Source: Sphingomonas sp. (GTDB taxonomy: Bacteria; Pseudomonadota; Alphaproteobacteria; Sphingomonadales; Sphingomonadaceae). From it: a DNA stretch of 64,000 nucleotides. Below are positions 1-64,000 of this stretch, one piece after another; position 1 is the first letter of the stretch, and every line of letters begins with the position of its first letter. The notes beneath the pieces are model-generated. The model saw only the letters and a program-made list of their open reading frames with translations. It was not told the origin of the DNA and did not search any database. The stretch covers positions 1-64,000 of the forward strand of contig JAFKLY010000009.1 in the NCBI GenBank assembly GCA_017304655.1, written 5' to 3'. The translations under genes were made by a program, and so were the position numbers.

Positions 1-689
1 AGCAGCGCCGCCGGCAGGATGTCCGCCACCACGCCCTTCACATAGGCGTGGAGCTGCGCTTCCTTCTCGCCCGCGTCATAGCCCGGCGCATGCTGGGTGG
101 AGACCACGATCGCGGTCGCCGCCACCGGCGTGCCGTTCTCGAAGCGCAGGGTGACCTGGCTCTTGGCGTCCGGCTCCAGGAAGGGCGCCACGCCCGAGTG
201 ACGATCGGCGGCCATGCGCTCGAGGATCTTGTGGCTATAGTCCAGCGTCGCCGGCATCAGGTCCGGCGTCTCGTCGCAGGCGAAACCGAACATGATGCCC
301 TGGTCGCCGGCGCCCTCGTCCTTGTTGCCGCTCGCGTCCACGCCCTGCGCGATGTGCGCGCTCTGGCCGTGCAGATGGTTCTCGAAGGTCAGCGTCTGCC
401 AGTGGAAACCGTCCTGCTCATAGCCGATGTCCTTCACCGTGTTGCGGACCGCAGCCTCGATCTCGTCGAGCGCGCCGGGCGCCCACTGGCCGTTCTCATA
501 CACGCCCTTGCAGCGGATTTCGCCCGCCAGCACCACCAGCTGCGTCGTCGTCAGCGTCTCGCAGGCAATGCGCGCCTCGGGATCCTTGGAGAGGAACAGA
601 TCGACGATCGTGTCGCTGATCTGATCCGACACCTTATCGGGATGTCCTTCCGACACACTCTCGGACGTGAATAAATAACTGCTGCGCAT
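1..689 (-). CDS. metK: S-adenosylmethionine synthetase (partial, 3' end beyond window)
   Basis: Makes S-adenosylmethionine from methionine and ATP in the cytoplasm. The N-terminal 229 or so residues are present. Residues 1-25 begin [20 protein letters not shown], which carries the ATP-binding GHPDK signature; GAGDQG (the P-loop-like motif) and the FGFACDET segment follow near residues 125-140. ATG at 689 is preceded by an AAAGG-type Shine-Dalgarno. It lies downstream of lnt on the same strand, a common order in alphaproteobacteria. A palindrome at 736-755 in the 74-base gap to lnt looks like an operator for this gene. The rest of the gene lies left of position 1. Confidence 0.97.
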
Positions 690-735
690 GAACTGCAGGA
701 CCTTTCTTCTAGCGGCTCTCTTCTGGCCGCGATTG

Positions 736-755
736 ATATAAAGAAATGTTTATGT
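736..755 (-). promoter_or_regulatory. Palindrome upstream of metK, possible SahR-type operator
   Basis: On the minus strand this reads ACATAAACATTTCTTTATAT, an AT-rich imperfect palindrome in otherwise GC-rich DNA, 47-66 bases before the metK start. From memory it agrees at most positions with the ACATAAAGATATCTTTATGT pattern attributed to SahR, the ArsR-family regulator of SAM-cycle genes. The palindrome is seen; the regulator assignment is inference. A short hairpin (GCGGC/GCCGC, 712-731) lies between it and metK. Confidence 0.45.
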
Positions 756-763
756 CGGGCGCC

Positions 764-2323
764 TTAGCGGGTGCGGCGGCCGATAGCAACGCCGCCGATG
801 AGCAAGAGCACCGCGAGCCCCAGCGGAATCCCGTTGCCGAGCCGCGCGAACAGGGTCGGCGCCATCGCGCGCGGCAGCGGTGCATCGAAGGCGCCCGCCT
901 GATGATGGCCGATCCGCGCGACCTCCCGGCCTGTCGCGTCGACCAGCGCGGAAATGCCGGTCGGTGTCGCGCGGATCACCGGCAGCCCTTCCTCGATCGC
1001 CCGCAGCCGCGCCTGTGCCAGATGCTGCGGCGGCCCCCAGCTGCCGAACCAGGCATCGTTGGACGGGTTGAACAGGAAGTCCGGCCGATGTGCCCGGTCG
1101 ACCACTTGCCCGGAGAACACGATCTCATAGCAGATCTGCACCGCCATATTGAGCGAGTCCCGCTCGCTATTGGCGGGCAGCACGAGCGTCGCCGGCCCCG
1201 GCCCCGGCCAGAAATCCACGTCACCCGGCACCAGCCGCGAGAGGCCGATGGCCGTGAGCAGCGGGCGCATCGGCAGATATTCACCATAAGGCACCAGATG
1301 CGCCTTGTCGTAGCGCCCGCGCAGGTCGCCATGCCCGTCCAGCACCCACAGGCTGTTGTTCGCGCCGGCCAGCACCGCCGGATCGATCACGCCATCCTTC
1401 TCGGCAAAGCGATATTTGTCGCCGCCGAGCATCAGCAGATCTTCCGGCCCCAGCAGCGACGCAAGGCGTCCGCGCCAGCGCGGCTCCAGGTCGAGGATCG
1501 CCGGCACCGCCGCCTCGGGCCAGAAGATCAGCCGGGGCCGCACGCCCGGCTTGCCGGAGAGCGAGGCCAGCCGTCGGAAGTTCAGCTCCTCCCGCTGCGC
1601 GTCATATTTCTCGTTCTGGTTGATGTTCGGCTGGACGACGCGAATGAGCGGACGCGCATCGGCCTCGCCCGGCGAGGGCATCTCGCCCAGCTCGTGCAGA
1701 CTGCCGCGCACGAAGCCCAGCAGCGCCACGACCAGCAGCCCGCCGAGCACGATCCCCGCCTGTCGCCATTGCCGGTGTGCACCCCACCACAGGGCGCCGC
1801 CGGCCAGCATCGCGACCAGCCCGAGCCCGTAGGTGCCGATGACGACCGCCAGCTGGTCGATCCCGGTGCCGAGCCAGATCACGCCCAGCGGATTCCAGGC
1901 AAAGCCGGTGAACAGGCTCGCGCGCAGATATTCGGTGAGCAGCCAGGCACAGGCGACGAACAGCACGAACAGCTGCGGCCGCCCGCGGCCGAGCTGCCAG
2001 CCGATCACGGCGGCCATGGCCGGGTAGATCGCGAGATAGAGCGAGAGCAGGATCACCGCCGGATAGCCCAGCCAATACGGCATGCTGTCCTGAAAGGTAA
2101 AGGCATGGGCGATCCAGTTCAGCCCCACCGTGAAGTGCCCCAGCCCGAAGGCATAGCCGATCTTCGCTGCGCCGCGCCGGTCCGGCGCCTGCCACAGCAG
2201 GTGCAGGAACAGCGCCAGCGCGCAGAGCATCGCCGGCCAGATGTGCAGCGGCGCGAAACCGATGGCAGAGACCGCCCCGGCGCCGAGCGCGATCAGCCCC
2301 GGCCGCCTGGCAAATCGCGACAT
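764..2323 (-). CDS. lnt: Apolipoprotein N-acyltransferase
   Basis: Adds the third acyl chain to the N-terminal cysteine of lipoproteins in the inner membrane. About 519 aa, normal for the family. An N-terminal multi-pass membrane region (residues 10-200) is followed by a periplasmic nitrilase domain whose triad is visible: Glu in FWPEAAVPA, Lys in KAHLVPYGEYLP and Cys in QICYEIVF. A final helix precedes the stop. I chose ATG at 2323 because CAGGA lies 7-8 bases before it; in-frame codons at 2371 (ATG) and 2395 (TTG) have no Shine-Dalgarno. It lies between a DedA-like gene and metK, all on the minus strand. Confidence 0.95.
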   Translation of the reverse strand: MSRFARRPGLIALGAGAVSAIGFAPLHIWPAMLCALALFLHLLWQAPDRRGAAKIGYAFGLGHFTVGLNWIAHAFTFQDSMPYWLGYPAVILLSLYLAIYPAMAAVIGWQLGRGRPQLFVLFVACAWLLTEYLRASLFTGFAWNPLGVIWLGTGIDQLAVVIGTYGLGLVAMLAGGALWWGAHRQWRQAGIVLGGLLVVALLGFVRGSLHELGEMPSPGEADARPLIRVVQPNINQNEKYDAQREELNFRRLASLSGKPGVRPRLIFWPEAAVPAILDLEPRWRGRLASLLGPEDLLMLGGDKYRFAEKDGVIDPAVLAGANNSLWVLDGHGDLRGRYDKAHLVPYGEYLPMRPLLTAIGLSRLVPGDVDFWPGPGPATLVLPANSERDSLNMAVQICYEIVFSGQVVDRAHRPDFLFNPSNDAWFGSWGPPQHLAQARLRAIEEGLPVIRATPTGISALVDATGREVARIGHHQAGAFDAPLPRAMAPTLFARLGNGIPLGLAVLLLIGGVAIGRRTR

Positions 2324-2407
2324 TCCCGCGTCCTGATCGGTCGTTTCAAGTCTGGCCACGGGTGCTCCCATCGGTCGGTTTGATGACGGTTGCAATCGCG
2401 CTGCGGA

Positions 2408-3052
2408 TCAGCGGCCGACAATCTGTTCCATCGTCGCGCGGCTGCATGTGTCGTTGGCCTTGCCGCTGCCGCCGCCCAGCATCCCCGCCGCCAGCACGCC
2501 GCCGACCACCAGGATGGCGAACGCCGCCGTGATCCAGCCGAGATAGCGCTCCAGATAGACCTTGATCGGCGCCCCGAACTTCCAGAACAGCGCACCGACC
2601 AGCACGAACTGCATGCCGCGCGAGAGGACGCTGGCCCAGATGAACGTGAACAGCGGCAGGCCGATGAAGCCCGCCGTGATGGTGATGAGCTTGAACGGAA
2701 TGGGCGTCGCGCCCTTCACCAGAATGATCTCAGCGCCATAATCGCGCAGATAGCAGGCCGCCTTGGGGAAGCTCTGGGTGAGGCCGAGCCAGTTCAGCAG
2801 GCTCACACCCACCGCCTCGAACAGAAAGTGCCCGATCGCATAGCCAAGCAGCCCGCCCGCGACGGATGCGACCGTGCAGACGATCCCATAACGCAGCGCC
2901 TTGTTGGGCCGCGCCAGACACATCAGCCCGAGCAGGGGATGTGGCGGGATGGGAAAAAAGCTCGATTCCAGGAACGAGAAGGCGATCAGCCACCATTCGG
3001 CGTGGCGGTGCGCGGCCTTGGCCAGCGTCCATTGATAGAGGCGATGCAGCAT
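2408..3052 (-). CDS. YqaA/DedA-family (VTT domain) membrane protein
   Basis: A 214-aa integral membrane protein of the DedA/SNARE-associated family. The VTT-domain pattern is visible: ESSFFPIPPHPLL, then G-rich helices (GGLLGYAIGH), then KGATPIPFKLITITAG, the conserved proline-containing re-entrant segment. Members of this superfamily are undecaprenyl-phosphate or phospholipid translocases, or act in envelope homeostasis; the YqaA branch has no assigned substrate. ATG at 3052 places the first hydrophobic segment normally; the frame extends upstream to 3148 but without a convincing start. It lies 84 bases upstream of lnt on the same strand and may be co-transcribed with it. Confidence 0.85.
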   Translation of the reverse strand: MLHRLYQWTLAKAAHRHAEWWLIAFSFLESSFFPIPPHPLLGLMCLARPNKALRYGIVCTVASVAGGLLGYAIGHFLFEAVGVSLLNWLGLTQSFPKAACYLRDYGAEIILVKGATPIPFKLITITAGFIGLPLFTFIWASVLSRGMQFVLVGALFWKFGAPIKVYLERYLGWITAAFAILVVGGVLAAGMLGGGSGKANDTCSRATMEQIVGR

Positions 3053-3180
3053 CGGGCGCGCTGATAGCCGCTTTAGCCGGGCGGCGCCAGAAGCAGCGCT
3101 GCCAAATTTCCGATCTGCCAATGCGTGGTCGGCCCCCGTGATCGCCAAGGACCACGAGCCGCCCGTTCCAGGAGCGCCGC

Positions 3181-3795
3181 CTAGTCGGCGCCGTCGAGAT
3201 AGCCGAACACTGCCCGGCCGACGCGCCGGGCCAGCGCCGGTTGATCCCGCTCCGCTTGCTCACCGGCCGCGTCGACCATGCCCTTGATGATCGCTAGCAC
3301 ATCCTGCGCGGCGAGATCGACATCGGGTGGCTGGCGCAGATCGGCGCGAGCCAGGACCTCGCGCAGGATCGCCCGCAAGCGCCCGGTCACGAAAAGCGTG
3401 TCCTTATCGAGCGGCAGGCGCGCCTCTTCCACGTCCAGCAACCGGGCGAGAACCGGCCGGCGCAGCTGATGGGACACGGCGGACGCAATCAGGTCGCTTA
3501 GCGCAGCGCGTCCGGTTGGCGCGGCAAGTGCCCTCTCCCACTCGGTGATGAGCAGCGAGGTTTCCCGCACGATCAGCGCGCCAAGCAGCGCCTCCTTGCC
3601 GCCGAAATATTGGTAGAGCGACCCGATGCTCACCCCGGCCCGCTCGGCCACCGCGTTAGTGGTGAAGCCGCCGAGTCCCGCCTGCTCCAGAATGCGAGCC
3701 GCCGCTTCCACAATGACGCTCACCGTCTCGGCAGAGCGCGCCTGTTTGGGCGCTTTGCGCAGGTCCGGGCGATGCTGGGCGGAGGCAGGGGGCAT
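3181..3795 (-). CDS. TetR/AcrR family transcriptional regulator
   Basis: A 204-aa repressor. The N-terminal helix-turn-helix is clear: AAARILEQAGLGGFTTNAVAERAGVS followed by IGSLYQYFGGKEAL, the TetR recognition helix. The C-terminal ligand domain is of the QacR/AcrR helical type with no recognisable ligand signature. ATG at 3795 is preferred; an in-frame TTG at 3816 would lie inside the operator palindrome. It is divergent from the darcynin gene at 3872, with a 24-bp inverted repeat between the two genes, so it probably represses itself and its neighbour. Confidence 0.92.
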   Translation of the reverse strand: MPPASAQHRPDLRKAPKQARSAETVSVIVEAAARILEQAGLGGFTTNAVAERAGVSIGSLYQYFGGKEALLGALIVRETSLLITEWERALAAPTGRAALSDLIASAVSHQLRRPVLARLLDVEEARLPLDKDTLFVTGRLRAILREVLARADLRQPPDVDLAAQDVLAIIKGMVDAAGEQAERDQPALARRVGRAVFGYLDGAD

Positions 3796-3814
3796 GGCTG
3801 GAATGCGAGTAGCC

Positions 3815-3838
3815 AATTGTGAGCGATTGCTCGCAATT
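3815..3838. promoter_or_regulatory. 24-bp inverted repeat, likely TetR operator
   Basis: The palindrome AATTGtGAGCgA/TtGCTCgCAATT has 10 of 12 base pairs matching and lies in the 76-base gap between the divergent TetR gene and the darcynin gene, 20 bases before the TetR start. Its size and position are typical of TetR-family operators. The binding itself is inference. Confidence 0.75.
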
Positions 3839-3871
3839 TAGCGGCGTCAGACACCAAAGCAAGGATGCACA

Positions 3872-4234
3872 ATGACGACGCAGAATACTCCCTTCGACCC
3901 CATGCTGACTGTCTTCATGCTGGTCAAAACCTCCCCGGAATGGCTCGGCTTCCCCGTGGAAAAACGGTTCGCGCTCCTCGCCGAACATTTCACGCCGATC
4001 CTGCGCAAGCACGCCGCCGCCGTGTCCCTCCGGTTCTTCGACGTGGAGTTTTATTCGGCCCGCGTGACCGACATCTGGATGTGGGACGCCAAGGACCATC
4101 ATGCCTACGAGCTTCTGGTCGAGGATCTGCGGGAAACCGCTTTCTGGGACCGCTATTTCGAGATCGTCGAGATACTCTCCGGCGTCGAGAATGCCTATGC
4201 GAAGAACTATGATCGGCCGACCATCAATGCCTGA
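3872..4234 (+). CDS. Darcynin family protein
   Basis: A 120-aa soluble protein that matches the darcynin family (a small domain of unknown function, usually about 100 aa). The characteristic core runs from LTVFMLVKTSPEWL through the Trp/Phe-rich middle (FYSARVTDIWMWDA) to ETAFWDRYFEIVEI, near residues 12-100. The fold resembles ferredoxin-like alpha/beta barrel dimers, but no reaction is known. It is divergently transcribed from a TetR regulator, which suggests inducible expression in response to a small molecule. GC content is slightly lower than in its neighbours. Confidence 0.85.
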   Translation: MTTQNTPFDPMLTVFMLVKTSPEWLGFPVEKRFALLAEHFTPILRKHAAAVSLRFFDVEFYSARVTDIWMWDAKDHHAYELLVEDLRETAFWDRYFEIVEILSGVENAYAKNYDRPTINA

Positions 4235-4288
4235 TGGCGCGGTTTTGTCAGCGCAGGCTTGACCCCCATGGTCGTCGCCTCTCTGAGC

Positions 4289-4313
4289 GTCGGGGCGTTT
4301 ATGCCGCCCCGAC
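4289..4313. other. Perfect 9-bp hairpin spanning the ubiA stop codon
   Basis: GTCGGGGCG and CGCCCCGAC flank a 7-base loop, and the TAA stop of ubiA lies in the loop. Neither strand has a T-run after the stem, so it may be an RNA end or stability structure between the convergent darcynin and ubiA genes and not a classical terminator. Confidence 0.45.
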
Positions 4314-5210
4314 CGCCAGACAGGCGAGGAACATCAGCAGGCCTGCCCATCGGTTCGAGCGGAACTTGACCAGCGGATCGGCGCCATCTTCCCGCAGCGT
4401 CCCGACTTGCCAGAGGAAGTGCAGCGCGAGTGGTGCCAAGGCGAGCAGCGCGATCCAGACCGGCTGGATCATCCAGAACGCGCCGCCCCACAACAGCAGT
4501 GCCGCGCCAAAGCAGACGCCGACCCCGGCCCGCACATGCCGCCCCATCGAGCGCGCGCTGGAGCCGATGCCGACCAGCGCGTCATCCTCGCGGTCCTGCA
4601 GCGCATAGATCGTGTCGTAGCCGATGCACCAGAAGAAGGCGCCGGCATAGAGCATCAGCCCCGCCGCATTCATCCCGCCCGTCACTTCGACCCACGCGGT
4701 CGGCGCCGCCCAGGTAAAGACGAGCCCCAGCCACGCCTGCGGCCAGCCGGTGATCCGCTTCATGAACGGATAGGCCGCAACCAGCGCCAGGCTGCCCAGC
4801 GCGACCAGCTCAGCCTGCCAGCGCAATTGCAGCAGCACGATCAGGCCGACGAAGCACAGCGTCAGCAGCCACGCCCAGCCGGCCTTGAGCGACACCGCGC
4901 CGCTCGCCATCGGCCGGTTCGCCGTGCGCGCCACCTTCGCGTCCAGATCGCGGTCGACAATGTCGTTATACACGCAGCCAGCGCCGCGCATCGCGATGCT
5001 GCCGAGCAGGAACCAGAGCAGCAGCGGCCAGCGCTGCGGCAGACCGCCCGCCAGCGCGATGCCCCACGCGCCGGGCCAGAAGAGCAGCCACCAGCCAATC
5101 GGCCGATCGAAGCGCGCCAGCATCGCATAAGGCCGCGCGGCACGGGGCAGCAGGCGCAGCAGGCCCTTTGCCTCGGTATCGGGAACCCCTTCGATCACCC
5201 CAGCCGCCAT
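4299..5210 (-). CDS. ubiA: 4-hydroxybenzoate polyprenyltransferase
   Basis: Joins the polyprenyl tail to 4-hydroxybenzoate in ubiquinone synthesis, in the inner membrane. About 303 aa with eight or nine hydrophobic segments. Both Asp-rich prenyl-diphosphate motifs are present: NDIVDRDLD in the first half and YDTIYALQDREDD in the second. RFDRPIGWWLLFWP at the N-terminal helix is typical of UbiA. ATG at 5210 or 5246 could be the start (the latter adds 12 residues); neither Shine-Dalgarno is strong. It is divergent from rsmE, with 72 bases between the starts. Confidence 0.93.
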   Translation of the reverse strand: MAAGVIEGVPDTEAKGLLRLLPRAARPYAMLARFDRPIGWWLLFWPGAWGIALAGGLPQRWPLLLWFLLGSIAMRGAGCVYNDIVDRDLDAKVARTANRPMASGAVSLKAGWAWLLTLCFVGLIVLLQLRWQAELVALGSLALVAAYPFMKRITGWPQAWLGLVFTWAAPTAWVEVTGGMNAAGLMLYAGAFFWCIGYDTIYALQDREDDALVGIGSSARSMGRHVRAGVGVCFGAALLLWGGAFWMIQPVWIALLALAPLALHFLWQVGTLREDGADPLVKFRSNRWAGLLMFLACLAVGAA

Positions 5211-5282
5211 GCTTGCCCACTCGACTCCGCGTGCATCGCCCGGCATGGACGGTGCGCCGCCTCGCCCTACAGAAAGGACCGC

Positions 5283-6044
5283 ATGCCCGCCACCCCCGCC
5301 TGGCCACCGCGCAGCGCCCCGCGCCTCTATGTCGAGGCCACGCTTGGCCCGGACGTCGCCGTGCCGCTCGATGGCAATGGCGCGCATTATCTGCTCTCGG
5401 TGATGCGGGTGCGGGATGGCGACATCGTGCTGCTGTTCGATGGGCAGTCTGGCGAATGGGCAGCGGTGGCCGAGCAGGTGCGCAAGCGCGATCTCGTCCT
5501 GCGCTGCACGCAGCAGACCCGCCCGCTCGAATCCGTGCCGGATTTCTGGCTCTGCGCCGCGCCGATCAAGAAGGGGCGGATCGATCTCGTGGCCGAGAAG
5601 GCCTGCGAACTGGGCGTGGCCCGGCTGGTGCCCGTGCGCACCGAGCGCAGCGTGGTCGACAAGGTCAATCTCGATCGGCTGCGCGCCCATCTGGTCGAGG
5701 CCGCCGAGCAATGCGGCCGCACCGCCCTGCCCGATCTTGCCGACATGGTCACCCTGCCGGCATTGCTCGAGTCATGGCCGGAGGACCGCGTCCTGTTCTT
5801 CGCCGATGAGACCGGCGGGCTGACTATGGACCAGTGCTTCGCCGCCAATCCCGGCCCCGCCGCCTTGCTCGTCGGCCCGGAAGGCGGTTTCACCCCGGCC
5901 GAGCGCGATCGCATCCGCGCCCTGCCGCAGGCCCGGCCGATCTCGCTTGGCCCGCGCATCCTGCGCGCGGAAACCGCCGCCATTGCCGCCACTGCCTGCT
6001 GGATGGCGGCCAATGGCGACTGGACGCGTTGCGAAACGAAATGA
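5283..6044 (+). CDS. rsmE: 16S rRNA (uracil-1498-N3)-methyltransferase
   Basis: Methylates U1498 of 16S rRNA. 253 aa, usual length for the SPOUT-class RsmE family. The N-terminal PUA-like domain (residues 15-75, with HYLLSVMRVRDGD) is followed by the knotted SAM domain, with LLVGPEGGFTPAE and LGPRILRAETAAIAA as the signature SAM-binding loops near residues 195-240. ATG at 5283 has GAAAGG nine bases upstream; the frame is open far upstream but that part lies antisense to ubiA. gshA follows 69 bases later on the same strand. Confidence 0.95.
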   Translation: MPATPAWPPRSAPRLYVEATLGPDVAVPLDGNGAHYLLSVMRVRDGDIVLLFDGQSGEWAAVAEQVRKRDLVLRCTQQTRPLESVPDFWLCAAPIKKGRIDLVAEKACELGVARLVPVRTERSVVDKVNLDRLRAHLVEAAEQCGRTALPDLADMVTLPALLESWPEDRVLFFADETGGLTMDQCFAANPGPAALLVGPEGGFTPAERDRIRALPQARPISLGPRILRAETAAIAATACWMAANGDWTRCETK

Positions 6045-6113
6045 AATGAAATTGCGTGGCTGCGGCAAAACCCTTATGGGCGCGCCGGGCATGGATGAGG
6101 ATATGAGACGGGT

Positions 6114-7499
6114 ATGAGCACGCGCACGGAAACGGCTGGCGACGACCCGTTCATCGAGTCGCGCGAGCAGCTCATCCGCCCGTTCGAAAAGGGCGAGAAG
6201 CCGGCCGACCGCTGGAAGATCGGCACCGAGCACGAGAAGTTCGTCTATCGCACCGCCGATTATCGCGCGCCCTCCTATGACGAGCCGGGCGGCATCCGCG
6301 ATTTGCTCGAGGGGCTGCGGACCTATGGCTGGGAGCCGGTCGAGGAAGGCGGCAAGATGATCGCGCTGGCTGGCGACGATGGCACGATCAGCCTGGAACC
6401 AGCCGGCCAGCTCGAACTCTCCGGTGCCCCGCTCGACAATCTGCATGAGACTTGCGCCGAGACCGGCCGCCACCTCACGCAGGTCAAGGCGATCGGCGAC
6501 AAGCTCGGCCTCGGCTTCCTCGGCCTTGGCATGTGGCCGGACAAGACCCGCGCCGAGCTGCCGATCATGCCCAAGGGCCGCTATGCCATCATGCTGCGCC
6601 ACATGCCGCGCGTTGGCTCGCTGGGTCTCGACATGATGCTGCGCACCTGCACCATTCAGGTGAATCTCGATTATTCGAGCGAGGCGCGCATGGCGAAGAT
6701 GTTCCGCGTCTCCCTCGCGCTGCAACCGCTGGCGACGGCGCTGTTCGCCAACTCGCCCTTCACCGAAGGCAAGCCCAATGGCTTCCTCTCCTTCCGCAGC
6801 CACATCTGGTCGGATACCGATCCCGCGCGCACCGGCATGCTGCCTTTCGTGTTCGAGGATGGCTTCGGCTACGAGCGCTACGCCGACTATGCGCTCGACG
6901 TGCCGATGTATTTCGTGTTCCGCGACGGCAAATATATCGACGCGGCCGGTCAGAGCTTCCGCGATTTCCTCGCCGGCAAGCTCCCCGCCCTGCCCGGCGA
7001 GCTGCCGCGCGCGTCCGACTGGGTGGATCATCTCTCCACCGCCTTCCCGGAAGTGCGGATGAAGAGCTTCCTCGAAATGCGCGGCGCCGATGGCGGCCCG
7101 TGGAGCCGCATCTGCGCGCTGCCCGCCTTCTGGGTCGGCCTGCTTTATGACGACGCCGCGCTCGATGCCGCCTGGGATGTCGTCAAGGACTGGACGATGG
7201 AAGAGCGCGAGACGCTGCGTTCGGAAGTCCCGCGCCTTGGCCTCGATGCGCCGATCGGCGCCGCATCGGGCAGCAACCGCACGCTGCGCGACATCGCCGG
7301 GCGGGTACTCGACATCGCACGCGCTGGCCTCACTGCTCGCGCCCGCCTGAACGGCGTCGGCGACAATGAAACCGGCTATCTCGCGTCCCTCGATGAAGTG
7401 GTCGCCAGCGGTCGCACCCACGCCGAGCGGATGCTCGAACGCTACCGCACGGCCTGGAATGGCGACATCAGCCACGTCTATGCGGAAGAGAGCTTCTAG
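6114..7499 (+). CDS. gshA: Glutamate-cysteine ligase
   Basis: Makes gamma-glutamylcysteine, the first step of glutathione synthesis. 461 aa, the length of the alphaproteobacterial/plant-type GCL (GCS2-like) and not of the enterobacterial form. Visible family signatures include IGTEHEKF (ATP/Mg-binding Glu cluster), EPAGQLELSGAPL, CTIQVNLDYSSE and SFLEMRGADGGPW. Start ATG at 6114 directly follows a GAGACGGG stretch. It follows rsmE with a short gap, so the two may share a transcript. A GC-rich hairpin at 7529-7549 lies after the stop. Confidence 0.95.
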   Translation: MSTRTETAGDDPFIESREQLIRPFEKGEKPADRWKIGTEHEKFVYRTADYRAPSYDEPGGIRDLLEGLRTYGWEPVEEGGKMIALAGDDGTISLEPAGQLELSGAPLDNLHETCAETGRHLTQVKAIGDKLGLGFLGLGMWPDKTRAELPIMPKGRYAIMLRHMPRVGSLGLDMMLRTCTIQVNLDYSSEARMAKMFRVSLALQPLATALFANSPFTEGKPNGFLSFRSHIWSDTDPARTGMLPFVFEDGFGYERYADYALDVPMYFVFRDGKYIDAAGQSFRDFLAGKLPALPGELPRASDWVDHLSTAFPEVRMKSFLEMRGADGGPWSRICALPAFWVGLLYDDAALDAAWDVVKDWTMEERETLRSEVPRLGLDAPIGAASGSNRTLRDIAGRVLDIARAGLTARARLNGVGDNETGYLASLDEVVASGRTHAERMLERYRTAWNGDISHVYAEESF

Positions 7500-7528
7500 G
7501 TCGGTCTGAAAGCCGGAAGTCGATCATC

Positions 7529-7549
7529 GGGGGCCACGCGCTGGCCCCT
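7529..7549. terminator. Hairpin between convergent gshA and DUF1345 genes
   Basis: GGGGCCA (7530-7536) and TGGCCCC (7542-7548) flank the loop CGCGC. There is no T-run on either strand, so assignment as a terminator rests on its position between two convergent genes. Confidence 0.4.
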
Positions 7550-7579
7550 CATGCCGCTCGGCTGACCGGCGCGGATGGT

Positions 7580-8230
7580 TCAGCCGCCGCTGCTCCCGAG
7601 AATATTGATAGTGAACGCCACGATGCCGAGGTTGAAGATGAACGCGGCAAAACAGTGAAACAGCGCGACACGGCGGATCTGCGCGTCGGTGATGTCCACG
7701 TCGCTGGTCTGGAAGGTCATGCCGAGCGTGAAGGAAAAATAGGCGAAGTCCCAATAATCGGGCTCGTCACGCGACGGGAAGGTGAGGCCACCACGATCCG
7801 CACCGGATTTGCCATGCCGATAGAACAGATAGGCGTAGTGGAACGTGTAGACGAGGTTTGAGAACAGCCAGGCAAGCAGCAGCGTCGTCACGACGAGGCC
7901 CAGCATCGCCTGAGACGGGCCTTTGCCGTAGCGAAGCTCCCCGGCCACCACCGACAGCACCACAAGCATGACAATGCTCGTCATCACCAGGATGAGCGTG
8001 CGATTGGCGTCATTGCGCCGGCTGTGCTCCCGCATCCGCACGGCATCATGCTTGAAGAGCGGCGGCATGGTGGCCAGAAAGGCGAGCGCGGCAAGATCGA
8101 ACCCGACCATCACGCCGATGACATGCCCGAAGGCCAACGACAGCGGCCCGATGCTCGCGCACATCAGCAGGAACAGGGCATAGCGCCAGGGCAGGACTGC
8201 GCGACGGCCTGATGCGTCAGCCATCGCCAT
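7580..8230 (-). CDS. DUF1345 family membrane protein
   Basis: A 216-aa inner-membrane protein with about five hydrophobic helices: residues 12-32, 36-55, 80-100, 110-135 and 185-212. The stretch EPDYWDFAYFSFTLGMTFQTSDV is the hallmark of DUF1345, whose function is unknown; the family resembles the pore region of K+ channels without the selectivity filter. ATG at 8230 has GGGG just upstream; ATG at 8224 is also possible. It converges on gshA. The 275 bases upstream, to the aldo/keto reductase start, show no other feature. Confidence 0.85.
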   Translation of the reverse strand: MAMADASGRRAVLPWRYALFLLMCASIGPLSLAFGHVIGVMVGFDLAALAFLATMPPLFKHDAVRMREHSRRNDANRTLILVMTSIVMLVVLSVVAGELRYGKGPSQAMLGLVVTTLLLAWLFSNLVYTFHYAYLFYRHGKSGADRGGLTFPSRDEPDYWDFAYFSFTLGMTFQTSDVDITDAQIRRVALFHCFAAFIFNLGIVAFTINILGSSGG

Positions 8231-8505
8231 GACCCCAGGTTCGGCGCGCGGCACGAGTAGCGCGCCCATCCGGAAAACGGCCTTGCTTGCGCAGGACGGA
8301 CCAACGGTCATGAGGCCTGATCACGAAACCTCCCACGCAAAACCACCCGCTCGTCGCAATCATTGGCCGAGCGGCCCGAACGCCTTCATGACAGGCCATG
8401 TGCCTATTGGATAGCCCGCAGACCAACGTGCCGAAAGCGTTGCCTGCAAACGCGCCTCTCCGGTAAACCGTTCCCTTCTCCAGCCCCTCACCGGAGTCCG
8501 CCATC

Positions 8506-9549
8506 ATGCGCTACAATCAGCTCGGCAATACCGGCCTCACGGTTTCGGAACTGTGCCTCGGCACCATGACCTTCGGGTCAACCGAGGGCCGCTGGGCCGC
8601 CATGGGCCAGCTCGATCAACCGACGGCTGACGCCATTGTGAAGACCGCGTTCGAGGCGGGCATCAATTTCTACGATACGGCCAATGTCTATGCGGAAGGC
8701 ACATCGGAGGAGCGGCTGGGTCAGGCCATCCGCAATGCGGGGCTGGCGCGCGAGGATGTCGTCATCGCCACCAAGGTGCTCGGGCCGATGGGGCCGGGCG
8801 TCAATGCCCGCGGCCTCTCTCGCACGCACATCATGGATCAGGTGAAGGCGAGCCTGCGGCGGCTACAGACCGACCATATCGACCTCTATCAGGTGCACGG
8901 CTGGGACCCGCTGACGCCGGTGGAGGAAACAGTGCGCGCACTCGACGATCTCGTGCGGCAGGGCCATGTCCGTTACGTCGGCGTATCCAACTGGGCGGCC
9001 TGGCAGATCATGAAGGCGCACGGCATTGCCAAGGCGGAGGGCCTCGCCCGGTTCGAGAGCCTGCAAGCCTATTACACCATCGCCGGGCGCGATCTGGAGC
9101 GTGAGCTGGTGCCCATGCTGCTCTCCGAGCGCGTCGGCCTCATGGTGTGGAGCCCGCTGGCCGGCGGCCTGCTCTCCGGCAAGTTCAGCCGCGAGGGCGA
9201 AGGCGAGGGACGGCGCGCGAGCTTCGACTTCCCGCCGGTCGACCGGGAGAAGGCGTTCGACCTCATCGACCTCATGCGGCCGATGGCTGATAAGCGCGGC
9301 GTGAGCGTCGCGCAGATCGCGCTGGCCTGGCTGCTCCACCAGCGCGTCGTGACCAGCGTCATCGTCGGCGTGCGCCGGCTCGATCAGCTCAAGGACAATC
9401 TCGCCGCCGGCGACATCGAACTGAGTACCGGGGAGCTCGCGACCCTGGGCGAAGCCAGCAAGCTCGCGCCGGAATATCCCGGCTGGATGCTCGCCGTGCA
9501 GAGCGGCTATCGCACCGTTCCCGGTGCGAAGCCCTCACGCTGGCGCTGA
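8506..9549 (+). CDS. Aldo/keto reductase
   Basis: NADPH-dependent oxidoreductase of the AKR superfamily, 347 aa, related to the YdjG/Tas and K+-channel beta-subunit branch. The catalytic tetrad region is visible: Asp in FYDTANVYAEG with the Tyr, Lys in VIATKVLG, His in YQVHGWD. The C-terminal VIVGVRRLDQLKDN is the cofactor 2'-phosphate binding loop. Start ATG at 8506 has a GGAG eleven bases upstream. Its last 15 bases overlap the 3' end of a small convergent gene on the other strand. Confidence 0.93.
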   Translation: MRYNQLGNTGLTVSELCLGTMTFGSTEGRWAAMGQLDQPTADAIVKTAFEAGINFYDTANVYAEGTSEERLGQAIRNAGLAREDVVIATKVLGPMGPGVNARGLSRTHIMDQVKASLRRLQTDHIDLYQVHGWDPLTPVEETVRALDDLVRQGHVRYVGVSNWAAWQIMKAHGIAKAEGLARFESLQAYYTIAGRDLERELVPMLLSERVGLMVWSPLAGGLLSGKFSREGEGEGRRASFDFPPVDREKAFDLIDLMRPMADKRGVSVAQIALAWLLHQRVVTSVIVGVRRLDQLKDNLAAGDIELSTGELATLGEASKLAPEYPGWMLAVQSGYRTVPGAKPSRWR

Positions 9550-9801
9550 GGGCGCGGTCAGTCCGTCCTCGACCGTCCGCTCTTCCGGAGCGGGGAGCGT
9601 TTCGTCGTGTCTCTCGCCGGCTGCGCTGCTTTCCTCCGGATTGGACAAGGGAGGTCGGGCAGCGGCAAGGATGTTCATCATCAACATCGTGCCGCTCTCC
9701 ACGAAGCCGATCCCGATCTGGATCGGCAACATCCACAGGGTCATCAGGGTGTCGAGCGTGTGGCCGGCGCGGTCTCCGCTCGGTAGCGTGGCACTCGTCA
9801 T
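9535..9801 (-). CDS. Small hypothetical protein with one amphipathic/hydrophobic helix
   Basis: 88 aa. A hydrophobic, methionine-rich stretch at about residues 15-48 (LMTLWMLPIQIGIGFVES and onwards) is followed by a charged, low-complexity tail. The N-terminal part resembles small phasin-like or membrane-associated proteins of sphingomonads, but I do not recognise a named family. ATG at 9801; no strong Shine-Dalgarno. Its 3' end overlaps the aldo/keto reductase by 15 bases, tail to tail. It is divergent from the EcfG-controlled 47-aa gene at 9988. Confidence 0.55.
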   Translation of the reverse strand: MTSATLPSGDRAGHTLDTLMTLWMLPIQIGIGFVESGTMLMMNILAAARPPLSNPEESSAAGERHDETLPAPEERTVEDGLTAPSAPA

Positions 9802-9939
9802 GGCGTAACTCCGTCTGAGTCGCGGCTGGGCTAGCCGGCCTCATCATTGCGCCTCTCCACGACAGTTTCATGTCCGCAGCCCTGTCCCTCGTCGACAGGC
9901 CTTTGTCCCGCTTGCGCCCGACGGCTCGGCGCAAGGGCT

Positions 9940-9964
9940 GGAACGTCCCGCATCTTCGCGCGTT
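9940..9964 (+). promoter_or_regulatory. EcfG (general stress response) promoter
   Basis: GGAAC at 9940-9944, exactly 16 bases, then CGTT at 9961-9964. This is the consensus of alphaproteobacterial EcfG sigma factor promoters (GGAAC-N16/17-CGTT). The -10 element lies 24 bases before the start of the 47-aa membrane protein gene, with a strong Shine-Dalgarno between. The match is seen; use by EcfG is inferred from the known consensus. Confidence 0.75.
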
Positions 9965-9987
9965 TTGAGCGGGAAAGGAGGCGAAGG

Positions 9988-10131
9988 ATGCAACAAGAGA
10001 TTCACAAGAGCGGCGAGGACGCTCGCGCGGGCAGCACACCACACATTGTGCGCTATGTGCTCAGCGTTTCGCTGGCTCTGGCTGTCCTCGCCATGCTCGT
10101 GCTGCTCTATTGGGGCGCAACGCTCCATTGA
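9988..10131 (+). CDS. 47-aa single-pass membrane protein, probable general stress gene
   Basis: Begins MQQEIHKSGEDARAG, followed by one strong transmembrane segment at residues 23-45 (RYVLSVSLALAVLAMLVLLY). The short polar N-terminus is probably cytoplasmic. ATG at 9988 has the strong Shine-Dalgarno AAAGGAG with 7-base spacing. The gene lies directly behind an EcfG-type promoter (9940-9964), so it is probably induced in the general stress response. Two tandem hairpins follow the stop. Function unknown; no family recognised. Confidence 0.75.
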   Translation: MQQEIHKSGEDARAGSTPHIVRYVLSVSLALAVLAMLVLLYWGATLH

Positions 10132-10174
10132 GCCGGAGAACAGGCGCGGAGCCGCCCGAGCGGCCCTTCAAGGC

Positions 10175-10238
10175 CGATCGGGTAATCCGATCGAACCGGG
10201 CAAGCGCGCGACGTCCTCGTCGCACGCTTGCTGCCCGG
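10175..10238. terminator. Two tandem hairpins between convergent genes
   Basis: The first hairpin is CGATCGG (10175-10181) with CCGATCG (10187-10193), loop GTAAT. The second is an imperfect hairpin of about 18 bp: CCGGGC-AAGCG-c-GCGACG (10196-10213), loop TCCT, then CGTCGC-a-CGCTT-gct-GCCCGG (10218-10238). Together they fill most of the 108-base gap between the 47-aa gene and the argG stop. No long T-run; a bidirectional terminator is the likely role. Confidence 0.55.
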
Positions 10239-10239
10239 A

Positions 10240-11457
10240 TCAGCGGTCGCGGCGCCCCAGCAGGCGCAGGCGCAGTGCGTTCAGCTTGATGAAACCGGCG
10301 GCATCGCGCTGGTCATAGGCGCCCGCGTCGTCCTCGAAGGTCACCACCTTCTCGCTGTAGAGGGAATTGGGCGACTTGCGGCCGACCACGATCACGCTGC
10401 CCTTGTAGAGCTTCAGGCGAACCGTGCCGGAGACCTTCTGCTGACTGTGGTCGATGGCGGCCTGCAGCATTTCGCGCTCGGGCGAGAACCAGAAGCCGTT
10501 GTAGATCAGCTCGGCATAGCGCGGCGCCAGTTCGTCCTTGAGATGTGCGGCGCCACGATCCAGCGTCAGCTGCTCAATGCCGCGATGGGCGAGCGCATAG
10601 ATGGTGCCGCCCGGCGTCTCGTACATGCCGCGCGACTTCATGCCGACGAAGCGGTTCTCGACCAGATCGAGCCGGCCGATGCCGTGCTTGCGGCCCAGTT
10701 CGTTGAGCGATTCGAGCAGCGTCGCGGGGGACATCGCCACGCCGTTCAGCGCCGTGCCGTCGCCCCGCTCGAAATCGATGGTGATATATTCCGGCGTGTC
10801 CGGTGCGTCCTCGGGATTGACGGTGCGCGAATAGACATAGTCCGGCACTTCTTCCCACGGATCTTCCAGCACCTTCCCTTCGGAGGAGGTGTGCAGCATA
10901 TTGGCGTCGGTCGAGAACGGCGCTTCGCCGCGCTTGTCCTTGGGCACCGGCACCTGATGCGCCTCGGCCCATTCGATCAGCTTGGTGCGGCTGGTCAGGT
11001 CCCACTCGCGCCAGGGCGCGATCACCTTGATGTCCGGCTGGAGCGCATAATAGCCCAGCTCGAAGCGCACCTGATCGTTGCCCTTGCCGGTGGCGCCGTG
11101 GGAGACCGCATCGGCCTCGACCATCTTGGCGATCTCGATCTGGCGCTTGGCGATCAGCGGCCGCGCGATCGAGGTGCCGAGCAGATACAGCCCCTCATAC
11201 AGCGCATTGCCGCGCATCATCGGGAACACATAGTCGCGCACGAATTCCTCGCGCAGGTCGTCGATGAAGATATGCTCTTCCTTGACGCCCGCCAGACGCG
11301 CCTTCTGCCGGGCCGGCTCCAGCTCTTCGCCCTGGCCGAGGTCGGCCGTGAAGGTCACGACTTCGCATCGATAATTGATCTGCAGCCACTTCAGGATGAC
11401 GCTGGTGTCGAGGCCGCCGGAGTAGGCGAGGACAACGCGCTTGATCGGATCGGACAT
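10240..11457 (-). CDS. argG: Argininosuccinate synthase
   Basis: Condenses citrulline and aspartate with ATP in arginine synthesis. 405 aa, normal for type I ArgG. The PP-loop ATP motif [10 protein letters not shown] is at residues 10-19; other signatures are [10 protein letters not shown] and [18 protein letters not shown] at 11457 follows GCAGGAACTGCC, a good Shine-Dalgarno. It stands alone, with a 489-base non-coding stretch upstream. The frame is open upstream to 11853 but that extension has no protein-like features. Confidence 0.97.
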
Positions 11458-11887
11458 GGCAGTTCCTGCAGGCTGGGACAAAACGAACGGCGGGCGGTTA
11501 ACAGGGGGGGCGCCCAAGCGCAACAGCGCGCTTCGCCTCGCGCTGCCTACATCGCGCCCGAAGCGGGCGGCAAGGCACGGCAAAGCGGCCGCCCTCGCGC
11601 CCCTGTAAGTCAGCAGATCGATCAAAGTCAGAATATCAATCGATTTCTCATGCGAACGAACATGCGCTAAACACATGCCATAGCCAATGTCGCCTTCCCT
11701 CCCCTTGGGCGACACAGGCAGAGCCGGCTCCTCCCACAGCCGTGCGATGCGTGAGCTGCCCCGGTCCCCCCTCCCCTGCGGCCGGGGCAGCGTCATCCTC
11801 CCCACATAAACACCCTCGCTATAAACACCCTCGCTCTCTCGCCTCCCGGGCACGCGCGCAGAGTCCGGTTGCCCCCGTCAAAGCAAA
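11458..11887. other. Non-coding gap between argG and katG
   Basis: This part of the gap has no convincing gene on either strand. It holds the argG promoter region (locally AT-rich around 11600-11690), a tandem duplication of the 15-mer ATAAACACCCTCGCT at 11806-11820 and 11821-11835, and leads into the katG terminator. Open frames across it give low-complexity Pro/Arg-rich translations. Confidence 0.6.
11806..11835. repeat. Tandem 15-bp direct repeat
   Basis: Two perfect adjacent copies of ATAAACACCCTCGCT in the gap downstream of katG. Such short duplications commonly arise by slippage; no function is evident. Confidence 0.85.
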
Positions 11888-11918
11888 GCCCCGCCGGGAC
11901 AGGGAGTCCCGGCGGGGC
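11888..11918 (-). terminator. Rho-independent terminator of katG
   Basis: A 13-bp perfect GC-rich stem (GCCCCGCCGGGAC with GTCCCGGCGGGGC) and a 5-base loop. Read on the minus strand it is followed by a T-rich CTTTGCTTTG stretch. It lies 28 bases after the katG stop. Confidence 0.85.
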
Positions 11919-11946
11919 GATGTCTGTTGCCGGCTCGCGGGCCGCG

Positions 11947-14482
<2,536 letters not shown>

Positions 14483-14845
14483 ATGAAGAGCGCTTGTTCC
14501 GCCATCATCTTCCTCTTGTTGTGCGCATGCTCACCTTCGGAGCACCAACATCAAGCGGCTGTGATGAATCAGATCGAAAAGGCCATCGTCTTGCCGTCGG
14601 GTGCCAAACCCATCGACAATTACGCTCGATATTATGCTGCAGGGTCTGCCAACAAAGTGATGGTTGTCTATGTGATCCCGCCGGATGAACCGCCGCCATA
14701 CGAATTGCGCAAAGGCCAAAGGACTTGGCTGACCGACTATCGCATGCTCCCCTCGATCAATGACGGCGGCTGCTCAGTCATCGAGTTCAGCTTCGACCTC
14801 CAATCATCCAGATTTGAGCACTTGCTCTGCAATGGCGAAGCATGA
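14483..14845 (+). CDS. Small putative lipoprotein, unknown function
   Basis: 120 aa. The N-terminus (MKSACSAIIFLLLCACSPSE) looks like a lipoprotein signal with Cys16 as the acylated residue, although the lipobox LCAC is atypical at position -2. The remainder is soluble, with a predicted alpha/beta composition and two further cysteines near the C-terminus. I do not recognise the family. Local base composition is less GC-rich than in the neighbours, and the Shine-Dalgarno is weak, so the start is tentative. It lies between katG (divergent) and a repeat element. Confidence 0.55.
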   Translation: MKSACSAIIFLLLCACSPSEHQHQAAVMNQIEKAIVLPSGAKPIDNYARYYAAGSANKVMVVYVIPPDEPPPYELRKGQRTWLTDYRMLPSINDGGCSVIEFSFDLQSSRFEHLLCNGEA

Positions 14846-14945
14846 CAGTCGCTCCCCACCCCATCCCGGACGTTTCGGCGAAGAAAGGGATTTGCCGGGC
14901 TCGGACATCGGTCCGCCGAGCCCTCCACGCCTCGCCCTCGCTTTT

Positions 14946-15158
14946 CCCTGTCCTACAGCCCATCCGCCATGGCAGCCCTGCCAGACGGTTTTTCCGTCCA
15001 AACCCGAGAGGTTCAGACATGGCTCTTTCTCATCTTCGGGCTGTCCCTCGTCCGGCCGGGCCGCGCAGGCTTGTCGGGTCGAGCTCTTGCATCCGCCGCT
15101 TCGGTCTATGCGGGGTACGGAAGTTCACGCCCCCGTGTCGTGAACTTCGTGAACTTCC
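14946..15158 (+). repeat. Copy A of a three-copy intergenic repeat (12-mer plus hairpin core)
   Basis: The element starts with CCCTGTCCTACA (14946-14957). After 160 bases comes the core at 15118-15158: a perfect hairpin GAAGTTCACG/CGTGAACTTC with loop CCCCCGTGT, then a second GTGAACTTC in direct repeat. Copies B (43104-43324, minus) and C (62671-62865, plus) have the same two parts in the same order and orientation. It fills the gap between the lipoprotein gene and the 3' end of cfa; no other feature is seen in 14846-15206. Confidence 0.85.
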
Positions 15159-15206
15159 AGCACCCGGCGCACTGTTGGATGGGCACGGTCGGACTGTCGA
15201 TTGGCC

Positions 15207-16442
15207 CTAGCCCAGTGTGCGGTAATGCGCCTCAGCCTGCGCCATATAGTCGCGCGTGATCGGCAGAGAGTGCCGGTTGCGGACATATTGGAGCTGGTAG
15301 ATGGTCTGGCTGCCATACAGAAAGCCAGAGGCCGACGCCGCAAGGTAGAAGGTCCACATGCGGAAGAAGCGCTCGTCATACAGGTCGATGATCTGCTCCC
15401 GCGCATCCAGCACGCGGGCATACCAGTGGCGCAGCGTATGGTAATAATGCAGGCGCAGCACCTCGACATCGGTGAGGAGCAGCCGGTTCGGCTCGCTGCC
15501 CAGCATGATTTCCGAGAGTGCCGGCGCATAGCCGCCGGGGAAGATATATTTGCGCGTGAACGCGTCGGTCGATGAAGGGCCGTCGAGCCGCCCGATCGTG
15601 TGCAGCAGCATCACGCCGTCGGACTTGAGCAGATTGTGGCAGGTGCGGAAGAACTCGCGATAGTGGCGCGCGCCGACATGCTCGAACATGCCGACCGACA
15701 CGATACGATCGAACTGGCCGGGCACGTCACGATAGTCGATCAGCTCGAACTTCACCCGGTCGGCAACGCCCGCTTCCTGCGCGCGGCGCCGGGCAACCTT
15801 GAGCTGCTCCTGCGACAAGGTGACGCCCAGCACATCCACGTCCGCCACGCGGTTGAGGTACAGCGCCAGGCCGCCCCAGCCGCAGCCGATATCGAGCACC
15901 CGCTGCCCCGGCCGCAGCGCCAGCTTGGCGGCGATATGCGCCTTCTTGTCGATCTGTGCCTGCTCCAGGCTCACCGTCTCGGGATCGGTGAAATAGGCGC
16001 AGCTATATTGCCGGTCGCTGTCCAGGAAGAGATCGTACAGCGTATCCGACAGGTCGTAATGATGCGCGACATTGGCCTTGGAGCGATCACGCTTGTTGTA
16101 ATTGTCGTGCCAGTGCTTGAACCGTTCGGTGACCTGCCCGACCATGCTCGGCGTTTCGAGGGTCTTCTCGCTCTCCAGCGGCGCATTGGCCGAGACGAGC
16201 ATGATCAGATCCCAGATGCTGCCCTGCTCGATGAGGAGCTTGCCATCCATGAACCCTTCGCCAGCGCCCAGCACCGCGCTGGTGACGATGGCGCGCGCGG
16301 CGGCGTCATCGGTGAAGCGGATGACGACATCCGGCCAGCCCTGCGCGGCTGCACCAATGGTCTCGCATGTGCCGTCGGCATAAATAATGCTCAGCGTGCC
16401 TTGCGAAACGACCTTGCCGAGCAGACGTGTCAGAACCTTCAT
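15207..16442 (-). CDS. cfa: Cyclopropane-fatty-acyl-phospholipid synthase
   Basis: Methylenates double bonds of membrane phospholipid acyl chains with SAM. 411 aa. An N-terminal lipid-binding domain (residues 1-120) precedes the methyltransferase domain; SAM motif I is VLDIGCGWGG, with YDLSDTLYDLFLD and QYSCAYF before it and SVGMFEHVG after it, the latter with the bicarbonate/active-site residues. Possible membrane adherence but no transmembrane helix. ATG at 16442. It converges on repeat copy A and lies 63 bases downstream of the molybdopterin oxidoreductase gene on the same strand. Confidence 0.95.
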   Translation of the reverse strand: MKVLTRLLGKVVSQGTLSIIYADGTCETIGAAAQGWPDVVIRFTDDAAARAIVTSAVLGAGEGFMDGKLLIEQGSIWDLIMLVSANAPLESEKTLETPSMVGQVTERFKHWHDNYNKRDRSKANVAHHYDLSDTLYDLFLDSDRQYSCAYFTDPETVSLEQAQIDKKAHIAAKLALRPGQRVLDIGCGWGGLALYLNRVADVDVLGVTLSQEQLKVARRRAQEAGVADRVKFELIDYRDVPGQFDRIVSVGMFEHVGARHYREFFRTCHNLLKSDGVMLLHTIGRLDGPSSTDAFTRKYIFPGGYAPALSEIMLGSEPNRLLLTDVEVLRLHYYHTLRHWYARVLDAREQIIDLYDERFFRMWTFYLAASASGFLYGSQTIYQLQYVRNRHSLPITRDYMAQAEAHYRTLG

Positions 16443-16505
16443 GCGTCGCGTTATACCGCCACGGCGCGCGCGGTCATCCCTTTTGTGCGCCCGGCATGGC
16501 GAAGC

Positions 16506-17288
16506 TCAGATCCCGGCATACCATTCATATCCGGCGACATCTTCCCAATAGCCGCCCTTGCCCCCGCCGATGCCGCGAAGATCGTCGACGGCCTCAATGC
16601 GCGAGAGATATTTGGCCTGCTTATAGCCCAGATGCCGCTCGGCCCGCAGGCGCAGCGGCGCGCCGTTGCGCACGTCGAGCGGCCGGTCATTGAGCGCATA
16701 AGCGAGGATCGTCTGCGGATGGAAGGCGTCGACCAGATCGATGCTCTCATAATAGAAGCTGGCGCCGTCGCCGCCGCTCCCGTTCATGTCGTCGAGGCAG
16801 TGAAAGACGAGATAGCGCGCGCTGGAGCGAAGCCGCGCCGCTTCCAGCACGGTCTTCAAGGGCACGCCGCGCCATGTGCCAATGGCGCTCCAGCCCTCGA
16901 CACAATCGTGGCGCGTCGTTTGCACCCGCGCCGGCATGGCGTGAAGCTGAGCAAGGCTGAGCGAGAGCGGCCGGTCGACCAGTCCATCGACCTGCAGGCG
17001 CCAGTCGGCGAACTTGCTCCGCCACAGCGCCTTGTAGTCCTCCGTCCCAGGATTGAGCGTGCCATTGCCGCGAAAGAAGGGCGAGCGCTGATCCGGGCGG
17101 AACTCGTGCGCCAGTGCGTCGCGGCCTTGCAACGATCGCTGCAGCCATTTGTGCATGTTCTCGGCCGAGAACAGCGCCTTGCGGAAGCGCTCGTCACGCC
17201 CGAGGCTGTCGCAGCCGCTGAGCAGGCCGGCGGCGCTGGCGGTCAGCCCGGTGAGCAGGCTGCGGCGCGAAACGATGGGACTGGTCAT
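16506..17288 (-). CDS. Molybdopterin-dependent oxidoreductase, YedY/MsrP-like
   Basis: 260 aa, sulfite oxidase-fold Mo-cofactor protein. The N-terminus has a Tat-type signal (SRRSLLTGLTA) that runs into a lipobox-like LLSGC, so the protein is probably exported folded and perhaps lipidated. The Mo-ligating Cys is in HDCVEGWSAIGTW near residue 133. It is shorter than canonical MsrP (about 330 aa). The start codon overlaps the stop of the upstream cytochrome b gene (ATGA), so the two are translationally coupled, like the MsrP-MsrQ pair. Repair of periplasmic methionine sulfoxide is possible, but the substrate is not proved by sequence. Confidence 0.88.
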   Translation of the reverse strand: MTSPIVSRRSLLTGLTASAAGLLSGCDSLGRDERFRKALFSAENMHKWLQRSLQGRDALAHEFRPDQRSPFFRGNGTLNPGTEDYKALWRSKFADWRLQVDGLVDRPLSLSLAQLHAMPARVQTTRHDCVEGWSAIGTWRGVPLKTVLEAARLRSSARYLVFHCLDDMNGSGGDGASFYYESIDLVDAFHPQTILAYALNDRPLDVRNGAPLRLRAERHLGYKQAKYLSRIEAVDDLRGIGGGKGGYWEDVAGYEWYAGI

Positions 17289-18028
17289 GGCTGTACCTCC
17301 GCCGCATCCGCGTCTGGCGGCACGCGATACCAGCCGGTGATCATCGAGCGCAGCTCGTTCGCCGGCCCGGCCAGCAGCACCATCGCGATGTGGATCAGGA
17401 AGAAGGCGAAGAGCAGCCAGGCCGCGATGAAATGGATCGAGCGCGCCGATTGCCGACCGCCGAACAGATCGACCAGCCAGGGCCAGGCCGCGTCCATGCC
17501 CGGCGACATGGTGAGGCCGGAGAGGATCATCACCGGCAGGAGTATGAAGATGACGCCGATATAGCTCGCCTTCTGCAACACATTGTAGCGCAGTGCCGTC
17601 GCACCAGTGGGGAAGCGGAGCCGCGCATGGTCGCGAATGTCCTGCCACACATGCGCCGGCTTCAACTCCCCGCGCCGGAAGGCGAGATCGCGCAGGACAT
17701 GACGATTGACGAGGCTCCAGAGCATATAGGCGAGGAGACCGAAGGCGAAGATGAGCGCGAAGCTCAAATGCCAGCGGCGAGAGAGGGCAAGATCATAGGT
17801 GCTCGGCAACGTCCAGAACGCGCCAAAGCGGCTCAGCTCCAGCCAGGGCTGGTCAAAATTCGCGCCATATTGCCCCCAATAGAGGCGGGGATGCGCGTTG
17901 AAGATGCCAAGCCCGCTGGTGAACAGCACATAGAGCGAGAGTGCGTTGATCCAGTGCCACAGCCGAGTCGAGAAACGATGTCGCTTGACCAGCTGCGGCG
18001 GCATTGCGGCGTTGGCGCTCTCATCCAT
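17285..18028 (-). CDS. Cytochrome b561-type membrane electron donor
   Basis: 247 aa with about four transmembrane helices, similar to the di-haem cytochrome b of hydrogenase/formate dehydrogenase type. Candidate haem histidines are in RLWHWINAL, RRWHLSFAL, SIHFIAAW and FLIHIAMV, one per helix. It probably passes electrons from quinol to the periplasmic molybdoenzyme encoded immediately downstream, with which it overlaps by four bases. This is not the six-helix MsrQ/YedZ family, so the pair is an MsrPQ-like arrangement with a different electron donor. ATG at 18028. Divergent from the flavin reductase gene. Confidence 0.87.
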   Translation of the reverse strand: MDESANAAMPPQLVKRHRFSTRLWHWINALSLYVLFTSGLGIFNAHPRLYWGQYGANFDQPWLELSRFGAFWTLPSTYDLALSRRWHLSFALIFAFGLLAYMLWSLVNRHVLRDLAFRRGELKPAHVWQDIRDHARLRFPTGATALRYNVLQKASYIGVIFILLPVMILSGLTMSPGMDAAWPWLVDLFGGRQSARSIHFIAAWLLFAFFLIHIAMVLLAGPANELRSMITGWYRVPPDADAAEVQP

Positions 18029-18143
18029 GCTCTTGGCTTTCCTCGCTGCTCTGCTCTGCTATTCGGCGCGATGTCCGGCATGGTTACAGCAAAGCGACGC
18101 GGCCGGCCAGCCATGCGGCCCGCCTTCACACTGGAGACCTGCG

Positions 18144-18767
18144 ATGAGTCAGGACAGCTTCCATTCCTATCGCCCCGCCGAGGGTCACCGCCTTGCCCAT
18201 GATCCGCTCAATGCCATCGTCGCGCCGCGCCCGATCGGCTGGATCGGCACGGTGAGCGACACCGGCGTGGCCAATCTGGCGCCCTACAGCTTCTTCAATC
18301 TGTTCTCCTATCGCCCGCCGATCATCGGCTTCTCTTCCAGCGGCGAGAAGGACAGTCTGGCCAATGTCCGGGCGACTGGCGCCTTTACCTGGAATCTGGT
18401 CAGCCGGGCGCTGGCCGAGGCGATGAACCTGACCTCCGCTCCCGTTGGCGCGGAGGTTGACGAGTTTGCGCTTGCCGGGCTGGAAAAGCTGCCGTCGCTG
18501 GAGATCGGGGCGCCGCGTGTCGCGAGCAGCCCCGTACAGTTCGAATGCAAGGTGACCGAAATCCTGCGCCTCAAGACGCTGACCGACACCCCGAGCAACA
18601 ACTGGATGGTGTTCGGCGAAGTCGTGCATGTCCACATCGACCCCGCCTGCCTTGCCGATGGCGTCTATCGCACCGTCGCCGCCGTCCCGATTGCGCGCGG
18701 CGGCGGACCAGCCGACTATTTCGAGGTGCGCGACGACACGTTGTTCCTCATGTCACGGCCGCGCTGA
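18144..18767 (+). CDS. Flavin reductase-like (FMN-binding split barrel) protein
   Basis: 207 aa. Matches the flavin reductase/DIM6-NTAB family: an N-terminal RPIGWIGTVSDTGVANLAPYSFFN segment (FMN-binding split barrel) and a SSGEKDSLANVRATGAF stretch. Members reduce FMN for partner monooxygenases or bind flavin with unknown role; no partner oxygenase lies beside it. ATG at 18144 has GGAG eight bases upstream; the frame is open upstream to 17946 but antisense to the cytochrome gene. Divergent from the cytochrome b gene, with 115 bases between starts. Confidence 0.88.
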   Translation: MSQDSFHSYRPAEGHRLAHDPLNAIVAPRPIGWIGTVSDTGVANLAPYSFFNLFSYRPPIIGFSSSGEKDSLANVRATGAFTWNLVSRALAEAMNLTSAPVGAEVDEFALAGLEKLPSLEIGAPRVASSPVQFECKVTEILRLKTLTDTPSNNWMVFGEVVHVHIDPACLADGVYRTVAAVPIARGGGPADYFEVRDDTLFLMSRPR

Positions 18768-19068
18768 GGGGTAACCCCTTCAATATCATCCAACAAGGAA
18801 GGCCAACCGCAGTCACGCCAGCAGACTGTGGCACGAAAGCCTCACATGCCGCCAATCACGGTTCTGTTCATTTGACAGACAGGGGCACTGTTCATAACTG
18901 CACACCGCGCCACAAGCGGTGCGTTGAATAGAAGGAGCAATATCCACAGGAATGTGGGTAACGATCAGATCATGTATTAATATCATCTGTCGAATTGTTT
19001 CTTTCACAGAAAACTTCAAATTCAAACCATTTCTGGTTCGTTTCTGAAGACTATCAAATGAGGATTTT
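18768..19068. other. AT-richer leader region before the outer membrane protein gene
   Basis: About 300 bases with no gene I can support. Composition becomes noticeably AT-rich from 18960 to 19060, consistent with a promoter and 5' leader. It holds an inverted pair of DnaA-box-like 9-mers at 18940-18961 and a GAGG Shine-Dalgarno just before 19069. Confidence 0.6.
18940..18961. promoter_or_regulatory. Inverted pair of DnaA-box-like sites
   Basis: ATATCCACA (18940-18948) and, on the other strand, TTACCCACA (18953-18961), separated by four bases. Each differs from the DnaA consensus TTATCCACA at one position. AT-rich sequence follows. Whether DnaA binds here is inference. Confidence 0.4.
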
Positions 19069-19602
19069 ATGAAGACTGTGATTTTCGCAGCGATGACGGC
19101 TGCCCTTGTTGTGTCCACCCCGGCTCTTGCGCAGGATGCCTTCGTCGGCCCGCGCGCCGAGGCGATCGTCGGTTATGACGCCGTCAAGACCAACAGCAAC
19201 GGCTTCGGCACGCCGGACGGCGTCCTCTATGGCGTTGGCCTGGGCTATGACTTCGTTGCTGGTGGCGCCATCCTCGGCGTCGAGGCGGAACTGGCGGATT
19301 CCTCCGCGAAGCGCACCATCACGGGCGTCACGCTGGAAGCGGATCGCGACATCTATGTCGGCGCGCGCGCCGGCGTGCCTGTGGGCGACACGGCCCTGCT
19401 CTACGTCAAGGCTGGCTACACCAACGCCCGTATCGAAGCGGCCGGCTTCGGCGGCAGCAATGGCGACGGCGTTCGTCTGGGCACCGGCATTGAGTACAAG
19501 CTGGGCGGCAATCTCTTCCTGAAGGGCGAGTATCGCTACTCCAACTATCAGGACGACGTTGAGCGTCACCAGGTCGTCGGTGGCCTCGGCCTGCGCTTCT
19601 GA
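19069..19602 (+). CDS. Outer membrane beta-barrel protein
   Basis: 177 aa. A signal peptide (MKTVIFAAMTAALVVSTPALAQD, cleaved after ALA) precedes an eight-stranded barrel of the OmpA/Omp25 type, seen as alternating hydrophobic strands with glycines and tyrosines (VGYDAV, GVGLGYDFVAGG, VGARAGVP, YVKAGYTNA, FLKGEYRYSNY) and ending in the outer-membrane C-terminal Phe (GLGLRF). GC is lower in its leader than in its coding part. ATG at 19069 is preceded by GAGG. It is followed by a rho-independent terminator, so it is probably a monocistronic, well-expressed envelope gene. Confidence 0.92.
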   Translation: MKTVIFAAMTAALVVSTPALAQDAFVGPRAEAIVGYDAVKTNSNGFGTPDGVLYGVGLGYDFVAGGAILGVEAELADSSAKRTITGVTLEADRDIYVGARAGVPVGDTALLYVKAGYTNARIEAAGFGGSNGDGVRLGTGIEYKLGGNLFLKGEYRYSNYQDDVERHQVVGGLGLRF

Positions 19603-19629
19603 TCCTTCGGGGTTCGAGCAAACGAAGAA

Positions 19630-19660
19630 GGGCGGTCCCGTCGGGGCCGCCCTTTCCTTT
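19630..19660 (+). terminator. Rho-independent terminator of the outer membrane protein gene
   Basis: GGGCGG-T-CCC, loop GTCG, then GGG-CCGCCC, followed by TTTCCTTT. It starts 27 bases after the stop codon, and lies between this gene and the convergent rlmN. Confidence 0.85.
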
Positions 19661-19685
19661 CAGGCCCGCTTTCCGGGCGCAGCCG

Positions 19686-20948
19686 TCAGCCGAGCGCCGC
19701 CTGCTTTTCCTCTGCGAGCCGATCGAGCTCGGCGCGACTCTTCTTCTCGCTCGCCGACTTCAGCTGACCACAGGCCGCCATGATGTCCCGCCCGCGCGGC
19801 GTGCGCACCGGCGCAGAAATGCCGGCCTCGAACACGATGTCCGAGAAGCGCTTGATGCGCTCGGGCGTGGAGCACTCATAGGGCGCACCCGGCCAGGGAT
19901 TGAACGGGATCAGGTTCACCTTGGCAGGCAGGCGATATTGGCGGATGAGACGCACCAGTTCGCGTGCATCCTCGTCGCTGTCATTCTTGTCCTTCAGCAT
20001 CACATATTCGAAGGTGATGCGGCGAGCATTATTGGCGCCCGGATAATCAGCGCAGGCCTGAAGCAGGTCCTCGATCCCGAACTTGCGATTGATCGGCACG
20101 ATCTCGTCGCGCACATCCTTGGTCACGGCATGGAGCGAGACGGCGAGATTGACGCCGATTTCCTCGCCGGCCCGCGCCATCATCGGCACGACGCCACTGG
20201 TCGAGAGGGTGATGCGGCGCTTGGAGAGCGCCAGCCCGTCGCCGTCCATCACCACCTTGAGCGCGTCGCGGACATTATCGAAATTGTAGAGCGGCTCGCC
20301 CATGCCCATCATCACGATGTTGGTGAGCAGCCGGCCGTCGGTCGTATATTGCGGCGCGTCGTCATCCTCGTCCGCGTCGATTTCCACCGCCATGCTGCCG
20401 CGCGGCCACTCGCCCAGCGCGTCGCGCGCAAGCATGACCTGCCCCACAATCTCGCCCGGCGTCAGGTTGCGCACGAGGCGCATCGTGCCGGTGTGGCAGA
20501 AGCGGCAATTGAGCGTGCAGCCGACCTGGCTGGAAACGCACAGCGTGCCACGGTCCGCATCCGGGATGAACACCATCTCATAGTCCTGCCCGTCATCAGA
20601 GCGGAGCAGCCATTTGCGCGTGCCGTCGGATGAGACCTGCGCTTCCACGACATTGGGCCGCCCGATGACGAAGCGCTCGGCAAGCCAAGGGCGCTGCGTC
20701 TTGGCGATGTCGGTCATCGCATCGAAATCCGTGACGCCGCGATGATAGAGCCAGTGGAAGATTTGCTTGGCACGCAACTTGGCCTGCCGCTCATCGAGAC
20801 CGGCGGCGGTCAGTTCCGCCTTGATCTGGGGCCGGCTGAGGCCGACGAGATCCACCCGACCATCCTCGCGCGGCGTAATCGCGCGCGGAACGGGCACGGG
20901 GTCGATATGGCCGGGGATCGGCATCAGGGGCGTGGCAGCTTCGGGCAT
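19686..20948 (-). CDS. rlmN: Dual-specificity 23S rRNA/tRNA methyltransferase (radical SAM)
   Basis: Methylates C2 of adenine 2503 in 23S rRNA and A37 in tRNA. About 420 aa. The radical SAM cluster motif CX3CX2C is in [12 protein letters not shown]; other signatures are [35 protein letters not shown] and [10 protein letters not shown]. The methyl-carrier Cys pair is completed by one near the C-terminus (IMAACGQL). ATG at 20948 is preferred, since the 16 residues that an upstream start would add look non-conserved. Convergent with the outer membrane protein gene. Confidence 0.95.
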
Positions 20949-21011
20949 GGGCGCGCATATAGTGGGGAGAGCGGCATTTATCCAGCCATCCCGCACCGGA
21001 CGGCCGCAACG

Positions 21012-22622
21012 CTATTTCGCGAACCGCCTGAAATAGCTGTTGTCGTTCCAGCGCGGCCGCTCTGGCATGTCGGCGATGCGCCGCGTGAGTGCGATCATAT
21101 AATCGTCGAGCTTCACGGCTTCGGCCTTCATCACCGGCTGGGCGAGATCGTCTTGCGGCGAATGGTAGAGATTGGCGCGCCACGCGGCTTCCACCTTCTC
21201 CTCCGGCGTGCCGAGCGCGAAGCCATATTTGAGGAACAGCGCCGGAATGCCCTGCCGGATGAAGCTATACTGGTCCGAGCGGGTGAACACGTTGCGGTCC
21301 GGCTTGGGATCGGGGACGACCGGTAGCCCCATGGTCGCAGCCACGGCTTTGGCCGCCGCGCCTAGCGTGCTTTCCTCATAGCCGATCGGTGTGACGCTGG
21401 TCAGCGGGAAGATGGGCAACGGCATGTCGAGATTGATGTCCGCTACCAGCGATGCGGCCGGTACGGTCGGCCGCCGCGCGAAGTAGCGCGAACCGAGCAG
21501 GCCCTTCTCCTCGGCTGTCACGATGGCGAGCAGGATGGAACGCTTGGGCCTCACGCGGTCGCGTGTAATGGCGCGGGCCACGTCGAGCAGGCTCGCGACG
21601 CCCACGGCATTGTCGAAAGCGCCGTTATAGATTCGGTCGCCCTTGATCGGTTCCCCTATGCCCAGCCCGTCGAGATGCGCCGAGAGAATGACATGCTCGC
21701 TGCGCAGCTTGCGGTCCCGGCCCGGAATGATGCCGACGATGTTCTTGCCATGGACCGCCTGGCTATGCGCCGTCACCGTCGCGGCGAAACGGACGGGCAG
21801 ATCGAAGCCTGGCAAGGGTTGCGAAGCGTCGGAGAGCGCCGCCAGTTCCGCAAAGCTGTGGCCCGAGCCAGCGAACAGCGCGTCCGCTCGTGTCGGAGAC
21901 AAGGTGGCGGCGAGGAACGGCACTGGCACGTCGCGCAGGCTGGCATCCGCAAAATACATGGAGGGTTGTGAGGAAATGCCGACCTGCCGTTCCCAGAGGA
22001 TTTCCACCTGCTTGGGCGTGGTAAGCGCGATGATGCCAAGGGCGCCGCGCTCGGCCAGCAGTTTGGCGCGGTCAGCGCGCGCATCGGACTTGAGTGCGCC
22101 CGAGATGTTGGCGGGGCCGCCGGAAAGGACGACGACGATCTTGCCCTTGACGTCCAGCCCCTTGAAATCGTCATGCCCCGCCTCAGGGATCGACAGACCA
22201 TAGCCCGCGAAGACGAGCGGCGCGTCGACGGTTTGCGGCATAGGGAAGCTTCCGCGGAAATAGATGTCTTGCGGGACAGCGAGCGGCACGTCGCCTGACG
22301 CGAACCTGAGGGTCGCGCGGCTCGCTGCGGCGTCGAACCGCTGTTCGATCAGCTCGACCGGTTGCCAGAAACCGGCTGTACCGGCAGGCTTGACGCCGAT
22401 CTTCTTGAGTTCGCCGACCACATAGTCCGCGGCACGATCAAAGCCGGGCGATCCGGTCAGCCGCCCTTCCATCCCGTCATTGGCCAGCGCCTCGACATGT
22501 GCCCACCAGGCAGCGACGCGGGCCGGCTCCGGTTCTGGCGGGCCGGCAAACGCCGGGCTAACAAGCAGCGCGACAGACAGCATCGACAGGGAACGGGCAA
22601 GGAAACGGGACTTGAAGACCAT
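21012..22622 (-). CDS. M28 family zinc peptidase, secreted
   Basis: About 536 aa. An N-terminal signal peptide (residues 1-27, SLSMLSVALLVSPAFA) is followed by a PA-domain insert (near GYGLSIPEAGHDDFKGLDVKGKIVVV) and the M28 aminopeptidase core. All five zinc ligands are visible: His in SAHLDGLG, bridging Asp in NGAFDNAVG, Glu pair in VTAEEKGLLG, Asp in ADINLDM, His in YHSPQDD. Likely a periplasmic aminopeptidase for peptides. I chose ATG at 22622; one at 22643 would add seven residues. The next gene upstream lies 105 bases away on the same strand. Confidence 0.92.
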   Translation of the reverse strand: MVFKSRFLARSLSMLSVALLVSPAFAGPPEPEPARVAAWWAHVEALANDGMEGRLTGSPGFDRAADYVVGELKKIGVKPAGTAGFWQPVELIEQRFDAAASRATLRFASGDVPLAVPQDIYFRGSFPMPQTVDAPLVFAGYGLSIPEAGHDDFKGLDVKGKIVVVLSGGPANISGALKSDARADRAKLLAERGALGIIALTTPKQVEILWERQVGISSQPSMYFADASLRDVPVPFLAATLSPTRADALFAGSGHSFAELAALSDASQPLPGFDLPVRFAATVTAHSQAVHGKNIVGIIPGRDRKLRSEHVILSAHLDGLGIGEPIKGDRIYNGAFDNAVGVASLLDVARAITRDRVRPKRSILLAIVTAEEKGLLGSRYFARRPTVPAASLVADINLDMPLPIFPLTSVTPIGYEESTLGAAAKAVAATMGLPVVPDPKPDRNVFTRSDQYSFIRQGIPALFLKYGFALGTPEEKVEAAWRANLYHSPQDDLAQPVMKAEAVKLDDYMIALTRRIADMPERPRWNDNSYFRRFAK

Positions 22623-22726
22623 GCGGGCAATCCATCGGAGCAAAGAGCGGGCAGACGCTCAGGCTGGATCTTCAGGTGCAGATTTGTCAAACCGGAAGAT
22701 GACGTATGCGGGTCGGCCTTACCCGT

Positions 22727-24013
22727 TCAATCGCCCAGGATCAGCGTCCCAAAGAAGATCAGCGTTGCGGCAGCCATTACCAGCGTTGCGCCCCAACCGA
22801 GGAGTGTTGCCCGTCGACCAAGCGTCAGCCGCCCCATGGCGCGCGGGTTCCGCACGATGAGCATCATTACCGCCATGAGCGGTGCGGCAAGGATGCCATT
22901 GACCACCGCTGCCCAATAAAGCGCCCGGGCTGGATCGATACCAATCGGCCCCAACGCCATGCCGAAGAAGGTCGTAGCAGCGATCACGCCGTAGAAGAGC
23001 GGCGCCTGCATAGGCTTGGCGTCCAGGCTGCCGGTCTTACCGACCATTTCCGTCACGGCATAAGCCGCCGATCCGGCGAGCACCGGAACAGCGAGCAGGC
23101 CCGTACCAATGATGCCGATGGCGAACAGGGCGAAGGCCAGATCGCCGGACAGGGGCCGCAAGGCCTCAGCGGCTTGGGCCGATGTCTCGATATCGCGAAT
23201 CCCGTTTGCGTGGAGCGTAGCAGCCGCCGCGAAGACGATCGCAAGCGAGACGAGCGTGCTGAATGCCATGCCGGTCAGAGTATCGATGCGGATGCGCCGC
23301 AGCTCCGGCCCAGCCTCGCGCGGGGTGATGCAGAGCGGCTTGGCATGGCGGCGATGCTGCTCCTCAATCTCTTGCCCAGCCTGCCAGAAGAAGAGATAGG
23401 GACTGATGGTCGTGCCCAGGATCGCCACAAGACCGGTGGCATAAGCGAGCGTCCAGCCAATTTCGGGCACCACCAGCGAACGCAGCGCCACGCCCCAGGG
23501 CACATGCGAGACAAGGACCACCGCGACGTAGCTGAACAGCGATAGCGTCGTCCATTTGAGGATCGCCGCATAACGCGGATAACTAACCCAGATCTCTAGT
23601 CCGACGCAAAGCACGCCCAGCAGCAAGGTATAGAGGCCGGCATTGCCGCCAGCGAGCAATGCCACTGCCGCCCCCATCGCTGCCAAATCGGCCCCGAGAT
23701 TGACGATGTTGGCGATAAGCAGCAGCGCCACCATCCCCACCAGCAGCGGCCGAGGGTAATGACGACGCAGATTACGGGCGATACCGCCGCCCGTCACGCG
23801 ACCGATCTGCGCAGCCACTTCCTGAATGGCGACCATCAAGGGAAAGCTGAGCACGAAGGTCCAGGCGAGGCCATAGCCGAATTCGGCGCCGATCTGGCTG
23901 TGCGTGCCGATGCCGCTTGGATCGTCATCGGCGGCGCCGGTGATGAGCCCGGGGCCCAGCGTGCGCAGGAAACCGCGCTTTGCGGCCTCTTCGGGAGCGG
24001 CAGCCTCCTGCAT
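22727..24013 (-). CDS. Nramp (SLC11) family metal transporter, non-canonical metal site
   Basis: 428 aa with about 11 hydrophobic helices of the LeuT fold. The family signature appears as DDDPSGIG at residues 29-36 (helix 1), in place of canonical DPGN, and as ILGTTISPYLFFWQAGQ (helix 6), in place of the MPHN region that supplies the metal-binding methionine. It therefore falls in an outlying SLC11 branch, for which metal specificity is uncertain. ATG at 24013 overlaps the racemase stop by one base (TGATG), so it is coupled to the racemase gene. Nothing nearby indicates regulation by metal. Confidence 0.85.
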   Translation of the reverse strand: MQEAAAPEEAAKRGFLRTLGPGLITGAADDDPSGIGTHSQIGAEFGYGLAWTFVLSFPLMVAIQEVAAQIGRVTGGGIARNLRRHYPRPLLVGMVALLLIANIVNLGADLAAMGAAVALLAGGNAGLYTLLLGVLCVGLEIWVSYPRYAAILKWTTLSLFSYVAVVLVSHVPWGVALRSLVVPEIGWTLAYATGLVAILGTTISPYLFFWQAGQEIEEQHRRHAKPLCITPREAGPELRRIRIDTLTGMAFSTLVSLAIVFAAAATLHANGIRDIETSAQAAEALRPLSGDLAFALFAIGIIGTGLLAVPVLAGSAAYAVTEMVGKTGSLDAKPMQAPLFYGVIAATTFFGMALGPIGIDPARALYWAAVVNGILAAPLMAVMMLIVRNPRAMGRLTLGRRATLLGWGATLVMAAATLIFFGTLILGD

Positions 24014-24711
24014 CAGCGCAGGTCACCCAACGCGGCATCGACAGCGGCCTGCGCATGCAGGACAGTCGTGTCGAGCAAGGGAACCAGCGCGTCGTCAGGG
24101 CGGACGAGCAGACCGATTTCCGTGCAGGCGAGGACGATCGCGTCCGCGCCATCGCCTGCGAGCTGTTCCATAATGCCCTTATAAGTCGTGCGCGAGGTGT
24201 CCTCGATCCGCCCGACGACCAGTTCCTCGTAAATGATGCGATGGACTTCGGCCCGGTCTGGTTCCTCGGGCACCAGCACGTCGATACCGGCCGCTTCCAA
24301 CCGTTCGCGGTAGAAGCTCTGCTCCATCGTGTAGCGCGTGCCGAGCAGGCCGATGCTCTGGATCTCCAGATCCGCCAGAGCCGCCTCCAGCGGATCGGCG
24401 ATGTGCAACAGGGGGACATCCACTGCATCCTCAATGGCGTCTGCACAGCGATGCATGGTGTTGGTGCAAAGCAGCAGGAAGTCCGCGCCCGCCGCTTCGA
24501 CGTCCTGCGCGGCCTGCGCCATCATGGCATCGAGACCTACCCAATCGCCGCCGCGCTGCAATGCCTCGACCGGCGCGAAATCCACGGAGCGCAGCACCAG
24601 ATCGGCCGAGGCGTGCCCACCCAGGCGCGCCCGCACTGCCTGGTTGATCAGCCGGTAATAGAGCGCGGTGCTTTCCCAGCTCATGCCGCCGATGAGTCCG
24701 ATCCGCTTCAT
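24013..24711 (-). CDS. Aspartate/glutamate racemase family protein
   Basis: 232 aa, cofactor-independent racemase with paired cysteines: Cys in LLLCTNTMHR near residue 80 and Cys in IVLACTEIGLL near residue 190, the expected catalytic pair. GLIGGMSWEST near the N-terminus is the YgeA/aspartate racemase signature. ATG at 24711 overlaps the stop codon of the upstream gene in an ATGA arrangement. D-Asp or D-Glu supply is possible; YgeA-type enzymes have broad substrate range. It sits in a three-gene run with the secreted protein upstream and the Nramp transporter downstream. Confidence 0.9.
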   Translation of the reverse strand: MKRIGLIGGMSWESTALYYRLINQAVRARLGGHASADLVLRSVDFAPVEALQRGGDWVGLDAMMAQAAQDVEAAGADFLLLCTNTMHRCADAIEDAVDVPLLHIADPLEAALADLEIQSIGLLGTRYTMEQSFYRERLEAAGIDVLVPEEPDRAEVHRIIYEELVVGRIEDTSRTTYKGIMEQLAGDGADAIVLACTEIGLLVRPDDALVPLLDTTVLHAQAAVDAALGDLR

Positions 24712-25223
24712 TTGATCCTCGCACATCCGAGCGCCGCCGCGTCGATCGCGGTGGCAGCACCACGCAAGTCATAGCGATCCGTAAACCGACCACCTGCCCT
24801 GGCCCGGCCCGAAATGGCCATGCTTTGTCCCGAGCGGATGGCCGCAATGATTGCAGCATCGGCGCGCCGGTCTCCGGCCCAGACATCGGCGCCACCGCCA
24901 TTCAGGATGAAGCGCTGCTCTCCGACGGTCAGCGTTGCGCCATTTCCTGGAGCAAGCGCATGACTGAGGCGAACCGCGAATTGTCCGCGCAAGCCCTGCC
25001 TGGGCCAATAGCCAACCGCCGCAAACGGGCGCCAGGGGGACGACTCCCATCCGCCGGCCAAAGGCTGGGCAATCGCGAAGCAGCGCCCCTGTTGCGCATC
25101 GCGGAAGGCGCCCCAGCGCTGAAAAACGCCCAGCACGTCGCGCGCCGAGGCCGGCCATGAGAGGACCGCGAAGGCACTCAGCAGCAGGAGTGGGAAAAGG
25201 CGCGCCGGGAGGATTGGCTTCAT
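24708..25223 (-). CDS. Secreted protein of unknown function, possibly IalB-like
   Basis: 171 aa. Signal peptide at residues 1-28 (LFPLLLLSAFAVLSWPASA). The mature part has a beta-rich pattern (WGAFRDAQQGRCFAIAQP, VGYWPRQG, TLTVGEQRFIL) and two cysteines, one near each end, that could form a disulfide; this resembles the IalB/invasion-associated fold but the similarity is weak. It overlaps the racemase start by four bases, so the genes are coupled. ATG at 25223 has GGAGG 9 bases upstream. Divergent from dnaN. Confidence 0.6.
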   Translation of the reverse strand: MKPILPARLFPLLLLSAFAVLSWPASARDVLGVFQRWGAFRDAQQGRCFAIAQPLAGGWESSPWRPFAAVGYWPRQGLRGQFAVRLSHALAPGNGATLTVGEQRFILNGGGADVWAGDRRADAAIIAAIRSGQSMAISGRARAGGRFTDRYDLRGAATAIDAAALGCARIK

Positions 25224-25397
25224 CTCCGCCGGATGAAGCGCAAACCGTCCCGACTGGCAAGAGGCGAAGGGCACGGTGCGGGTTTTTCGGCCTGCTCTCT
25301 TGCCCCCTGCTGCGTTTTCGATAAGGAATGTGGCTTCATGCGTGGGCGATCTGCCCCGATTCCAGCAAAACGGTCTAAAGAAACGGAAATCAGAGGG

Positions 25398-26510
25398 ATG
25401 AAGGCCACCATTGAACGTGCGACGCTGCTCAAGAGCCTGGGCCATGTCCAGTCTGTCGTCGAGCGCCGCAACACCATCCCGATTCTGTCCAACGTGCTGA
25501 TCGATGCGACGGCGGACGGCGCCATCCGGCTCATGGCCACCGATCTCGACCTGCAGATCGTCGAGAATGTCCAGGCGCAGGTAGACCAGCCGGGTGCCAC
25601 CACGGTTTCAGCGCACACCCTCTTCGACATCGCACGAAAGCTTCCCGAGGGGAGCCAGGTGCGCCTCGAAGCGGCGGACGGCAAGATGCTGATCCAGGCC
25701 GGCCGGGCGCGCTTCAACCTGCAAACGCTGCCGCGTGACGATTTCCCGATCATTGCCGAAGGTGCCCTGCCGACCAGCTTCGAGCTGCCGGCCGCCGCAC
25801 TTGTGCAGATCATCGACAAGACGCGCTTCGCTATCTCCACCGAGGAGACGCGCTATTATCTGAACGGTATCTTCCTGCACGTCGCCGAGGACCCGGCACC
25901 GGTGCTGAAGGCCGCCGCGACCGACGGCCATCGCCTCGCCCGCGTCACCGTGCCCCGGCCGGACGGCGCGGAAGGCATGCCGGACATCATCATCCCCCGG
26001 AAATGCATCGCCGAACTGCGCAAGCTGCTCGACGAGGTGGACGGCAGCGTTCGCATCGACCTCTCGCCCACCAAGATCCGCTTCGATCTGGGTAATGCCG
26101 TGCTCACCAGCAAGCTGATCGACGGCACCTTCCCTGATTACAGTCGCGTCATCCCGACCGGGAACGACAAGCTGCTCAAGATCGATCCGCGCAGCTTCGA
26201 GGAAGGCGTGGACCGTGTCGCGACCATCGCAACGGAGAAGACCCGCGCGGTCAAGATGGCGCTGGAGAAGGACAAGATCACGCTCTCCGTCACCAGCCCG
26301 GAGAACGGCACTGCCGCCGAGGAAGTACCCGGCGACTATGACGCCGCGCCGATCGAGATCGGCTTCAACGCGCGTTATCTGCTCGACATTCTCGGCCAGA
26401 TTGACGGCGATTCGGTGGAGGTGCACCTTGCCGATGCCGCCGCGCCGACGCTGATCCGTGAAGGCGAGAAGGCACCGGCGCTTTACGTGCTGATGCCCAT
26501 GCGGGTTTGA
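25398..26510 (+). CDS. dnaN: DNA polymerase III beta subunit (sliding clamp)
   Basis: 370 aa, usual clamp length. The three clamp domains are recognisable: MKATIERATLLKSLGHVQSV at the start, the ERRNTIPILSNV loop, GFNARYLLDILGQIDGD in domain III and the C-terminal ALYVLMPMRV that ends the hydrophobic partner-binding cleft. ATG at 25398 follows AGAGGG closely. dnaA and recF are not adjacent: recF is 20 kb away, as in many alphaproteobacteria. Divergent from the secreted protein gene. Confidence 0.97.
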   Translation: MKATIERATLLKSLGHVQSVVERRNTIPILSNVLIDATADGAIRLMATDLDLQIVENVQAQVDQPGATTVSAHTLFDIARKLPEGSQVRLEAADGKMLIQAGRARFNLQTLPRDDFPIIAEGALPTSFELPAAALVQIIDKTRFAISTEETRYYLNGIFLHVAEDPAPVLKAAATDGHRLARVTVPRPDGAEGMPDIIIPRKCIAELRKLLDEVDGSVRIDLSPTKIRFDLGNAVLTSKLIDGTFPDYSRVIPTGNDKLLKIDPRSFEEGVDRVATIATEKTRAVKMALEKDKITLSVTSPENGTAAEEVPGDYDAAPIEIGFNARYLLDILGQIDGDSVEVHLADAAAPTLIREGEKAPALYVLMPMRV

Positions 26511-26548
26511 CGCTCCACGCTGGATGCTGATCCACCGCGAGCCGCCGT

Positions 26549-27847
26549 TCAGATCCGGCTCGCGGCCACCATGTCCTCCACACGGACGAACTTCTCGCGC
26601 GGCGCACCGGCGCGGGCGCGCTCGATCTCGGCAAGGTCGATCTTCTGCCAGTCGCGGAATGTCACGATGTCGAGACCGCGCGTCGAGATCAGCGCATCGA
26701 GGCCGGCGCGGCCCTGCTTGCCGGAGGGCACAGGCTGGTCCGCCGCCATTTCCTCTGCGATCATAAAACCGTCCGGCTTGTTCGTGCCGATCGTTCCGGT
26801 CGGGCCACGCCGCGCCCAGCCCACACAATAGAGACCCGGCATGATCCGGCCCTCGACATTGGCGAAGCGGCCGCGCCGCTCGTCATAGGGCACGTCCGGA
26901 ATAGGCGGCGTGCGATAGCCGATGCAGCTAATGATGAGATTGGCCGGCACGGCATAGGTCTCGCCCGTCCCCACCGCATCACCATTGGCGCCAAGCTGCG
27001 TGCGCTGAAGGACAAGGCGCTCGGCACGGCCGTCACCTTCAATCCGCACCGATTGGGCAAAGAAATCGAAGCGGATCGGTACGGCCTTCTCGGCATGGTC
27101 CTGTGCAAACTCTCGCAGCAGCGCGACAGACTTGCGCTGGCCCGGCTCCAGCACCTCGTCGCTTGCCGGCGGCGGCAGGTCGGCCGGATCGACATGCGCG
27201 GAGGCGCGTTCCAGCCGGCCCAGCTCGCCAAGCTCCTTGGGCGTCATCGCGATCTGCTGTGGCCCGCGCCGCCCGAGGATGGTGATGGAGCGCGGCTGCG
27301 ACGCCGCCAGCAGATCCCGCGCATGATTGACGATATCGCTCCCCGCGAATTCGGCGGCGCTCTTCGCAAGAATACGCGCACAATCGAGCGCGACATTGCC
27401 ATTGCCGATGATCGCGATAGCGCGTCCGTCAACAGCCACCGCCAGATCGGCATAGTCGGGATGCCCGTTATACCAGCCGACAAAGGCGGCGCTGCCGATC
27501 ACCCCCGGCAAATGCTCGCCCGGCACACCCAGCGGCTGATCGGAGGGTGCACCCGTCGCCAGCACCACAGCGTCATACAGGGCGAGAAGCTCCGGAATGC
27601 TCACATCGCGGCCGATGGCGAGCTTGCCGACAAAGCGCACATTGTCGCTGAGCGCCACGGCTTCATAGCGACGCGCGACGGCCTTGATCGACTGGTGATC
27701 GGGCGCCACGCCGGTGCGAATGAGGCCAAAGGGCACCGGCAGCCGATCGATGATATCGATCCGCACATCGTCACCGAACTGCTTCTGGCAAGCTTCCGCC
27801 GTGTAATAGCCCGCAGGACCGGAACCGATGATCGCAATATGGCGCAT
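26549..27847 (-). CDS. FprA-like ferredoxin-NADP+ reductase (FAD)
   Basis: 432 aa, adrenodoxin-reductase/FprA type. FAD-binding IGSGPAGYYTAE is at residues 6-17, the DHQSIKAVARRYEA segment follows, and NADP-binding IIGNGNVALDCARIL is near residue 150. GWARRGPTGTIGTNKPDG is the C-terminal FAD/NADP signature. It probably passes electrons from NADPH to a ferredoxin that serves a cytochrome P450 or biosynthetic enzyme. ATG at 27847; an extension to 27982 has no good start. It converges on dnaN, and the 190 bases before the next start on the plus strand contain no gene. Confidence 0.92.
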   Translation of the reverse strand: MRHIAIIGSGPAGYYTAEACQKQFGDDVRIDIIDRLPVPFGLIRTGVAPDHQSIKAVARRYEAVALSDNVRFVGKLAIGRDVSIPELLALYDAVVLATGAPSDQPLGVPGEHLPGVIGSAAFVGWYNGHPDYADLAVAVDGRAIAIIGNGNVALDCARILAKSAAEFAGSDIVNHARDLLAASQPRSITILGRRGPQQIAMTPKELGELGRLERASAHVDPADLPPPASDEVLEPGQRKSVALLREFAQDHAEKAVPIRFDFFAQSVRIEGDGRAERLVLQRTQLGANGDAVGTGETYAVPANLIISCIGYRTPPIPDVPYDERRGRFANVEGRIMPGLYCVGWARRGPTGTIGTNKPDGFMIAEEMAADQPVPSGKQGRAGLDALISTRGLDIVTFRDWQKIDLAEIERARAGAPREKFVRVEDMVAASRI

Positions 27848-28037
27848 GATGGCCTCTCCGACAGTCCACCCATCAGCGGCGGAGCTTCGCGGCCAGCCTA
27901 GCCTTCCGGCCGGTTGGCGCAAGGCTGCAATTGGCACGCCCCATCGATAAGCAGAGCGGGCCGAAACAGAGAAAATTCTCAATCATCTGAAGGCCTCGCT
28001 AACCTTTCTGCAACGGGTCTCGTGGCATCCGCGCAGC

Positions 28038-30707
28038 ATGACGTTCGTGCGCCCCAAGATCGTCTCCAATTCGGAGAACCAGCAAGACTGGTACGCCATG
28101 ATTGGCGCTGCGAACGAGCGCGATGGCGACGCTGTGGAAATGCTGGCGCGCGCCCTCCGGCTGATCGCGACGAGCTGGCCGCTGCTGATGATCGCCCGGA
28201 TTGTACTGCTCTGCCAGGCTATTGGCTGGTGGCAAATCGGCGGCCTGGTGCCGGAATATGATTTTCTGCTGTTCGCAGGTGCGTTGCTGGCCATTGACGC
28301 CTGTGTGATGATTGCGCCGCGCATCCAGGGCTTCGCCCGGCTCTCCCCCAATCAGCAGCTCATCATTGCCGCGCCCTTCGTCGCCTTGTCGAGCGCACTG
28401 TTCACCACATCGGCCGCCGCCATTCTTGCCGGCAACGGCTTCAAGCTGATGGTGGTGACGCTGACGCCCGCCATGCTCGCGATCGCCATTTTCGGTCGTC
28501 AGCGCCTGCTCAGCATCGCATATGGCCTTGGCGGCATCATCGCCTTCGTCAGCAACATCCCCGCGATCTCGCTGCTCGCGCCCTTGCTCATCTTCGCGGC
28601 AGGCGTGGCGATGGTCATGGCAGTGGAGTTTCGGATCAGCCGTCACGCGACCGCCCACATTCGCCGCAGCAGTCTCACGGGCGATCAGGCCAAGGCGTTC
28701 CTCGTCGACCTGGAGCTGTCCGGCCGCGGCTGGTTCTGGGAGACCAACAGGGCCGGCAACATCGCCTATCTGTCCGAGACCTTGGCGACGCAGCTTGGCC
28801 GCAAGGCGCAGGATTTGATCGGCCAGCCCTTTTCCTCGCTCATTGCTCCTCCCGATCCCGGCGCGGCGGGCGAAGGACAGCGCACGCTGAGCTTCCACTT
28901 TACCGCACGGACCGCATTCGCGGATCTGGCCGTTCAGGCCGCCGGTACCGGAGGCGAGCGGTGGTGGTCCCTGTCCGGGCATCCGGTAGTTACCCCGTTC
29001 GGGCAATTCCTTGGCTTTCGCGGCAGTGGCACGGACCTGACCGAGATGCGCCGCTCGCAGGCAGAAATCGCGCGTCTCGCCAGCATCGATTCGCTGACCG
29101 GCCTCGCTAACCGCGTCCAGATGCAGACCTCGCTCGAACAAGCGATCAGCGACCGGCGCGGCATCATCAACGATTGCACGTTGCTGCTGCTCGATCTCGA
29201 TCGCTTCAAGGAAGTGAACGACACGATGGGCCATCCGGCGGGCGACGCGCTGCTGCGCCAGGTGGCGCAGCGCCTGCTCCGGCTGGTCGGCACCAACGGC
29301 AAGGTAGGCCGCCTGGGCGGCGACGAGTTCAAGATTGTCCTCCCCGGCGCCAATGATCTCAAGGACGTGGCCAAGCTGGCCGATGACATCATCCACGCTC
29401 TCTCGCTGCCTTATTCGATCGACGGCAGCCAGGTGGTGATCGGCGTATCGATCGGCATCGCGGTCGCGCCAGCGGACGGTAATTGTGCCGAGACGCTCAT
29501 CCGCAACGCTGATCTCGCACTCTACGCCGCCAAGGCCGACGGGCGCGGCCTTTACCGCTTCTATGCGCCGGCCATGCACGCCGATGCCGAGGATCGCCGT
29601 CAGCTCGAGCAGGATCTGCGCCAGGCCATTGCCGGTGGAGAACTGCACCTGGAATATCAGCCGGTCGTCTGCGCCAGCAGCGAGCGAATCACGGGCTTTG
29701 AAGCGCTCATTCGCTGGAACCATGCCTCTCGCGGACCGATCTCGCCGACCACTTTCATCCCGATCGCCGAAGAAGCCGGCCTGATCGGCTCGATCGGCGA
29801 GTGGGTCCTGCGCACGGCGTGCTGCGAGGCGATGCACTGGCCCGAGGAAACGCGCATCGCCGTCAACGTGTCGCCGATCCAGTTCGCCAATCCAGCCTTC
29901 CCCTCTCTCGTGATGAGCGCGCTTGCCAATGCTGGCCTGGCGCCGGGCCGACTGGAGCTGGAACTGACGGAAGGGGTATTCCTGGCGGACGACGCCAATA
30001 CCGACACGATGTTCGCGGCGCTCAAGGGGGTCGGCGTGCGCCTCGCGCTCGACGATTTCGGTACCGGCTATTCGGCGCTCGGCTACCTCAAAACCGCGCC
30101 CTTCGACAAGATCAAGATCGACCAGAGCTTCGTGCGCGGCGCCGCCATCAAGGGCAGCCGCAACGGCGCTATCGTCAAGTCGATCGTCAGCCTGGCGGAA
30201 GCGCTGGGCATGGAAACGACAGCGGAAGGTGCCGAGACGCTGGATGAACTGTCGCTCATCCGTTCGCTCGGGTGCAGCCACATCCAGGGTTTCGTCTACG
30301 GGCGCCCGATGCCGTTCGAGGCCACGTTGACGCTGCTGGAGACCAACAACGGCTATGCCCGCGCCGAGGGACCCAAGGCGGCCAGCCGGGATCCTCGCCC
30401 GGCCTCGTTGCGCGCGGTCTCGTTGAGCCATCAGGGTCACATCTATCCGGGTCGCGCGCGAAACATCTCTCGCCATGGCGCAATGATCGAAGGATTGCTG
30501 GAGGTACCGGTCGGCACCGTGTTCGACATCGAGATCGCCAAAGGACTCACCGTGCGCGGGACATGCCGCTGGTCGCGGGAAGACCGCATGGGCGTGGAGT
30601 TCGCCGAGCCGATCGAAATCGAGCAGCTGCGCGCAGACCAGGGGCGGGACAAAGGCGTCAGCGATATCGCCGATTTCTATCGGGACAACTGGCGCCAGGC
30701 GAGCTGA
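28038..30707 (+). CDS. Membrane c-di-GMP enzyme: TM-PAS-GGDEF-EAL-PilZ
   Basis: 889 aa. Order: five or six transmembrane helices (residues 45-200), a PAS-like domain (230-335), GGDEF (345-500, motif GGDEF at 427-431), EAL (525-770, EAL at 555-557 and the loop DDFGTGYS near 674), and a C-terminal PilZ-like domain (about 788-875). GGDEF and EAL motifs are intact; I see no RxxD inhibitory site just before GGDEF. So it can potentially both make and break c-di-GMP, and may sense it through its own PilZ domain, although the PilZ RxxxR/NxSxxG signature appears only as RARNISRHG. ATG at 28038 lacks a clear Shine-Dalgarno. Confidence 0.9.
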   Translation: MTFVRPKIVSNSENQQDWYAMIGAANERDGDAVEMLARALRLIATSWPLLMIARIVLLCQAIGWWQIGGLVPEYDFLLFAGALLAIDACVMIAPRIQGFARLSPNQQLIIAAPFVALSSALFTTSAAAILAGNGFKLMVVTLTPAMLAIAIFGRQRLLSIAYGLGGIIAFVSNIPAISLLAPLLIFAAGVAMVMAVEFRISRHATAHIRRSSLTGDQAKAFLVDLELSGRGWFWETNRAGNIAYLSETLATQLGRKAQDLIGQPFSSLIAPPDPGAAGEGQRTLSFHFTARTAFADLAVQAAGTGGERWWSLSGHPVVTPFGQFLGFRGSGTDLTEMRRSQAEIARLASIDSLTGLANRVQMQTSLEQAISDRRGIINDCTLLLLDLDRFKEVNDTMGHPAGDALLRQVAQRLLRLVGTNGKVGRLGGDEFKIVLPGANDLKDVAKLADDIIHALSLPYSIDGSQVVIGVSIGIAVAPADGNCAETLIRNADLALYAAKADGRGLYRFYAPAMHADAEDRRQLEQDLRQAIAGGELHLEYQPVVCASSERITGFEALIRWNHASRGPISPTTFIPIAEEAGLIGSIGEWVLRTACCEAMHWPEETRIAVNVSPIQFANPAFPSLVMSALANAGLAPGRLELELTEGVFLADDANTDTMFAALKGVGVRLALDDFGTGYSALGYLKTAPFDKIKIDQSFVRGAAIKGSRNGAIVKSIVSLAEALGMETTAEGAETLDELSLIRSLGCSHIQGFVYGRPMPFEATLTLLETNNGYARAEGPKAASRDPRPASLRAVSLSHQGHIYPGRARNISRHGAMIEGLLEVPVGTVFDIEIAKGLTVRGTCRWSREDRMGVEFAEPIEIEQLRADQGRDKGVSDIADFYRDNWRQAS

Positions 30708-30770
30708 TCGCCGCCCGCCGGACCGGCGGGCATATCGACAGCGTGAAGCGGGGTCGATAAGGGTCGGCCA

Positions 30771-31337
30771 GTGAGCCCGCTGGAGATCATCGCCGTCATC
30801 CTGGGATTGGCGAACATCGTCCTGATCGTCCGCCGAAGCCTTTGGAACTACCCGTTCGGCATCGCCATGGTGTCGCTCTATGGCGTCATCTTCGTCGAGG
30901 CGAAGCTCTACAGCGATGCGCTTTTGCAGATCTTCTTCCTGATCCTGAATGTCTATGGCTGGATCAACTGGCGCAACGCGCAGACCGATGATGGCGTGCC
31001 CGTCCGCTGGCTGGGCCTGCGCGGTTTCCTGATCTGGGCCGGTGCGGGCCTGACCGCGAGCCTTGCCTGGGGCCTCCTCATGCACAAGCAGACAGACGCC
31101 GCCGCGCCTTATTGGGATGCGAGCGTCGCCATGTTCAGCGTGCTCGCGCAATTGCTGCTGGCCCGGCGCTATATCGACAACTGGCTGTGGTGGGTCATTG
31201 TCGATTGCCTCGCCATTCCGCTCTACTGGACGAAAGGACTGCACCTGACGGCCGGCCTTTACGTCGTCTTCCTGCTGCTCTCGCTGACCGGCCTTGCTGA
31301 ATGGACCCGCACACAGCGCAAGGCGGCGCTGGCATGA
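30771..31337 (+). CDS. pnuC: Nicotinamide riboside transporter
   Basis: 188 aa, seven-helix PnuC fold. Signatures include WNYPFGIAMVSLYGVIFVEAKLYSDALLQ and VYGWINWRNAQ (helix 3-4) and RRYIDNWLWWVIVD (helix 6), with the conserved Trp and Asn residues that hold the substrate. GTG start at 30771 with AAGGG nine bases upstream. Its stop overlaps the start of the NadR-type kinase gene (ATGA), so import and phosphorylation of nicotinamide riboside are coupled in one salvage operon. Confidence 0.94.
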   Translation: MSPLEIIAVILGLANIVLIVRRSLWNYPFGIAMVSLYGVIFVEAKLYSDALLQIFFLILNVYGWINWRNAQTDDGVPVRWLGLRGFLIWAGAGLTASLAWGLLMHKQTDAAAPYWDASVAMFSVLAQLLLARRYIDNWLWWVIVDCLAIPLYWTKGLHLTAGLYVVFLLLSLTGLAEWTRTQRKAALA

Positions 31338-31879
31338 GCGTGCCCAGCGTCGTGCTCCACGGGCCGGAAAGCACCGGCAAGTCGACGCTCGCCGCGCAGC
31401 TTGCCCGGCATTATCGCACGGTCTGGGTGCCGGAATATGGCCGCACTTATTGCGAAGAGCATGGGACCGACCTCAAGCCCGCCGATCTGGTCGCGATCAT
31501 GGTCGGTCATGTCGCCGCGCGGCAGAAGCTGGAACCGCAAGCCCGCGGCCTGCTGATCCAGGACACCGATCCGATCATGACTGCGGCCTGGAGCCTGATG
31601 CTGTTCGGCCAGCGCGATGCGACGCTCGACGCATTCACCGGCACCGGCCAGCTCTACCTGCTGATGGACATCGACCTGCCCTGGGTTGGCGACGAAGTGC
31701 GCATGTTCCCCGCACGGGAAGACCAGCGGCGCTTCTTCGACCTGTGCCACGATGAACTGATCCGCCGCGACCTGCCTTATGTGCTCATCTCCGGGGATGG
31801 TGAGGCGCGTTATGCGCGCGCGGCCCATGCCATCGAGGCGGCGGGGCTGGCACCGACGCGCGGCAGACCGGGCGCATAA
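31334..31879 (+). CDS. NadR-type ribosylnicotinamide kinase (AAA ATPase)
   Basis: 181 aa. A P-loop (GPESTGKSTLA, residues 8-18) and YGRTYCEEHG, the nicotinamide riboside kinase signature of the C-terminal part of NadR, are present; the N-terminal HTH and NMN adenylyltransferase domains of full NadR are absent. It phosphorylates imported nicotinamide riboside to NMN, which traps it for NAD synthesis. Its start overlaps the pnuC stop by four bases. A GC-rich hairpin follows at 31885-31907. Confidence 0.92.
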   Translation: MSVPSVVLHGPESTGKSTLAAQLARHYRTVWVPEYGRTYCEEHGTDLKPADLVAIMVGHVAARQKLEPQARGLLIQDTDPIMTAAWSLMLFGQRDATLDAFTGTGQLYLLMDIDLPWVGDEVRMFPAREDQRRFFDLCHDELIRRDLPYVLISGDGEARYARAAHAIEAAGLAPTRGRPGA

Positions 31880-31884
31880 CAAAA

Positions 31885-31910
31885 GGGCGAGCCCGGCAGG
31901 CCCGCCCTTT
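31885..31910. terminator. Bidirectional terminator between the NadR kinase and CsgG-like genes
   Basis: GGGCG-a-GCC, loop CGGCA, then GGC-c-CGCCC followed by TTT; AAAA precedes the stem, so the minus strand also has a U-run. It lies between convergent genes. Confidence 0.75.
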
Positions 31911-31934
31911 CGATCATCCGTTCGGATGGACGTA

Positions 31935-32711
31935 TTACTTGGCCTTGGGCGCCGCAGCCGCCGCGTCTGCGGGCAGACCGCCGAGCTGACCGACCAGCTT
32001 GGTATAGGCATCCAGATAGGCGAGCACGAGCACCTGACCGATGTCGGTGTTCTGATAGCCACCGCCGCCGGCCGCGCCAAACGCGCCGCCGCCAATGGCA
32101 CCGGCACCGCCGCCGAAGCTCAGGTCCGACTTGCGGGCATAGCCCTCGGTCAGCGCTTCCTCCACCGTGGTGCGGGCATTGACGATCGACAGCGTGACGT
32201 TCGCTTCGCTCTTCTTGATGTTGATGCCGCCGGCGATCGCGCCGAGCGTGCTGCGGCCGAGGAAGCCGCCGAGCACGCCGCCCAGCGCATTGCCGCCGCT
32301 GTTCTTGTTGGTCGTCACGATGTTCGGCTCGATGAAGTAATCGGCCGCCTTCACCTGCGCCTTGCCGAGGTTCGAGCCGGCCTGCAGCTCACCCTGGTCG
32401 GCCATGGCACGCTCCATCGCGCGGCTCTGCATCGAGCGGCCGCGATTGACGAGCGTGAAGCAGCCAGACTGCTGCACGAAGATGCGGATGATCGCCTCGG
32501 GGCTGCCCAGGCTGAGCTCACGCCACCACTGGTTTTCCGGCTCGACGATCGCGATCGTGCCCAGATTCTTGTAGCACTTGGGAATTTCCTTCGTGCCCTT
32601 GGTCTGGTCCTGACGACCCGACGACCCCTTCTTATTGTCGACCGCCATGGCCGGCTGACAGGCAACGGCCAGCGCCGTCGCTGCCAGAATGAACTTCACA
32701 GAACCCTTCAT
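31935..32711 (-). CDS. CsgG/HfaB-family secretion or outer-membrane assembly protein
   Basis: 258 aa. A signal peptide (residues 1-22, LAATALAVACQPAMA) precedes a CsgG-type alpha/beta domain: GTIAIVEPENQWW, SPEAIIRIFVQQSGCFTLVNRGR, and later the VTLSIVNARTTVEEAL pattern. There is a glycine-rich insert near residues 190-220. CsgG family proteins form outer-membrane channels or assist amyloid and holdfast assembly; no csgA/B-like genes are here. There is no clear lipobox, though a Cys is present in the signal region. ATG at 32711. The 216 bases between it and lepA hold no gene. Confidence 0.8.
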   Translation of the reverse strand: MKGSVKFILAATALAVACQPAMAVDNKKGSSGRQDQTKGTKEIPKCYKNLGTIAIVEPENQWWRELSLGSPEAIIRIFVQQSGCFTLVNRGRSMQSRAMERAMADQGELQAGSNLGKAQVKAADYFIEPNIVTTNKNSGGNALGGVLGGFLGRSTLGAIAGGINIKKSEANVTLSIVNARTTVEEALTEGYARKSDLSFGGGAGAIGGGAFGAAGGGGYQNTDIGQVLVLAYLDAYTKLVGQLGGLPADAAAAAPKAK

Positions 32712-32927
32712 TGCTCCACCTCACCACTCACAAAAGCGAGCCCCACGGGCTCAATGGAATGCCCTCGTCCGGCTCCTTATCACAGCAAGACGCGCACACA
32801 AGATTAACGCCGTGCACCTAACGGCAATTGTCATGGATGCCGGCTGCGGTCTTGGACGGAATGGACTCGACCGAACCTTGATGGCGAAGGACTTTGCCGC
32901 GAGCGGCCATGCTGCTATCGGCGCGGC

Positions 32928-34715
<1,788 letters not shown>

Positions 34716-34716
<1 letters not shown>

Positions 34717-34910
34717 TGGCCAAGGGCAGCGCCGACGGCCGCTTCGAGCGCCACAAACAGCCCTGGACAGCGGCCGAGATCGACAAGCTGCACACGCTTG
34801 CGAAGAAGGGCATGGCACTCAAGGCCATCGCCAAGGCGCTCACCCGCAGCGAGGAATCCGTGAAGGACCGCGCGAAGGCGGATGGGCTGACGATCGCTAA
34901 GTTGCGGTAA
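34716..34910 (+). CDS. Small hypothetical protein, helix-turn-helix-like
   Basis: 64 aa, basic. [21 protein letters not shown] followed by [21 protein letters not shown] resembles a Myb/SANT or GcrA-like DNA-binding helical region. ATG at 34716 overlaps the lepA stop by one base (TGATG), so it is translationally coupled to the C-terminal frame of lepA; its coding frame is the one used by the N-terminal part of lepA. If lepA is truly frameshifted, ribosomes that read the N-terminal frame would run into this gene and add its product as a long tail. Function unknown. Confidence 0.6.
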
Positions 34911-34970
34911 CGGGGCGCGCCCGCGCGCCCTCAGCGTGACCTGTCCGCCGAGCGACGCGCCTGAGCGCCG

Positions 34971-35159
34971 CTAACCGTCAGGCAGCTGGTTGGTCCGGTT
35001 CAGCCGGTCGATGATCTCGTCCATCGGCTCGACCACGGTCACGCTGCGCCCTTCGCCGAAGCGAATGCGCGTGCCTTCGGAGACGCTGGAAATGAACGAT
35101 ATCTGCGCCGCATTGACGGCAACCGGAACCCTGTCGGGACTCGTGAACTTGACGAACAT
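34971..35159 (-). CDS. Small conserved-looking protein, FlbD-like fold
   Basis: 62 aa. Mostly beta-strand pattern (MFVKFTSPDRVPVAVNAAQI, then TRIRFGEGRSVTVVEPMDEII) with a C-terminal helix; this looks like FlbD-type small proteins that sense or bind at a beta hairpin. No family is assigned with confidence. ATG at 35159 follows AAGGAG with 8-base spacing, a strong ribosome site. It lies between the 64-aa gene (convergent) and the HWE kinase gene, and appears monocistronic. Confidence 0.6.
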   Translation of the reverse strand: MFVKFTSPDRVPVAVNAAQISFISSVSEGTRIRFGEGRSVTVVEPMDEIIDRLNRTNQLPDG

Positions 35160-35249
35160 GGCGTCCTCTCCTTGTTGTTTTCAGGGAGCCTAGCCGCTTT
35201 TGCGATTTGCGCCAGCCCGCATCGTTGCTTTGACCAGTGCGCTCTGGCC

Positions 35250-36632
35250 TTAACTGGCCTGCACGCGATCGAGCGCCGCTGTCAGCGTCCATTCGATGCC
35301 TTCCGGATCGAACCGGGTCTCCACCTTCGCGTTGAGCGCATGACGCGGATTACGGGCGATGATCATGGTACCGAAACCGGTCGAGGTGGGCGGCGTGACC
35401 GGCGGCCCGCCCCGCTCGACCCAGCGCAGCCGCAAGCTCGGCGTGCCGCTCTCATCGACGATCGCCCAGTCGATCGAGACGCGCCCGCTATCATTGGACA
35501 GCGCACCATATTTCGTCGCGTTGGTCGCCAGTTCGTGGATCGCGAGACCCAGCACTTCACACGCCGCTGGCACGAGGTGCACTTCCGGCCCGGAGATATC
35601 GATGCGGCTCTCCAGCAGGTCCTGCACATAAGCGAGCTGGGAGTGCAGCAGATCGGCCAGGGGCGCATTGGTCCAGTCGCGCCGCACCATCAGGTCCTGA
35701 TTGGCGGCGAGCGCGACGAGACGACCGTCAAGCTGCGCGACGAAACTGCTGTCGGTCCGGCCGGCTGTCTGGTGAACGATGGCCTGCACGAGGCTGAGCA
35801 GATTCTTCGCGCGATGGCTCATCTCGCGCATCAGGAGCTGGATCTGCTGCTCGTGATCGCGCTGATCGGTGATGTCGGTATTGGTGCCGAACCACAGCCG
35901 CACCTGTCCCTCCTCGTCACGGATCGGCTTGGCGCGGGAGAGGAACCAGCGATATTCGCCGTCGGTTCCGCGCAGGGGAAAGGTGTCCTCCCACTCCTCG
36001 CCACTGTCGAGATGGCGCCGCCAGCCCTCGACGACACGCGGCAAATGGTCGGGGTGGTGAACCGTTTCCCAGCCCCAGCCCTGCATCGCGGCCAGATCGG
36101 TGCCGGTATAATCATACCAGCGCTGATTATACCAGAAGATCGACCCGTCGCCTTCCGCCATCCAGGCGAGTTGGGGGATATTGTCCGCAAGCGCACGAAA
36201 GCGCTGCTCGCTCAGCTCGAGCTGCGAGCGCCCGTATATCTGCCCGGCAATGTCATGAGCGATCTGGGAGGCGCCGATGATGCATCCATCCCGCGCCCGA
36301 ATCGGCGACACGGTGACCGAAAGCGGGATGAGATGCCCCTGCTTGTGCAACCGCCACGTCTCGAACTTAGGCACCTGTTCACCGGCGCTGATGCGGGCAA
36401 TGATCTCATCCTCTTCCAGCTGCCGATCCGCCGGAATGAGCGTGCGGATCGAGCGTCCGATCATTTCGGCCGCGGTCCAGCCGAAAATGCGCTCGGCTGC
36501 GGGATTCCAGATCCGGATAATGCCGTCCAGATCCTTGGATATGATCGCGTCGAAAGAGCTGTCGACAATCGCAGCCAGATGCGCGTCGAGCATTTCGCCC
36601 TGCGACGGATGGGAAGGCGAATCTGCGATCAC
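35250..36632 (-). CDS. Sensor histidine kinase, two PAS domains, HWE family
   Basis: 460 aa, cytoplasmic, no transmembrane segment. PAS 1 (residues 15-130, ending with a PAC-type SVSPIRARDG) and PAS 2 (145-265, with RWYDYTGTDLAAMQGWGWE) are followed by the kinase core: H-box MREMSHRAKNLLSLVQAI near residue 285 and the HWE marker WVERGG near residue 415. HWE kinases are typical of alphaproteobacteria and often report to the general stress response. No response regulator is adjacent. The next gene upstream on the same strand is an aminotransferase, 72 bases away. Confidence 0.93.
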   Translation of the reverse strand: MIADSPSHPSQGEMLDAHLAAIVDSSFDAIISKDLDGIIRIWNPAAERIFGWTAAEMIGRSIRTLIPADRQLEEDEIIARISAGEQVPKFETWRLHKQGHLIPLSVTVSPIRARDGCIIGASQIAHDIAGQIYGRSQLELSEQRFRALADNIPQLAWMAEGDGSIFWYNQRWYDYTGTDLAAMQGWGWETVHHPDHLPRVVEGWRRHLDSGEEWEDTFPLRGTDGEYRWFLSRAKPIRDEEGQVRLWFGTNTDITDQRDHEQQIQLLMREMSHRAKNLLSLVQAIVHQTAGRTDSSFVAQLDGRLVALAANQDLMVRRDWTNAPLADLLHSQLAYVQDLLESRIDISGPEVHLVPAACEVLGLAIHELATNATKYGALSNDSGRVSIDWAIVDESGTPSLRLRWVERGGPPVTPPTSTGFGTMIIARNPRHALNAKVETRFDPEGIEWTLTAALDRVQAS

Positions 36633-36704
36633 TAAGAAACGCTAACACAGATGTTTCGCTGTGCGGAACGATAATGTCGGTGCGAGGCGCAGCGCGCCCC
36701 GACT

Positions 36705-37835
36705 TCAGAACAGCTGGTCGAAGGCCGCTTCCAGCCGGGAGAGGCTGGCCGGCACGTCCTTGAGCTTGTCGAGCCCGAACAGGCCGATGCGGAAGCTCTT
36801 ATAGTCCGGCCCCTCCTCGACCATCAGCGGCACGCCCGCGGCGATCTGGAGGCCCAGAGCGGCGAACTTCTTGCCGGTCTGCAGCTCCGGATCATCCGTA
36901 TAGACCACCACCACGCCCGGTGCGGCGAACCCGTCTGCCGCGACCGACTTGATCCCGCGCTTCGCGAACATCGCGCGCACCGCATTACCCTGCTCCCATT
37001 GCGCAGCGGCCAGCGTGTCGAAACCAATCGTCTTGGTCTCCATCATCGCGCCGTGGAACGCGCGCAGCGCATCGGTGGGCATGGTGGCATGATAGGCATG
37101 GCCACCGTTCAGATAGGCCTCCATGATCGTGTTCCACTTGCCCAGGTCGGCTGCGAAGCTGGTCGACTTCGTCGCGCGGACGCGCTCAAGCGCGGCATCG
37201 TTCAGCATCACCAGGCCCGCGCTCGGCGGCGCGGACCAGCCCTTTTGCGGCGCGGAGATGAGCACATCCACGCCGGTCTTCTCCATGTCCACCCAGACGC
37301 AGCCCGAAGCAATGCAATCGAGCACGAACAGGCCGCCGACCTCATGCACCGCGTCGGCCACGGTGCGGACATAGTCGTCCGGCAGGATCATGCCCGAGGC
37401 GGTCTCGACATGCGGGGCGAAGACGACGGCCGGCTTCTCGGCGCGGATCGCGGCGACGACCTCGTCGATCGGCGCGGGCGCAAAGGGCGCATCGGCGGCG
37501 CCATTGCCGGTGCGGCGCGCCTTCATCACGATTTCCCGTGACGGGATCGATCCGGCCTCGAAAATCTGGGTCCAGCGGTACGAGAAGAAACCGTTGCGGA
37601 TGACCAGCACCGTCTGGTCCGTTGCGAGCTGTCGGGCGACGGCTTCCATCGCATAGGTGCCCCCGCCGGGCACGACCACGGCGCGCTTGGCGTGATAGAC
37701 CTCGCAGAGCGTCGCGTGGATATCCCGCATCACGCCCTGGAAGGACTGGCTCATATGGTTGAGCGATCGATCGGTGAAGACCACCGAATATTCCAGAAGG
37801 CCGTTGGGATCGATATCGGGGCGCAAGCCGGGCAT
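36705..37835 (-). CDS. Class V aminotransferase (alanine/serine-glyoxylate type)
   Basis: 376 aa, PLP-dependent. The Schiff-base lysine is in LISAPQKGWSAPPS near residue 195, with LDCIASGCVWVDM before it (PLP Asp). VVPGGGTYAMEAVARQL is the cofactor phosphate loop. Closest in appearance to alanine-glyoxylate or serine-pyruvate aminotransferases, which detoxify glyoxylate or link serine and glycine metabolism; the exact substrate is not set by sequence. ATG at 37835. Upstream lies an approximately 100-base gap to a Flp pilin gene. Confidence 0.88.
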   Translation of the reverse strand: MPGLRPDIDPNGLLEYSVVFTDRSLNHMSQSFQGVMRDIHATLCEVYHAKRAVVVPGGGTYAMEAVARQLATDQTVLVIRNGFFSYRWTQIFEAGSIPSREIVMKARRTGNGAADAPFAPAPIDEVVAAIRAEKPAVVFAPHVETASGMILPDDYVRTVADAVHEVGGLFVLDCIASGCVWVDMEKTGVDVLISAPQKGWSAPPSAGLVMLNDAALERVRATKSTSFAADLGKWNTIMEAYLNGGHAYHATMPTDALRAFHGAMMETKTIGFDTLAAAQWEQGNAVRAMFAKRGIKSVAADGFAAPGVVVVYTDDPELQTGKKFAALGLQIAAGVPLMVEEGPDYKSFRIGLFGLDKLKDVPASLSRLEAAFDQLF

Positions 37836-37941
37836 GGGAGTTCTCCTGTCTTGCGCGGCGCGATTTCATGAATCAGCCGGCCAGTCAAATCCCCAGAGCG
37901 TCAGCGATACACTCAGGCGGATTGCCATGCGCAATTCCGGC

Positions 37942-38103
37942 TTAGCCCATGGCGTTCCCGGCCGTGTTGAACACATCGGAGAGGTTAAGGCCCAACGACA
38001 TGAAGGCGATGATGCAAGCCATGGAAATGAGCGCCGCGATGAGGGCGTATTCGATGGCCGTCGCGCCTCGTTCGTCCCGCACCAGAAGCCTTGCTTTCAC
38101 CAT
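37942..38103 (-). CDS. Flp family type IVb pilin
   Basis: 53 aa. The prepilin peptidase site is RG/ATAIEYALIAALIS, with the conserved Glu and Tyr at mature positions 5 and 6, then a single hydrophobic helix. This is the tight-adherence (Tad/Flp) pilin subunit for surface attachment. ATG at 38103 has a GGGGGG ribosome site. No tad assembly genes lie within the window, so assembly must use genes elsewhere. A second, shorter pilin-like gene follows upstream at 38228. Confidence 0.9.
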   Translation of the reverse strand: MVKARLLVRDERGATAIEYALIAALISMACIIAFMSLGLNLSDVFNTAGNAMG

Positions 38104-38227
38104 TTCCCCCCCGCTGTTCATCGCCGCAACCTGGGCGATCAGCCTTGCCGGAAGGCTAGCGGGAAGGATGAAGACGCCATGCACCGTGCTGCAACAGCAA
38201 GCCGGCGCGGCGCGCGGTCGCCTGCGC

Positions 38228-38344
38228 TCAATCGAGCACGAAGGACGCCACTGCGACGAGTGTGGCTGCGCCGACAAGAGCGGCGGTCAGGCCATATTCG
38301 ATCGCCTTCGCCCGCAGCGATTCATCGAACAATCGCACCAACAT
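38228..38344 (-). CDS. Short Flp-like pilin, 38 aa
   Basis: Encodes MLVRLFDESLRAKAIEYGLT and then a hydrophobic helix, ending VASFVLD. The AIEYGL core matches Flp pilins (Glu and Tyr preserved), but the residue before the usual cleavage point is Ala and not Gly, so processing may differ or fail. The leader is ten residues. ATG at 38344 has AGGAAG about nine bases upstream. It is just upstream of the canonical pilin, on the same strand, and may be co-transcribed. Confidence 0.65.
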   Translation of the reverse strand: MLVRLFDESLRAKAIEYGLTAALVGAATLVAVASFVLD

Positions 38345-38478
38345 GACTCATCTTCCTTTCCTGCGAGCAGTTTAGACGCATGCTGATGAGCGCAAGCTGA
38401 ACCGCGCGCAGGCGCCCTTGACCGACCCGGCGCCGTCGCAGACTATGCCGGGCTGGAGAGGATGGAGGAGACAGGCGC

Positions 38479-38979
38479 ATGGCGCTCAAAGTATCACTGG
38501 AAGATCGGGCGGAGATCGAGGACCTGATGGCACGTTATGCCTGGGCGCTCGATGTCGGCGATTTCGAGGGCTATGCTGCAACCTTCTGCGAGGATGGCTG
38601 GCTGGAGCATTGGCCGCAGGGTCGCTGTCATGGCCGCGAGGGCCTCAAGCGCGCAACGGACTCGCTCTGGTACGACAAACCCAACCATTATCTCGGTCGG
38701 CAGCACCGGATGAGCCAGGTGCTCATGCGCCCGGAAACCTCGGACCGGGGCGAACAGGGCGTCCGCATCAAATGCTTCTGGTCGATCCTGCAGCACGATG
38801 TCGTCACCTTCGAGAACCGCATATTCGGCATGGGCACATGGGATACGCTGGCGGTGAAGTGCACCGATGGCGAGTGGCGCTTCCGCAGCGTCGCCGTCGA
38901 TCTGTGGATCAAGGGTCAGGTGCCCTGGCAGGGCGAGGCGCGCGCCTGGGGCGATCAGGCCCGCGTCGAAACGGTGTGA
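38479..38979 (+). CDS. SnoaL-like/NTF2-fold protein 1
   Basis: 166 aa, cone-shaped NTF2 fold. The opening DRAEIEDLMARYAWALDVGD matches SnoaL_4-type proteins, and is nearly shared with the second family member at 40747. A catalytic-type His is in GRCHGREGL. Members are isomerases, dehydratases or hydroxylases of small ring compounds and polyketides; the substrate cannot be assigned. Followed 86 bases later by an aldo/keto reductase on the same strand. ATG at 38479 follows GGAGGAGACAGG. Confidence 0.85.
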   Translation: MALKVSLEDRAEIEDLMARYAWALDVGDFEGYAATFCEDGWLEHWPQGRCHGREGLKRATDSLWYDKPNHYLGRQHRMSQVLMRPETSDRGEQGVRIKCFWSILQHDVVTFENRIFGMGTWDTLAVKCTDGEWRFRSVAVDLWIKGQVPWQGEARAWGDQARVETV

Positions 38980-39065
38980 CCGGCCGAGGCGCCTGACGCC
39001 GGCCGGGGCGCTTGCTCCCCGGCGGATCGGCGCTACACAGACGGCCAACCGACGGGGAGAAGACC

Positions 39066-40022
39066 ATGGACCAGGTGCGGCTGGGACGAACCGATGCGCG
39101 GGTCAGCGTCGTCGGGCTGGGCTGCGGCGGGCACAGCCGGCTCGGCATGGCGCGCGGCGCGACGAGCGCGCAGGCGGCCGATCTGGTGAAGCAGGCCATC
39201 GACCGGGGCATCACCTTCATCGACACCGCGATGTCCTATGGAACCGAGGAAGCCGTGGGTCTGGGGATGCGCGGCCGTGATCGCACCAGCCTGTTCCTCT
39301 CGACCAAAAGCTGGGTGAGCAACGCCCGTGCGGAAACCGGGGCCGACTATCTCACCCCGGCCGAGTTCACCGCCAATCTCGACGCCAGCCTGCGCCGCCT
39401 CGGCACCGATTATGTGGACCTGTTCCACCTGCATGGCGTCTCGCTAGACCAGCTCGACTATGCGCGCGAAGAGCTGTTGCCGGAGATGAAGCGCCAGCAG
39501 GCGGCGGGCAAGCTCCGCTTCATCGGGATGACCGAAGTGTTCCGCCAGGACACCGAGCACCGGATGCTGGAGACAGCATTGCCGCATGGCGAGGTCGACG
39601 TCGTCATGGTCGGCTTCAACCTGCTCAATCCAAGCGCGCGCAAGACCGTCTTCCCGCTCACGATCAAATATGACATCGGCACGCTGATCATGTTCGCGGT
39701 GCGACGCGGCCTCAACAGCGTGGAGAACACGCGCGAGGCCGTGGACAAGCTGATCGCGCTGGGCGAGGTCAATCCGGCAGCGATCAATCCGCGGGATCCG
39801 CTCGATTTCCTGCGCGCCACGCCGGGCGTGCGGTCCCAGATCGAGGCGGCCTATCGCTTCTGCCGTCACGAACCGGGCGCGCATGTCGTGCTGACCGGCA
39901 CCGGGAGCGCCGCGCATCTGGAAGAGAATATCGCCGCAATTCTGGCGCCGCCGCTTCCGGAGGAAGCACAGGCCAAGTTGAGGGCGATCTTTGGCGATGC
40001 GCGCTCGATCTCTGCGGATTAG
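39066..40022 (+). CDS. Aldo/keto reductase
   Basis: 318 aa, AKR superfamily. Catalytic residues: Asp in TFIDTAMSYG with Tyr, Lys in LSTKSWVS and His in FHLHGVSLD. C-terminal VLTGTGSAAHLEEN contacts the cofactor. Different from the AKR at 8506 (less than half the residues look alike). ATG at 39066 follows GGGGAGAAG. Its stop overlaps the 3' end of the convergent DsbA-like gene by four bases. Grouped with SnoaL-like and SDR genes, it may act on the same substrate class. Confidence 0.9.
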   Translation: MDQVRLGRTDARVSVVGLGCGGHSRLGMARGATSAQAADLVKQAIDRGITFIDTAMSYGTEEAVGLGMRGRDRTSLFLSTKSWVSNARAETGADYLTPAEFTANLDASLRRLGTDYVDLFHLHGVSLDQLDYAREELLPEMKRQQAAGKLRFIGMTEVFRQDTEHRMLETALPHGEVDVVMVGFNLLNPSARKTVFPLTIKYDIGTLIMFAVRRGLNSVENTREAVDKLIALGEVNPAAINPRDPLDFLRATPGVRSQIEAAYRFCRHEPGAHVVLTGTGSAAHLEENIAAILAPPLPEEAQAKLRAIFGDARSISAD

Positions 40023-40678
40023 GACTGCGGCTGAGGCTCAGCCGCGATCTGGCGGATCACCTGCTCATAGGCTTCGGGCGGCTGGGCGCCGGAGACGAGG
40101 TAGCGCCCATCGATGATCGCGGCAGGCACCCCGGTGATGCCGCGCGACTGCCAGAGATATTCCTCCTGCCGCACGTCGTCCGCATAGCGATCCGACAGCA
40201 GCACCGCGCGGGCCTCCGCGCCGTCCAGCCCGGCCTGCTCCGCCGCCTTGACGAGCACGTCCTGGTCGCCGGGATTTTCGCCCCGCGTAAAATAGGCCGC
40301 GAACAGCGCATGCTTGAGCGCCTGCTGCCGCCCCTGCGGCGCTGCCCAGCACAGCAGCCGGTGCGCGTCGAACGTGTTGTAGATGCGGCTCTCATCGTCG
40401 AGGTTGATGGCAAAGCCCACCTCGGCCGCGCGCTCGCGCAGCATGGCGCGGCTGGCGAGGATCTTCTCGGGCGGCGATCCATATCGGCCGCTCAGATAGT
40501 CCACCATATTCTCGCCGGCGGCCGGCATGTCGGGGCTGAGCTCGAACGGCCGGAAGCGGATCTGCGCGTCCACCGCGTCGGCAGCCCGCGCCAGCGCGAT
40601 TTCCAGGCCGTGCAGGCCAATGGCACACCAGGGACAGGCCACATCGGACACGAAATCGATCGTCATCGGGCGGGCCAT
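40019..40678 (-). CDS. DsbA family oxidoreductase, FrnE-like
   Basis: 219 aa, no signal peptide, so cytoplasmic. The thioredoxin-type CPWC motif is at residues 15-18 (DVACPWCAIG) with the cis-Pro in GITGVPAAII. Resembles the FrnE/2-hydroxychromene-2-carboxylate isomerase branch of the DsbA superfamily. It may act as a thiol oxidoreductase, or with glutathione in aromatic compound breakdown, as other members do. ATG at 40678. Tail-to-tail with the aldo/keto reductase, with a four-base overlap, and 68 bases downstream of SnoaL-like gene 2. Confidence 0.9.
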   Translation of the reverse strand: MARPMTIDFVSDVACPWCAIGLHGLEIALARAADAVDAQIRFRPFELSPDMPAAGENMVDYLSGRYGSPPEKILASRAMLRERAAEVGFAINLDDESRIYNTFDAHRLLCWAAPQGRQQALKHALFAAYFTRGENPGDQDVLVKAAEQAGLDGAEARAVLLSDRYADDVRQEEYLWQSRGITGVPAAIIDGRYLVSGAQPPEAYEQVIRQIAAEPQPQS

Positions 40679-40746
40679 TCGTCTCTCTCCTCATGCCGCC
40701 GCGAGCGGCCATGCTCCCGCACGACCGCCCCCGGAATCGTCGCGCC

Positions 40747-41277
40747 TTATTGGCTCGCGAGCAGCGCCGCAGCAAGCGCGTCCATGTTGCGTACCGGATT
40801 GCCGGGGCCGGAATGACGGCCCGCCAGGAACTCGTTGAGAATGCGGCGGCGGCTGAACAGCCAGCGCCCGCCCTGCCGCACCAGCTCATCCTCGTAGATG
40901 CCGAAGGTGCCCATCTTCATCGTGTCGCCCGGCCCGTTATTGGCCATTTCCATCCAGAGCGACGTCGTCCAGGCATTGTCGCCCTCGACGCGGATCACCG
41001 CCTGCAGCAGCACGTGGCGCAGCGTCGCCGGCTTGCCGTCCTCGGTCGTGTAGATCTGGCCGATCTTTTCTTTGAAGGTGCGGATCGAGTCCTTGATCGC
41101 CTCGCGCCCCTTGGCCGTGCCACGCGCATATTCCAGCTCGGCATCCTCGGTGAACGTCTCGCCATAAGCCTCGTAATCGGCATAATCGATGGCGAACAGA
41201 TAGCGCGCCATGAGATCCTCGATCTCGGCGCGATCCTGCGCATAAGTGGGCGAATAGGTCGGCTGGCTGGCAGTCAT
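40747..41277 (-). CDS. SnoaL-like/NTF2-fold protein 2
   Basis: 176 aa, homologous to the protein at 38479: both contain DRAEIEDLMARY near the N-terminus and a GREAI/GREGL segment, so they are likely paralogues. The remainder (RHVLLQAVIRVEGDNAWTTSLWMEM) completes the NTF2-like cone. ATG at 41277; the frame is open upstream to 41595 with poor protein features. It precedes the DsbA-like gene on the same strand. The 208 bases to the S41 peptidase gene hold no clear feature. Confidence 0.85.
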   Translation of the reverse strand: MTASQPTYSPTYAQDRAEIEDLMARYLFAIDYADYEAYGETFTEDAELEYARGTAKGREAIKDSIRTFKEKIGQIYTTEDGKPATLRHVLLQAVIRVEGDNAWTTSLWMEMANNGPGDTMKMGTFGIYEDELVRQGGRWLFSRRRILNEFLAGRHSGPGNPVRNMDALAAALLASQ

Positions 41278-41485
41278 CAGGGCACTCCGGAGATTGAAAT
41301 ACAGGGCGTTACGGGCAGCAAGGCCCGGCACATAATCGTGAAGGATCGGCCAGCACCCCACCTGGGCGATGCTGCGCTGGTGCCGGCAAGGACTCGGCAG
41401 CCCGCTAAGCCAGGTTGGCTCCTCTCCTTCACATTTGCGTGACCACCTTAATGCGAAACGTTGATTACACAACAACTTCCGTGCG

Positions 41486-42925
41486 TCAGAACAGGCCGGG
41501 CGAATCCCGTTGTTCGGTCGTCGGGCGATCAGGCACCAACAGGCGCAGATCGCCCGCGACGGACTGTGCGCGCACTGCGCCGCTCGTGCTGCCAATGGGT
41601 GTGCAGCTGCGCCCGGCCAGATAATCGAGCGCCGTCTTGATCGATTGCTCCTGCGGATCGCCGAGCGCGTGGGTCACATCGTCGCTCGCCTGGCAGGTCG
41701 CCTCCATGAACGGGGCGAGGCCCTGATAATAGTCGCCGCGCCCGGCGGCATTCTTCACCGCAAAGGCAATGACGCGCAGCCGGTCGTCGCAAGCGGCAAG
41801 ATCAACCGCGATCTGGCCGACCGGCTTGCCGTAGCTATTGCCACCGATGAGCGCGACGTCCGCGTGCAGGAACGGCACCAGCGCGTTCATCACCAGTTCG
41901 CTGGCCGAGGCGGTGCCCTCGAAGCCGATGAAGGCGACGCGGCGTGGGCTGACCGAATCGGCCTGCGCCGTGAAATAGCGCGAGACATTCTCGGTCGCCG
42001 CTTTCTCCGGACGATAAGCGAGTTGATACATGAGGTCGGACGGTCGCCGATTGCCGCCGAGCAGATTGCTGAGCGTCTCCGCCACGGAGATCAGCCCGCC
42101 GCCATTATAGCGCAGGTCCACGATCACATCCGTGACGCCTTGCGCGCGGAAGCTGGCAAAGGCCTGCCGCAGCCCGGTGTCCGCCGCGTAGATGAAGGTG
42201 CGCAGGTTGACATAGCCAACCTTGCGCCCGCCATCGTCGATCACGCGCCAGCCATAGCGCGAGGAGACGGGCTGGAGATCATATTCGGCCTTGGTGAGCG
42301 TCACGTCACGGGTCGCGCCGGTGCCATCGCGCACGCGCAGCACCCGCGTCGTCCCGGCAACATTCGGCCCGAGCGCATCGGACAAACCACTGGCGCCGGA
42401 CGTCGCCATGATGTCACTCACCGAGCGCAGGCTGCCACTGCTCTGGCCGATAGCAAGGATCTCCGCCCCCCGGTCGATGCCGGCGGCCAGCGCCGGTGCG
42501 CCCTCGAAGGACTCCGAAATATAGGCACGCAGCGCTACCGCATCGGTCTTTACGCGAATGCCGAAGCCGCCCGTGCGCCCCGTGCTGTTATAGGCCTGCT
42601 CCGCCGCAATCGACGTGACATAGGTGAAGTAGCGATCCTTCCCCTGCGCCCGCGCCGTCGCGGTGAGCGCGTCGATATAGCCATCGAGCGAGGCGTAAGG
42701 CGCCGGATCGAGCGAGGCCGGCAGCGTCTCGGGGAACAGATACCATTCGCGCAGTTGCGCACCGGCCCAGTCCTGCCGGGCGCGCAGCGTGCAGGTCGTG
42801 TTGCCGGACGGGGTCGGCGTCGCCGTGCCGATGGTTCCCGCCGAGCCTGAGCCACCATCGCCGCCGCCACAGCCGGCCAGCAGCAGAGAGAGGCTGAGGA
42901 GGGCATGGCCGAGCGCGCGTTTCAT
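41486..42925 (-). CDS. S41 family C-terminal processing peptidase, lipoprotein
   Basis: About 479 aa. Signal peptide with lipobox LLAGC (Cys18 of the ATG-42925 form), then a low-complexity Gly/Ser/Thr linker, PDZ-like segment (residues 100-200) and the S41 core: VDLRYNGGG, FEGTASASELVMNAL (Ser nucleophile) and GGNSYGKPVGQ (Lys). So it is a Ser-Lys protease tethered to the outer or inner membrane. The in-frame TTG at 42946 is less likely than ATG at 42925, which has AGGAG. The Ser-Lys dyad is intact. The gene has repeat element B directly upstream. Confidence 0.9.
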   Translation of the reverse strand: MKRALGHALLSLSLLLAGCGGGDGGSGSAGTIGTATPTPSGNTTCTLRARQDWAGAQLREWYLFPETLPASLDPAPYASLDGYIDALTATARAQGKDRYFTYVTSIAAEQAYNSTGRTGGFGIRVKTDAVALRAYISESFEGAPALAAGIDRGAEILAIGQSSGSLRSVSDIMATSGASGLSDALGPNVAGTTRVLRVRDGTGATRDVTLTKAEYDLQPVSSRYGWRVIDDGGRKVGYVNLRTFIYAADTGLRQAFASFRAQGVTDVIVDLRYNGGGLISVAETLSNLLGGNRRPSDLMYQLAYRPEKAATENVSRYFTAQADSVSPRRVAFIGFEGTASASELVMNALVPFLHADVALIGGNSYGKPVGQIAVDLAACDDRLRVIAFAVKNAAGRGDYYQGLAPFMEATCQASDDVTHALGDPQEQSIKTALDYLAGRSCTPIGSTSGAVRAQSVAGDLRLLVPDRPTTEQRDSPGLF

Positions 42926-43103
42926 CCGCTCCTGCTTATTGCCCAACTATCTGTCTGTCAGGCGAGAATTGTGCGCCTGCCGCGTCGAGCAAGTGGCCCG
43001 CAGGTCCGCGGTGACAGGCCGCTGAAGCGGCGGCATATCGAGGGCGAGCGCGGCCGATGGCGAACGGCTCCGCCAGGCCCGTCCAACGGCACAGTGAGCG
43101 CTG

Positions 43104-43324
43104 AAAGTTCACGAAGTTCACGACACGGGGGCGTGAACTTCCGCTTCCCTGACCTTTCGCGGCAGCCAGATGAGGCGGGCACCGGAGTCTGTTCCGGGCT
43201 GCTCGTGCCGCCAAGTTCGTGCAGTGCCGCAGGGAGAAAAAGGCATGTGTCACCTGACCTCTCGCCTCTCGATGTGAGGAGGCGTTCGACAGGTCTGGCA
43301 CGGCGGACGGGGTGTAGGACAGGG
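43104..43324 (-). repeat. Copy B of the three-copy intergenic repeat
   Basis: In minus orientation: CCCTGTCCTACA at 43324-43313, then about 169 bases, then the hairpin core at 43143-43104, identical to copy A for 38 bases (GGAAGTTCACGCCCCCGTGT and onwards). It also shares GAAAGGTCAGGGAAGC just before the core with copy C. It lies 180 bases upstream of the S41 peptidase start, in the same orientation as that gene. The rest of the 650-base gap (42926-43575) holds a 28-base palindrome at 43443. Confidence 0.85.
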
Positions 43325-43442
43325 AAAAGGGAAATGTGCGTCGGCGGTGAGCGAGCGGATCATGCGCCTGTTTTCTGAGCGCGCCTTTCCTCGACGCAAT
43401 GTCACGAATCGGGTAGCGGGCTGACTTCGCGCAACTCTCCCT

Positions 43443-43470
43443 CGTCATTCCCGCGTGCGCGGGAATGACG
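43443..43470. repeat. REP-like 28-base palindrome
   Basis: CGTCATTCCCGC-GTGC-GCGGGAATGACG, perfect over 12 bp. The CATTCCCGC/GCGGGAATG pattern is the core of REP-type elements common in Proteobacteria. Only this copy is present here. It is near the 3' end of the SDR gene and may also serve as a transcript end. Confidence 0.7.
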
Positions 43471-43575
43471 GAGCGGAGATGACTGACCGCAATGGCGTCA
43501 AATCCGGAAGGGCCGCTTCCGGACGAAAACGTCAAAAAGCCGCACGCCCGCTCAGCAAGAGAAGAGCGCGACGCT

Positions 43576-44445
43576 TCAGCTCTCCTTGTCAGGCACCTTC
43601 AGCGAGGCGCCGAAATCGAATGGCCGGGCTTCCGGCATCGCGTCGATCATCGCCTTGAAGCGCGCCTCGACCTGCTCCTTCCAGTTGCCGTGCGTGGCGA
43701 CGTAGAGCTTGTTGTGCTGGATCGCGTCGACGATCATGTCGCCCACTTCGGTCGGCTCCATCCAGGTGTCGGAGACGACGCGCTGGGCCAGCAGCGCTTC
43801 ATTTTCCTGCAGGCCGCTGCCAGTGCGGAAGCGATCGGGGCGGTTCTGGCCGGATTCGTGGATGCGGCTCTTGATCGGACCGGGCATCAGCACGGTGCAG
43901 CCGATATTGTCCTCGGCCAGGCTGTCGCGGATCGACTCGGTCAGCGTGATGACGCCCGCCTTGGCGACGGCATAGATCGCCATGAAGCTGGGCATCGGCG
44001 TGAGGCCCGCCAGGCTCGCGGTGTTGACGACATGCCCGCCCTTGCCGCGACGGCGCATGCCCGGGGTGAACTCCATGATGCCGTTGATCGGCCCCATTAG
44101 GTTGATGGCGATGCCATAGTCCCAGTCCTGATAGGTCGCCTGCTTGAACGGGCCGGAGGGGTCGATGCCGGCATTGTTGATCAGGATTTCCGGCCCGCCC
44201 ATCACCGCTTCGCATTCCTTCGCAGCCTCGCGCATCTGCTCGCGATCGGACACGTCGAGGCGGATCGTGTGCACGTTGCGCCCCTGCTGGCGCTCCTCGA
44301 AAAACTGCCTGGCTTCATCGAGATGGTCCTGCCGGATATCGGCCAGCACAAGCTTTGCGCCATGGGCCAGCAGCCGCTGCGCAATGCCGAAGCCGATGCC
44401 GCTCGCGCCGCCCGTGATGAAGGCCGTCGTGCCTGCGATGTCCAT
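43576..44445 (-). CDS. Short-chain dehydrogenase/reductase
   Basis: 289 aa, NAD(P)-dependent. Nucleotide loop ITGGASGIGFGIA at residues 9-21, NNAG in ILINNAGIDPSG, Ser in VNTASLAGLTP, and the YAVAK catalytic Tyr/Lys. Classical SDR. Substrate unknown; its resemblance to enzymes of aromatic and steroid breakdown fits the SnoaL/AKR/DsbA genes 3-5 kb away. ATG at 44445 with GGAG upstream. It appears monocistronic. Confidence 0.92.
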   Translation of the reverse strand: MDIAGTTAFITGGASGIGFGIAQRLLAHGAKLVLADIRQDHLDEARQFFEERQQGRNVHTIRLDVSDREQMREAAKECEAVMGGPEILINNAGIDPSGPFKQATYQDWDYGIAINLMGPINGIMEFTPGMRRRGKGGHVVNTASLAGLTPMPSFMAIYAVAKAGVITLTESIRDSLAEDNIGCTVLMPGPIKSRIHESGQNRPDRFRTGSGLQENEALLAQRVVSDTWMEPTEVGDMIVDAIQHNKLYVATHGNWKEQVEARFKAMIDAMPEARPFDFGASLKVPDKES

Positions 44446-44510
44446 GCGCCTCTCCTGATCGTTGACTTAGTCCGGAATGAGTCGTCCCTAGCCGGACTCA
44501 AGCGCGCCGA

Positions 44511-45041
44511 TCAACCGCTGATCGCGTCGCGCGGGTGCGCCGCGCGCCACTCGGCCGGCCGTTGGAAGGTGCCGCGCCAGATGCCAAGAGACGCCGTCTT
44601 CGCTCGCCGCTCTTCTTCCCGATAGCGACCATTGCCGCGTCCATCGCCGCTGACCGCCCAGCCCTGCGCCACGAGCGCGGCACCGACATCCGGGACTGCC
44701 CGCGTGCGGCACTGCGCAATGGCCCGGCCATAGCGATCCCCGCCATGCGACGTGCAGGCAAGGCCGCCGTGCGCAACGATGGTCATCAGAGCCGCCCGCG
44801 CGTCCTCTCCGCAAGTCCAATCGATCCCATCCGGCGAAGCACAGCGCTGGCCCAGCTCCACCGCGTCTATCCCCTCGATCCGCACGATCCTGCCGCCGAT
44901 GCGCAGGCTGTCCCCATCCATGACATGCACACGCGCGCCATCGGCGTTGGTGATCTGCTCCGACCGGCGCAGATAAGCGGAGATCGCCAGCAGCACGGCG
45001 AGCAGGATCAGCCCGGCAAAACGCCGGATCAGGCGACGCAA
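44511..45041 (-). CDS. Thermonuclease (SNase) family protein
   Basis: 176 aa. An N-terminal hydrophobic signal anchor (residues 8-24) precedes the SNase OB-fold: VMDGDSLRIGG, VRIEGIDAVELGQ (catalytic Arg and Glu) and DRYGRAIAQC (second Arg). The Arg-Glu-Arg triad of staphylococcal nuclease is therefore present. Exported or membrane-anchored. ATG at 45041. It follows the peroxiredoxin gene on the same strand with a ten-base gap. Confidence 0.9.
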   Translation of the reverse strand: MRRLIRRFAGLILLAVLLAISAYLRRSEQITNADGARVHVMDGDSLRIGGRIVRIEGIDAVELGQRCASPDGIDWTCGEDARAALMTIVAHGGLACTSHGGDRYGRAIAQCRTRAVPDVGAALVAQGWAVSGDGRGNGRYREEERRAKTASLGIWRGTFQRPAEWRAAHPRDAISG

Positions 45042-45051
45042 GGCTGACAGC

Positions 45052-45603
45052 TTACTTGCTCTCGATCGCCTTCACGGCCGCGAGCGTGTTTTTCACATGG
45101 TCGCGATAGTCCATCGCGCTGTGCGCGTAGACGATGTTGCCGCTCTTGCCGATGACATAGGAGGTGCGATCGGTCTTGCCGGAGAAGGCCGGGTTCGCGC
45201 TCTTGAGCGCCACGTCATAGCCCGCCACGACCTTCGGCCCGGCGGAGGCGACGGCGAACTTGCTGCGGCACGCCTCGGTCGAGAATTGCGCGAGCTTGTC
45301 GACCGGATCGGCGGACATGCCGATCACCGTCGCGCCATGCGCCTTGAACTCGTCGGACATGTCGGCAAATTCCTTGGCCTCGGCCGTGCAGCCCGGCGTG
45401 AAGGCGGCGGGGAAGAAATAGAGAACCACCGGCCCCTTCTTGAGCTGCTGCGAGAGCTTGAGCTTGAAGACCTTGCCGCCGAGCGCACCGCGCGTCTCGA
45501 AATCCGGGGCCTTTGCGCCCACCGGCAGCGCGGCCTGTGCGCCGCTCGCCAGCATCAGCGCGGCCACCGCCGCAACGCTCGCCATCCGTCCGATCCGCAT
45601 CAT
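45052..45603 (-). CDS. Periplasmic peroxiredoxin (Bcp-like)
   Basis: 183 aa. Signal peptide ([18 protein letters not shown]) followed by an AhpC/TSA-type thioredoxin domain with peroxidatic Cys in [13 protein letters not shown] near residue 72; a second Cys lies in TEACRSKF, which is the spacing of atypical 2-Cys Bcp forms. Reduces peroxides in the periplasm. Tandem ATGs at 45603 and 45600; AGGAG precedes them. Divergent from recF (91 bases), and followed by the nuclease gene. Confidence 0.88.
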
Positions 45604-45694
45604 GCTCCTGGTCCTTTTCGCATCCGTCCAAATTCGCGGGTCACTCTGCCACAGAAGCCCTTGGCCTGCCAGTGGTCTGCGGTTACGAGCGGGC

Positions 45695-46762
45695 ATGGCG
45701 ATCGCCCGCCTTGCCCTCACCGATTTCCGCAATCATGCCGACGCGCTGATCGCGCCCGACGAGCCGATGATCGTGCTCGCGGGGGAGAATGGCGCGGGCA
45801 AGACCAATGTGCTCGAGGCGCTCTCGCTGCTCGCGCCGGGGCGCGGCCTGCGCGGCGCGGCGCTGCGCGACATGGCGCGGCAGGGCGGCGCGGGCGGCTT
45901 TGCGATTTCCGCGCGGATCGGCGACAGCCAGATCGGCACCGGCACGGAGGCCGCCGCGCCCGACAAGCGGCAAGTGCGAATCGACGGCAAGACCGCCTCG
46001 GCCAATGCCCTCTCCGGCCTGCTCGCGGTGAGCTGGCTCACGCCCGCAATGGACCGGCTGTTCCTGGAGAGTCCGGGCGGGCGGCGGCGCTTCCTCGACC
46101 GGCTGGTGCTGGCACGCGATCCGCTGCATGCCCATCACAGCCTGCGCTATGAAGCGGCGATGCGCGCGCGCAATGCGCTGCTGGGCGACGATGCGCCCGC
46201 TGATCCGGCATGGCTCGCCGCGCTGGAAGCGCAGATGGCCGAGCATGGCGCCGCGATCGACACCGCCCGGCGCGCGCTGATCGCCGAGTTGGAAGAGCAG
46301 ATCGCGCTCAGCGCCCAGAGCCTGTTCGCGCGGCCCGGCCTCGCCCTCTCCGGCTGGGAGGGCGACGAGGGTGCGCTTCGCGAAGCGCTGGGCACAGGCC
46401 GTTCGCGTGATCGCGCGGCCGGACGCACGCTCGCAGGGCCGCATCGCGGCGATCTGCTCGTGCGCCATATCGCCAAGGATCAGGATGCCGCGCTGTGCTC
46501 CACCGGCGAACAGAAGGCGCTGCTGCTCAGCATCATCCTCGCCCATGCCGAGCTGGTGCAGGCGCGCAGCGGGCGTCCACTGGTCATCCTGCTCGATGAA
46601 GTGGCGGCGCATCTCGATCCCGTGCGGCGCGGCGCTTTGTTCGAGCGGCTGCGGGCCACCGGCGGGCAGGTGTGGATGACGGGGACGGAGGCCAGCCTGT
46701 TCGAGGGATTGGGCGCGGCGACACGGCTGCATGTCGCCCATGGCCGCGTGGAACAGGCCTGA
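45695..46762 (+). CDS. recF: DNA replication and repair protein RecF
   Basis: 355 aa. SMC-like ATPase for RecFOR gap repair. Walker A is in [16 protein letters not shown] (residues 29-43), the [18 protein letters not shown] segment and GRRRFLDRL follow, the signature [20 protein letters not shown] and Walker [14 protein letters not shown] are near residues 265-310. ATG at 45695; the open frame further upstream overlaps the peroxiredoxin gene antisense and is unlikely. It is 20 kb away from dnaN, so the classical dnaA-dnaN-recF cluster is broken up. It converges on the sugE gene with five bases between the stops. Confidence 0.96.
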
Positions 46763-46766
46763 GCGT

Positions 46767-47087
46767 TCAGGCGGGGCTGGACAGCTTCATCAGCAGCAGG
46801 CCGGCGACGATGAGCAAGGCCGCGAGAATGCGCGGCGCGCTCGCCGCCTCGCCCAGCAGCAGGATGCCGACCAGAAACGCGCCGACCGCGCCGATCCCGG
46901 TCCACACCATGTAAGCCGTGCCGAGCGGCAGGCTGCGCATCGCAAAGGCGAGCAGCGCAAAGCTCGCCAGCATCGCTGCCAGCGTGAGCAGGCTCGGCCA
47001 CAGGCGCGTGAAGCCCGCCGACTGCTTCATGGCAGTGGCCCAGATGATTTCGAACAGACCGGCAATGGCAAGCGCGATCCACGGCAT
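46767..47087 (-). CDS. sugE: Guanidinium exporter (SMR family)
   Basis: 106 aa, four helices. Matches the SugE/Gdx subfamily: the Glu in [14 protein letters not shown] (helix 1), [12 protein letters not shown] and the [21 protein letters not shown] run. Gdx proteins export guanidinium in exchange for protons. ATG at 47087 has AAGGAG with 8-base spacing. A hairpin with an ACGG loop 10 bases before the Shine-Dalgarno suggests riboswitch control. Convergent with recF. Confidence 0.93.
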
Positions 47088-47111
47088 GGCGACAGCTCCT
47101 TTCACGGGCTG

Positions 47112-47165
47112 CCGGGCCGTCCCGGTCTTGAAGTCCCTTGCGGGGCGAGAACGTGGTCGTCGCGT
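47112..47165 (-). ncRNA. Candidate guanidine-II (mini-ykkC) riboswitch, partly degenerate
   Basis: Minus-strand RNA upstream of sugE. A clean second hairpin CCGGG-ACGG-CCCGG (47125-47112) has the ACGR tetraloop diagnostic of guanidine-II. About 25 bases before it, ACGCGACGACCACGT (47165-47151) has an ACGA loop but only a weak stem (three outer pairs plus the closing G-C). The Shine-Dalgarno lies just downstream. Gene context fits, but the first stem is poor. Confidence 0.4.
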
Positions 47166-47219
47166 GGCGGGTTTTTATCGCGCGGCACCGCTCAGGGCAA
47201 CGCCGCGCGAGGCAGGCGC

Positions 47220-47501
47220 TCAGGCCTCCGGCGTCTCCGCCGCGGCATCCGCATCGCCGGCTTTCACGTCCTCGAACCAGGCCTCGACCTCGCCATTGAG
47301 CTTGATCGTCAGCGGCTGGCCAAAGCGGTCGCGCGTCTTGCCGGCGGCCACGCGGATCCAGCCTTCGGAGATGCTGTATTCCTCCACATCGGTGCGCACC
47401 CGCCCCTTGAAGCGGATGCCGATGCCGCGCTGGAGCGTCTCCATGTCGAAATGGGGGCTGCGCGGGTTGGTGGAGAGGCGATCGGGCGGTGTGTCAGACA
47501 T
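47220..47501 (-). CDS. DUF3297 family protein
   Basis: 93 aa, soluble. PPDRLSTNPRSPHFD at the start and ERGIGIRFKGRVRTDVEEY-like beta strands (GIGIRFKGRVRTDVEEYSISEG) match DUF3297 proteins, which are common and of unknown role in Gammaproteobacteria and Alphaproteobacteria. Acidic C-terminal tail. ATG at 47501. It stands apart on the minus strand upstream of sugE, separated by 132 bases that contain the candidate riboswitch. Confidence 0.85.
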   Translation of the reverse strand: MSDTPPDRLSTNPRSPHFDMETLQRGIGIRFKGRVRTDVEEYSISEGWIRVAAGKTRDRFGQPLTIKLNGEVEAWFEDVKAGDADAAAETPEA

Positions 47502-47562
47502 GGCGCGAGGCCATGCCGCACAGGGGACGCGCCGTCAACGCCTCTCCGGTCAGTGTTGCCGC

Positions 47563-47913
47563 TTAGCGGCAGATGCGCACGCGCACCCGCTCGTCACGCC
47601 AGCGGTCATAGCGCCACTCGGTCCAGCAACGGCGCTGATCGCGATAGCGATAGCCGCCATCCCAGCCCCAGTTGCGGCGATTGTCGTAGCGGTCGTAGCG
47701 ATTGGGGATGCCGTCCCGGTCGCGGTCCCAGCCGCGATAGCCGTCCCGGCGCCAGTCCCGGTCATCGCGATAATCGCGATAGCCACGATAATCGACATTG
47801 CTGTAACTGATGCTCACGCTGGTGCGGGCCTGCGCGGCGCTCGTGGCCGGCAAGACCCCCAGCGTGGTTGCGACGGCCAGCGAGGCCACCACGATACGCT
47901 TGGTAAGGTTCAT
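47563..47913 (-). CDS. Secreted Arg/Tyr/Asp-rich protein
   Basis: 116 aa. Signal peptide (residues 1-29, ending ATSAAQA). The mature part is dominated by repeated DYR/RDY and DRDW units (YRGYRDYRDDRDWRRDGYRGW) and contains DRDGIPNRYD, the pattern of a thrombospondin type 3-like calcium-binding repeat. Two cysteines lie near the C-terminus. Probably a periplasmic or surface protein; no enzyme signature. ATG at 47913. The composition is biased but the frame is clear. Confidence 0.7.
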   Translation of the reverse strand: MNLTKRIVVASLAVATTLGVLPATSAAQARTSVSISYSNVDYRGYRDYRDDRDWRRDGYRGWDRDRDGIPNRYDRYDNRRNWGWDGGYRYRDQRRCWTEWRYDRWRDERVRVRICR

Positions 47914-48125
47914 CTCAAGTCTCCCTTCAGTCGGCAGCGCGGGCGGCCTTCCACACGCTGTCAGGAACGGGATAGGCCCGGCCGGCTGAACCAGCGGCGA
48001 ACACCCCGTTCAGGAAAATGGCAGGCAGCGCCAGGCGCGACGGGCCGGGCACGATCAGCGCCGGACAGCAGGCCAGGGCCGCACGTTAAACGGGCATTCA
48101 GTGCTCGGCCCATAGGCCGGAGCCC

Positions 48126-48725
48126 ATGACGCGCCGCGCTCTCCTGCTCGTGCCCCTGATCGCCGCAGCCCTGCTGCCGGCCACACCGTCGGCTGCGCAA
48201 AGCCAGCCAGCGCGCCCCACGCTTGACGATTTCAGCCGCCGCCTGCTCGCCGATGTGCAGCGAGCCGGCGAGGATCTGGCCGGCGAGACGCTGGCGCAAT
48301 GGATCATCGCTTCCCGCGCCGATGCCGTGCGGTCGGGCGTGCTCCCCATGCCCGAGGCCGTGCGCACCCGGCTCAAAGGGCAGTTTCCCGAGTCGCTGCT
48401 GGCGCGCGTGCGCTACCGGGTCGGCTCGGCCAACGAGTTCAGCCTCGCATCCAATGCCTTCAAGAACCGGGCCGCCGCGATCACGCTCGATGATGTGGTG
48501 CTGTTCCGCTCCTCCGCCGATGCGCAGGGCGACGCGCGCCTCTGGGCGCATGAACTCACCCATGTGCTGCAATATGAGCGCTGGGGCATTCGCGGCTTCG
48601 CCCGGCGCTACACGCTCGATCATCGCGGGGTGGAGGCCGAAGCGACTGCGCGCGAACAGGCATTCGCCGCGAGCGCCAAGACCGCCGCCCCCGCCAGCGG
48701 CCCTTCCTCGACCGGCACACGCTGA
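48126..48725 (+). CDS. Exported DUF4157-like metallopeptidase-fold protein
   Basis: 199 aa. A signal peptide (LLVPLIAAALLPATPSAAQ) leads to a domain with the zinc motif HELTH in WAHELTHVLQYERWG near residue 143, as in DUF4157. Many such proteins lie in secreted toxin or effector contexts, but here the neighbours are lipid-type genes. ATG at 48126. The next gene starts 39 bases after the stop on the same strand, so this is the likely first gene of the 48.1-51.2 kb operon, although it may not be functionally related. Confidence 0.8.
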   Translation: MTRRALLLVPLIAAALLPATPSAAQSQPARPTLDDFSRRLLADVQRAGEDLAGETLAQWIIASRADAVRSGVLPMPEAVRTRLKGQFPESLLARVRYRVGSANEFSLASNAFKNRAAAITLDDVVLFRSSADAQGDARLWAHELTHVLQYERWGIRGFARRYTLDHRGVEAEATAREQAFAASAKTAAPASGPSSTGTR

Positions 48726-48764
48726 CGGCTGGCATCCGGGCGCCGCGTCCGCCATGGTGCCGGC

Positions 48765-49493
48765 ATGATCGTCGTGCCGACCGCGCTCTGGGCGCATTAT
48801 GTGGGGGATTTCGCCGCCTGGGCGAGCGCCGCGCTGATGGCGCGCTGGCAGCACAGCCTGTGGCCGGCGCAAACCCAGCAACTCGCCCGCCGCACGGAGC
48901 CGAGCTATTTCCTCGCCCTCGGCCTGTGCGCGCTGATCGGCGCCTGGGCGTTCGGCTCGCTCAACCTCTCCGGCGGTGGCCGGTTCGTGCCCTCGCACAG
49001 CATTGCCGGCGCGCTGGCGGGCGGCATCATCGGCGTGGAGCTGTGGAAATGGCGCCACGGCATCCGCGCCTCCACCGGCGGCGCCTTTGTCGCGCCGCTC
49101 TGCACCGGCATCGTCATCGGCCGGCTGGGCTGCCTGTTCTCCGGTCTGCCGGACCAGACCTATGGCGTGCCGACCGCCCTGCCGTGGGCAGTGGATCTGG
49201 GCGACGGGACCGGCCGCCATCCCGTGCAGCTATACGAAGCGGGGTCCATGGCGCTCTTCCTGTTCGTCTATCTGCGCGCGCGGATGGCCGGCGCTCGCTG
49301 GGCGCAGACTCATGCTTTTCATGCCATGATTTGTGTCTATGCTGCACAGCGTTTCGCGTGGGAGTTTCTGAAGCCCTATCCAACAGTGATCGGGCCGTTC
49401 AATCTCTTCCACCTGCTGCTGGGGGGATTGTTCGCTTATGGACTTGTCTGGTGGCGACGCGACGACACTGAGCGCGGGGCCGGACACGCCTGA
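48765..49493 (+). CDS. Divergent Lgt-like membrane transferase
   Basis: 242 aa, about six or seven hydrophobic segments. The Lgt signature region is recognisable: VIGRLGCLFSG (residues 118-127) and RHPVQLYE (151-158), with RFAWEF (196-201). But the Asn of the family GRxGN motif is Cys123 here and the Glu of NGE is Leu128; Arg120 and the RxxxE pair (Arg196, Glu200) are kept. So it belongs to the prolipoprotein diacylglyceryl transferase family but may act on another substrate. Overlaps the radical SAM gene by 56 bases, so they are translationally coupled. Confidence 0.8.
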   Translation: MIVVPTALWAHYVGDFAAWASAALMARWQHSLWPAQTQQLARRTEPSYFLALGLCALIGAWAFGSLNLSGGGRFVPSHSIAGALAGGIIGVELWKWRHGIRASTGGAFVAPLCTGIVIGRLGCLFSGLPDQTYGVPTALPWAVDLGDGTGRHPVQLYEAGSMALFLFVYLRARMAGARWAQTHAFHAMICVYAAQRFAWEFLKPYPTVIGPFNLFHLLLGGLFAYGLVWWRRDDTERGAGHA

Positions 49494-50913
49494 ACCCTTC
49501 GTTCGCAAGGCCGCGCCTTATGTCTTCCACGGACAGACCACGAGCCTGTGCGAGACCTGCCTGGAGCCCGTCGCCGCCAAGATCATCATCGAGGATGCGT
49601 GCGTCTGGTATCTCAAGCGCTGCCTCACCCATGGCGTGCAGAAGACGCTGATCAGCGACGATATCGACTATTGGCGCGCGCAGAAGCTGTGGATCAAGCC
49701 CGGCGACCGGCCCTTGACCGCGCAGACCCGCACCGAGGCCGGCTGCCCGTTCGATTGCGGCCTGTGCCCGGACCATGAGCAGCATAGCTGCCTCGCCATC
49801 GTCGAGATCAACGAGGCGTGCAATCTCGCCTGCCCGGTCTGCTTTGCCAACGCCACCGACGTCCACGGCACGCACCGCTCCCTCGCGCAGATCGAGCGCA
49901 TGCTGGACGCGCTGGTCGAGAGCGAGGGCGAGCCGGACCTCGTCCAGCTTTCCGGCGGCGAGCCGACCATCCACCCGGAGTTCTTCGCGATCCTCGATGC
50001 GGTGAAGGCGCGGCCGATCCGCCATGTGATGATCAACACCAATGGCGTGCGGATCGCGCAGGACCCGGCCTTCGTCGCGCGGCTCGCCAGCTATGCGCCC
50101 CGGCTGGAAGTCTATCTGCAATATGATTCGATGGACGACGAGGCGCTGATGAACCTGCGCGGCGCGCGCCTCTCGCGCATCCGCCGCCAGGCGCTGGAAG
50201 CGCTGGAAGCGGTCGGCCTCGCAACCACACTGGTCGCGGTGGTGAAGCGCGGCGTGAACGATGGCGAGGTGGCGGCGATCGTCTCCGAGGCGCTGAACTG
50301 GGCCTGCGTGCGCGGCGTCACCTTCCAGCCGGTGCAGGATGCCGGCCGCAACGAGGCGTTCGACGCCAATGCCAACCGCGTACTGCTCAGCCAGATTCGG
50401 CGGGAAGTGGCCAAGGCCGGCGTCTTCGGGCTGGAGGACATGATCCCCCTGCCCTGCAATCCGGACCAGATCTGTATCGGCTATGGCCTGCGCGATGGGC
50501 GCAGCGTGACGCCGATCACTTCCCTGCTCCCGCGCGAGCTGATTCTCTCCGGCCCGAACACGATCAGCTACGAGGCCTATCCGGCACTGCGCAGCCGCAT
50601 CCTCGATCTGCTCTCGCTGGCGACGGCGCAGGCCAATACCGAGGAGAAGCTGGCCGGCCTGCTCTGCTGCCTGCCCCAGGCCATGGTGCCCGAGGATCTG
50701 AGCTATGCGAACAGCTTCCGCGTCGTCATCCTGCAATTCCTCGATCGCTACAATTTCGACCTTGGCACCGTGAAGCGCAGCTGCGTGCATTTCGTCACAG
50801 GCGATGGGCAGATCATTCCCTTCGACACGTTCAACACCTTCTATCGCGAAGGGGCGGAAGGCGCCGGCGTTCTCGCTAGGCACCGCGCCCTGGCAAAGGC
50901 AGGCCAGAGATGA
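49438..50913 (+). CDS. Radical SAM protein, Tes/MJ0619-like
   Basis: 491 aa. N-terminal metal-binding region (Cys38, Cys41, Cys55, Cys62), then GCPFDCGLCPDH (Cys103, 107, 110) and the radical SAM CX3CX2C at Cys128, Cys132, Cys135 (EACNLACPVCFAN), with LSGGEPT at 171-177. This order matches archaeal MJ0619 and the tetraether synthase Tes, which join lipid tails carbon to carbon, and not lysine aminomutase or MoaA. So a C-C or C-H chemistry on a membrane lipid is the best guess. ATG at 49438 lies inside the Lgt-like gene; the next gene overlaps by four bases (ATGA). Confidence 0.85.
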   Translation: MDLSGGDATTLSAGPDTPEPFVRKAAPYVFHGQTTSLCETCLEPVAAKIIIEDACVWYLKRCLTHGVQKTLISDDIDYWRAQKLWIKPGDRPLTAQTRTEAGCPFDCGLCPDHEQHSCLAIVEINEACNLACPVCFANATDVHGTHRSLAQIERMLDALVESEGEPDLVQLSGGEPTIHPEFFAILDAVKARPIRHVMINTNGVRIAQDPAFVARLASYAPRLEVYLQYDSMDDEALMNLRGARLSRIRRQALEALEAVGLATTLVAVVKRGVNDGEVAAIVSEALNWACVRGVTFQPVQDAGRNEAFDANANRVLLSQIRREVAKAGVFGLEDMIPLPCNPDQICIGYGLRDGRSVTPITSLLPRELILSGPNTISYEAYPALRSRILDLLSLATAQANTEEKLAGLLCCLPQAMVPEDLSYANSFRVVILQFLDRYNFDLGTVKRSCVHFVTGDGQIIPFDTFNTFYREGAEGAGVLARHRALAKAGQR

Positions 50914-52690
50914 AGACATTGTTCGGCGGTTTGCTGCTCGCTCTGGGCATTTTGATCGGCGGCGCGAGCGGGCTGTGTACACTGACTTTGCTCGCCGTAG
51001 GCCTGACCGACGGCGGTGGAGGCGCCGAGAACATCTCGATGCTGCCGGTCGTGCTGATGATCGGCGGCGTGCCGTTCCTCATCGGCGTAGCGCTGTTCCT
51101 GCTCGGACGGATGCTGATCCGCTCCGCACGCGCAGACGAGGCCGCCGAAGCCGGCGGACCTGCGCCGGCGGCAGCATCGGCTGACGACACCGCCACGCCG
51201 CCCGATCTCAACCGGTAGACAAGCTGCGCGCGCCCGCCGGGCAGCGCCACCCGCGCGGCCAGCGCATAGTCCCGGCGCAGTGCACGATCGACCAGCGCCT
51301 GCGTCGCCCGATTGCCGAAACGGCTGACGGGCCATTCATCGACGATGGCCGGCGGGCGTGTGGCGAGGATGCGCGCGACTTCCCGCGCCGGATCGACACC
51401 GATCGCCTGCGGCTTTGCCTCATCCTGCATGTTAAGGCTGCCGGGGAAGGCCCAGCGCGAGGGCAGGCAGGAGCCGGTCAGCATGTAGAGCGCCGGGTAT
51501 CCGGCATGCACATAGATACAGCCCTGCCCACCGCGCGCGGCCTGCGCCACCATCGCCGCCTCAAGCGGGCCACCGCGCCGGCGCTCATGATCGGCAAGCA
51601 CGACTTGCGCCATGACCATCGCCGCACCGAGCAGCAGCACCGTGACCAGCGGCCGGCGTGGCCGGGCATCGAACACCGGCGCCATCAGCATGGTGAGCGG
51701 CAGCAGCACCGGCAGCGCATAATGCGGGCTGTTGAAGCGCCAGAAGGCGAGCAGACCGAGAATGCTGGCGGCCAACCACCCCCAGAGAAACAGCCCCTCC
51801 GCGCCCCGATCCCGCAGCATGCCGCGCGCCTGCCCGACAGCGAGGATCAGCAGCAGCGGCGCGAGGATTGCGGTGGTCTCCGCCAGATCGAGCAGCTGGA
51901 CCGCCAGCGGATTGCGTCCCTGCGCGAACACCGTGACGAAATTAGTGAACAGGAATGCATCGGCATGCCCCAGCAGGGCATAAACGCCCAGCACCAGCGC
52001 GGTCGGTGCGAGCGCGGCGGCAATCCACGCCACTCCCCAGCCCAGCACCACACGCCAGCCCCGGCCCAAGCGCCAGGCCATCCAAAGCAGCACGCAGCCG
52101 AAGTAGATACCCTCGCCCAGCACGCTATATTTCACCTGGAGCGCGAGGCCGACGCAGAGCATGGCGCCACAGCCCAGCGGACCAAGGCGCCCGGGCTGCC
52201 GGATCGCGCGCAGAACCAGCAGAGCGGCGACCAGCATGAACAGATCGTAGAAAACCGGCGACTGGCCGCCTTCGCCGCCCATGAAATCGTGCCAGAGAAT
52301 GAAGGCGGTCGCGGCGGCGAGGGCTGCGAGCCGGCCGCTCCCTCGCCGGGCGACCAGATAGACGCCCAGCGCCGTGGCGGACAGGAACGCCAGCGCCAGC
52401 AGCTTGTAGGAAACGAAGGGATCCAGCGGCACCAGCCGGGCCAGTGCGTAGATCAGGAAGAGGCCGATCGGCTTGCGATCGAAAATGTCCACATAAGGCA
52501 GCGCGCCCTTGAGCATCCGGTCACCCACCAGCAGGTAGAACTGCTCGTCATAGCCAATGACGGGATTGGCGAAGGTTTGTGCGCGGGCAAGGACCGCGAC
52601 CAGCAACAGGAGGGCGCCCGCCAAGGCCAGTTCGTGCCGCAAGGCGGGCCTGGTGCGGAGAGTCTGCGGACGCGGTAAGGGACCATGCAT
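50876..52690 (-). CDS. GT39-like membrane glycosyltransferase
   Basis: 604 aa as the frame is open. N-terminal half: multiple membrane helices with the loop IGYDEQFYLLVGDRMLKGALPYVDIFDRKPIG, which carries the catalytic-type acidic motif of the ArnT/PMT fold (GYDE). It would move a sugar from a polyprenyl-phosphate. After YRLRSGG (near residue 498) the frame continues for about 105 low-complexity residues that lie opposite the radical SAM 3' end and the two-helix gene, so the real end may be near 51220. ATG at 52690 follows GAAGGGAC. Confidence 0.8.
   Translation of the reverse strand: MHGPLPRPQTLRTRPALRHELALAGALLLLVAVLARAQTFANPVIGYDEQFYLLVGDRMLKGALPYVDIFDRKPIGLFLIYALARLVPLDPFVSYKLLALAFLSATALGVYLVARRGSGRLAALAAATAFILWHDFMGGEGGQSPVFYDLFMLVAALLVLRAIRQPGRLGPLGCGAMLCVGLALQVKYSVLGEGIYFGCVLLWMAWRLGRGWRVVLGWGVAWIAAALAPTALVLGVYALLGHADAFLFTNFVTVFAQGRNPLAVQLLDLAETTAILAPLLLILAVGQARGMLRDRGAEGLFLWGWLAASILGLLAFWRFNSPHYALPVLLPLTMLMAPVFDARPRRPLVTVLLLGAAMVMAQVVLADHERRRGGPLEAAMVAQAARGGQGCIYVHAGYPALYMLTGSCLPSRWAFPGSLNMQDEAKPQAIGVDPAREVARILATRPPAIVDEWPVSRFGNRATQALVDRALRRDYALAARVALPGGRAQLVYRLRSGGVAVSSADAAAGAGPPASAASSARAERISIRPSRNSATPMRNGTPPIISTTGSIEMFSAPPPPSVRPTASKVSVHSPLAPPIKMPRASSKPPNNVFISGLPLPGRGA
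50910..51218 (+). CDS. Small two-helix membrane protein
   Basis: 102 aa. Two transmembrane helices (residues 2-34 and 45-70) with a glycine-rich connection, then an Ala/Asp-rich cytoplasmic tail. It starts within the stop of the radical SAM gene (ATGA), so it is the third coupled gene of the set. No family recognised. The whole gene lies opposite the C-terminal open frame of the glycosyltransferase on the minus strand. Confidence 0.7.
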   Translation: MKTLFGGLLLALGILIGGASGLCTLTLLAVGLTDGGGGAENISMLPVVLMIGGVPFLIGVALFLLGRMLIRSARADEAAEAGGPAPAAASADDTATPPDLNR

Positions 52691-52887
52691 GTCCCTTCAA
52701 CGAAGACCGGCGGGGAAAACCTTCGCGCGGTAAACCTGCTGGCGGAGAAGAGCGGCAGGCTGGCCGCGAGGCGCGGCAAAGCGGGCGCTCACGGGAAAAT
52801 ATCTCGTTAACCATGGACTCGACCTTCAGGCCCCACTGCGATAGACCGGCGTCCTGTTCGATCAGCGGCTTTGAGGGAGAAAGCACG

Positions 52888-53508
52888 ATGAAGATGACGA
52901 AACTGCTCGCTGCAGCAGCACTTGGCCCGATCGCCCTGGCCGCGACTCCGGCGAGCGCGCAGCTTCTCAACTTCGACGGCGTCACCACCGATGCCTCGAT
53001 CGACAATTTCTATAATGGCGGCACCAGCAGCGTGGGCGATGTCGGCCCGAATTACGGAATCGTGTTCCAGCCGGGCGATTGGGTCGCCGTGACCGGCTTC
53101 GGCGAAACGTCCGCACCGAATTTCGTCTATTCGGACAGCGGCACGGGCTGGATCAACTTCCTCAACGGCATGACGACCGGCTTCAACTTCAACTATGGCG
53201 GCTTCTCCGACACGACCTTCAACATCTATTCCGGCCTGAACGGCACCGGCTCGCTGCTGAAGAGCGTAGTGATCCCGATGAACGATCCCGGCCCGTTCGA
53301 ATATATCGTCGTGCCGTTTGAAGGCGTCGCCTATTCCATCGTCATTTCGGGTGGCGAGGCGCAGTTCGGCTGGGATGATGTGACCTTCGGCAGCCTGACG
53401 CCGGGCAACGCCGTTCCCGAGCCGTCCAGCTGGGCCCTGATGATCGGCGGCCTGGCGCTGACCGGTGCCACGCTGCGCCGTCGCCGCGTCGCCGTCTGCT
53501 TCGCCTGA
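52888..53508 (+). CDS. PEPxxWA-CTERM sorting domain protein
   Basis: 206 aa. Signal peptide (residues 1-25, ending ATPASAQ) and a beta-sandwich body rich in Gly, Asn and Phe. The C-terminus has VPEPSSWALMIGGLALTGATLRRRR, the sphingomonad variant of the PEP-CTERM signal (PEP, helix, Arg cluster), recognised by an exosortase. The extracellular product is probably an exopolysaccharide- or biofilm-associated protein. ATG at 52888 has GAGGGAG upstream. A strong bidirectional terminator follows. The neighbouring genes do not include the exosortase. Confidence 0.93.
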   Translation: MKMTKLLAAAALGPIALAATPASAQLLNFDGVTTDASIDNFYNGGTSSVGDVGPNYGIVFQPGDWVAVTGFGETSAPNFVYSDSGTGWINFLNGMTTGFNFNYGGFSDTTFNIYSGLNGTGSLLKSVVIPMNDPGPFEYIVVPFEGVAYSIVISGGEAQFGWDDVTFGSLTPGNAVPEPSSWALMIGGLALTGATLRRRRVAVCFA

Positions 53509-53529
53509 ACCATCGTCATCAAGACATGA

Positions 53530-53561
53530 AAAAGGGCGCCGGGATGACCGGCGCCCTTTTT
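53530..53561. terminator. Bidirectional terminator between the PEP-CTERM and typA genes
   Basis: GGGCGCCGG (53534-53542), loop GATGA, CCGGCGCCC (53548-53556), followed by TTTTT and preceded by AAAA. A textbook hairpin that serves both convergent genes. Confidence 0.92.
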
Positions 53562-53598
53562 CGTTCCCGCTGAAACGCCGGCCCTCAGGCCATGCGGA

Positions 53599-55452
53599 TC
53601 AGGCTGCCTCTTTCGAGCGCTTGGCCTTCTTGCGCTCGTTCGGGTCGAGGATCGCCTTGCGCAGGCGGATCGACTTGGGCGTCACCTCGACCATTTCATC
53701 GTCGTCAATATAGGCGATGGCCTGCTCCAGCGTCATGCGCTTGGGCGGGGTCAGGCGGATGCTGTCGTCCTTGCCGCTAGCGCGGAAGTTGGTCAGTGCC
53801 TTGGACTTCATCGGGTTGACCTCGAGATCCTCGGGCTTGGCGTTCTCGCCGATGATCATGCCCTCGTAAAGCGCCTCGCCCACGCCGACGAACAGGATGC
53901 CGCGCTCTTCGAGCGGACCGAGCGCATAAGCCACAGCCTCGCCCGCGCCGTTTGAGATGAGCACGCCGTTCTTCCGGCCCTCGATGCGGCCCTTGTAGGG
54001 GCCGTACTTCTCGAACAGCCGGTTCATGATGCCGGTGCCGCGCGTGTCGGACAGGAACTCGCCATGATAGCCGATGAGGCCGCGCGAGGGCGCCGAGAAG
54101 GTGATGCGCGTCTTGCCGCCACCGGAAGGACGCATGTCCGTCATCTCGGCCTTGCGGATGTTCATCTTGTCGACGACCGTACCGGAGAACTCGTCGTCCA
54201 CGTCGATGACGACCGTCTCATAGGGCTCCTCGCGGCCGCTCTCGCCTTCGCGGAACAGCACGCGCGGGCGGGAAATACCGAGCTCGAAGCCCTCGCGGCG
54301 CATCGTCTCGATCAGCACGCCAAGCTGAAGCTCGCCGCGCCCGGCCACCTCGAAGCTGTCCTTGTCGGCGCTCTCGGTGATCTTGATCGCGACATTGCTT
54401 TCCGCCTCGCGGAACAGGCGGTCGCGGATCATGCGGCTCGTCACCTTGTCGCCCTCGCGACCCGCCATTGGCGAATCGTTGACCGCAAAGCGCATGGAGA
54501 GCGTCGGCGGATCGATCGGCTGCGCCTTGATCGGCGTGGAGATGGAGGTGTCGGCAATGGTGTGGGCCACGGTCGCGACGGCAAGACCGGCGAGACTGAT
54601 GATGTCGCCTGCCTTGGCTTCCTCGACAGGCACGCGCTCCAGCCCGCGGAACGCCATCAGCTTGGAAGCGCGACCGGTCTCGATCACCTTGCCGTCGATA
54701 TCCAGCGCGTGGATCGGCTGGTTGACCTTCACCGTGCCGGACTGGACGCGGCCGGTGAGCACGCGGCCAAGGAAGTTGTCGCGATCGAGCAGCGTCACCA
54801 GGAAGCTGAACGGCGCATCGGCATCGAGCGCCGGCGGCGGGACATGGTCGACGATCTTCTGGAAGAGCGGCTGGAGCGTGCCAGAGCGCAGCGAGGGATC
54901 CTCATTGGCATAGCCATTGCGGCCCGACGCGAAGAGCACGGGGAAATCGAGCTGCTCGTCGCTTGCGTCGAGCGAGACGAACAGATCGAACACCTCGTCC
55001 AGCACTTCCTGGATGCGCTCGTCCGGCCGGTCGATCTTGTTGACGACCACGATCGGACGCAGGCCGAGCGCCAGCGCCTTGCCGGTGACGAACTTGGTCT
55101 GCGGCATCGCGCCTTCCGAGCTGTCGACCAGCAGGATCACGCCATCGACCATCGAGAGGATGCGCTCCACCTCGCCACCGAAATCGGCGTGACCGGGCGT
55201 ATCGACGATGTTGATGCGGACCGGATCACCCTTGCCGTCCGCGCCCAGCCACTCGACCGAAGTGGGCTTGGCGAGAATGGTGATGCCACGCTCCTTCTCC
55301 AGATCGTTGGAGTCCATCGCCCGTTCCTCGACGCGCTGATTGTCGCGGAAGGTGCCGGATTGGCGGAAAAGCTGGTCGACAAGAGTGGTCTTGCCGTGGT
55401 CGACGTGCGCGATGATGGCCACGTTCCGAAGAGCGTTGGGGCGGGAGCTCAT
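53599..55452 (-). CDS. typA: GTP-binding protein TypA/BipA
   Basis: 617 aa, ribosome-associated translational GTPase. G1 is [10 protein letters not shown] (residues 16-25), switch I ERGITI, G3 [12 protein letters not shown]4 NKIDRP. Domain order (GTPase, beta-barrels, EF-G-like domain V and a unique C-terminal domain) fits the usual length. [18 protein letters not shown] is the TypA-specific C-terminal signature. ATG at 55452 with AGAGA upstream. Promotes growth under stress and low temperature in many species. Confidence 0.97.
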
Positions 55453-55599
55453 GATATCTCTCTAGGTTATGGGGTGGCGGCGCAGCCTGGCAGCCGCCCC
55501 GAAAATCGCCGGGCCATTAGCGGAAAGAGCGCGAAGGCGCAACTATTCTGCCAGAACGTTCGGGCCGCGTTCATGCGCCCGGCGCGAGAAAATGCGTCC

Positions 55600-55938
55600 A
55601 TGAGCAAGACCACGAGTCACATTCTCAATGCCGCGTCCAACCTGCTCGGCATCTCGGTGGTGCTCATTACCGGCCTCAAGGTAACCGGCCATGGCGAGCG
55701 AACGCTCGCGGACGAGATCGCCTGGATCGCCGCGCTCTGCTTCGCCCTCTCCTGCCTGCTGTCCTATCTCGACCTGCGCGCCGAACCCGACGACACGCCG
55801 CACGAACGCCACGCCGACTGGCTGTTCCTGCTCGGCCTGCTGGCGCTGATCGTCGCCGCCTTCGTGCTGGCGTTCAGCGATCTGAGCAAGGAAACGGCGG
55901 ACTTTCTGCAAGGCGTAAGCGTCAACACGGCAGGCTAG
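55600..55938 (+). CDS. Small membrane protein, unknown function
   Basis: 112 aa with three hydrophobic helices, at about residues 10-30, 39-58 and 75-95. No family recognised. Two in-frame ATGs are possible, at 55600 or 55573; neither has a strong Shine-Dalgarno. Divergent from typA with 147 bases between. No obvious regulatory motif. Confidence 0.6.
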   Translation: MSKTTSHILNAASNLLGISVVLITGLKVTGHGERTLADEIAWIAALCFALSCLLSYLDLRAEPDDTPHERHADWLFLLGLLALIVAAFVLAFSDLSKETADFLQGVSVNTAG

Positions 55939-56138
55939 ACGCGCGACAAGCGGTGTAAAGATGCCCCGTTCCCGGCATCAACTGCGCGCCAGCATTTGAA
56001 TGGACCAGAAGTTGGCATGCCCCTCGCTGGCCTTGGCCAAAGCACCGTACCGCGCAAAATCCTGTTCGAGATGTTGGCGATTTTTCAATTCTTTGGCGGG
56101 AAATGCACAATATTGCTCAACGCCTTTTGGAGTTTCGA

Positions 56139-57491
56139 ATGAAGAGCGTCCAAGTCATTGCTCTGTCCGCCCTTGGCGGAGTCGCGCTGGCGGGCGCGGC
56201 CCTCGGGGGGTACATGCTCAATCAACGGAGCAATGACGGCCCGCAGGCGCCTTCTTCGGCGGAGCAACCGGTTGCCGATCAATCGACCGAAGAAGCGCCA
56301 GCCGAGCTTGCCGGCGCCGCCTGGGTGCAGGGAGATTGCTCCAGTGGATCAAGCACATATGAATTTGAAAATGGCCGTACGATTGACTTCATGGGCTTCC
56401 CCGAAGCCGAACGCCGCGCCGTCCGATATCAGAAATATGAGAATGGCTGGAAAGTAATCAGGCCAGATGAAACGCACATTTATTCCTATCAAAACGGCAA
56501 TCTGAAGTTCGAGGGATTCGAAATCGCTGGCGAGCTGATCCGAACACCCCAATCGCCTGTGCTGAAACGCTGCCCCAAGGCGACCTTTGAAAAAATTGTC
56601 GACGTCCCGCCCGCGTCGATCAAGGAGCCGCTGCGTTACGCATTGTTCACGGCGATCACCATGAAGGATGCCCAAGCGGCAGAGCGCATCGTTGCGCGGA
56701 TGCCAAGCGTCGAAGGCGGGATCAACGCGGGCGGCGACCCGGACAAGAAGCCCGATATCGACACCATGTTGTCGACCGCCACGCGTGAAATCTATCTGAT
56801 CGTTCAAAAGAAACGGGGTAAATCGACCGGCAGCAAGCCCGAGGATTCCTATGCGTCAAATGGCACGCCGTGGCAGACCGTTTCGACCTTTCCTGAAATG
56901 ATTCAAGGCGAATTCATCGTTCCTGACCGGGTCGGGGGCTGCAGCAATCCGTTCATGACTATTCGGCCTTCATCCTTTTCTCGCAATGTTTTCGGGAAGA
57001 TTTTCGAGAACGAACCTGCACGGATCGCTGTTTCCGGCAACAGGGTCTGGATTGAACGAAAAACCGACGACGGGCGTTTCGACGGCGGAAATGTCTTGGA
57101 GATTCAACCGGATGGCTCTTTGGTCGAGATCGCAAATCTGACACCGTCAGGAGCACCTGTCCCGACCTCTGGGACTGTCCGCTATCTGCGCTGCTCAGCC
57201 CAGCCGGCTTCGGCCGATCGCGCGGCGTCCGCCGAGACCGGCGATCTGGCGAACGCCAAGGCAGCCTATGCCCGATCAACCGATGCGATTACCGCCGCGT
57301 GGCAAGCTCTTTCCCCGGAGAGGCGGCAGGCGCTCTTGCCGTCGCAAAGGGCCTGGATCCGGCAGAAAATGACAGACTGCAAAAATCTTGCCGCGCGCAC
57401 GCCCGGGGCTGCAGACCAGAAGGAAGCTGCAAGGCTCCAATGCGAGGTCGGCCTGGACAGGTTGCGCGTCCAGCAACTCAAGACCATCTAG
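56139..57491 (+). CDS. Exported protein with C-terminal LprI-like domain
   Basis: About 450 aa. An N-terminal signal or anchor (residues 1-28, VIALSALGGVALAGAALGGYML) precedes two repeated beta-rich regions, one with WVQGDCSSGSSTYEFENGR and another with GEFIVPDRVGGCSNPFMTIR. The last 90 residues (AWQALSPERRQALLPSQRAWI, then a Cys in TDCKNL and one near the end) match the lysozyme-inhibitor LprI/DUF1311 pattern. So an envelope protein that may bind lysozyme-like enzymes. The GC content is a little lower than in the flanks. ATG at 56139 follows GGAG; 56103 is an alternative start. A 200-base gap with no feature lies before it. Confidence 0.75.
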   Translation: MKSVQVIALSALGGVALAGAALGGYMLNQRSNDGPQAPSSAEQPVADQSTEEAPAELAGAAWVQGDCSSGSSTYEFENGRTIDFMGFPEAERRAVRYQKYENGWKVIRPDETHIYSYQNGNLKFEGFEIAGELIRTPQSPVLKRCPKATFEKIVDVPPASIKEPLRYALFTAITMKDAQAAERIVARMPSVEGGINAGGDPDKKPDIDTMLSTATREIYLIVQKKRGKSTGSKPEDSYASNGTPWQTVSTFPEMIQGEFIVPDRVGGCSNPFMTIRPSSFSRNVFGKIFENEPARIAVSGNRVWIERKTDDGRFDGGNVLEIQPDGSLVEIANLTPSGAPVPTSGTVRYLRCSAQPASADRAASAETGDLANAKAAYARSTDAITAAWQALSPERRQALLPSQRAWIRQKMTDCKNLAARTPGAADQKEAARLQCEVGLDRLRVQQLKTI

Positions 57492-57625
57492 CCTCGGCCC
57501 GGCACGCACCAGCAACCATAGCCGCACTGATCCGCTATCCCTTTCCTGCGGCTGTGGGCTGACCCCACCATAAAATTGTACCTGCGTCATTTGCCGTTCA
57601 CGCCGGCCGCGTTACAGTCTGGGCG

Positions 57626-58033
57626 ATGAGTGACGCGCACAGCATGATCGGGAGCCGTTGGCGGCAGGGACGGTTGTTCGTCCTGTCGCTGCTGCTCGCG
57701 CTGGCCAGTGCGCTCGTGCCGGCTCTGTGTTCTTCGGGTCCGCCGGCAAGCCGGGCGACCGGTTCCGCCTTCGATCCGACCACCAGTGTCGTCACCCTGC
57801 GCGGCCGGATGCAGGCGCTGGTGCAGGCGAACCCGGCTGATCGGATTGCGCCGACCCTCCCGGCCACAGGGCCGTTCACGCTCTTTCTCCTCAGCGCCGC
57901 GCCAGCCATCGGGCTCTCGGCGATCCTGCTGCTGTATCCGCTCGCCTGGCGGGCCGGGCAGGCTGCACCACGCCCCTGCCTGCGTCGCATTACGCGCGCC
58001 CGGCCCCGCGCGCCCCCGCACAGGGTGATCTAA
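57626..58033 (+). CDS. Putative two-helix membrane protein
   Basis: 135 aa with hydrophobic helices at about residues 18-35 and 82-108 and a basic C-terminal tail. Between them is a polar linker (FDPTTSVVTLRGRMQALVQANPAD). No family recognised. The minus strand carries an equally long open frame, so coding status is moderate; the hydrophobic pattern is the evidence for this strand. No good Shine-Dalgarno before the ATG. Followed on the same strand by the 37-aa gene and the antiporter. Confidence 0.45.
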   Translation: MSDAHSMIGSRWRQGRLFVLSLLLALASALVPALCSSGPPASRATGSAFDPTTSVVTLRGRMQALVQANPADRIAPTLPATGPFTLFLLSAAPAIGLSAILLLYPLAWRAGQAAPRPCLRRITRARPRAPPHRVI

Positions 58034-58094
58034 GGCCCGCGCGGCCTCCCCTTCGCATGTGACCATGGTCCCCTTTTTGCAGGGAGCCTGCAAA

Positions 58095-58208
58095 ATGATG
58101 AACCGGGAAGAACCCCGGCCACCCCGGTGGTTTGTGCTGGTCGTGTTCGGCGGCATCGGTGTCGCCGTCATCGTCCTTGGCCTGATCGTCGGCGGTTTCG
58201 CGCCATGA
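58095..58208 (+). CDS. 37-aa single-pass membrane protein
   Basis: Begins MMNREEPRPPRW and continues with one transmembrane helix of about 20 Val/Ile/Gly residues, ending GGFAP. Start ATG at 58095 follows AGGGAG with eight-base spacing, a strong ribosome site. It lies 98 bases upstream of the antiporter start on the same strand, so it may be co-transcribed. Function unknown. Confidence 0.6.
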   Translation: MMNREEPRPPRWFVLVVFGGIGVAVIVLGLIVGGFAP

Positions 58209-58305
58209 CCCGCGCGCCGCCATCCCGCTTGCGGTGATGGCGGCGCATCATGCGACTTCATTATTCAAGAGTTTCCAAGTCAGGAAAAGGAAGCACACCC
58301 GCCTG

Positions 58306-59961
58306 ATGCCCCATTACACCCCGCTCATCGCCACCATCGTCGCCGGCTTCACCGTCGCCTTCTTCATGGGCGCCATCGCCATGCGGCTGCGCGTCTCGCC
58401 GATTGCCGGCTATCTCATCGCCGGCGTGATCGTCGGCCCGTTCACCCCTGGCTTCGTCGCTGATTCCAATCTGGCCAATGAACTGGCCGAGATCGGCGTC
58501 ATCCTGCTGATGTTCGGCGTCGGCCTGCATTTCTCGCTCAAGGACCTGCTCGACGTCCGCAAGATCGCCGTGCCCGGCGCCATCGGCCAGATTGCCGCCG
58601 CGACGCTGCTTGGCATGGGTCTGGCCTGGGGCATGGGGTGGGACCCGCTCGCCGGCTTCGTGTTCGGTCTGGCGCTCTCGGTCGCCAGCACGGTGGTGCT
58701 GTTGCGCGCGCTGCAGGCGCGTGATCTGGTGCAGACCGAGCGTGGCCGCATTGCGGTGGGCTGGCTGATCGTCGAGGATCTGGTGATGGTGCTGGCGCTG
58801 GTGTTGCTGCCGGTGCTTGCCGGGATGTCGAAGAACCCGGCTGGAAGCAGCGCGGCGGCGATCGTCTGGCCGCTGGGGGTAACACTGATCAAGGTCGGCG
58901 GCTTCGTCGCCTTCATGCTCATCGTCGGCCGGCGCCTCATCCCCGCCGCCCTGCATTGGGTGGTGCACACCGGATCGCGCGAACTCTTCCGCCTCGCGGT
59001 GCTGGCCATCGCGCTCGGCGTGGCCGCAGGCTCGGCCTATATCTTCGACGTCTCCTTCGCGCTGGGCGCCTTCTTCGCCGGCATGATCCTAGGCGAGACG
59101 CCGCTCTCCCGTCGCGCGACCGAGGAGACGCTGCCGCTGCGCGATGCCTTCGCGGTGCTGTTTTTCGTCTCGGTTGGCATGCTGTTCGATCCCAGGGTCG
59201 TGATCGAGCAGCCCCTGCCCCTGCTGGCGACGGTGGCGATCATCATCCTCGGCAAGTCGATCGCGGCCTTCTTCATCGTGCGGGCGTTCGGCCACCAGAG
59301 CAAGACGGCGCTGACCATCGCGGCCAGCCTTGCCCAGATCGGCGAGTTCTCCTTCATCCTTGCCACGCTGGGAACGACGCTGGGCATTCTGCCCGCGGAC
59401 GCGCGCGATCTCATCCTGGCCGGTGCGATCTTCTCGATTTTCCTCAATCCGTTTCTCTTCTCCTACATCCTGCGCAACAACGGCAAGACGGCCGATGAGG
59501 AGGCAGACGAGGCAGCCGATCCCGCCCCGCCGGGGCCTGCCAGCCACGTTCTGCTGATCGGCTATGGTCGTGTCGGCAAGCGGCTAGCGGCCGGGCTCAG
59601 GGCAAACGGCGAAGCGCTGGTCCTCATCGAGGAGGATGAGGAAACCGCCGCCGCCGCCGCACGGGACGGGCATGAAGCAATCCACGGCAACGCCACGGAC
59701 AAGCGCGTTCTCAAAAGCGCCGGCATCGATCGGGCGACCAGCCTGCTCATCGCCATTCCCGAGGGCTTCGATGGCGGCGTGATTGCGGAGAAGGCGCGTA
59801 GTCTCCGGCCAGATATCCACCTCATCATCCGGGCGCATTCGGATGCGGAGGTTGCACATCTGCGCAAGCTCGACGTGGCGGATATTGTCATGGGCGAAGA
59901 TGAACTCGCTGCCAAAATGCTGAGTCTCGCCGTCCAGCCAGCTCCATCAGGCACAACATAG
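58306..59961 (+). CDS. ybaL: Monovalent cation:proton antiporter, YbaL-like (CPA2)
   Basis: 551 aa. Residues 1-385 are a 12- to 13-helix CPA2 exchanger; residues 405-540 are a cytoplasmic RCK/TrkA-N domain with dinucleotide loop LLIGYGRVGKRLA. YbaL-like features are GYLIAGVIVGPFTPGF, EIGVILLMFGVGLHFSLKDL and GWLIVEDLVMV. It probably exports K+ in exchange for H+ and may be gated by the RCK domain through a nucleotide or glutathione adduct. The ATG at 58306 fits the family start; 58234 adds 24 residues without family support. Confidence 0.92.
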   Translation: MPHYTPLIATIVAGFTVAFFMGAIAMRLRVSPIAGYLIAGVIVGPFTPGFVADSNLANELAEIGVILLMFGVGLHFSLKDLLDVRKIAVPGAIGQIAAATLLGMGLAWGMGWDPLAGFVFGLALSVASTVVLLRALQARDLVQTERGRIAVGWLIVEDLVMVLALVLLPVLAGMSKNPAGSSAAAIVWPLGVTLIKVGGFVAFMLIVGRRLIPAALHWVVHTGSRELFRLAVLAIALGVAAGSAYIFDVSFALGAFFAGMILGETPLSRRATEETLPLRDAFAVLFFVSVGMLFDPRVVIEQPLPLLATVAIIILGKSIAAFFIVRAFGHQSKTALTIAASLAQIGEFSFILATLGTTLGILPADARDLILAGAIFSIFLNPFLFSYILRNNGKTADEEADEAADPAPPGPASHVLLIGYGRVGKRLAAGLRANGEALVLIEEDEETAAAAARDGHEAIHGNATDKRVLKSAGIDRATSLLIAIPEGFDGGVIAEKARSLRPDIHLIIRAHSDAEVAHLRKLDVADIVMGEDELAAKMLSLAVQPAPSGTT

Positions 59962-60083
59962 CCTCGACATTCTCTCGGGACATTGTCATCAAACTATCCT
60001 TGGACAAGGCGCAGACGAGCGGGGCACCGAGACTCCGCGAAACGCCGACGATGCCGGACGACACAACAGGAGAGGACCGAGCC

Positions 60084-60938
60084 ATGAGCAATGCCGAACA
60101 AGGGCTGGGCGCGGAGAATTGGGCGGGCGACATGGGCCGCAACTGGCTCGCCAATCTCCAGCGTTTCGAGAGCATGATCGCGCCGATCGGCGCCGCGCTG
60201 CTGACCCACGCGAAGTTCAAACCCGGCGAGCGCGTGATCGACATCGGCTGCGGCGGTGGTGGCACCACCATCGCCATTGGCCGCGCGGTCTCGCCCGGCG
60301 GCCACGCCACCGGGCTGGATATCTCGCCGGACCTGATCTGGTCCTGCGGCGCCCGGGCGAGCCAGGGCACGCAGTCCGACGTGCTCTTCGTCTGCGCGGA
60401 TGCCGCGACCGCGACCGTGACGGGCGCTCCGTTCGACCGGCTGTTCTCGCGCTTCGGCAGCATGTTCTTCCCCGACGCGAAGGCCGGCTTCCGCAACCTG
60501 CGCAGGATGGTGAAGGATGGCGGGCGGATCGATCTGGGCGTGTGGGCCGGTCCGCAGGAAAATCCGTGGCTGCAGACGATGATGGGTGCGGTCGCCGACT
60601 ACGTCACCCCGCCCGAAACGCCGCCGGACCCGCACGCGCCCGGCCCCTTCGCCTTTGCGGACACGGCCTATCTGACCGAGGTTCTGGAGCAGGCGGGCTT
60701 TGGCGAGATCGCCATCGAGCCATGCCTGCGCGACATGCCGGTGGGCGGCGCCGGCGCCACCCCGCGCGAGGCGGCCGAGTTCATCCTTTCCGCCATGCAT
60801 CTGGCCGGCGAGGTGCCGGAGGAGAAACGCGAGGACGCGATCGGCAAGGTCGCCGATGCGCTCGCGCCGCATCATGTGCCCGGCAAGGGCAATCTGATGC
60901 CCGGCAAGGCGTGGCTGGTCACGGCAAAAGCGATCTGA
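60084..60938 (+). CDS. SAM-dependent methyltransferase (class I)
   Basis: 284 aa. Motif I VIDIGCGGGGTTIAIG near residue 50, GLDISPDL, then RLFSRFGSMFFPDAKAGFRNLRRMVKDGGRID, which is the UbiE/Methyltransf_11 pattern. The substrate is not known; a metabolite or a lipid is possible. ATG at 60084 with AGGAGAGGACC upstream is better than 60000, which adds 28 unconserved residues. Follows the antiporter on the same strand. Convergent with sthA. Confidence 0.88.
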   Translation: MSNAEQGLGAENWAGDMGRNWLANLQRFESMIAPIGAALLTHAKFKPGERVIDIGCGGGGTTIAIGRAVSPGGHATGLDISPDLIWSCGARASQGTQSDVLFVCADAATATVTGAPFDRLFSRFGSMFFPDAKAGFRNLRRMVKDGGRIDLGVWAGPQENPWLQTMMGAVADYVTPPETPPDPHAPGPFAFADTAYLTEVLEQAGFGEIAIEPCLRDMPVGGAGATPREAAEFILSAMHLAGEVPEEKREDAIGKVADALAPHHVPGKGNLMPGKAWLVTAKAI

Positions 60939-60987
60939 ATTCTCGCCCCGCACTGGCCATGCGCCGGGCCAGCCGCGCGCCCGACGC

Positions 60988-62385
60988 TCAGTCGACGCGC
61001 GGCATCCGGTTCCAGGCGTCGAGCGCGGCGATCTTGTAGGCCTCCGCCAGCGTCGGGTAATTGAACGTGTTCTCGATGAAATAGTCGATCGTGCCCTTGA
61101 GGTTGAGCACCGCCTGGCCGATGTGGATCAGCTCCGTCGCGCCTTCGCCAAGGATGTGCACGCCCAGCAGCCGCCGGGTCTTGAGCGAGAAGATCATCTT
61201 CATCAGGCCGCTGTCCAGCCCCATGATGTGCCCGCGCGATGTCTCGCGGAAGCGCGCGATCCCGCACTCATAGGGGATCTTCTTCTCCTTCACGTCCTGC
61301 TCGCTCATGCCCACGGTCGAGATTTCCGGCACGGCATAGATGCCATAGGGGAAATAGGCGGGCGCGGGCGGCATGGGCAGGCCAAAGGCATGGCAGGCGG
61401 CGATGCGCCCCTGCTCCATCGAGGTGGAGGCAAGGCTGGGGAAGCCGATCACATCGCCGGCGGCGTAGATGTGCGGTACGTCGGTCTGGAAGGTCTTGGG
61501 ATCGACCTTAAGCCGCCCGCGATTGTCGACCTCCAGCCCGCAGCTTTCCAGCCCCAGATTCTTCGTCGCACCCACGCGACCGGCGGCGAACAGCAGCATG
61601 TCCGAGCGGATCGACCGCCCATCCTCCAGCGTCGTGATCACCCGTCCGCTCGCATCCTTGCCGATGCTCGTCACCTTGGCGCCGAGGCGGATGGTCATGC
61701 CGCGATCGCGCAGCTGATGGATGAACTCCTCGATGATCTCGCGATCGATGAAATCGAGGAAGGTCTCGCGCGGCTCGATCAGCGTCACCTGCACGTCGAG
61801 CGCGGAGAAGATCGTCGCATATTCGATGCCGATGACGCCGGCGCCGATCACCACCAGGCTGCGCGGCACGCGCGGCGCCTCGATCAGCACGTCGCTGTCG
61901 AGCACGATGTCGTCGTCGAATGGAATATAGTCCGGACGGAATGGCGCCGTGCCCACCGCGATCAGGAACCGCTCGCCCTTGACGAGCAGTTCGCTCTCGT
62001 CCGGCGCGGTGACGAGCACGGTATGCGCATCGACGAAGCGGGCGAACCCCTCCATCGTGCGCACGCCGTTGCGCTGGAACTGATGCTCCAGCACGTCCAC
62101 CTCATGCTCCAGCGTCTTGTTCAGCCGCTGGTCCAGATCCTGCCCGCCAATGTCCTTCTTCACGCGATAGGAACGGCCATAGAAGCCGCGCTCGCGCCAG
62201 CCCGTGAGATTGAGCACCGTCTCGCGCAGCGTCTTGGAGGGAATGGTGCCGGTGTGCACCGAGACGCCGCCGACCCGCCGACGCCCCTCGACGACCAGCA
62301 CGGACTTGCCCAGCTTGGCGGCCTGCACCGCGGCGCGGCGGCCCGCAGGCCCGCTGCCGATAACGACCAGATCGAACGTATCCAT
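60988..62385 (-). CDS. sthA: Soluble pyridine nucleotide transhydrogenase
   Basis: 465 aa, flavoprotein of the disulfide reductase superfamily. FAD loop VVIGSGPAGRRAAVQAAKLG at residues 6-25, then VHTGTIPSKTLRE, where the redox cysteine pair of relatives is absent, as in SthA; NAD loop VIGAGVIGIEYA near residue 180; IYAAGDVIGFP near residue 305. It interconverts NADPH and NADH. ATG at 62385 follows GGGGGGC; the in-frame start at 62478 adds His-rich residues that look unconserved. No relation to the neighbouring telA gene is evident. Confidence 0.94.
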   Translation of the reverse strand: MDTFDLVVIGSGPAGRRAAVQAAKLGKSVLVVEGRRRVGGVSVHTGTIPSKTLRETVLNLTGWRERGFYGRSYRVKKDIGGQDLDQRLNKTLEHEVDVLEHQFQRNGVRTMEGFARFVDAHTVLVTAPDESELLVKGERFLIAVGTAPFRPDYIPFDDDIVLDSDVLIEAPRVPRSLVVIGAGVIGIEYATIFSALDVQVTLIEPRETFLDFIDREIIEEFIHQLRDRGMTIRLGAKVTSIGKDASGRVITTLEDGRSIRSDMLLFAAGRVGATKNLGLESCGLEVDNRGRLKVDPKTFQTDVPHIYAAGDVIGFPSLASTSMEQGRIAACHAFGLPMPPAPAYFPYGIYAVPEISTVGMSEQDVKEKKIPYECGIARFRETSRGHIMGLDSGLMKMIFSLKTRRLLGVHILGEGATELIHIGQAVLNLKGTIDYFIENTFNYPTLAEAYKIAALDAWNRMPRVD

Positions 62386-62670
62386 GGCGCCCCCCGTTCC
62401 GTGCCGGGCCTCTTGCCCGTCCACGCGCCTCCCCAGGGACATCCTCTCGAAGTCATGATGGTGATGCATTTCCTGCACCTTTGCAATGCCCGCCCCAATG
62501 ACACCGGCCTAGCGGACAATGGCTAAGATTGGTTTACCTTGTGGAACTGAGGAGCGGGCTGCGCGGTCGCCATTGGGGGACATGCTGGACCTTCATCCAA
62601 ATGCGGGCCGTCGAGAGGCGACGCGAAAGCGATCGGCCCTCTCCTCACAGTCATTCCCCAAGCACCTACC

Positions 62671-62865
62671 CCCTGTCCTACACCGCGCCTTTCATGCCAA
62701 CCTCATCGGATGCCCCCTTTCCCCCTCCAGCGTCGACACGCACGGCATGGTTCAGTTCCATCGAGGACGGCGACGCTCCGCTCGGGTGCCCGCGTCACCA
62801 GCGGCCTGCGAAAGATCAGGGAAGCGGAAGTTCATGCCCCCGTATCGTGAACTTCGTGAACTTCC
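62671..62865 (+). repeat. Copy C of the three-copy intergenic repeat
   Basis: CCCTGTCCTACA (62671-62682), then 142 bases, then the core at 62825-62865. Its hairpin differs from copies A and B by a C-to-T change, which leaves a G-T wobble in the stem, and one change in the loop. Similarity to copy B extends upstream for over 15 bases (GAAAGATCAGGGAAGC). It lies 157 bases before the telA start, in the same orientation as telA. Confidence 0.85.
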
Positions 62866-62982
62866 GGCGCGCCGCGCGCTGCTCGAGCGGGGTCGCGCCG
62901 CCGTCGCTTCGCCCGCTCGCCGTCCGATCCGCATTGGCAGTGGTCTTCACCGCGCCTATACAATTTCAGCCCTTGCAGCCTT

Positions 62983-63006
62983 GGTGTTCTATCGCAATAT
63001 AACACC
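62983..63006. promoter_or_regulatory. 24-bp inverted repeat before telA
   Basis: GGTGTTCTAT (62983-62992), spacer CGCA, then ATATAACACC (62997-63006), with 9 of 10 base pairs matching. It lies 17 bases before the start codon and would cover the likely promoter, so it could be an operator. The regulator is not known. Confidence 0.55.
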
Positions 63007-63022
63007 ATCGAGGAGATCATGA

Positions 63023-64000
63023 TGGCTACGACTGCGCCGACGACGACCCAAGACAAGCTGGACCTGACGCCGCCCGATCCGGTGCCGGTGGTCACGGCCG
63101 AGCGCGCTGCCGGTCTCGTCCCCATCGATGACGAGAAGAAATCCAAGCTCGACGTGAAGGTGGATGCCTTTGTCGAGGAACTGGCCGCTCTCGATGCCAA
63201 CTCGCCCGAGTTCGGGGCCAAGGTCGATCAGATCACCAATATGGGGCGCAAGGAAATCGCGGAAGCCGCCGGCCATTCCAACCGGTTCCTGGACAGGCCG
63301 GTGCGCGCGATGGACAGCGACGTGAGCGTGGGTGCGGACCTGGCCGAGCTGCGCCGCGTGATCGAGGATCTGGATCCCGGCAAGCAGGGCAATCTGCTGG
63401 CGCCCAAGAAGCTCTTCGGCATCATCCCGTTCGGCAACAAGATGCGCAACTATTTCGACAGCTACAAGTCGAGCCAGACGCACATCAACGCGATCCTCGG
63501 CTCGCTTGGCTCGGGCAAGGACACGCTGATCAAGGACAATGCCGCCATCGACGTGGAGCGGCAGAACATGTGGGCCACCATGGGCCGGCTGGAGCAGATG
63601 ATCCACATCGCAAAGGCGATGGACGCGCGGCTGGAGGCCAAGGCGCTGGAACTGGACGCGACCGATCCGGCCAAGGCGAAGGCGATCCGCGAGAGCGCGC
63701 TTTTCTATGTGCGCCAGCGCACGCAGGACCTGCTGACGCAGATGGCTGTCACCGTGCAGGGCTATCTGGCGCTCGATCTGGTCAAGAAGAACAATGTCGA
63801 ACTGGTGAAGGGCGTGGATCGCGCCTCGACCACGACCGTCTCCGCGCTGCGCACGGCCGTCACCGTCGCCCAGGCACTGGCCGGCCAGCGGCTGGTGCTG
63901 GACCAGATCACTGCGCTCAACACGACCACGGCGAACATCATCGATTCGACCGGCGAACTGCTCAAGACGCAGACCGCGCGCATTCACGAGCAGGCGGCGA
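63023..64000 (+). CDS. TelA/KlaA toxic-anion-resistance family protein (partial)
   Basis: The first 326 codons, open to the window end. Helical protein without signal peptide, with LLAPKKLFGIIPFGNKMRNYFDSYKSS (a TelA family signature region) and long coiled-coil stretches, residues 150-326. TelA proteins are linked to tellurite resistance and envelope stress; the biochemical role is not established. ATG at 63023 with GAGGAG upstream; an adjacent ATG at 63020 is also possible. An inverted repeat overlaps the presumptive promoter. Confidence 0.92.

What the first reader, a model, noticed from the sequence alone, without database searches (positions are those of the whole stretch)
9940..10131. 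47-aa membrane protein under an EcfG promoter
GGAAC-16 bases-CGTT, exact for the EcfG consensus, is followed at a suitable distance by a strong ribosome site and a very small single-pass protein. Such small stress-induced membrane proteins are poorly described.
Basis: partly seen in the sequence, partly recalled or inferred. Interest (0 to 1): 0.5.

Follow-up and report, generated by a model that had tools for sequence, protein, structure and literature searches.

The report
Stress-switched small membrane protein family
This is a real, conserved 47-residue inner-membrane protein whose gene carries a general-stress (EcfG) promoter and, in many relatives, sits between two master genes of the stress response; what the protein does is still unknown.

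Summary
The finding holds, and relatives make it stronger than the window alone could. The window has GGAAC-N16-CGTT (9940-9964), a ribosome site and a 47-codon gene (9988-10131) for a single-pass membrane protein. The promoter match alone is weak (4 such sites in the window, 1.14 expected). Conservation makes the case: of 34 same-genus genomes with the orthologue, 33 have exact GGAAC-N16-CGTT upstream, and in nine close relatives promoter boxes and ribosome site stand out in unalignable DNA. In 30 of the 34, and in 17 of 17 named Sphingomonas loci, the gene lies between phyR and ecfG, core genes of the general stress response. In the window and three relatives it has moved beside argG and mostly kept its promoter. 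The Sphingomonas melonis Fr1 orthologue (#1446, 'hypothetical protein') is published as strongly EcfG-dependent (log2 ratio -6.2 in the ecfG mutant). No significant Pfam, NCBIfam or PDB match was found. Relatives occur in other Alphaproteobacteria; in the family the gene co-occurs with PhyR/EcfG (78/80 against 9/20 genomes). EcfG control is well supported for the family but untested in this strain. The mechanism is inferred: an EcfG-induced membrane protein whose conserved membrane-face motif probably binds a partner.

The parts
9940..9944 (+). -35 element GGAAC of the EcfG-type promoter
   Evidence: GGAAC in 7 of 9 and a one-base variant in 2 of 9 close relatives, window included
9961..9964 (+). 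-10 element CGTT, 16 bases after the -35
   Evidence: GCGTT invariant in 9 of 9
9974..9981 (+). ribosome binding site AAAGGAGG, 6 bases before the ATG
   Evidence: GAA.GGA invariant in 9 of 9
9988..10131 (+). gene for the 47-aa single-pass membrane protein
10021..10062 (+). codons of the conserved motif ARAGSTPHIVRYVL (residues 12-25), at the presumed cytosolic membrane face and into the start of the helix
   Evidence: R13, G15, R22, L25 invariant in 30 sequences; A12, H19, Y23, V24 at least 90%; topology inferred from charges
10057..10113 (+). codons of the predicted transmembrane core (residues 24-42)
   Evidence: hydropathy maximum; helix 18-46 in the AlphaFold2 model

Best explanation
The locus is a one-gene EcfG-regulon unit of a Sphingobium-like bacterium. 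Under stress PhyR sequesters NepR, EcfG is freed and transcribes this gene from the GGAAC-N16-CGTT promoter. The product is a 47-aa inner-membrane protein with a cytosolic N-terminus and one helix. It belongs to a family without a Pfam or NCBIfam model whose commonest place in the Sphingobium and Sphingomonas genomes sampled is between phyR and ecfG. Shown: the gene, promoter conservation, synteny, and published EcfG dependence of the S. melonis orthologue. Inferred: N-in topology; and that the conserved membrane-face motif (A-R-x-G-x3-H-x2-R-Y) docks on a partner, making it an EcfG-induced membrane modulator of the stress system rather than an unspecific membrane component (this last step about 0.4). 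The confidence below is for identity, membrane nature and EcfG control.
For: 33 of 34 same-genus orthologues have exact GGAAC-N16-CGTT. 30 of those 34 lie between phyR and ecfG (26 of 30; 4 of 4); in L033 Pfam names PhyR upstream and an ECF-type sigma factor downstream. The 80 loci hold 71 exact sites in 1,261,756 positions, and 47 loci have one in that short window. Footprint. Own genome has NepR, PhyR and EcfG. S. melonis Fr1 #1446 lies by number between phyR #1445 and ecfG #1447, log2 -6.2 in the ecfG mutant (PMC6599016, passages); its published 25-base motif occurs in 3 of 295 genomes of the Sphingomonas-like genus, in 3 of 3 directly before this family's gene between phyR and ecfG, and the published distance of 2 bases to the start fits 2 of the 3. 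PhyR_sigma2 in 78 of 80 genomes with the gene and 9 of 20 without (Fisher 7.6e-8).
Against: No expression data for this strain. Two of nine close relatives have a one-base change in the -35. Of the 38 named copies not between phyR and ecfG 11 have no recognisable site, and among the 30 best loci of the order-wide search only 2 of 11 such copies, one of them the window, have an exact site. In Sphingomonas the site is a variant (GGACC or GGAGC), and the S. melonis motif score, 9.76, is just below its authors' cut-off of 10 for direct targets. In Sphingobium the same promoter can be read as the ecfG autoregulation promoter: all three same-genus genomes without an intact gene (G017, G019, G029) keep an exact site before ecfG. 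No direct evidence for a partner or a function. The co-occurrence test ignores relatedness.
Confidence: 0.88

Rival explanations
1. General membrane-protective effector: the protein has no dedicated signalling partner and acts on the bilayer or on envelope proteins during stress, as proposed for E. coli YohP.
For: 38 of 80 named loci are not between phyR and ecfG (one of them, L138, still has ecfG downstream), and 26 of the 38 have an exact EcfG site, as expected of an effector. The C-terminal tail varies from almost none to about 70 residues. Stress-induced membrane-altering small proteins exist: YohP, PMC12719787 (abstract read).
Against: Conservation peaks in the charged segment at the membrane face and the first turns of the helix, which suggests a specific contact; the place between phyR and ecfG in Sphingobium and Sphingomonas is not typical of a generic effector.
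Confidence: 0.4
2. Feedback regulator of the phosphorelay: an EcfG-induced small protein that binds a membrane-bound kinase or PhyT at the membrane, working like MgrB on PhoQ.
For: nepR, phyT and nepR2 of the S. melonis locus are described as feedback regulators under EcfG control (PMC6599016; for nepR2 the stress induction was slightly below the authors' cut-off); the gene lies among them; it co-occurs with PhyR/EcfG. MgrB is a 47-aa membrane protein of the regulon it dampens (PMC8404706, start of abstract in a search listing).
Against: The window's genome has a different kinase beside phyR (574 aa with two hydrophobic segments; 30% identity over 137 residues), so PhyT in particular is not a conserved neighbour. 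No interaction data.
Confidence: 0.35
3. The small ORF is a leader peptide that tunes translation of the downstream ecfG.
For: In Sphingobium it directly precedes ecfG under what may be the ecfG autoregulatory promoter.
Against: It is kept as a protein, often with its promoter, where no ecfG follows: the window, argG-linked relatives, Novosphingobium and Croceicoccus; amino acids are under purifying selection.
Confidence: 0.05
4. The GGAAC-CGTT pair is a chance match and the ORF is spurious.
For: The bare pattern is not rare: 4 in the window against 1.14 expected, 44 in the genome.
Against: Conservation of site, spacing, ribosome site and protein.
Confidence: 0.02

Closest known systems
Sphingomonas melonis Fr1 #1446 (hypothetical protein, PMC6599016 Table 1)
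   Same: Homologous gene (recognised through its published promoter motif), between phyR and ecfG, strongly EcfG-dependent.
   Different: The window's gene lies beside argG instead and has a canonical GGAAC-N16-CGTT promoter rather than the GGACC variant. The Fr1 genome itself was not read.
MgrB of enterobacteria (47-aa feedback inhibitor of PhoQ)
   Same: Size, membrane location, made by the regulon it may feed back on (works-like only).
   Different: No sequence relation was found in the family libraries, though MgrB was not compared directly; feedback is untested here.
YohP of E. coli
   Same: Very small stress-induced membrane protein.
   Different: 27 aa; no relation shown; not part of an EcfG system.
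NepR and NepR2 of the same locus
   Same: Small EcfG-controlled proteins of the PhyR locus.
   Different: They are NepR-type regulators that bind PhyR (PMC6599016); this protein has a membrane helix and no NepR match.

Membership tests
EcfG (general stress response) regulon | GGAAC-N16/17-CGTT promoter at a suitable distance, conserved in orthologues | tested here: met
   33 of 34 same-genus orthologues exact
EcfG (general stress response) regulon | PhyR, NepR and EcfG genes present in the genome | tested here: met
   NepR over cut-off; PhyR and EcfG homologues
EcfG (general stress response) regulon | Transcript reduced in an ecfG mutant | not testable with these tools
   Published for the S. 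melonis orthologue only (log2 -6.2)
Orthologue group of S. melonis #1446 | Homologous gene; in Sphingomonas directly after the published motif, between phyR and ecfG | tested here: met
   3 of 3 genomes with the exact published 25-mer; the window's gene is a homologue by sequence but lies elsewhere
MgrB-like feedback small proteins | Binds and modulates a sensor kinase | not testable with these tools
   no interaction data
MgrB-like feedback small proteins | Sequence similarity to MgrB | tested here: inconclusive
   only indirectly: Pfam and NCBIfam scans gave the window protein no family below E 0.1; no direct comparison with MgrB
NepR anti-sigma factors (PF18557) | NepR domain | tested here: not met
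   Pfam scan of 30 family members lists no NepR; the genome's single NepR match is at C5:116170
Any protein of known structure | Sequence match in the PDB | tested here: not met
   0 matches at E up to 10 with the family profile

The most novel reading that the evidence does not exclude
An unrecognised small membrane component of the alphaproteobacterial general stress response: an EcfG-induced protein whose AR-x-G-x3-H-x2-RY motif at the cytosolic membrane face couples the membrane to the PhyR-NepR-EcfG switch (for example by acting on a membrane-bound kinase or phosphotransferase), old in Sphingomonadaceae and with relatives in several other alphaproteobacterial families.
Probability: 0.25. 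Interest if true: 0.75.

Novelty: new member of a known kind. Interest (0 to 1): 0.52.

Why it matters
The general stress response of Alphaproteobacteria has been studied through PhyR, NepR, EcfG and their kinases. A gene that in many sphingomonads lies between phyR and ecfG, and is in the published top-50 list of EcfG-dependent genes of S. melonis, appears in the text I could read only as a 'hypothetical protein'. It is a conserved family with a clear motif and no Pfam or NCBIfam model, so it can be deleted, tagged and tested at once. If it feeds back on the switch it would add a membrane arm to the pathway; if it is an effector it would be a defined, widely shared small stress protein.

Tried and rejected
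Bare motif statistics: tried and not sufficient.

Base pairing between the promoter spacer and the ribosome-site leader (seen by eye as CCCGATC/GATCGGG and, in the window, TCCCGC/GCGGGA): a swap test with Watson-Crick pairs gave p 0.0034 for 45 distinct sequences, but the signal is in the closely related phyR-ecfG set (19, p 0.016); the 26 copies elsewhere, the window among them, gave p 0.24 (with G-U pairs 0.0084, 0.0014 and 0.53). Not used as evidence.

Leader-peptide reading: rejected for the window. Common neighbours of the 38 named copies outside phyR-ecfG: only lineage-specific ones, such as argG in 6 of 38 and a dapD-like gene (named by eye) upstream in 8 of 38; no partner common to all. 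Pfam and NCBIfam weak matches (E 0.01 to 0.2) are scattered and inconsistent and taken as chance. PF20239, an accession recalled wrongly for PhyR, was searched by mistake and is unrelated. Class-wide relatives: 25 genomes outside the order, 20 of them fetched; 3 of 20 have GGAAC-N16/17-[CT]GTT within 130 nt against 0.18 expected (in L217 only 33 upstream bases were available), 17 of 20 do not, so EcfG control outside the order is only suggested. A fold search with a single helix was judged uninformative and not run.

Full report
What is there. The coordinates and the description are right. The promoter boxes are GGAAC (9940-9944) and CGTT (9961-9964) with 16 bases between; AAAGGAGG (9974-9981) lies 6 bases before ATG (9988); the gene ends at 10131 and encodes MQQEIHKSGEDARAGSTPHIVRYVLSVSLALAVLAMLVLLYWGATLH. 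A longer frame from a TTG at 9847 exists, but the ATG with its ribosome site is the start conserved in close relatives.

Is it more than chance? The motif by itself is not: 4 matches of GGAAC-N15-18-CGTT in the window against 1.14 expected, and 44 of the N16-17 form in the genome against 85 for the backward control. Conservation is decisive. One search covered 61 genomes, own included, and found matches in 37; the main orthologue is in 34 of the 37 same-genus genomes, own included. Thirty of these 34 loci were returned and 29 have exact GGAAC-N16-CGTT 48-63 bases before the start; the other four were fetched and 4 of 4 have it. The exception, G028, has GAAAC. The three same-genus genomes without the main orthologue are G017 (no gene found), G019 (none between phyR and ecfG, only a paralogue elsewhere) and G029 (remnant out of frame); all three still have an exact EcfG site before ecfG, which shows that in these bacteria the site also serves ecfG.

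In nine sequences, the window and eight close relatives, the intergenic DNA aligns poorly, yet GCGTT and the ribosome-site core are invariant and the -35 is GGAAC in seven, with a one-base variant in SYK-6 and S. xanthum. Protein coding is supported by pooled pN/pS of 0.29 in frame, against 1.40 and 2.68 in the two shifted frames (7 sequences, 44 codons).

Where the gene usually sits. In 26 of the 30 loci the gene lies between phyR (upstream) and ecfG (downstream) on the same strand, and in the four further loci as well. In L033 Pfam names the upstream neighbour as PhyR (PhyR_sigma2 4.9e-26, PhyR_sigma-like, Response_reg), the downstream one as an ECF-type sigma factor (Sigma70_r4_2, Sigma70_r2), and the divergent kinase gene as HisKA_2. 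The four that differ are the window and G028, G034 and G032, where the gene lies beside argG. The window's genome keeps phyR, nepR and ecfG on another contig.

Named relatives. A scan of GTDB genomes gave 215 relatives, of which the best 80 were returned: Sphingobium, Novosphingobium, Sphingomonas, Croceicoccus, Altererythrobacter, Rhizorhapis and unclassified MAGs. At least 12 of the 80 are the same contigs as in the 34 genomes above (equal contig lengths), so the two sets are not independent. The closest to the window by identity are Sphingobium sp. 66-54 (76%) and SYK-6 (75%). Of the 80, 42 have phyR and ecfG on the two sides: 21 with exact GGAAC-N16/17-CGTT within 130 nt, 11 with GGACC-NGTT, 1 with GGAAC-NGTT, 9 with none by these patterns. 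Of the 38 others (one, L138, has ecfG but no phyR found), 26 are exact, 1 is near and 11 have none. By genus, 14 of 19 Novosphingobium and 4 of 4 Croceicoccus copies elsewhere are exact, and 5 of 9 Sphingobium copies elsewhere. The 17 Sphingomonas loci are all between phyR and ecfG and carry the variant GGACC or GGAGC with a conserved AAAACG. The 80 loci contain 71 exact sites in 1,261,756 positions of both strands, and 47 loci have one in the 130-nt window before the gene; by my arithmetic the remaining rate predicts about 0.16. An order-wide search gave a weaker picture for copies elsewhere: of its 30 best loci, which overlap these sets, 19 are between phyR and ecfG, and of the other 11 only 2 (the window and L115) have an exact site.

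Published expression. In PMC6599016 (passages, and sections 6 and 59; [quoted passage not shown] The same paper numbers phyT #1443, nepR #1444, phyR #1445, ecfG #1447 and nepR2 #1448. I searched that 25-mer in 295 genomes of the Sphingomonas-like genus. It occurs in 3, and in 3 of 3 it lies directly before this family's gene, between phyR and ecfG, with an ATG 2 bases after the motif in two of them. So #1446 is the orthologue by position, motif and distance; the Fr1 genome itself was not read. The motif score is just under the authors' cut-off of 10 for direct targets, a reservation for Sphingomonas rather than for the canonical site in the window.

Reach of the family. The profile finds it in 185 of 296 genomes of the order, 46 of 79 genera, and in 29 of 289 of the class, of which 25 lie outside the order. 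For 20 of these 25 I fetched the DNA: all 20 have an [AV]-R-x-[GA] ... R-x-[VI]-L core at the start of a hydrophobic stretch; 3 of 20 have GGAAC-N16/17-[CT]GTT within 130 nt (0.18 expected), and 3 lie within about 4 kb of an EcfG-like gene. Among same-family genomes, PhyR_sigma2 (which also picks up EcfG) is found in 78 of 80 with the gene (80 of the 173 such genomes were searched) and in 9 of 20 without it (the 20 that one search listed, of 111 genomes without a match) (Fisher p 7.6e-8). Relatedness is not corrected for.

Anatomy and mechanism. Thirty sequences share invariant R13, G15, R22 and L25 and nearly invariant H6, A12, H19, Y23, V24, S28, L29 and L31. AlphaFold2 gives a short helix at 9-13 (low confidence) and one long helix at 18-46, mean pLDDT 78.6. 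Arginines at the start of the helix point to a cytosolic N-terminus (inference). There is no significant Pfam, NCBIfam or PDB relative. Conservation peaks at the membrane face and the first turns of the helix, which suggests a contact with a partner. The place among known feedback regulators (NepR, PhyT, NepR2) suggests feedback; the many copies elsewhere suggest an effector; I put these at about 0.35 and 0.4. Both begin with EcfG-driven synthesis at the membrane under stress, which is the well-supported part.

Novelty. As a kind of thing, a small stress-induced membrane protein in a sigma-factor regulon, it is known. As a family it has no model, and in the papers I could search I found it only as a line in a table. 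The 2011 study of the Fr1 locus (recalled) is not held, so an earlier mention cannot be excluded.

Noticed in passing
8449-8474 (-) and 7580-8311 (-): A second exact GGAAC-N17-CGTT lies about 140 bases before a DUF1345 gene (Pfam 7.1e-52) on the minus strand; possibly another EcfG target.
   Followed up: no
9535-9801 (-): Divergent 88-aa ORF with a hydrophobic stretch; weak homologues (28-32% identity) lie upstream of the small gene in S. nicotianae, SYK-6 and S. xanthum, so it looks like a real neighbour gene; no Pfam match.
   Followed up: partly
L033 9182-9232 and other Sphingobium loci: After the -10 box a conserved element with CGTTA and TAACG arms (GCGTTAATGATGCGTAACGATCGGGAG in L033) forms a dyad; part of it stays in G019 (L088) where the small gene is gone, so it probably belongs to ecfG control.
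   Followed up: partly
L037, L042, L049, L093: A 73-aa paralogue in four same-genus genomes; three of the four have GGAAC-N16/17-TGTT upstream, a -10 variant reported in Sphingopyxis granuli (PMC7083833, passage).
   Followed up: partly
L109, L111, L112, L119, L122-L124, L126 and the Sphingomonas loci among L160-L206: Sphingomonas copies share a TACGGA[CG]C-x-AAAACG-like element about 30 bases before the start, far more conserved than an ordinary EcfG spacer.
   Followed up: partly
L033 10188-10460: A 90-aa protein with one hydrophobic stretch follows ecfG in Sphingobium, at the place held by nepR2 in S. melonis; L097 has an exact EcfG-type site (5914) before it.
   Followed up: no
L082 8405-8980: In the window's genome a Dps-like gene (identified by eye) with an exact EcfG-type site lies between the kinase gene beside phyR and nepR-ecfG.
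   Followed up: no

Follow-up and report, generated by a model that had tools for sequence, protein, structure and literature searches.

The three repeats in the window, by which we mean the whole 64-kb stretch of DNA that was analysed, are copies of a non-coding cassette of about 250 bases that occurs about 50 times in the host genome. The host is a relative of Sphingobium in the GTDB classification, with a genome of 3.58 Mb. The cassette is apparently undescribed: no published description of the repeat was found in the literature searched, which took in only a minority of subscription papers, and Rfam gave no gathering match in the window and only chance-level matches in five copy-bearing loci and ten loci of relatives. 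Our preferred reading, which we hold tentatively, is that the cassettes may be short non-coding transcription units that have proliferated as a family, each comprising a promoter-type module, a block resembling boxA and a hairpin at the 3' end. The first-pass annotation had described a non-coding family with two linked modules, and each sequence that it listed was found in its place in all three copies of the window:

Copy A, cassette: 14940..15182, plus strand
Copy A, 5' module CTGTCCTACA-N11-ATGGCA: 14948..14974, plus strand
Copy A, 12-mer CCCTGTCCTACA: 14946-14957, plus strand
Copy A, boxA-like block GCTCTTTCTC: 15022..15031, plus strand
Copy A, core hairpin (GGAAGTTCACG ... CGTGAACTTC) with second repeat GTGAACTTCC: 15119..15158, plus strand
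Copy A, core hairpin alone: 15120-15148, plus strand, second GTGAACTTC directly after
Copy A, 3' block TGTTGGA: 15173..15179, plus strand
Copy B, cassette: 43079..43330, minus strand, upstream of the peptidase S41 gene (41486-42925, minus strand)
Copy B, 5' module CTGTCCTACA-N11-GTGCCA: 43296..43322, minus strand
Copy B, 12-mer CCCTGTCCTACA: 43313-43324, minus strand
Copy B, core hairpin with second repeat GTGAACTTTC: 43103..43142, minus strand
Copy B, core hairpin alone: 43113-43141, minus strand, second GTGAACTTC directly after
Copy B, 3' block CGTTGGA: 43082..43088, minus strand
Copy C, cassette: 62665..62889, plus strand, between the sthA-like gene (60988-62385, minus strand) and telA (63022-, plus strand)
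Copy C, 5' module CTGTCCTACA-N11-ATGCCA: 62673..62699, plus strand
Copy C, 12-mer CCCTGTCCTACA: 62671-62682, plus strand
Copy C, core hairpin (with a G-T wobble) and second repeat GTGAACTTCC: 62826..62865, plus strand
Copy C, core hairpin alone: 62827-62855, plus strand, second GTGAACTTC directly after

A search of the 3.58-Mb genome for the core hairpin GAAGTTCAYGCCCCCGTRTCGTGAACTTC with up to three mismatches recovered 46 copies, against none for the reversed pattern used as a control, and 100 shuffles of the 64-kb window contained no match to the core; chance is therefore excluded. TGTCCTACA lies upstream of every one of these cores, at 99-197 bases and mostly at 180-190, and the two modules are therefore linked. 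Such a genome-wide search for further copies and for linkage was the test on which the first-pass annotation had staked its proposal, and the family turned out to be larger than the three members it knew, with about 50 copies here and relatives across the order. The exact 12-mer CCCTGTCCTACA occurs at 21 sites in the genome, at least 19 of which belong to a cassette, as judged by a core beside them or, for L048, L049 and L050, by the whole-element profile. Searching with the 5' pattern alone gave 51 matches, approximately the number of core copies, so that intact modules are the rule; 45 distinct 5' sites fall inside the 50 fetched loci.

The consensus cassette opens with TTTTCC and CTGTCCTACA-N11-ATGGCA, continues through a variable hairpin region, a GGCTCTTTCTCA block and a variable region, and closes with GGAAGCG-GAAGTTCACG-loop-CGTGAACTTC-GTGAACTTCC followed by TGTTGGA, a third block that in almost every copy sits 24 bases past the core hairpin and is absent from other cassette subtypes. 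Compared in pairs, 32 full-length copies differ on average by 0.02 in the 5' 10-mer, 0.05 in the core hairpin and 0.06 in TGTTGGA, against 0.40-0.46 per site in the middle region, with the qualification that these copies were gathered via their core, a possible bias in the figures for module conservation. Dispersed bacterial repeats usually decay once they have spread; here both ends are near-invariant in almost every copy and the middle is drifting. Such a pattern points to ongoing selection on most copies. The cassettes are probably functional sites, and not decaying junk, because a front tag that is constant across the order is combined with a hairpin that varies between species and keeps its base pairing.

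Maintenance of the core stem, as had been proposed from the wobble in copy C, is borne out by covariation both between species and between copies. Across 31 distinct cores, pairing is present in 92.3% of stem cells, and the covariation score is 0.250 compared with 0.132 for shuffled data (0 of 500 shuffles scored as high); sliding the partner lowers it to 0.03-0.10. Most of this signal comes from two pairs (UA14/AU13/GC3/UG1 and GC16/CG13/AU1/GU1), and helix covariation of the kind sought in structured RNAs was found for the core stem only. Where only one side of an inner-stem pair has changed (nine pairs, columns 9-17 with 29-37), the plus strand shows 46 G.T and 6 A.C cells, many of the wobble cells tracing to one or two inherited changes and hence to few independent events; this wobble excess fits, and suggests, a hairpin in a plus-strand RNA. 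Folds of the whole element were weakly more stable than those of shuffled sequences (mean z of -0.9 in this genome and -1.45 in SYK-6), and the plus strand had no stability advantage over the minus strand. The stem in Sphingobium sp. SYK-6 (G204) and its sister genome G448 is GAAGATGAC/GTCATCTTT, with GATGAG/CTCATC or GTTGAC/GTCAAC in some copies, while one copy in this genome has GTTGAT/ATCAAC and one in S. nicotianae has GGTGAC/GTCACC.

The exact core was absent from the 398 genomes of the family that were searched. DNA and profile searches found diverged relatives, and the notion of a cassette unique to this genome was rejected; the null result therefore means only that this particular core had changed. 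SYK-6 and G448 have at least 22 scored cassette copies each, and SYK-6 and related Sphingobium genomes carry the same cassette with other stem sequences in which the changes are paired. The 5' module, as CTGTCCTACA-N11-(A/G)TGSCA, was found in 51 of 94 congeners (the reversed control gave 2 matches in all): S. xanthum (G028) has 52 matches, S. nicotianae (G466) 34 and SYK-6 29, and most others have 1-5; in named genomes its matches are mainly in Sphingomonadales, over a chance background in other phyla. Judged from these matches, the 5' module is conserved far more widely than the core. The 3' part depends on the lineage and by inspection is usually a tandem repeat of about 9 bases with an inverted partner (for example, CTCCACTTC twice, CTCAACTTT/CTCAACATT, CTGCACTTC/GTGCACTTC or GTAACCTTC twice), and orthologous loci bear each genome's own 3' type.

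Several observations on the wider family stand apart from this argument. A second cassette subtype, at L187, L191, L193 and L205 (S. nicotianae) and at L240 and L241 (S. xanthum), has CATGCGYGATATG followed by GCGATGTTCGTGATGTTTCGC-like tandem repeats, with GCTCTTTGA replacing GCTCTTTCTC in most. In the collinear genomes of SYK-6 and G448, a region of 1.27 Mb (approximately 0.31-1.58 Mb) has one 5' module or none, and the rest has 22-28. Upstream of copy B, positions 43442-43468 of the window hold a perfect palindrome, GTCATTCCCGCG(TG)CGCGGGAATGAC; similar matches of about 30 bases occur in many congeners, so that it looks like a widespread GTCATTCCCGCG intergenic palindrome. Three other origins of the cassette were considered and rejected. 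VTFVNF-like readings of the tandem 9-mers (e.g., at L164) run into stops in other copies, which speaks against a coding origin. Collections of phages and plasmids contained no match to the cassette, and the nine module matches in viral contigs were no excess over chance. The cassette ends resemble the GTTRRRY of integron attC sites, but on inspection the length and the dispersed layout do not fit.

The 5' module also occurs alone. At 16 loci from several genera it separates an XRE gene from a divergently oriented DUF6456 gene, its internal spacing unchanged; there it follows the palindrome AACC-N5-GGTT, and the mapped DUF6456 starts lie about 54-70 bases past CTGTCC. This arrangement suggests that the 5' module may be a promoter or activator site; AACC-N5-GGTT is a probable operator, and the XRE protein is putatively RogA-like by domain layout and position. 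A GafA search returns DUF6456 matches (PMC9638019). In Caulobacter, the HTH/S24-like repressor RogA controls gafYZ (PMC9632790), GafY together with IHF activates GafY's own promoter and about 18 others, and GafYZ supports anti-termination (PMC11150451). Loci of the XRE/DUF6456 type with CTGTCCTACA-N11-ATGGCAA are spread across Sphingomonadales (L173-L175, L180, L203, L207, L209 and others). Separately, at L167, L182 and L211 an HTH protein (ARRxRGWTxDxQ...SRCGVVAQAARSVGC) starts about 38 bases after the module; the protein has no Pfam match, and its gene is followed by a DUF885-like gene.

Between its modules the cassette has a pyrimidine block, found on the plus strand only and at a narrow range of distances; most subtypes have GCTCTTTCTC here, some GCTCTTTGA(C). 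The boxA consensus of gamma-proteobacteria is GYTCTTTAANA, and boxA acts beyond rRNA (PMC5725501). As a reference we took the boxA of rRNA operons on Sphingomonadaceae megaplasmids, which is GGTTCTTTGACATTGT or CGCTCTTTGACATTGT. The block matches rrn boxA (GYTCTTTGACATTGT) over 14 bases in one relative (L235) and over 9-11 in five others; in the window family it is GCTCTTTCTCA, not GCTCTTTGACA, is degenerate in copies B and C, and may best be called a resemblance. BoxA (NusB/S10) antitermination leaders, as in rrn, suhB and CRISPR leaders, likewise have a GYTCTTT... pyrimidine block in an untranslated region, but most cassette copies are only boxA-like, and neither the copy number nor the 3' hairpin has a counterpart in those leaders.

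Other known systems are also similar in part. The multicopy cuckoo/CcsR-type sRNA families of Alphaproteobacteria also consist of related non-coding units, several to a genome, that have a motif in common, but the cassette lacks CCUCCUCCC loops and an Rfam match and reaches about 50 copies. REP/REPIN sequences with their RAYTs resemble it in being dozens of dispersed intergenic palindromes with a genome-specific stem and a bias to the 3' ends of genes. REPs are defined, however, as short (20-40 nt) palindromes headed by GTAG/GTGG (PMC2817692); the cassette is a much longer, bipartite unit of about 250 nt with an invariant distal module, and its core is preceded by GGAAGCG in place of a GTAG/GTGG-type head. 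A Y1 transposase (PF01797, RAYT type) was found in none of four cassette-carrying genomes (G000, SYK-6, G448 and S. nicotianae) by a search that detected its control; S. xanthum has one. REP/RAYT membership was rejected on these two grounds of transposase and anatomy.

The positions of the copies bear on two proposals of the first-pass annotation, a conserved leader RNA and a mobile element. Neighboring genes were called with a 3-periodic Markov caller trained on this DNA (within the window, a 2.4-kb stretch at 55938-58306 has no called gene yet holds a 462-aa open frame from about 56103 on the plus strand, probably a caller miss). Most copies are intergenic, downstream of genes and at lineage-specific positions. 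Copy B (S41 peptidase gene) and copy C (telA) do precede the start codon of a gene that runs in their own direction, but copy A and most of the approximately 50 copies are placed otherwise. A cis-acting leader would hold a fixed place before co-directional genes, but in this genome the 3' neighbor points at the cassette in 35 of 50 copies and the adjacent genes have no common function, which refutes a conserved leader RNA as the general role. It could apply at single loci: in low-copy genomes the cassette is more often upstream of a gene (e.g., ABC-F, lpdA, alaS, parC, uvrC), and ABC-F (at 255-257 bases in most of six species), lpdA, alaS, parC and telA are co-directional and downstream. As an account of the family we consider it very improbable. 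Mobility fared somewhat better, as dispersal and lineage-specific positions fit proliferation, but the empty sites compared did not show clean insertions, target-site duplications were not seen, and no Y1 transposase was found in four of five carriers. The corresponding alternative, which we regard as doubtful, is that the cassettes are MITE-like non-autonomous mobile DNA with no host role, the 5' module and the core/TGTTGGA end serving as sites for a trans-acting transposase. The about 50 dispersed, non-coding, intergenic copies are indeed of the kind seen in MITE-like repeats of 100-250 bp (ERIC/RU-1, Correia, RUP). Both flanks are shared with this genome at 0 of 22 SYK-6 loci and at 2 of 20 S. 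nicotianae loci, one of them being that of window copy C (sthA-like/telA). By contrast, SYK-6 loci were matched by 10 of the 12 G448 loci that were sampled. Among 42 copies with both neighbors called, 21 are in convergent, 18 in tandem and 3 in divergent intervals; against an expectation of a quarter each, convergent intervals are enriched (p 0.0005) and divergent ones depleted (p 0.006). The ends TGTCCTACA and TGTTGGA are partly, if imperfectly, complementary, though the other subtypes have no TGTTGGA, and copies are absent from one of two close relatives: two SYK-6 copies are missing at syntenic G448 loci (a difference of 440-470 bp versus about 60 bp). Neither of these empty sites has the clean insertion and target-site duplication of a MITE, however, and a parent transposon was not found. 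Furthermore, dead copies decaying neutrally would not keep near-perfect modules around a middle that has diverged by 40%, and the order-wide 5' module stands alone at regulator promoters.

It is also conceivable, but we think it unlikely, that the cassettes are paired DNA sites for host proteins: a regulator would bind CTGTCCTACA-N11-ATGSCA, a rapidly evolving factor would bind the palindrome and direct repeat, and the sites would act in gene control or chromosome organisation. Short palindromic blocks are strongly conserved, a dimeric protein that changes its specificity would also yield paired changes, the 5' module adjoins the probable operator at the XRE/DUF6456 pair, and fold energy has no strand asymmetry. 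All half-sites would then be expected to change, but the second direct repeat in SYK-6 does not track the stem (GTCATCTTT is followed by GTAAACTTC; GTAAACTTCC), its CTTCC pairing instead with an upstream GGAAG. The G.T wobble bias and a pyrimidine block restricted to the plus strand also argue against protein sites.

The reading as small transcription units would account for these features as follows. A cassette of about 250 bases may have multiplied in this Sphingobium clade, with other forms across Sphingomonadales, and each copy would be transcribed as a small unit, as we infer, from CTGTCCTACA-N11-ATGSCA, the promoter or activator site that would also serve the DUF6456 (GafA/GafZ-type) gene. 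The untranslated RNA would carry the boxA-like block GCTCTTTCTCA, which may recruit Nus factors against Rho termination, and would end in the hairpin that is kept by paired base changes. Support comes from the 46 linked copies with near-invariant modules, the covariation, the G.T bias, the 5' module at DUF6456 promoters and the block confined to one strand. Support also comes from 11 copies at which both neighbors run in the minus direction relative to the cassette; a plus-strand RNA there would therefore need its own promoter, for which the 5' module is the only candidate. The weak z-scores and lack of strand preference of the folds, the missing Rfam match, a boxA-like block that is degenerate or unlike that of rrn, and the few independent wobble events count against such units, as do the absence of a U-run terminator from the cassette and a 5' module that does not resemble a known sigma-70 promoter.

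Through its 5' module, a non-coding family with many copies is connected with the promoter of a GafA/GafZ-type regulator; in other Alphaproteobacteria, regulators of this class turn on gene transfer agents. A bolder proposal, to which we give only a small chance, is that the cassettes are order-wide transcription units that have a promoter-type module in common with the gene for this gene-transfer-agent regulator, and a 3' hairpin that changes in step in the dozens of scattered copies of each species, implying a co-evolving trans-acting partner. If the near-constant ends and the compensated hairpin changes are confirmed, the cassettes would preserve a legible history of how dozens of genomic sites co-evolved with a single partner.
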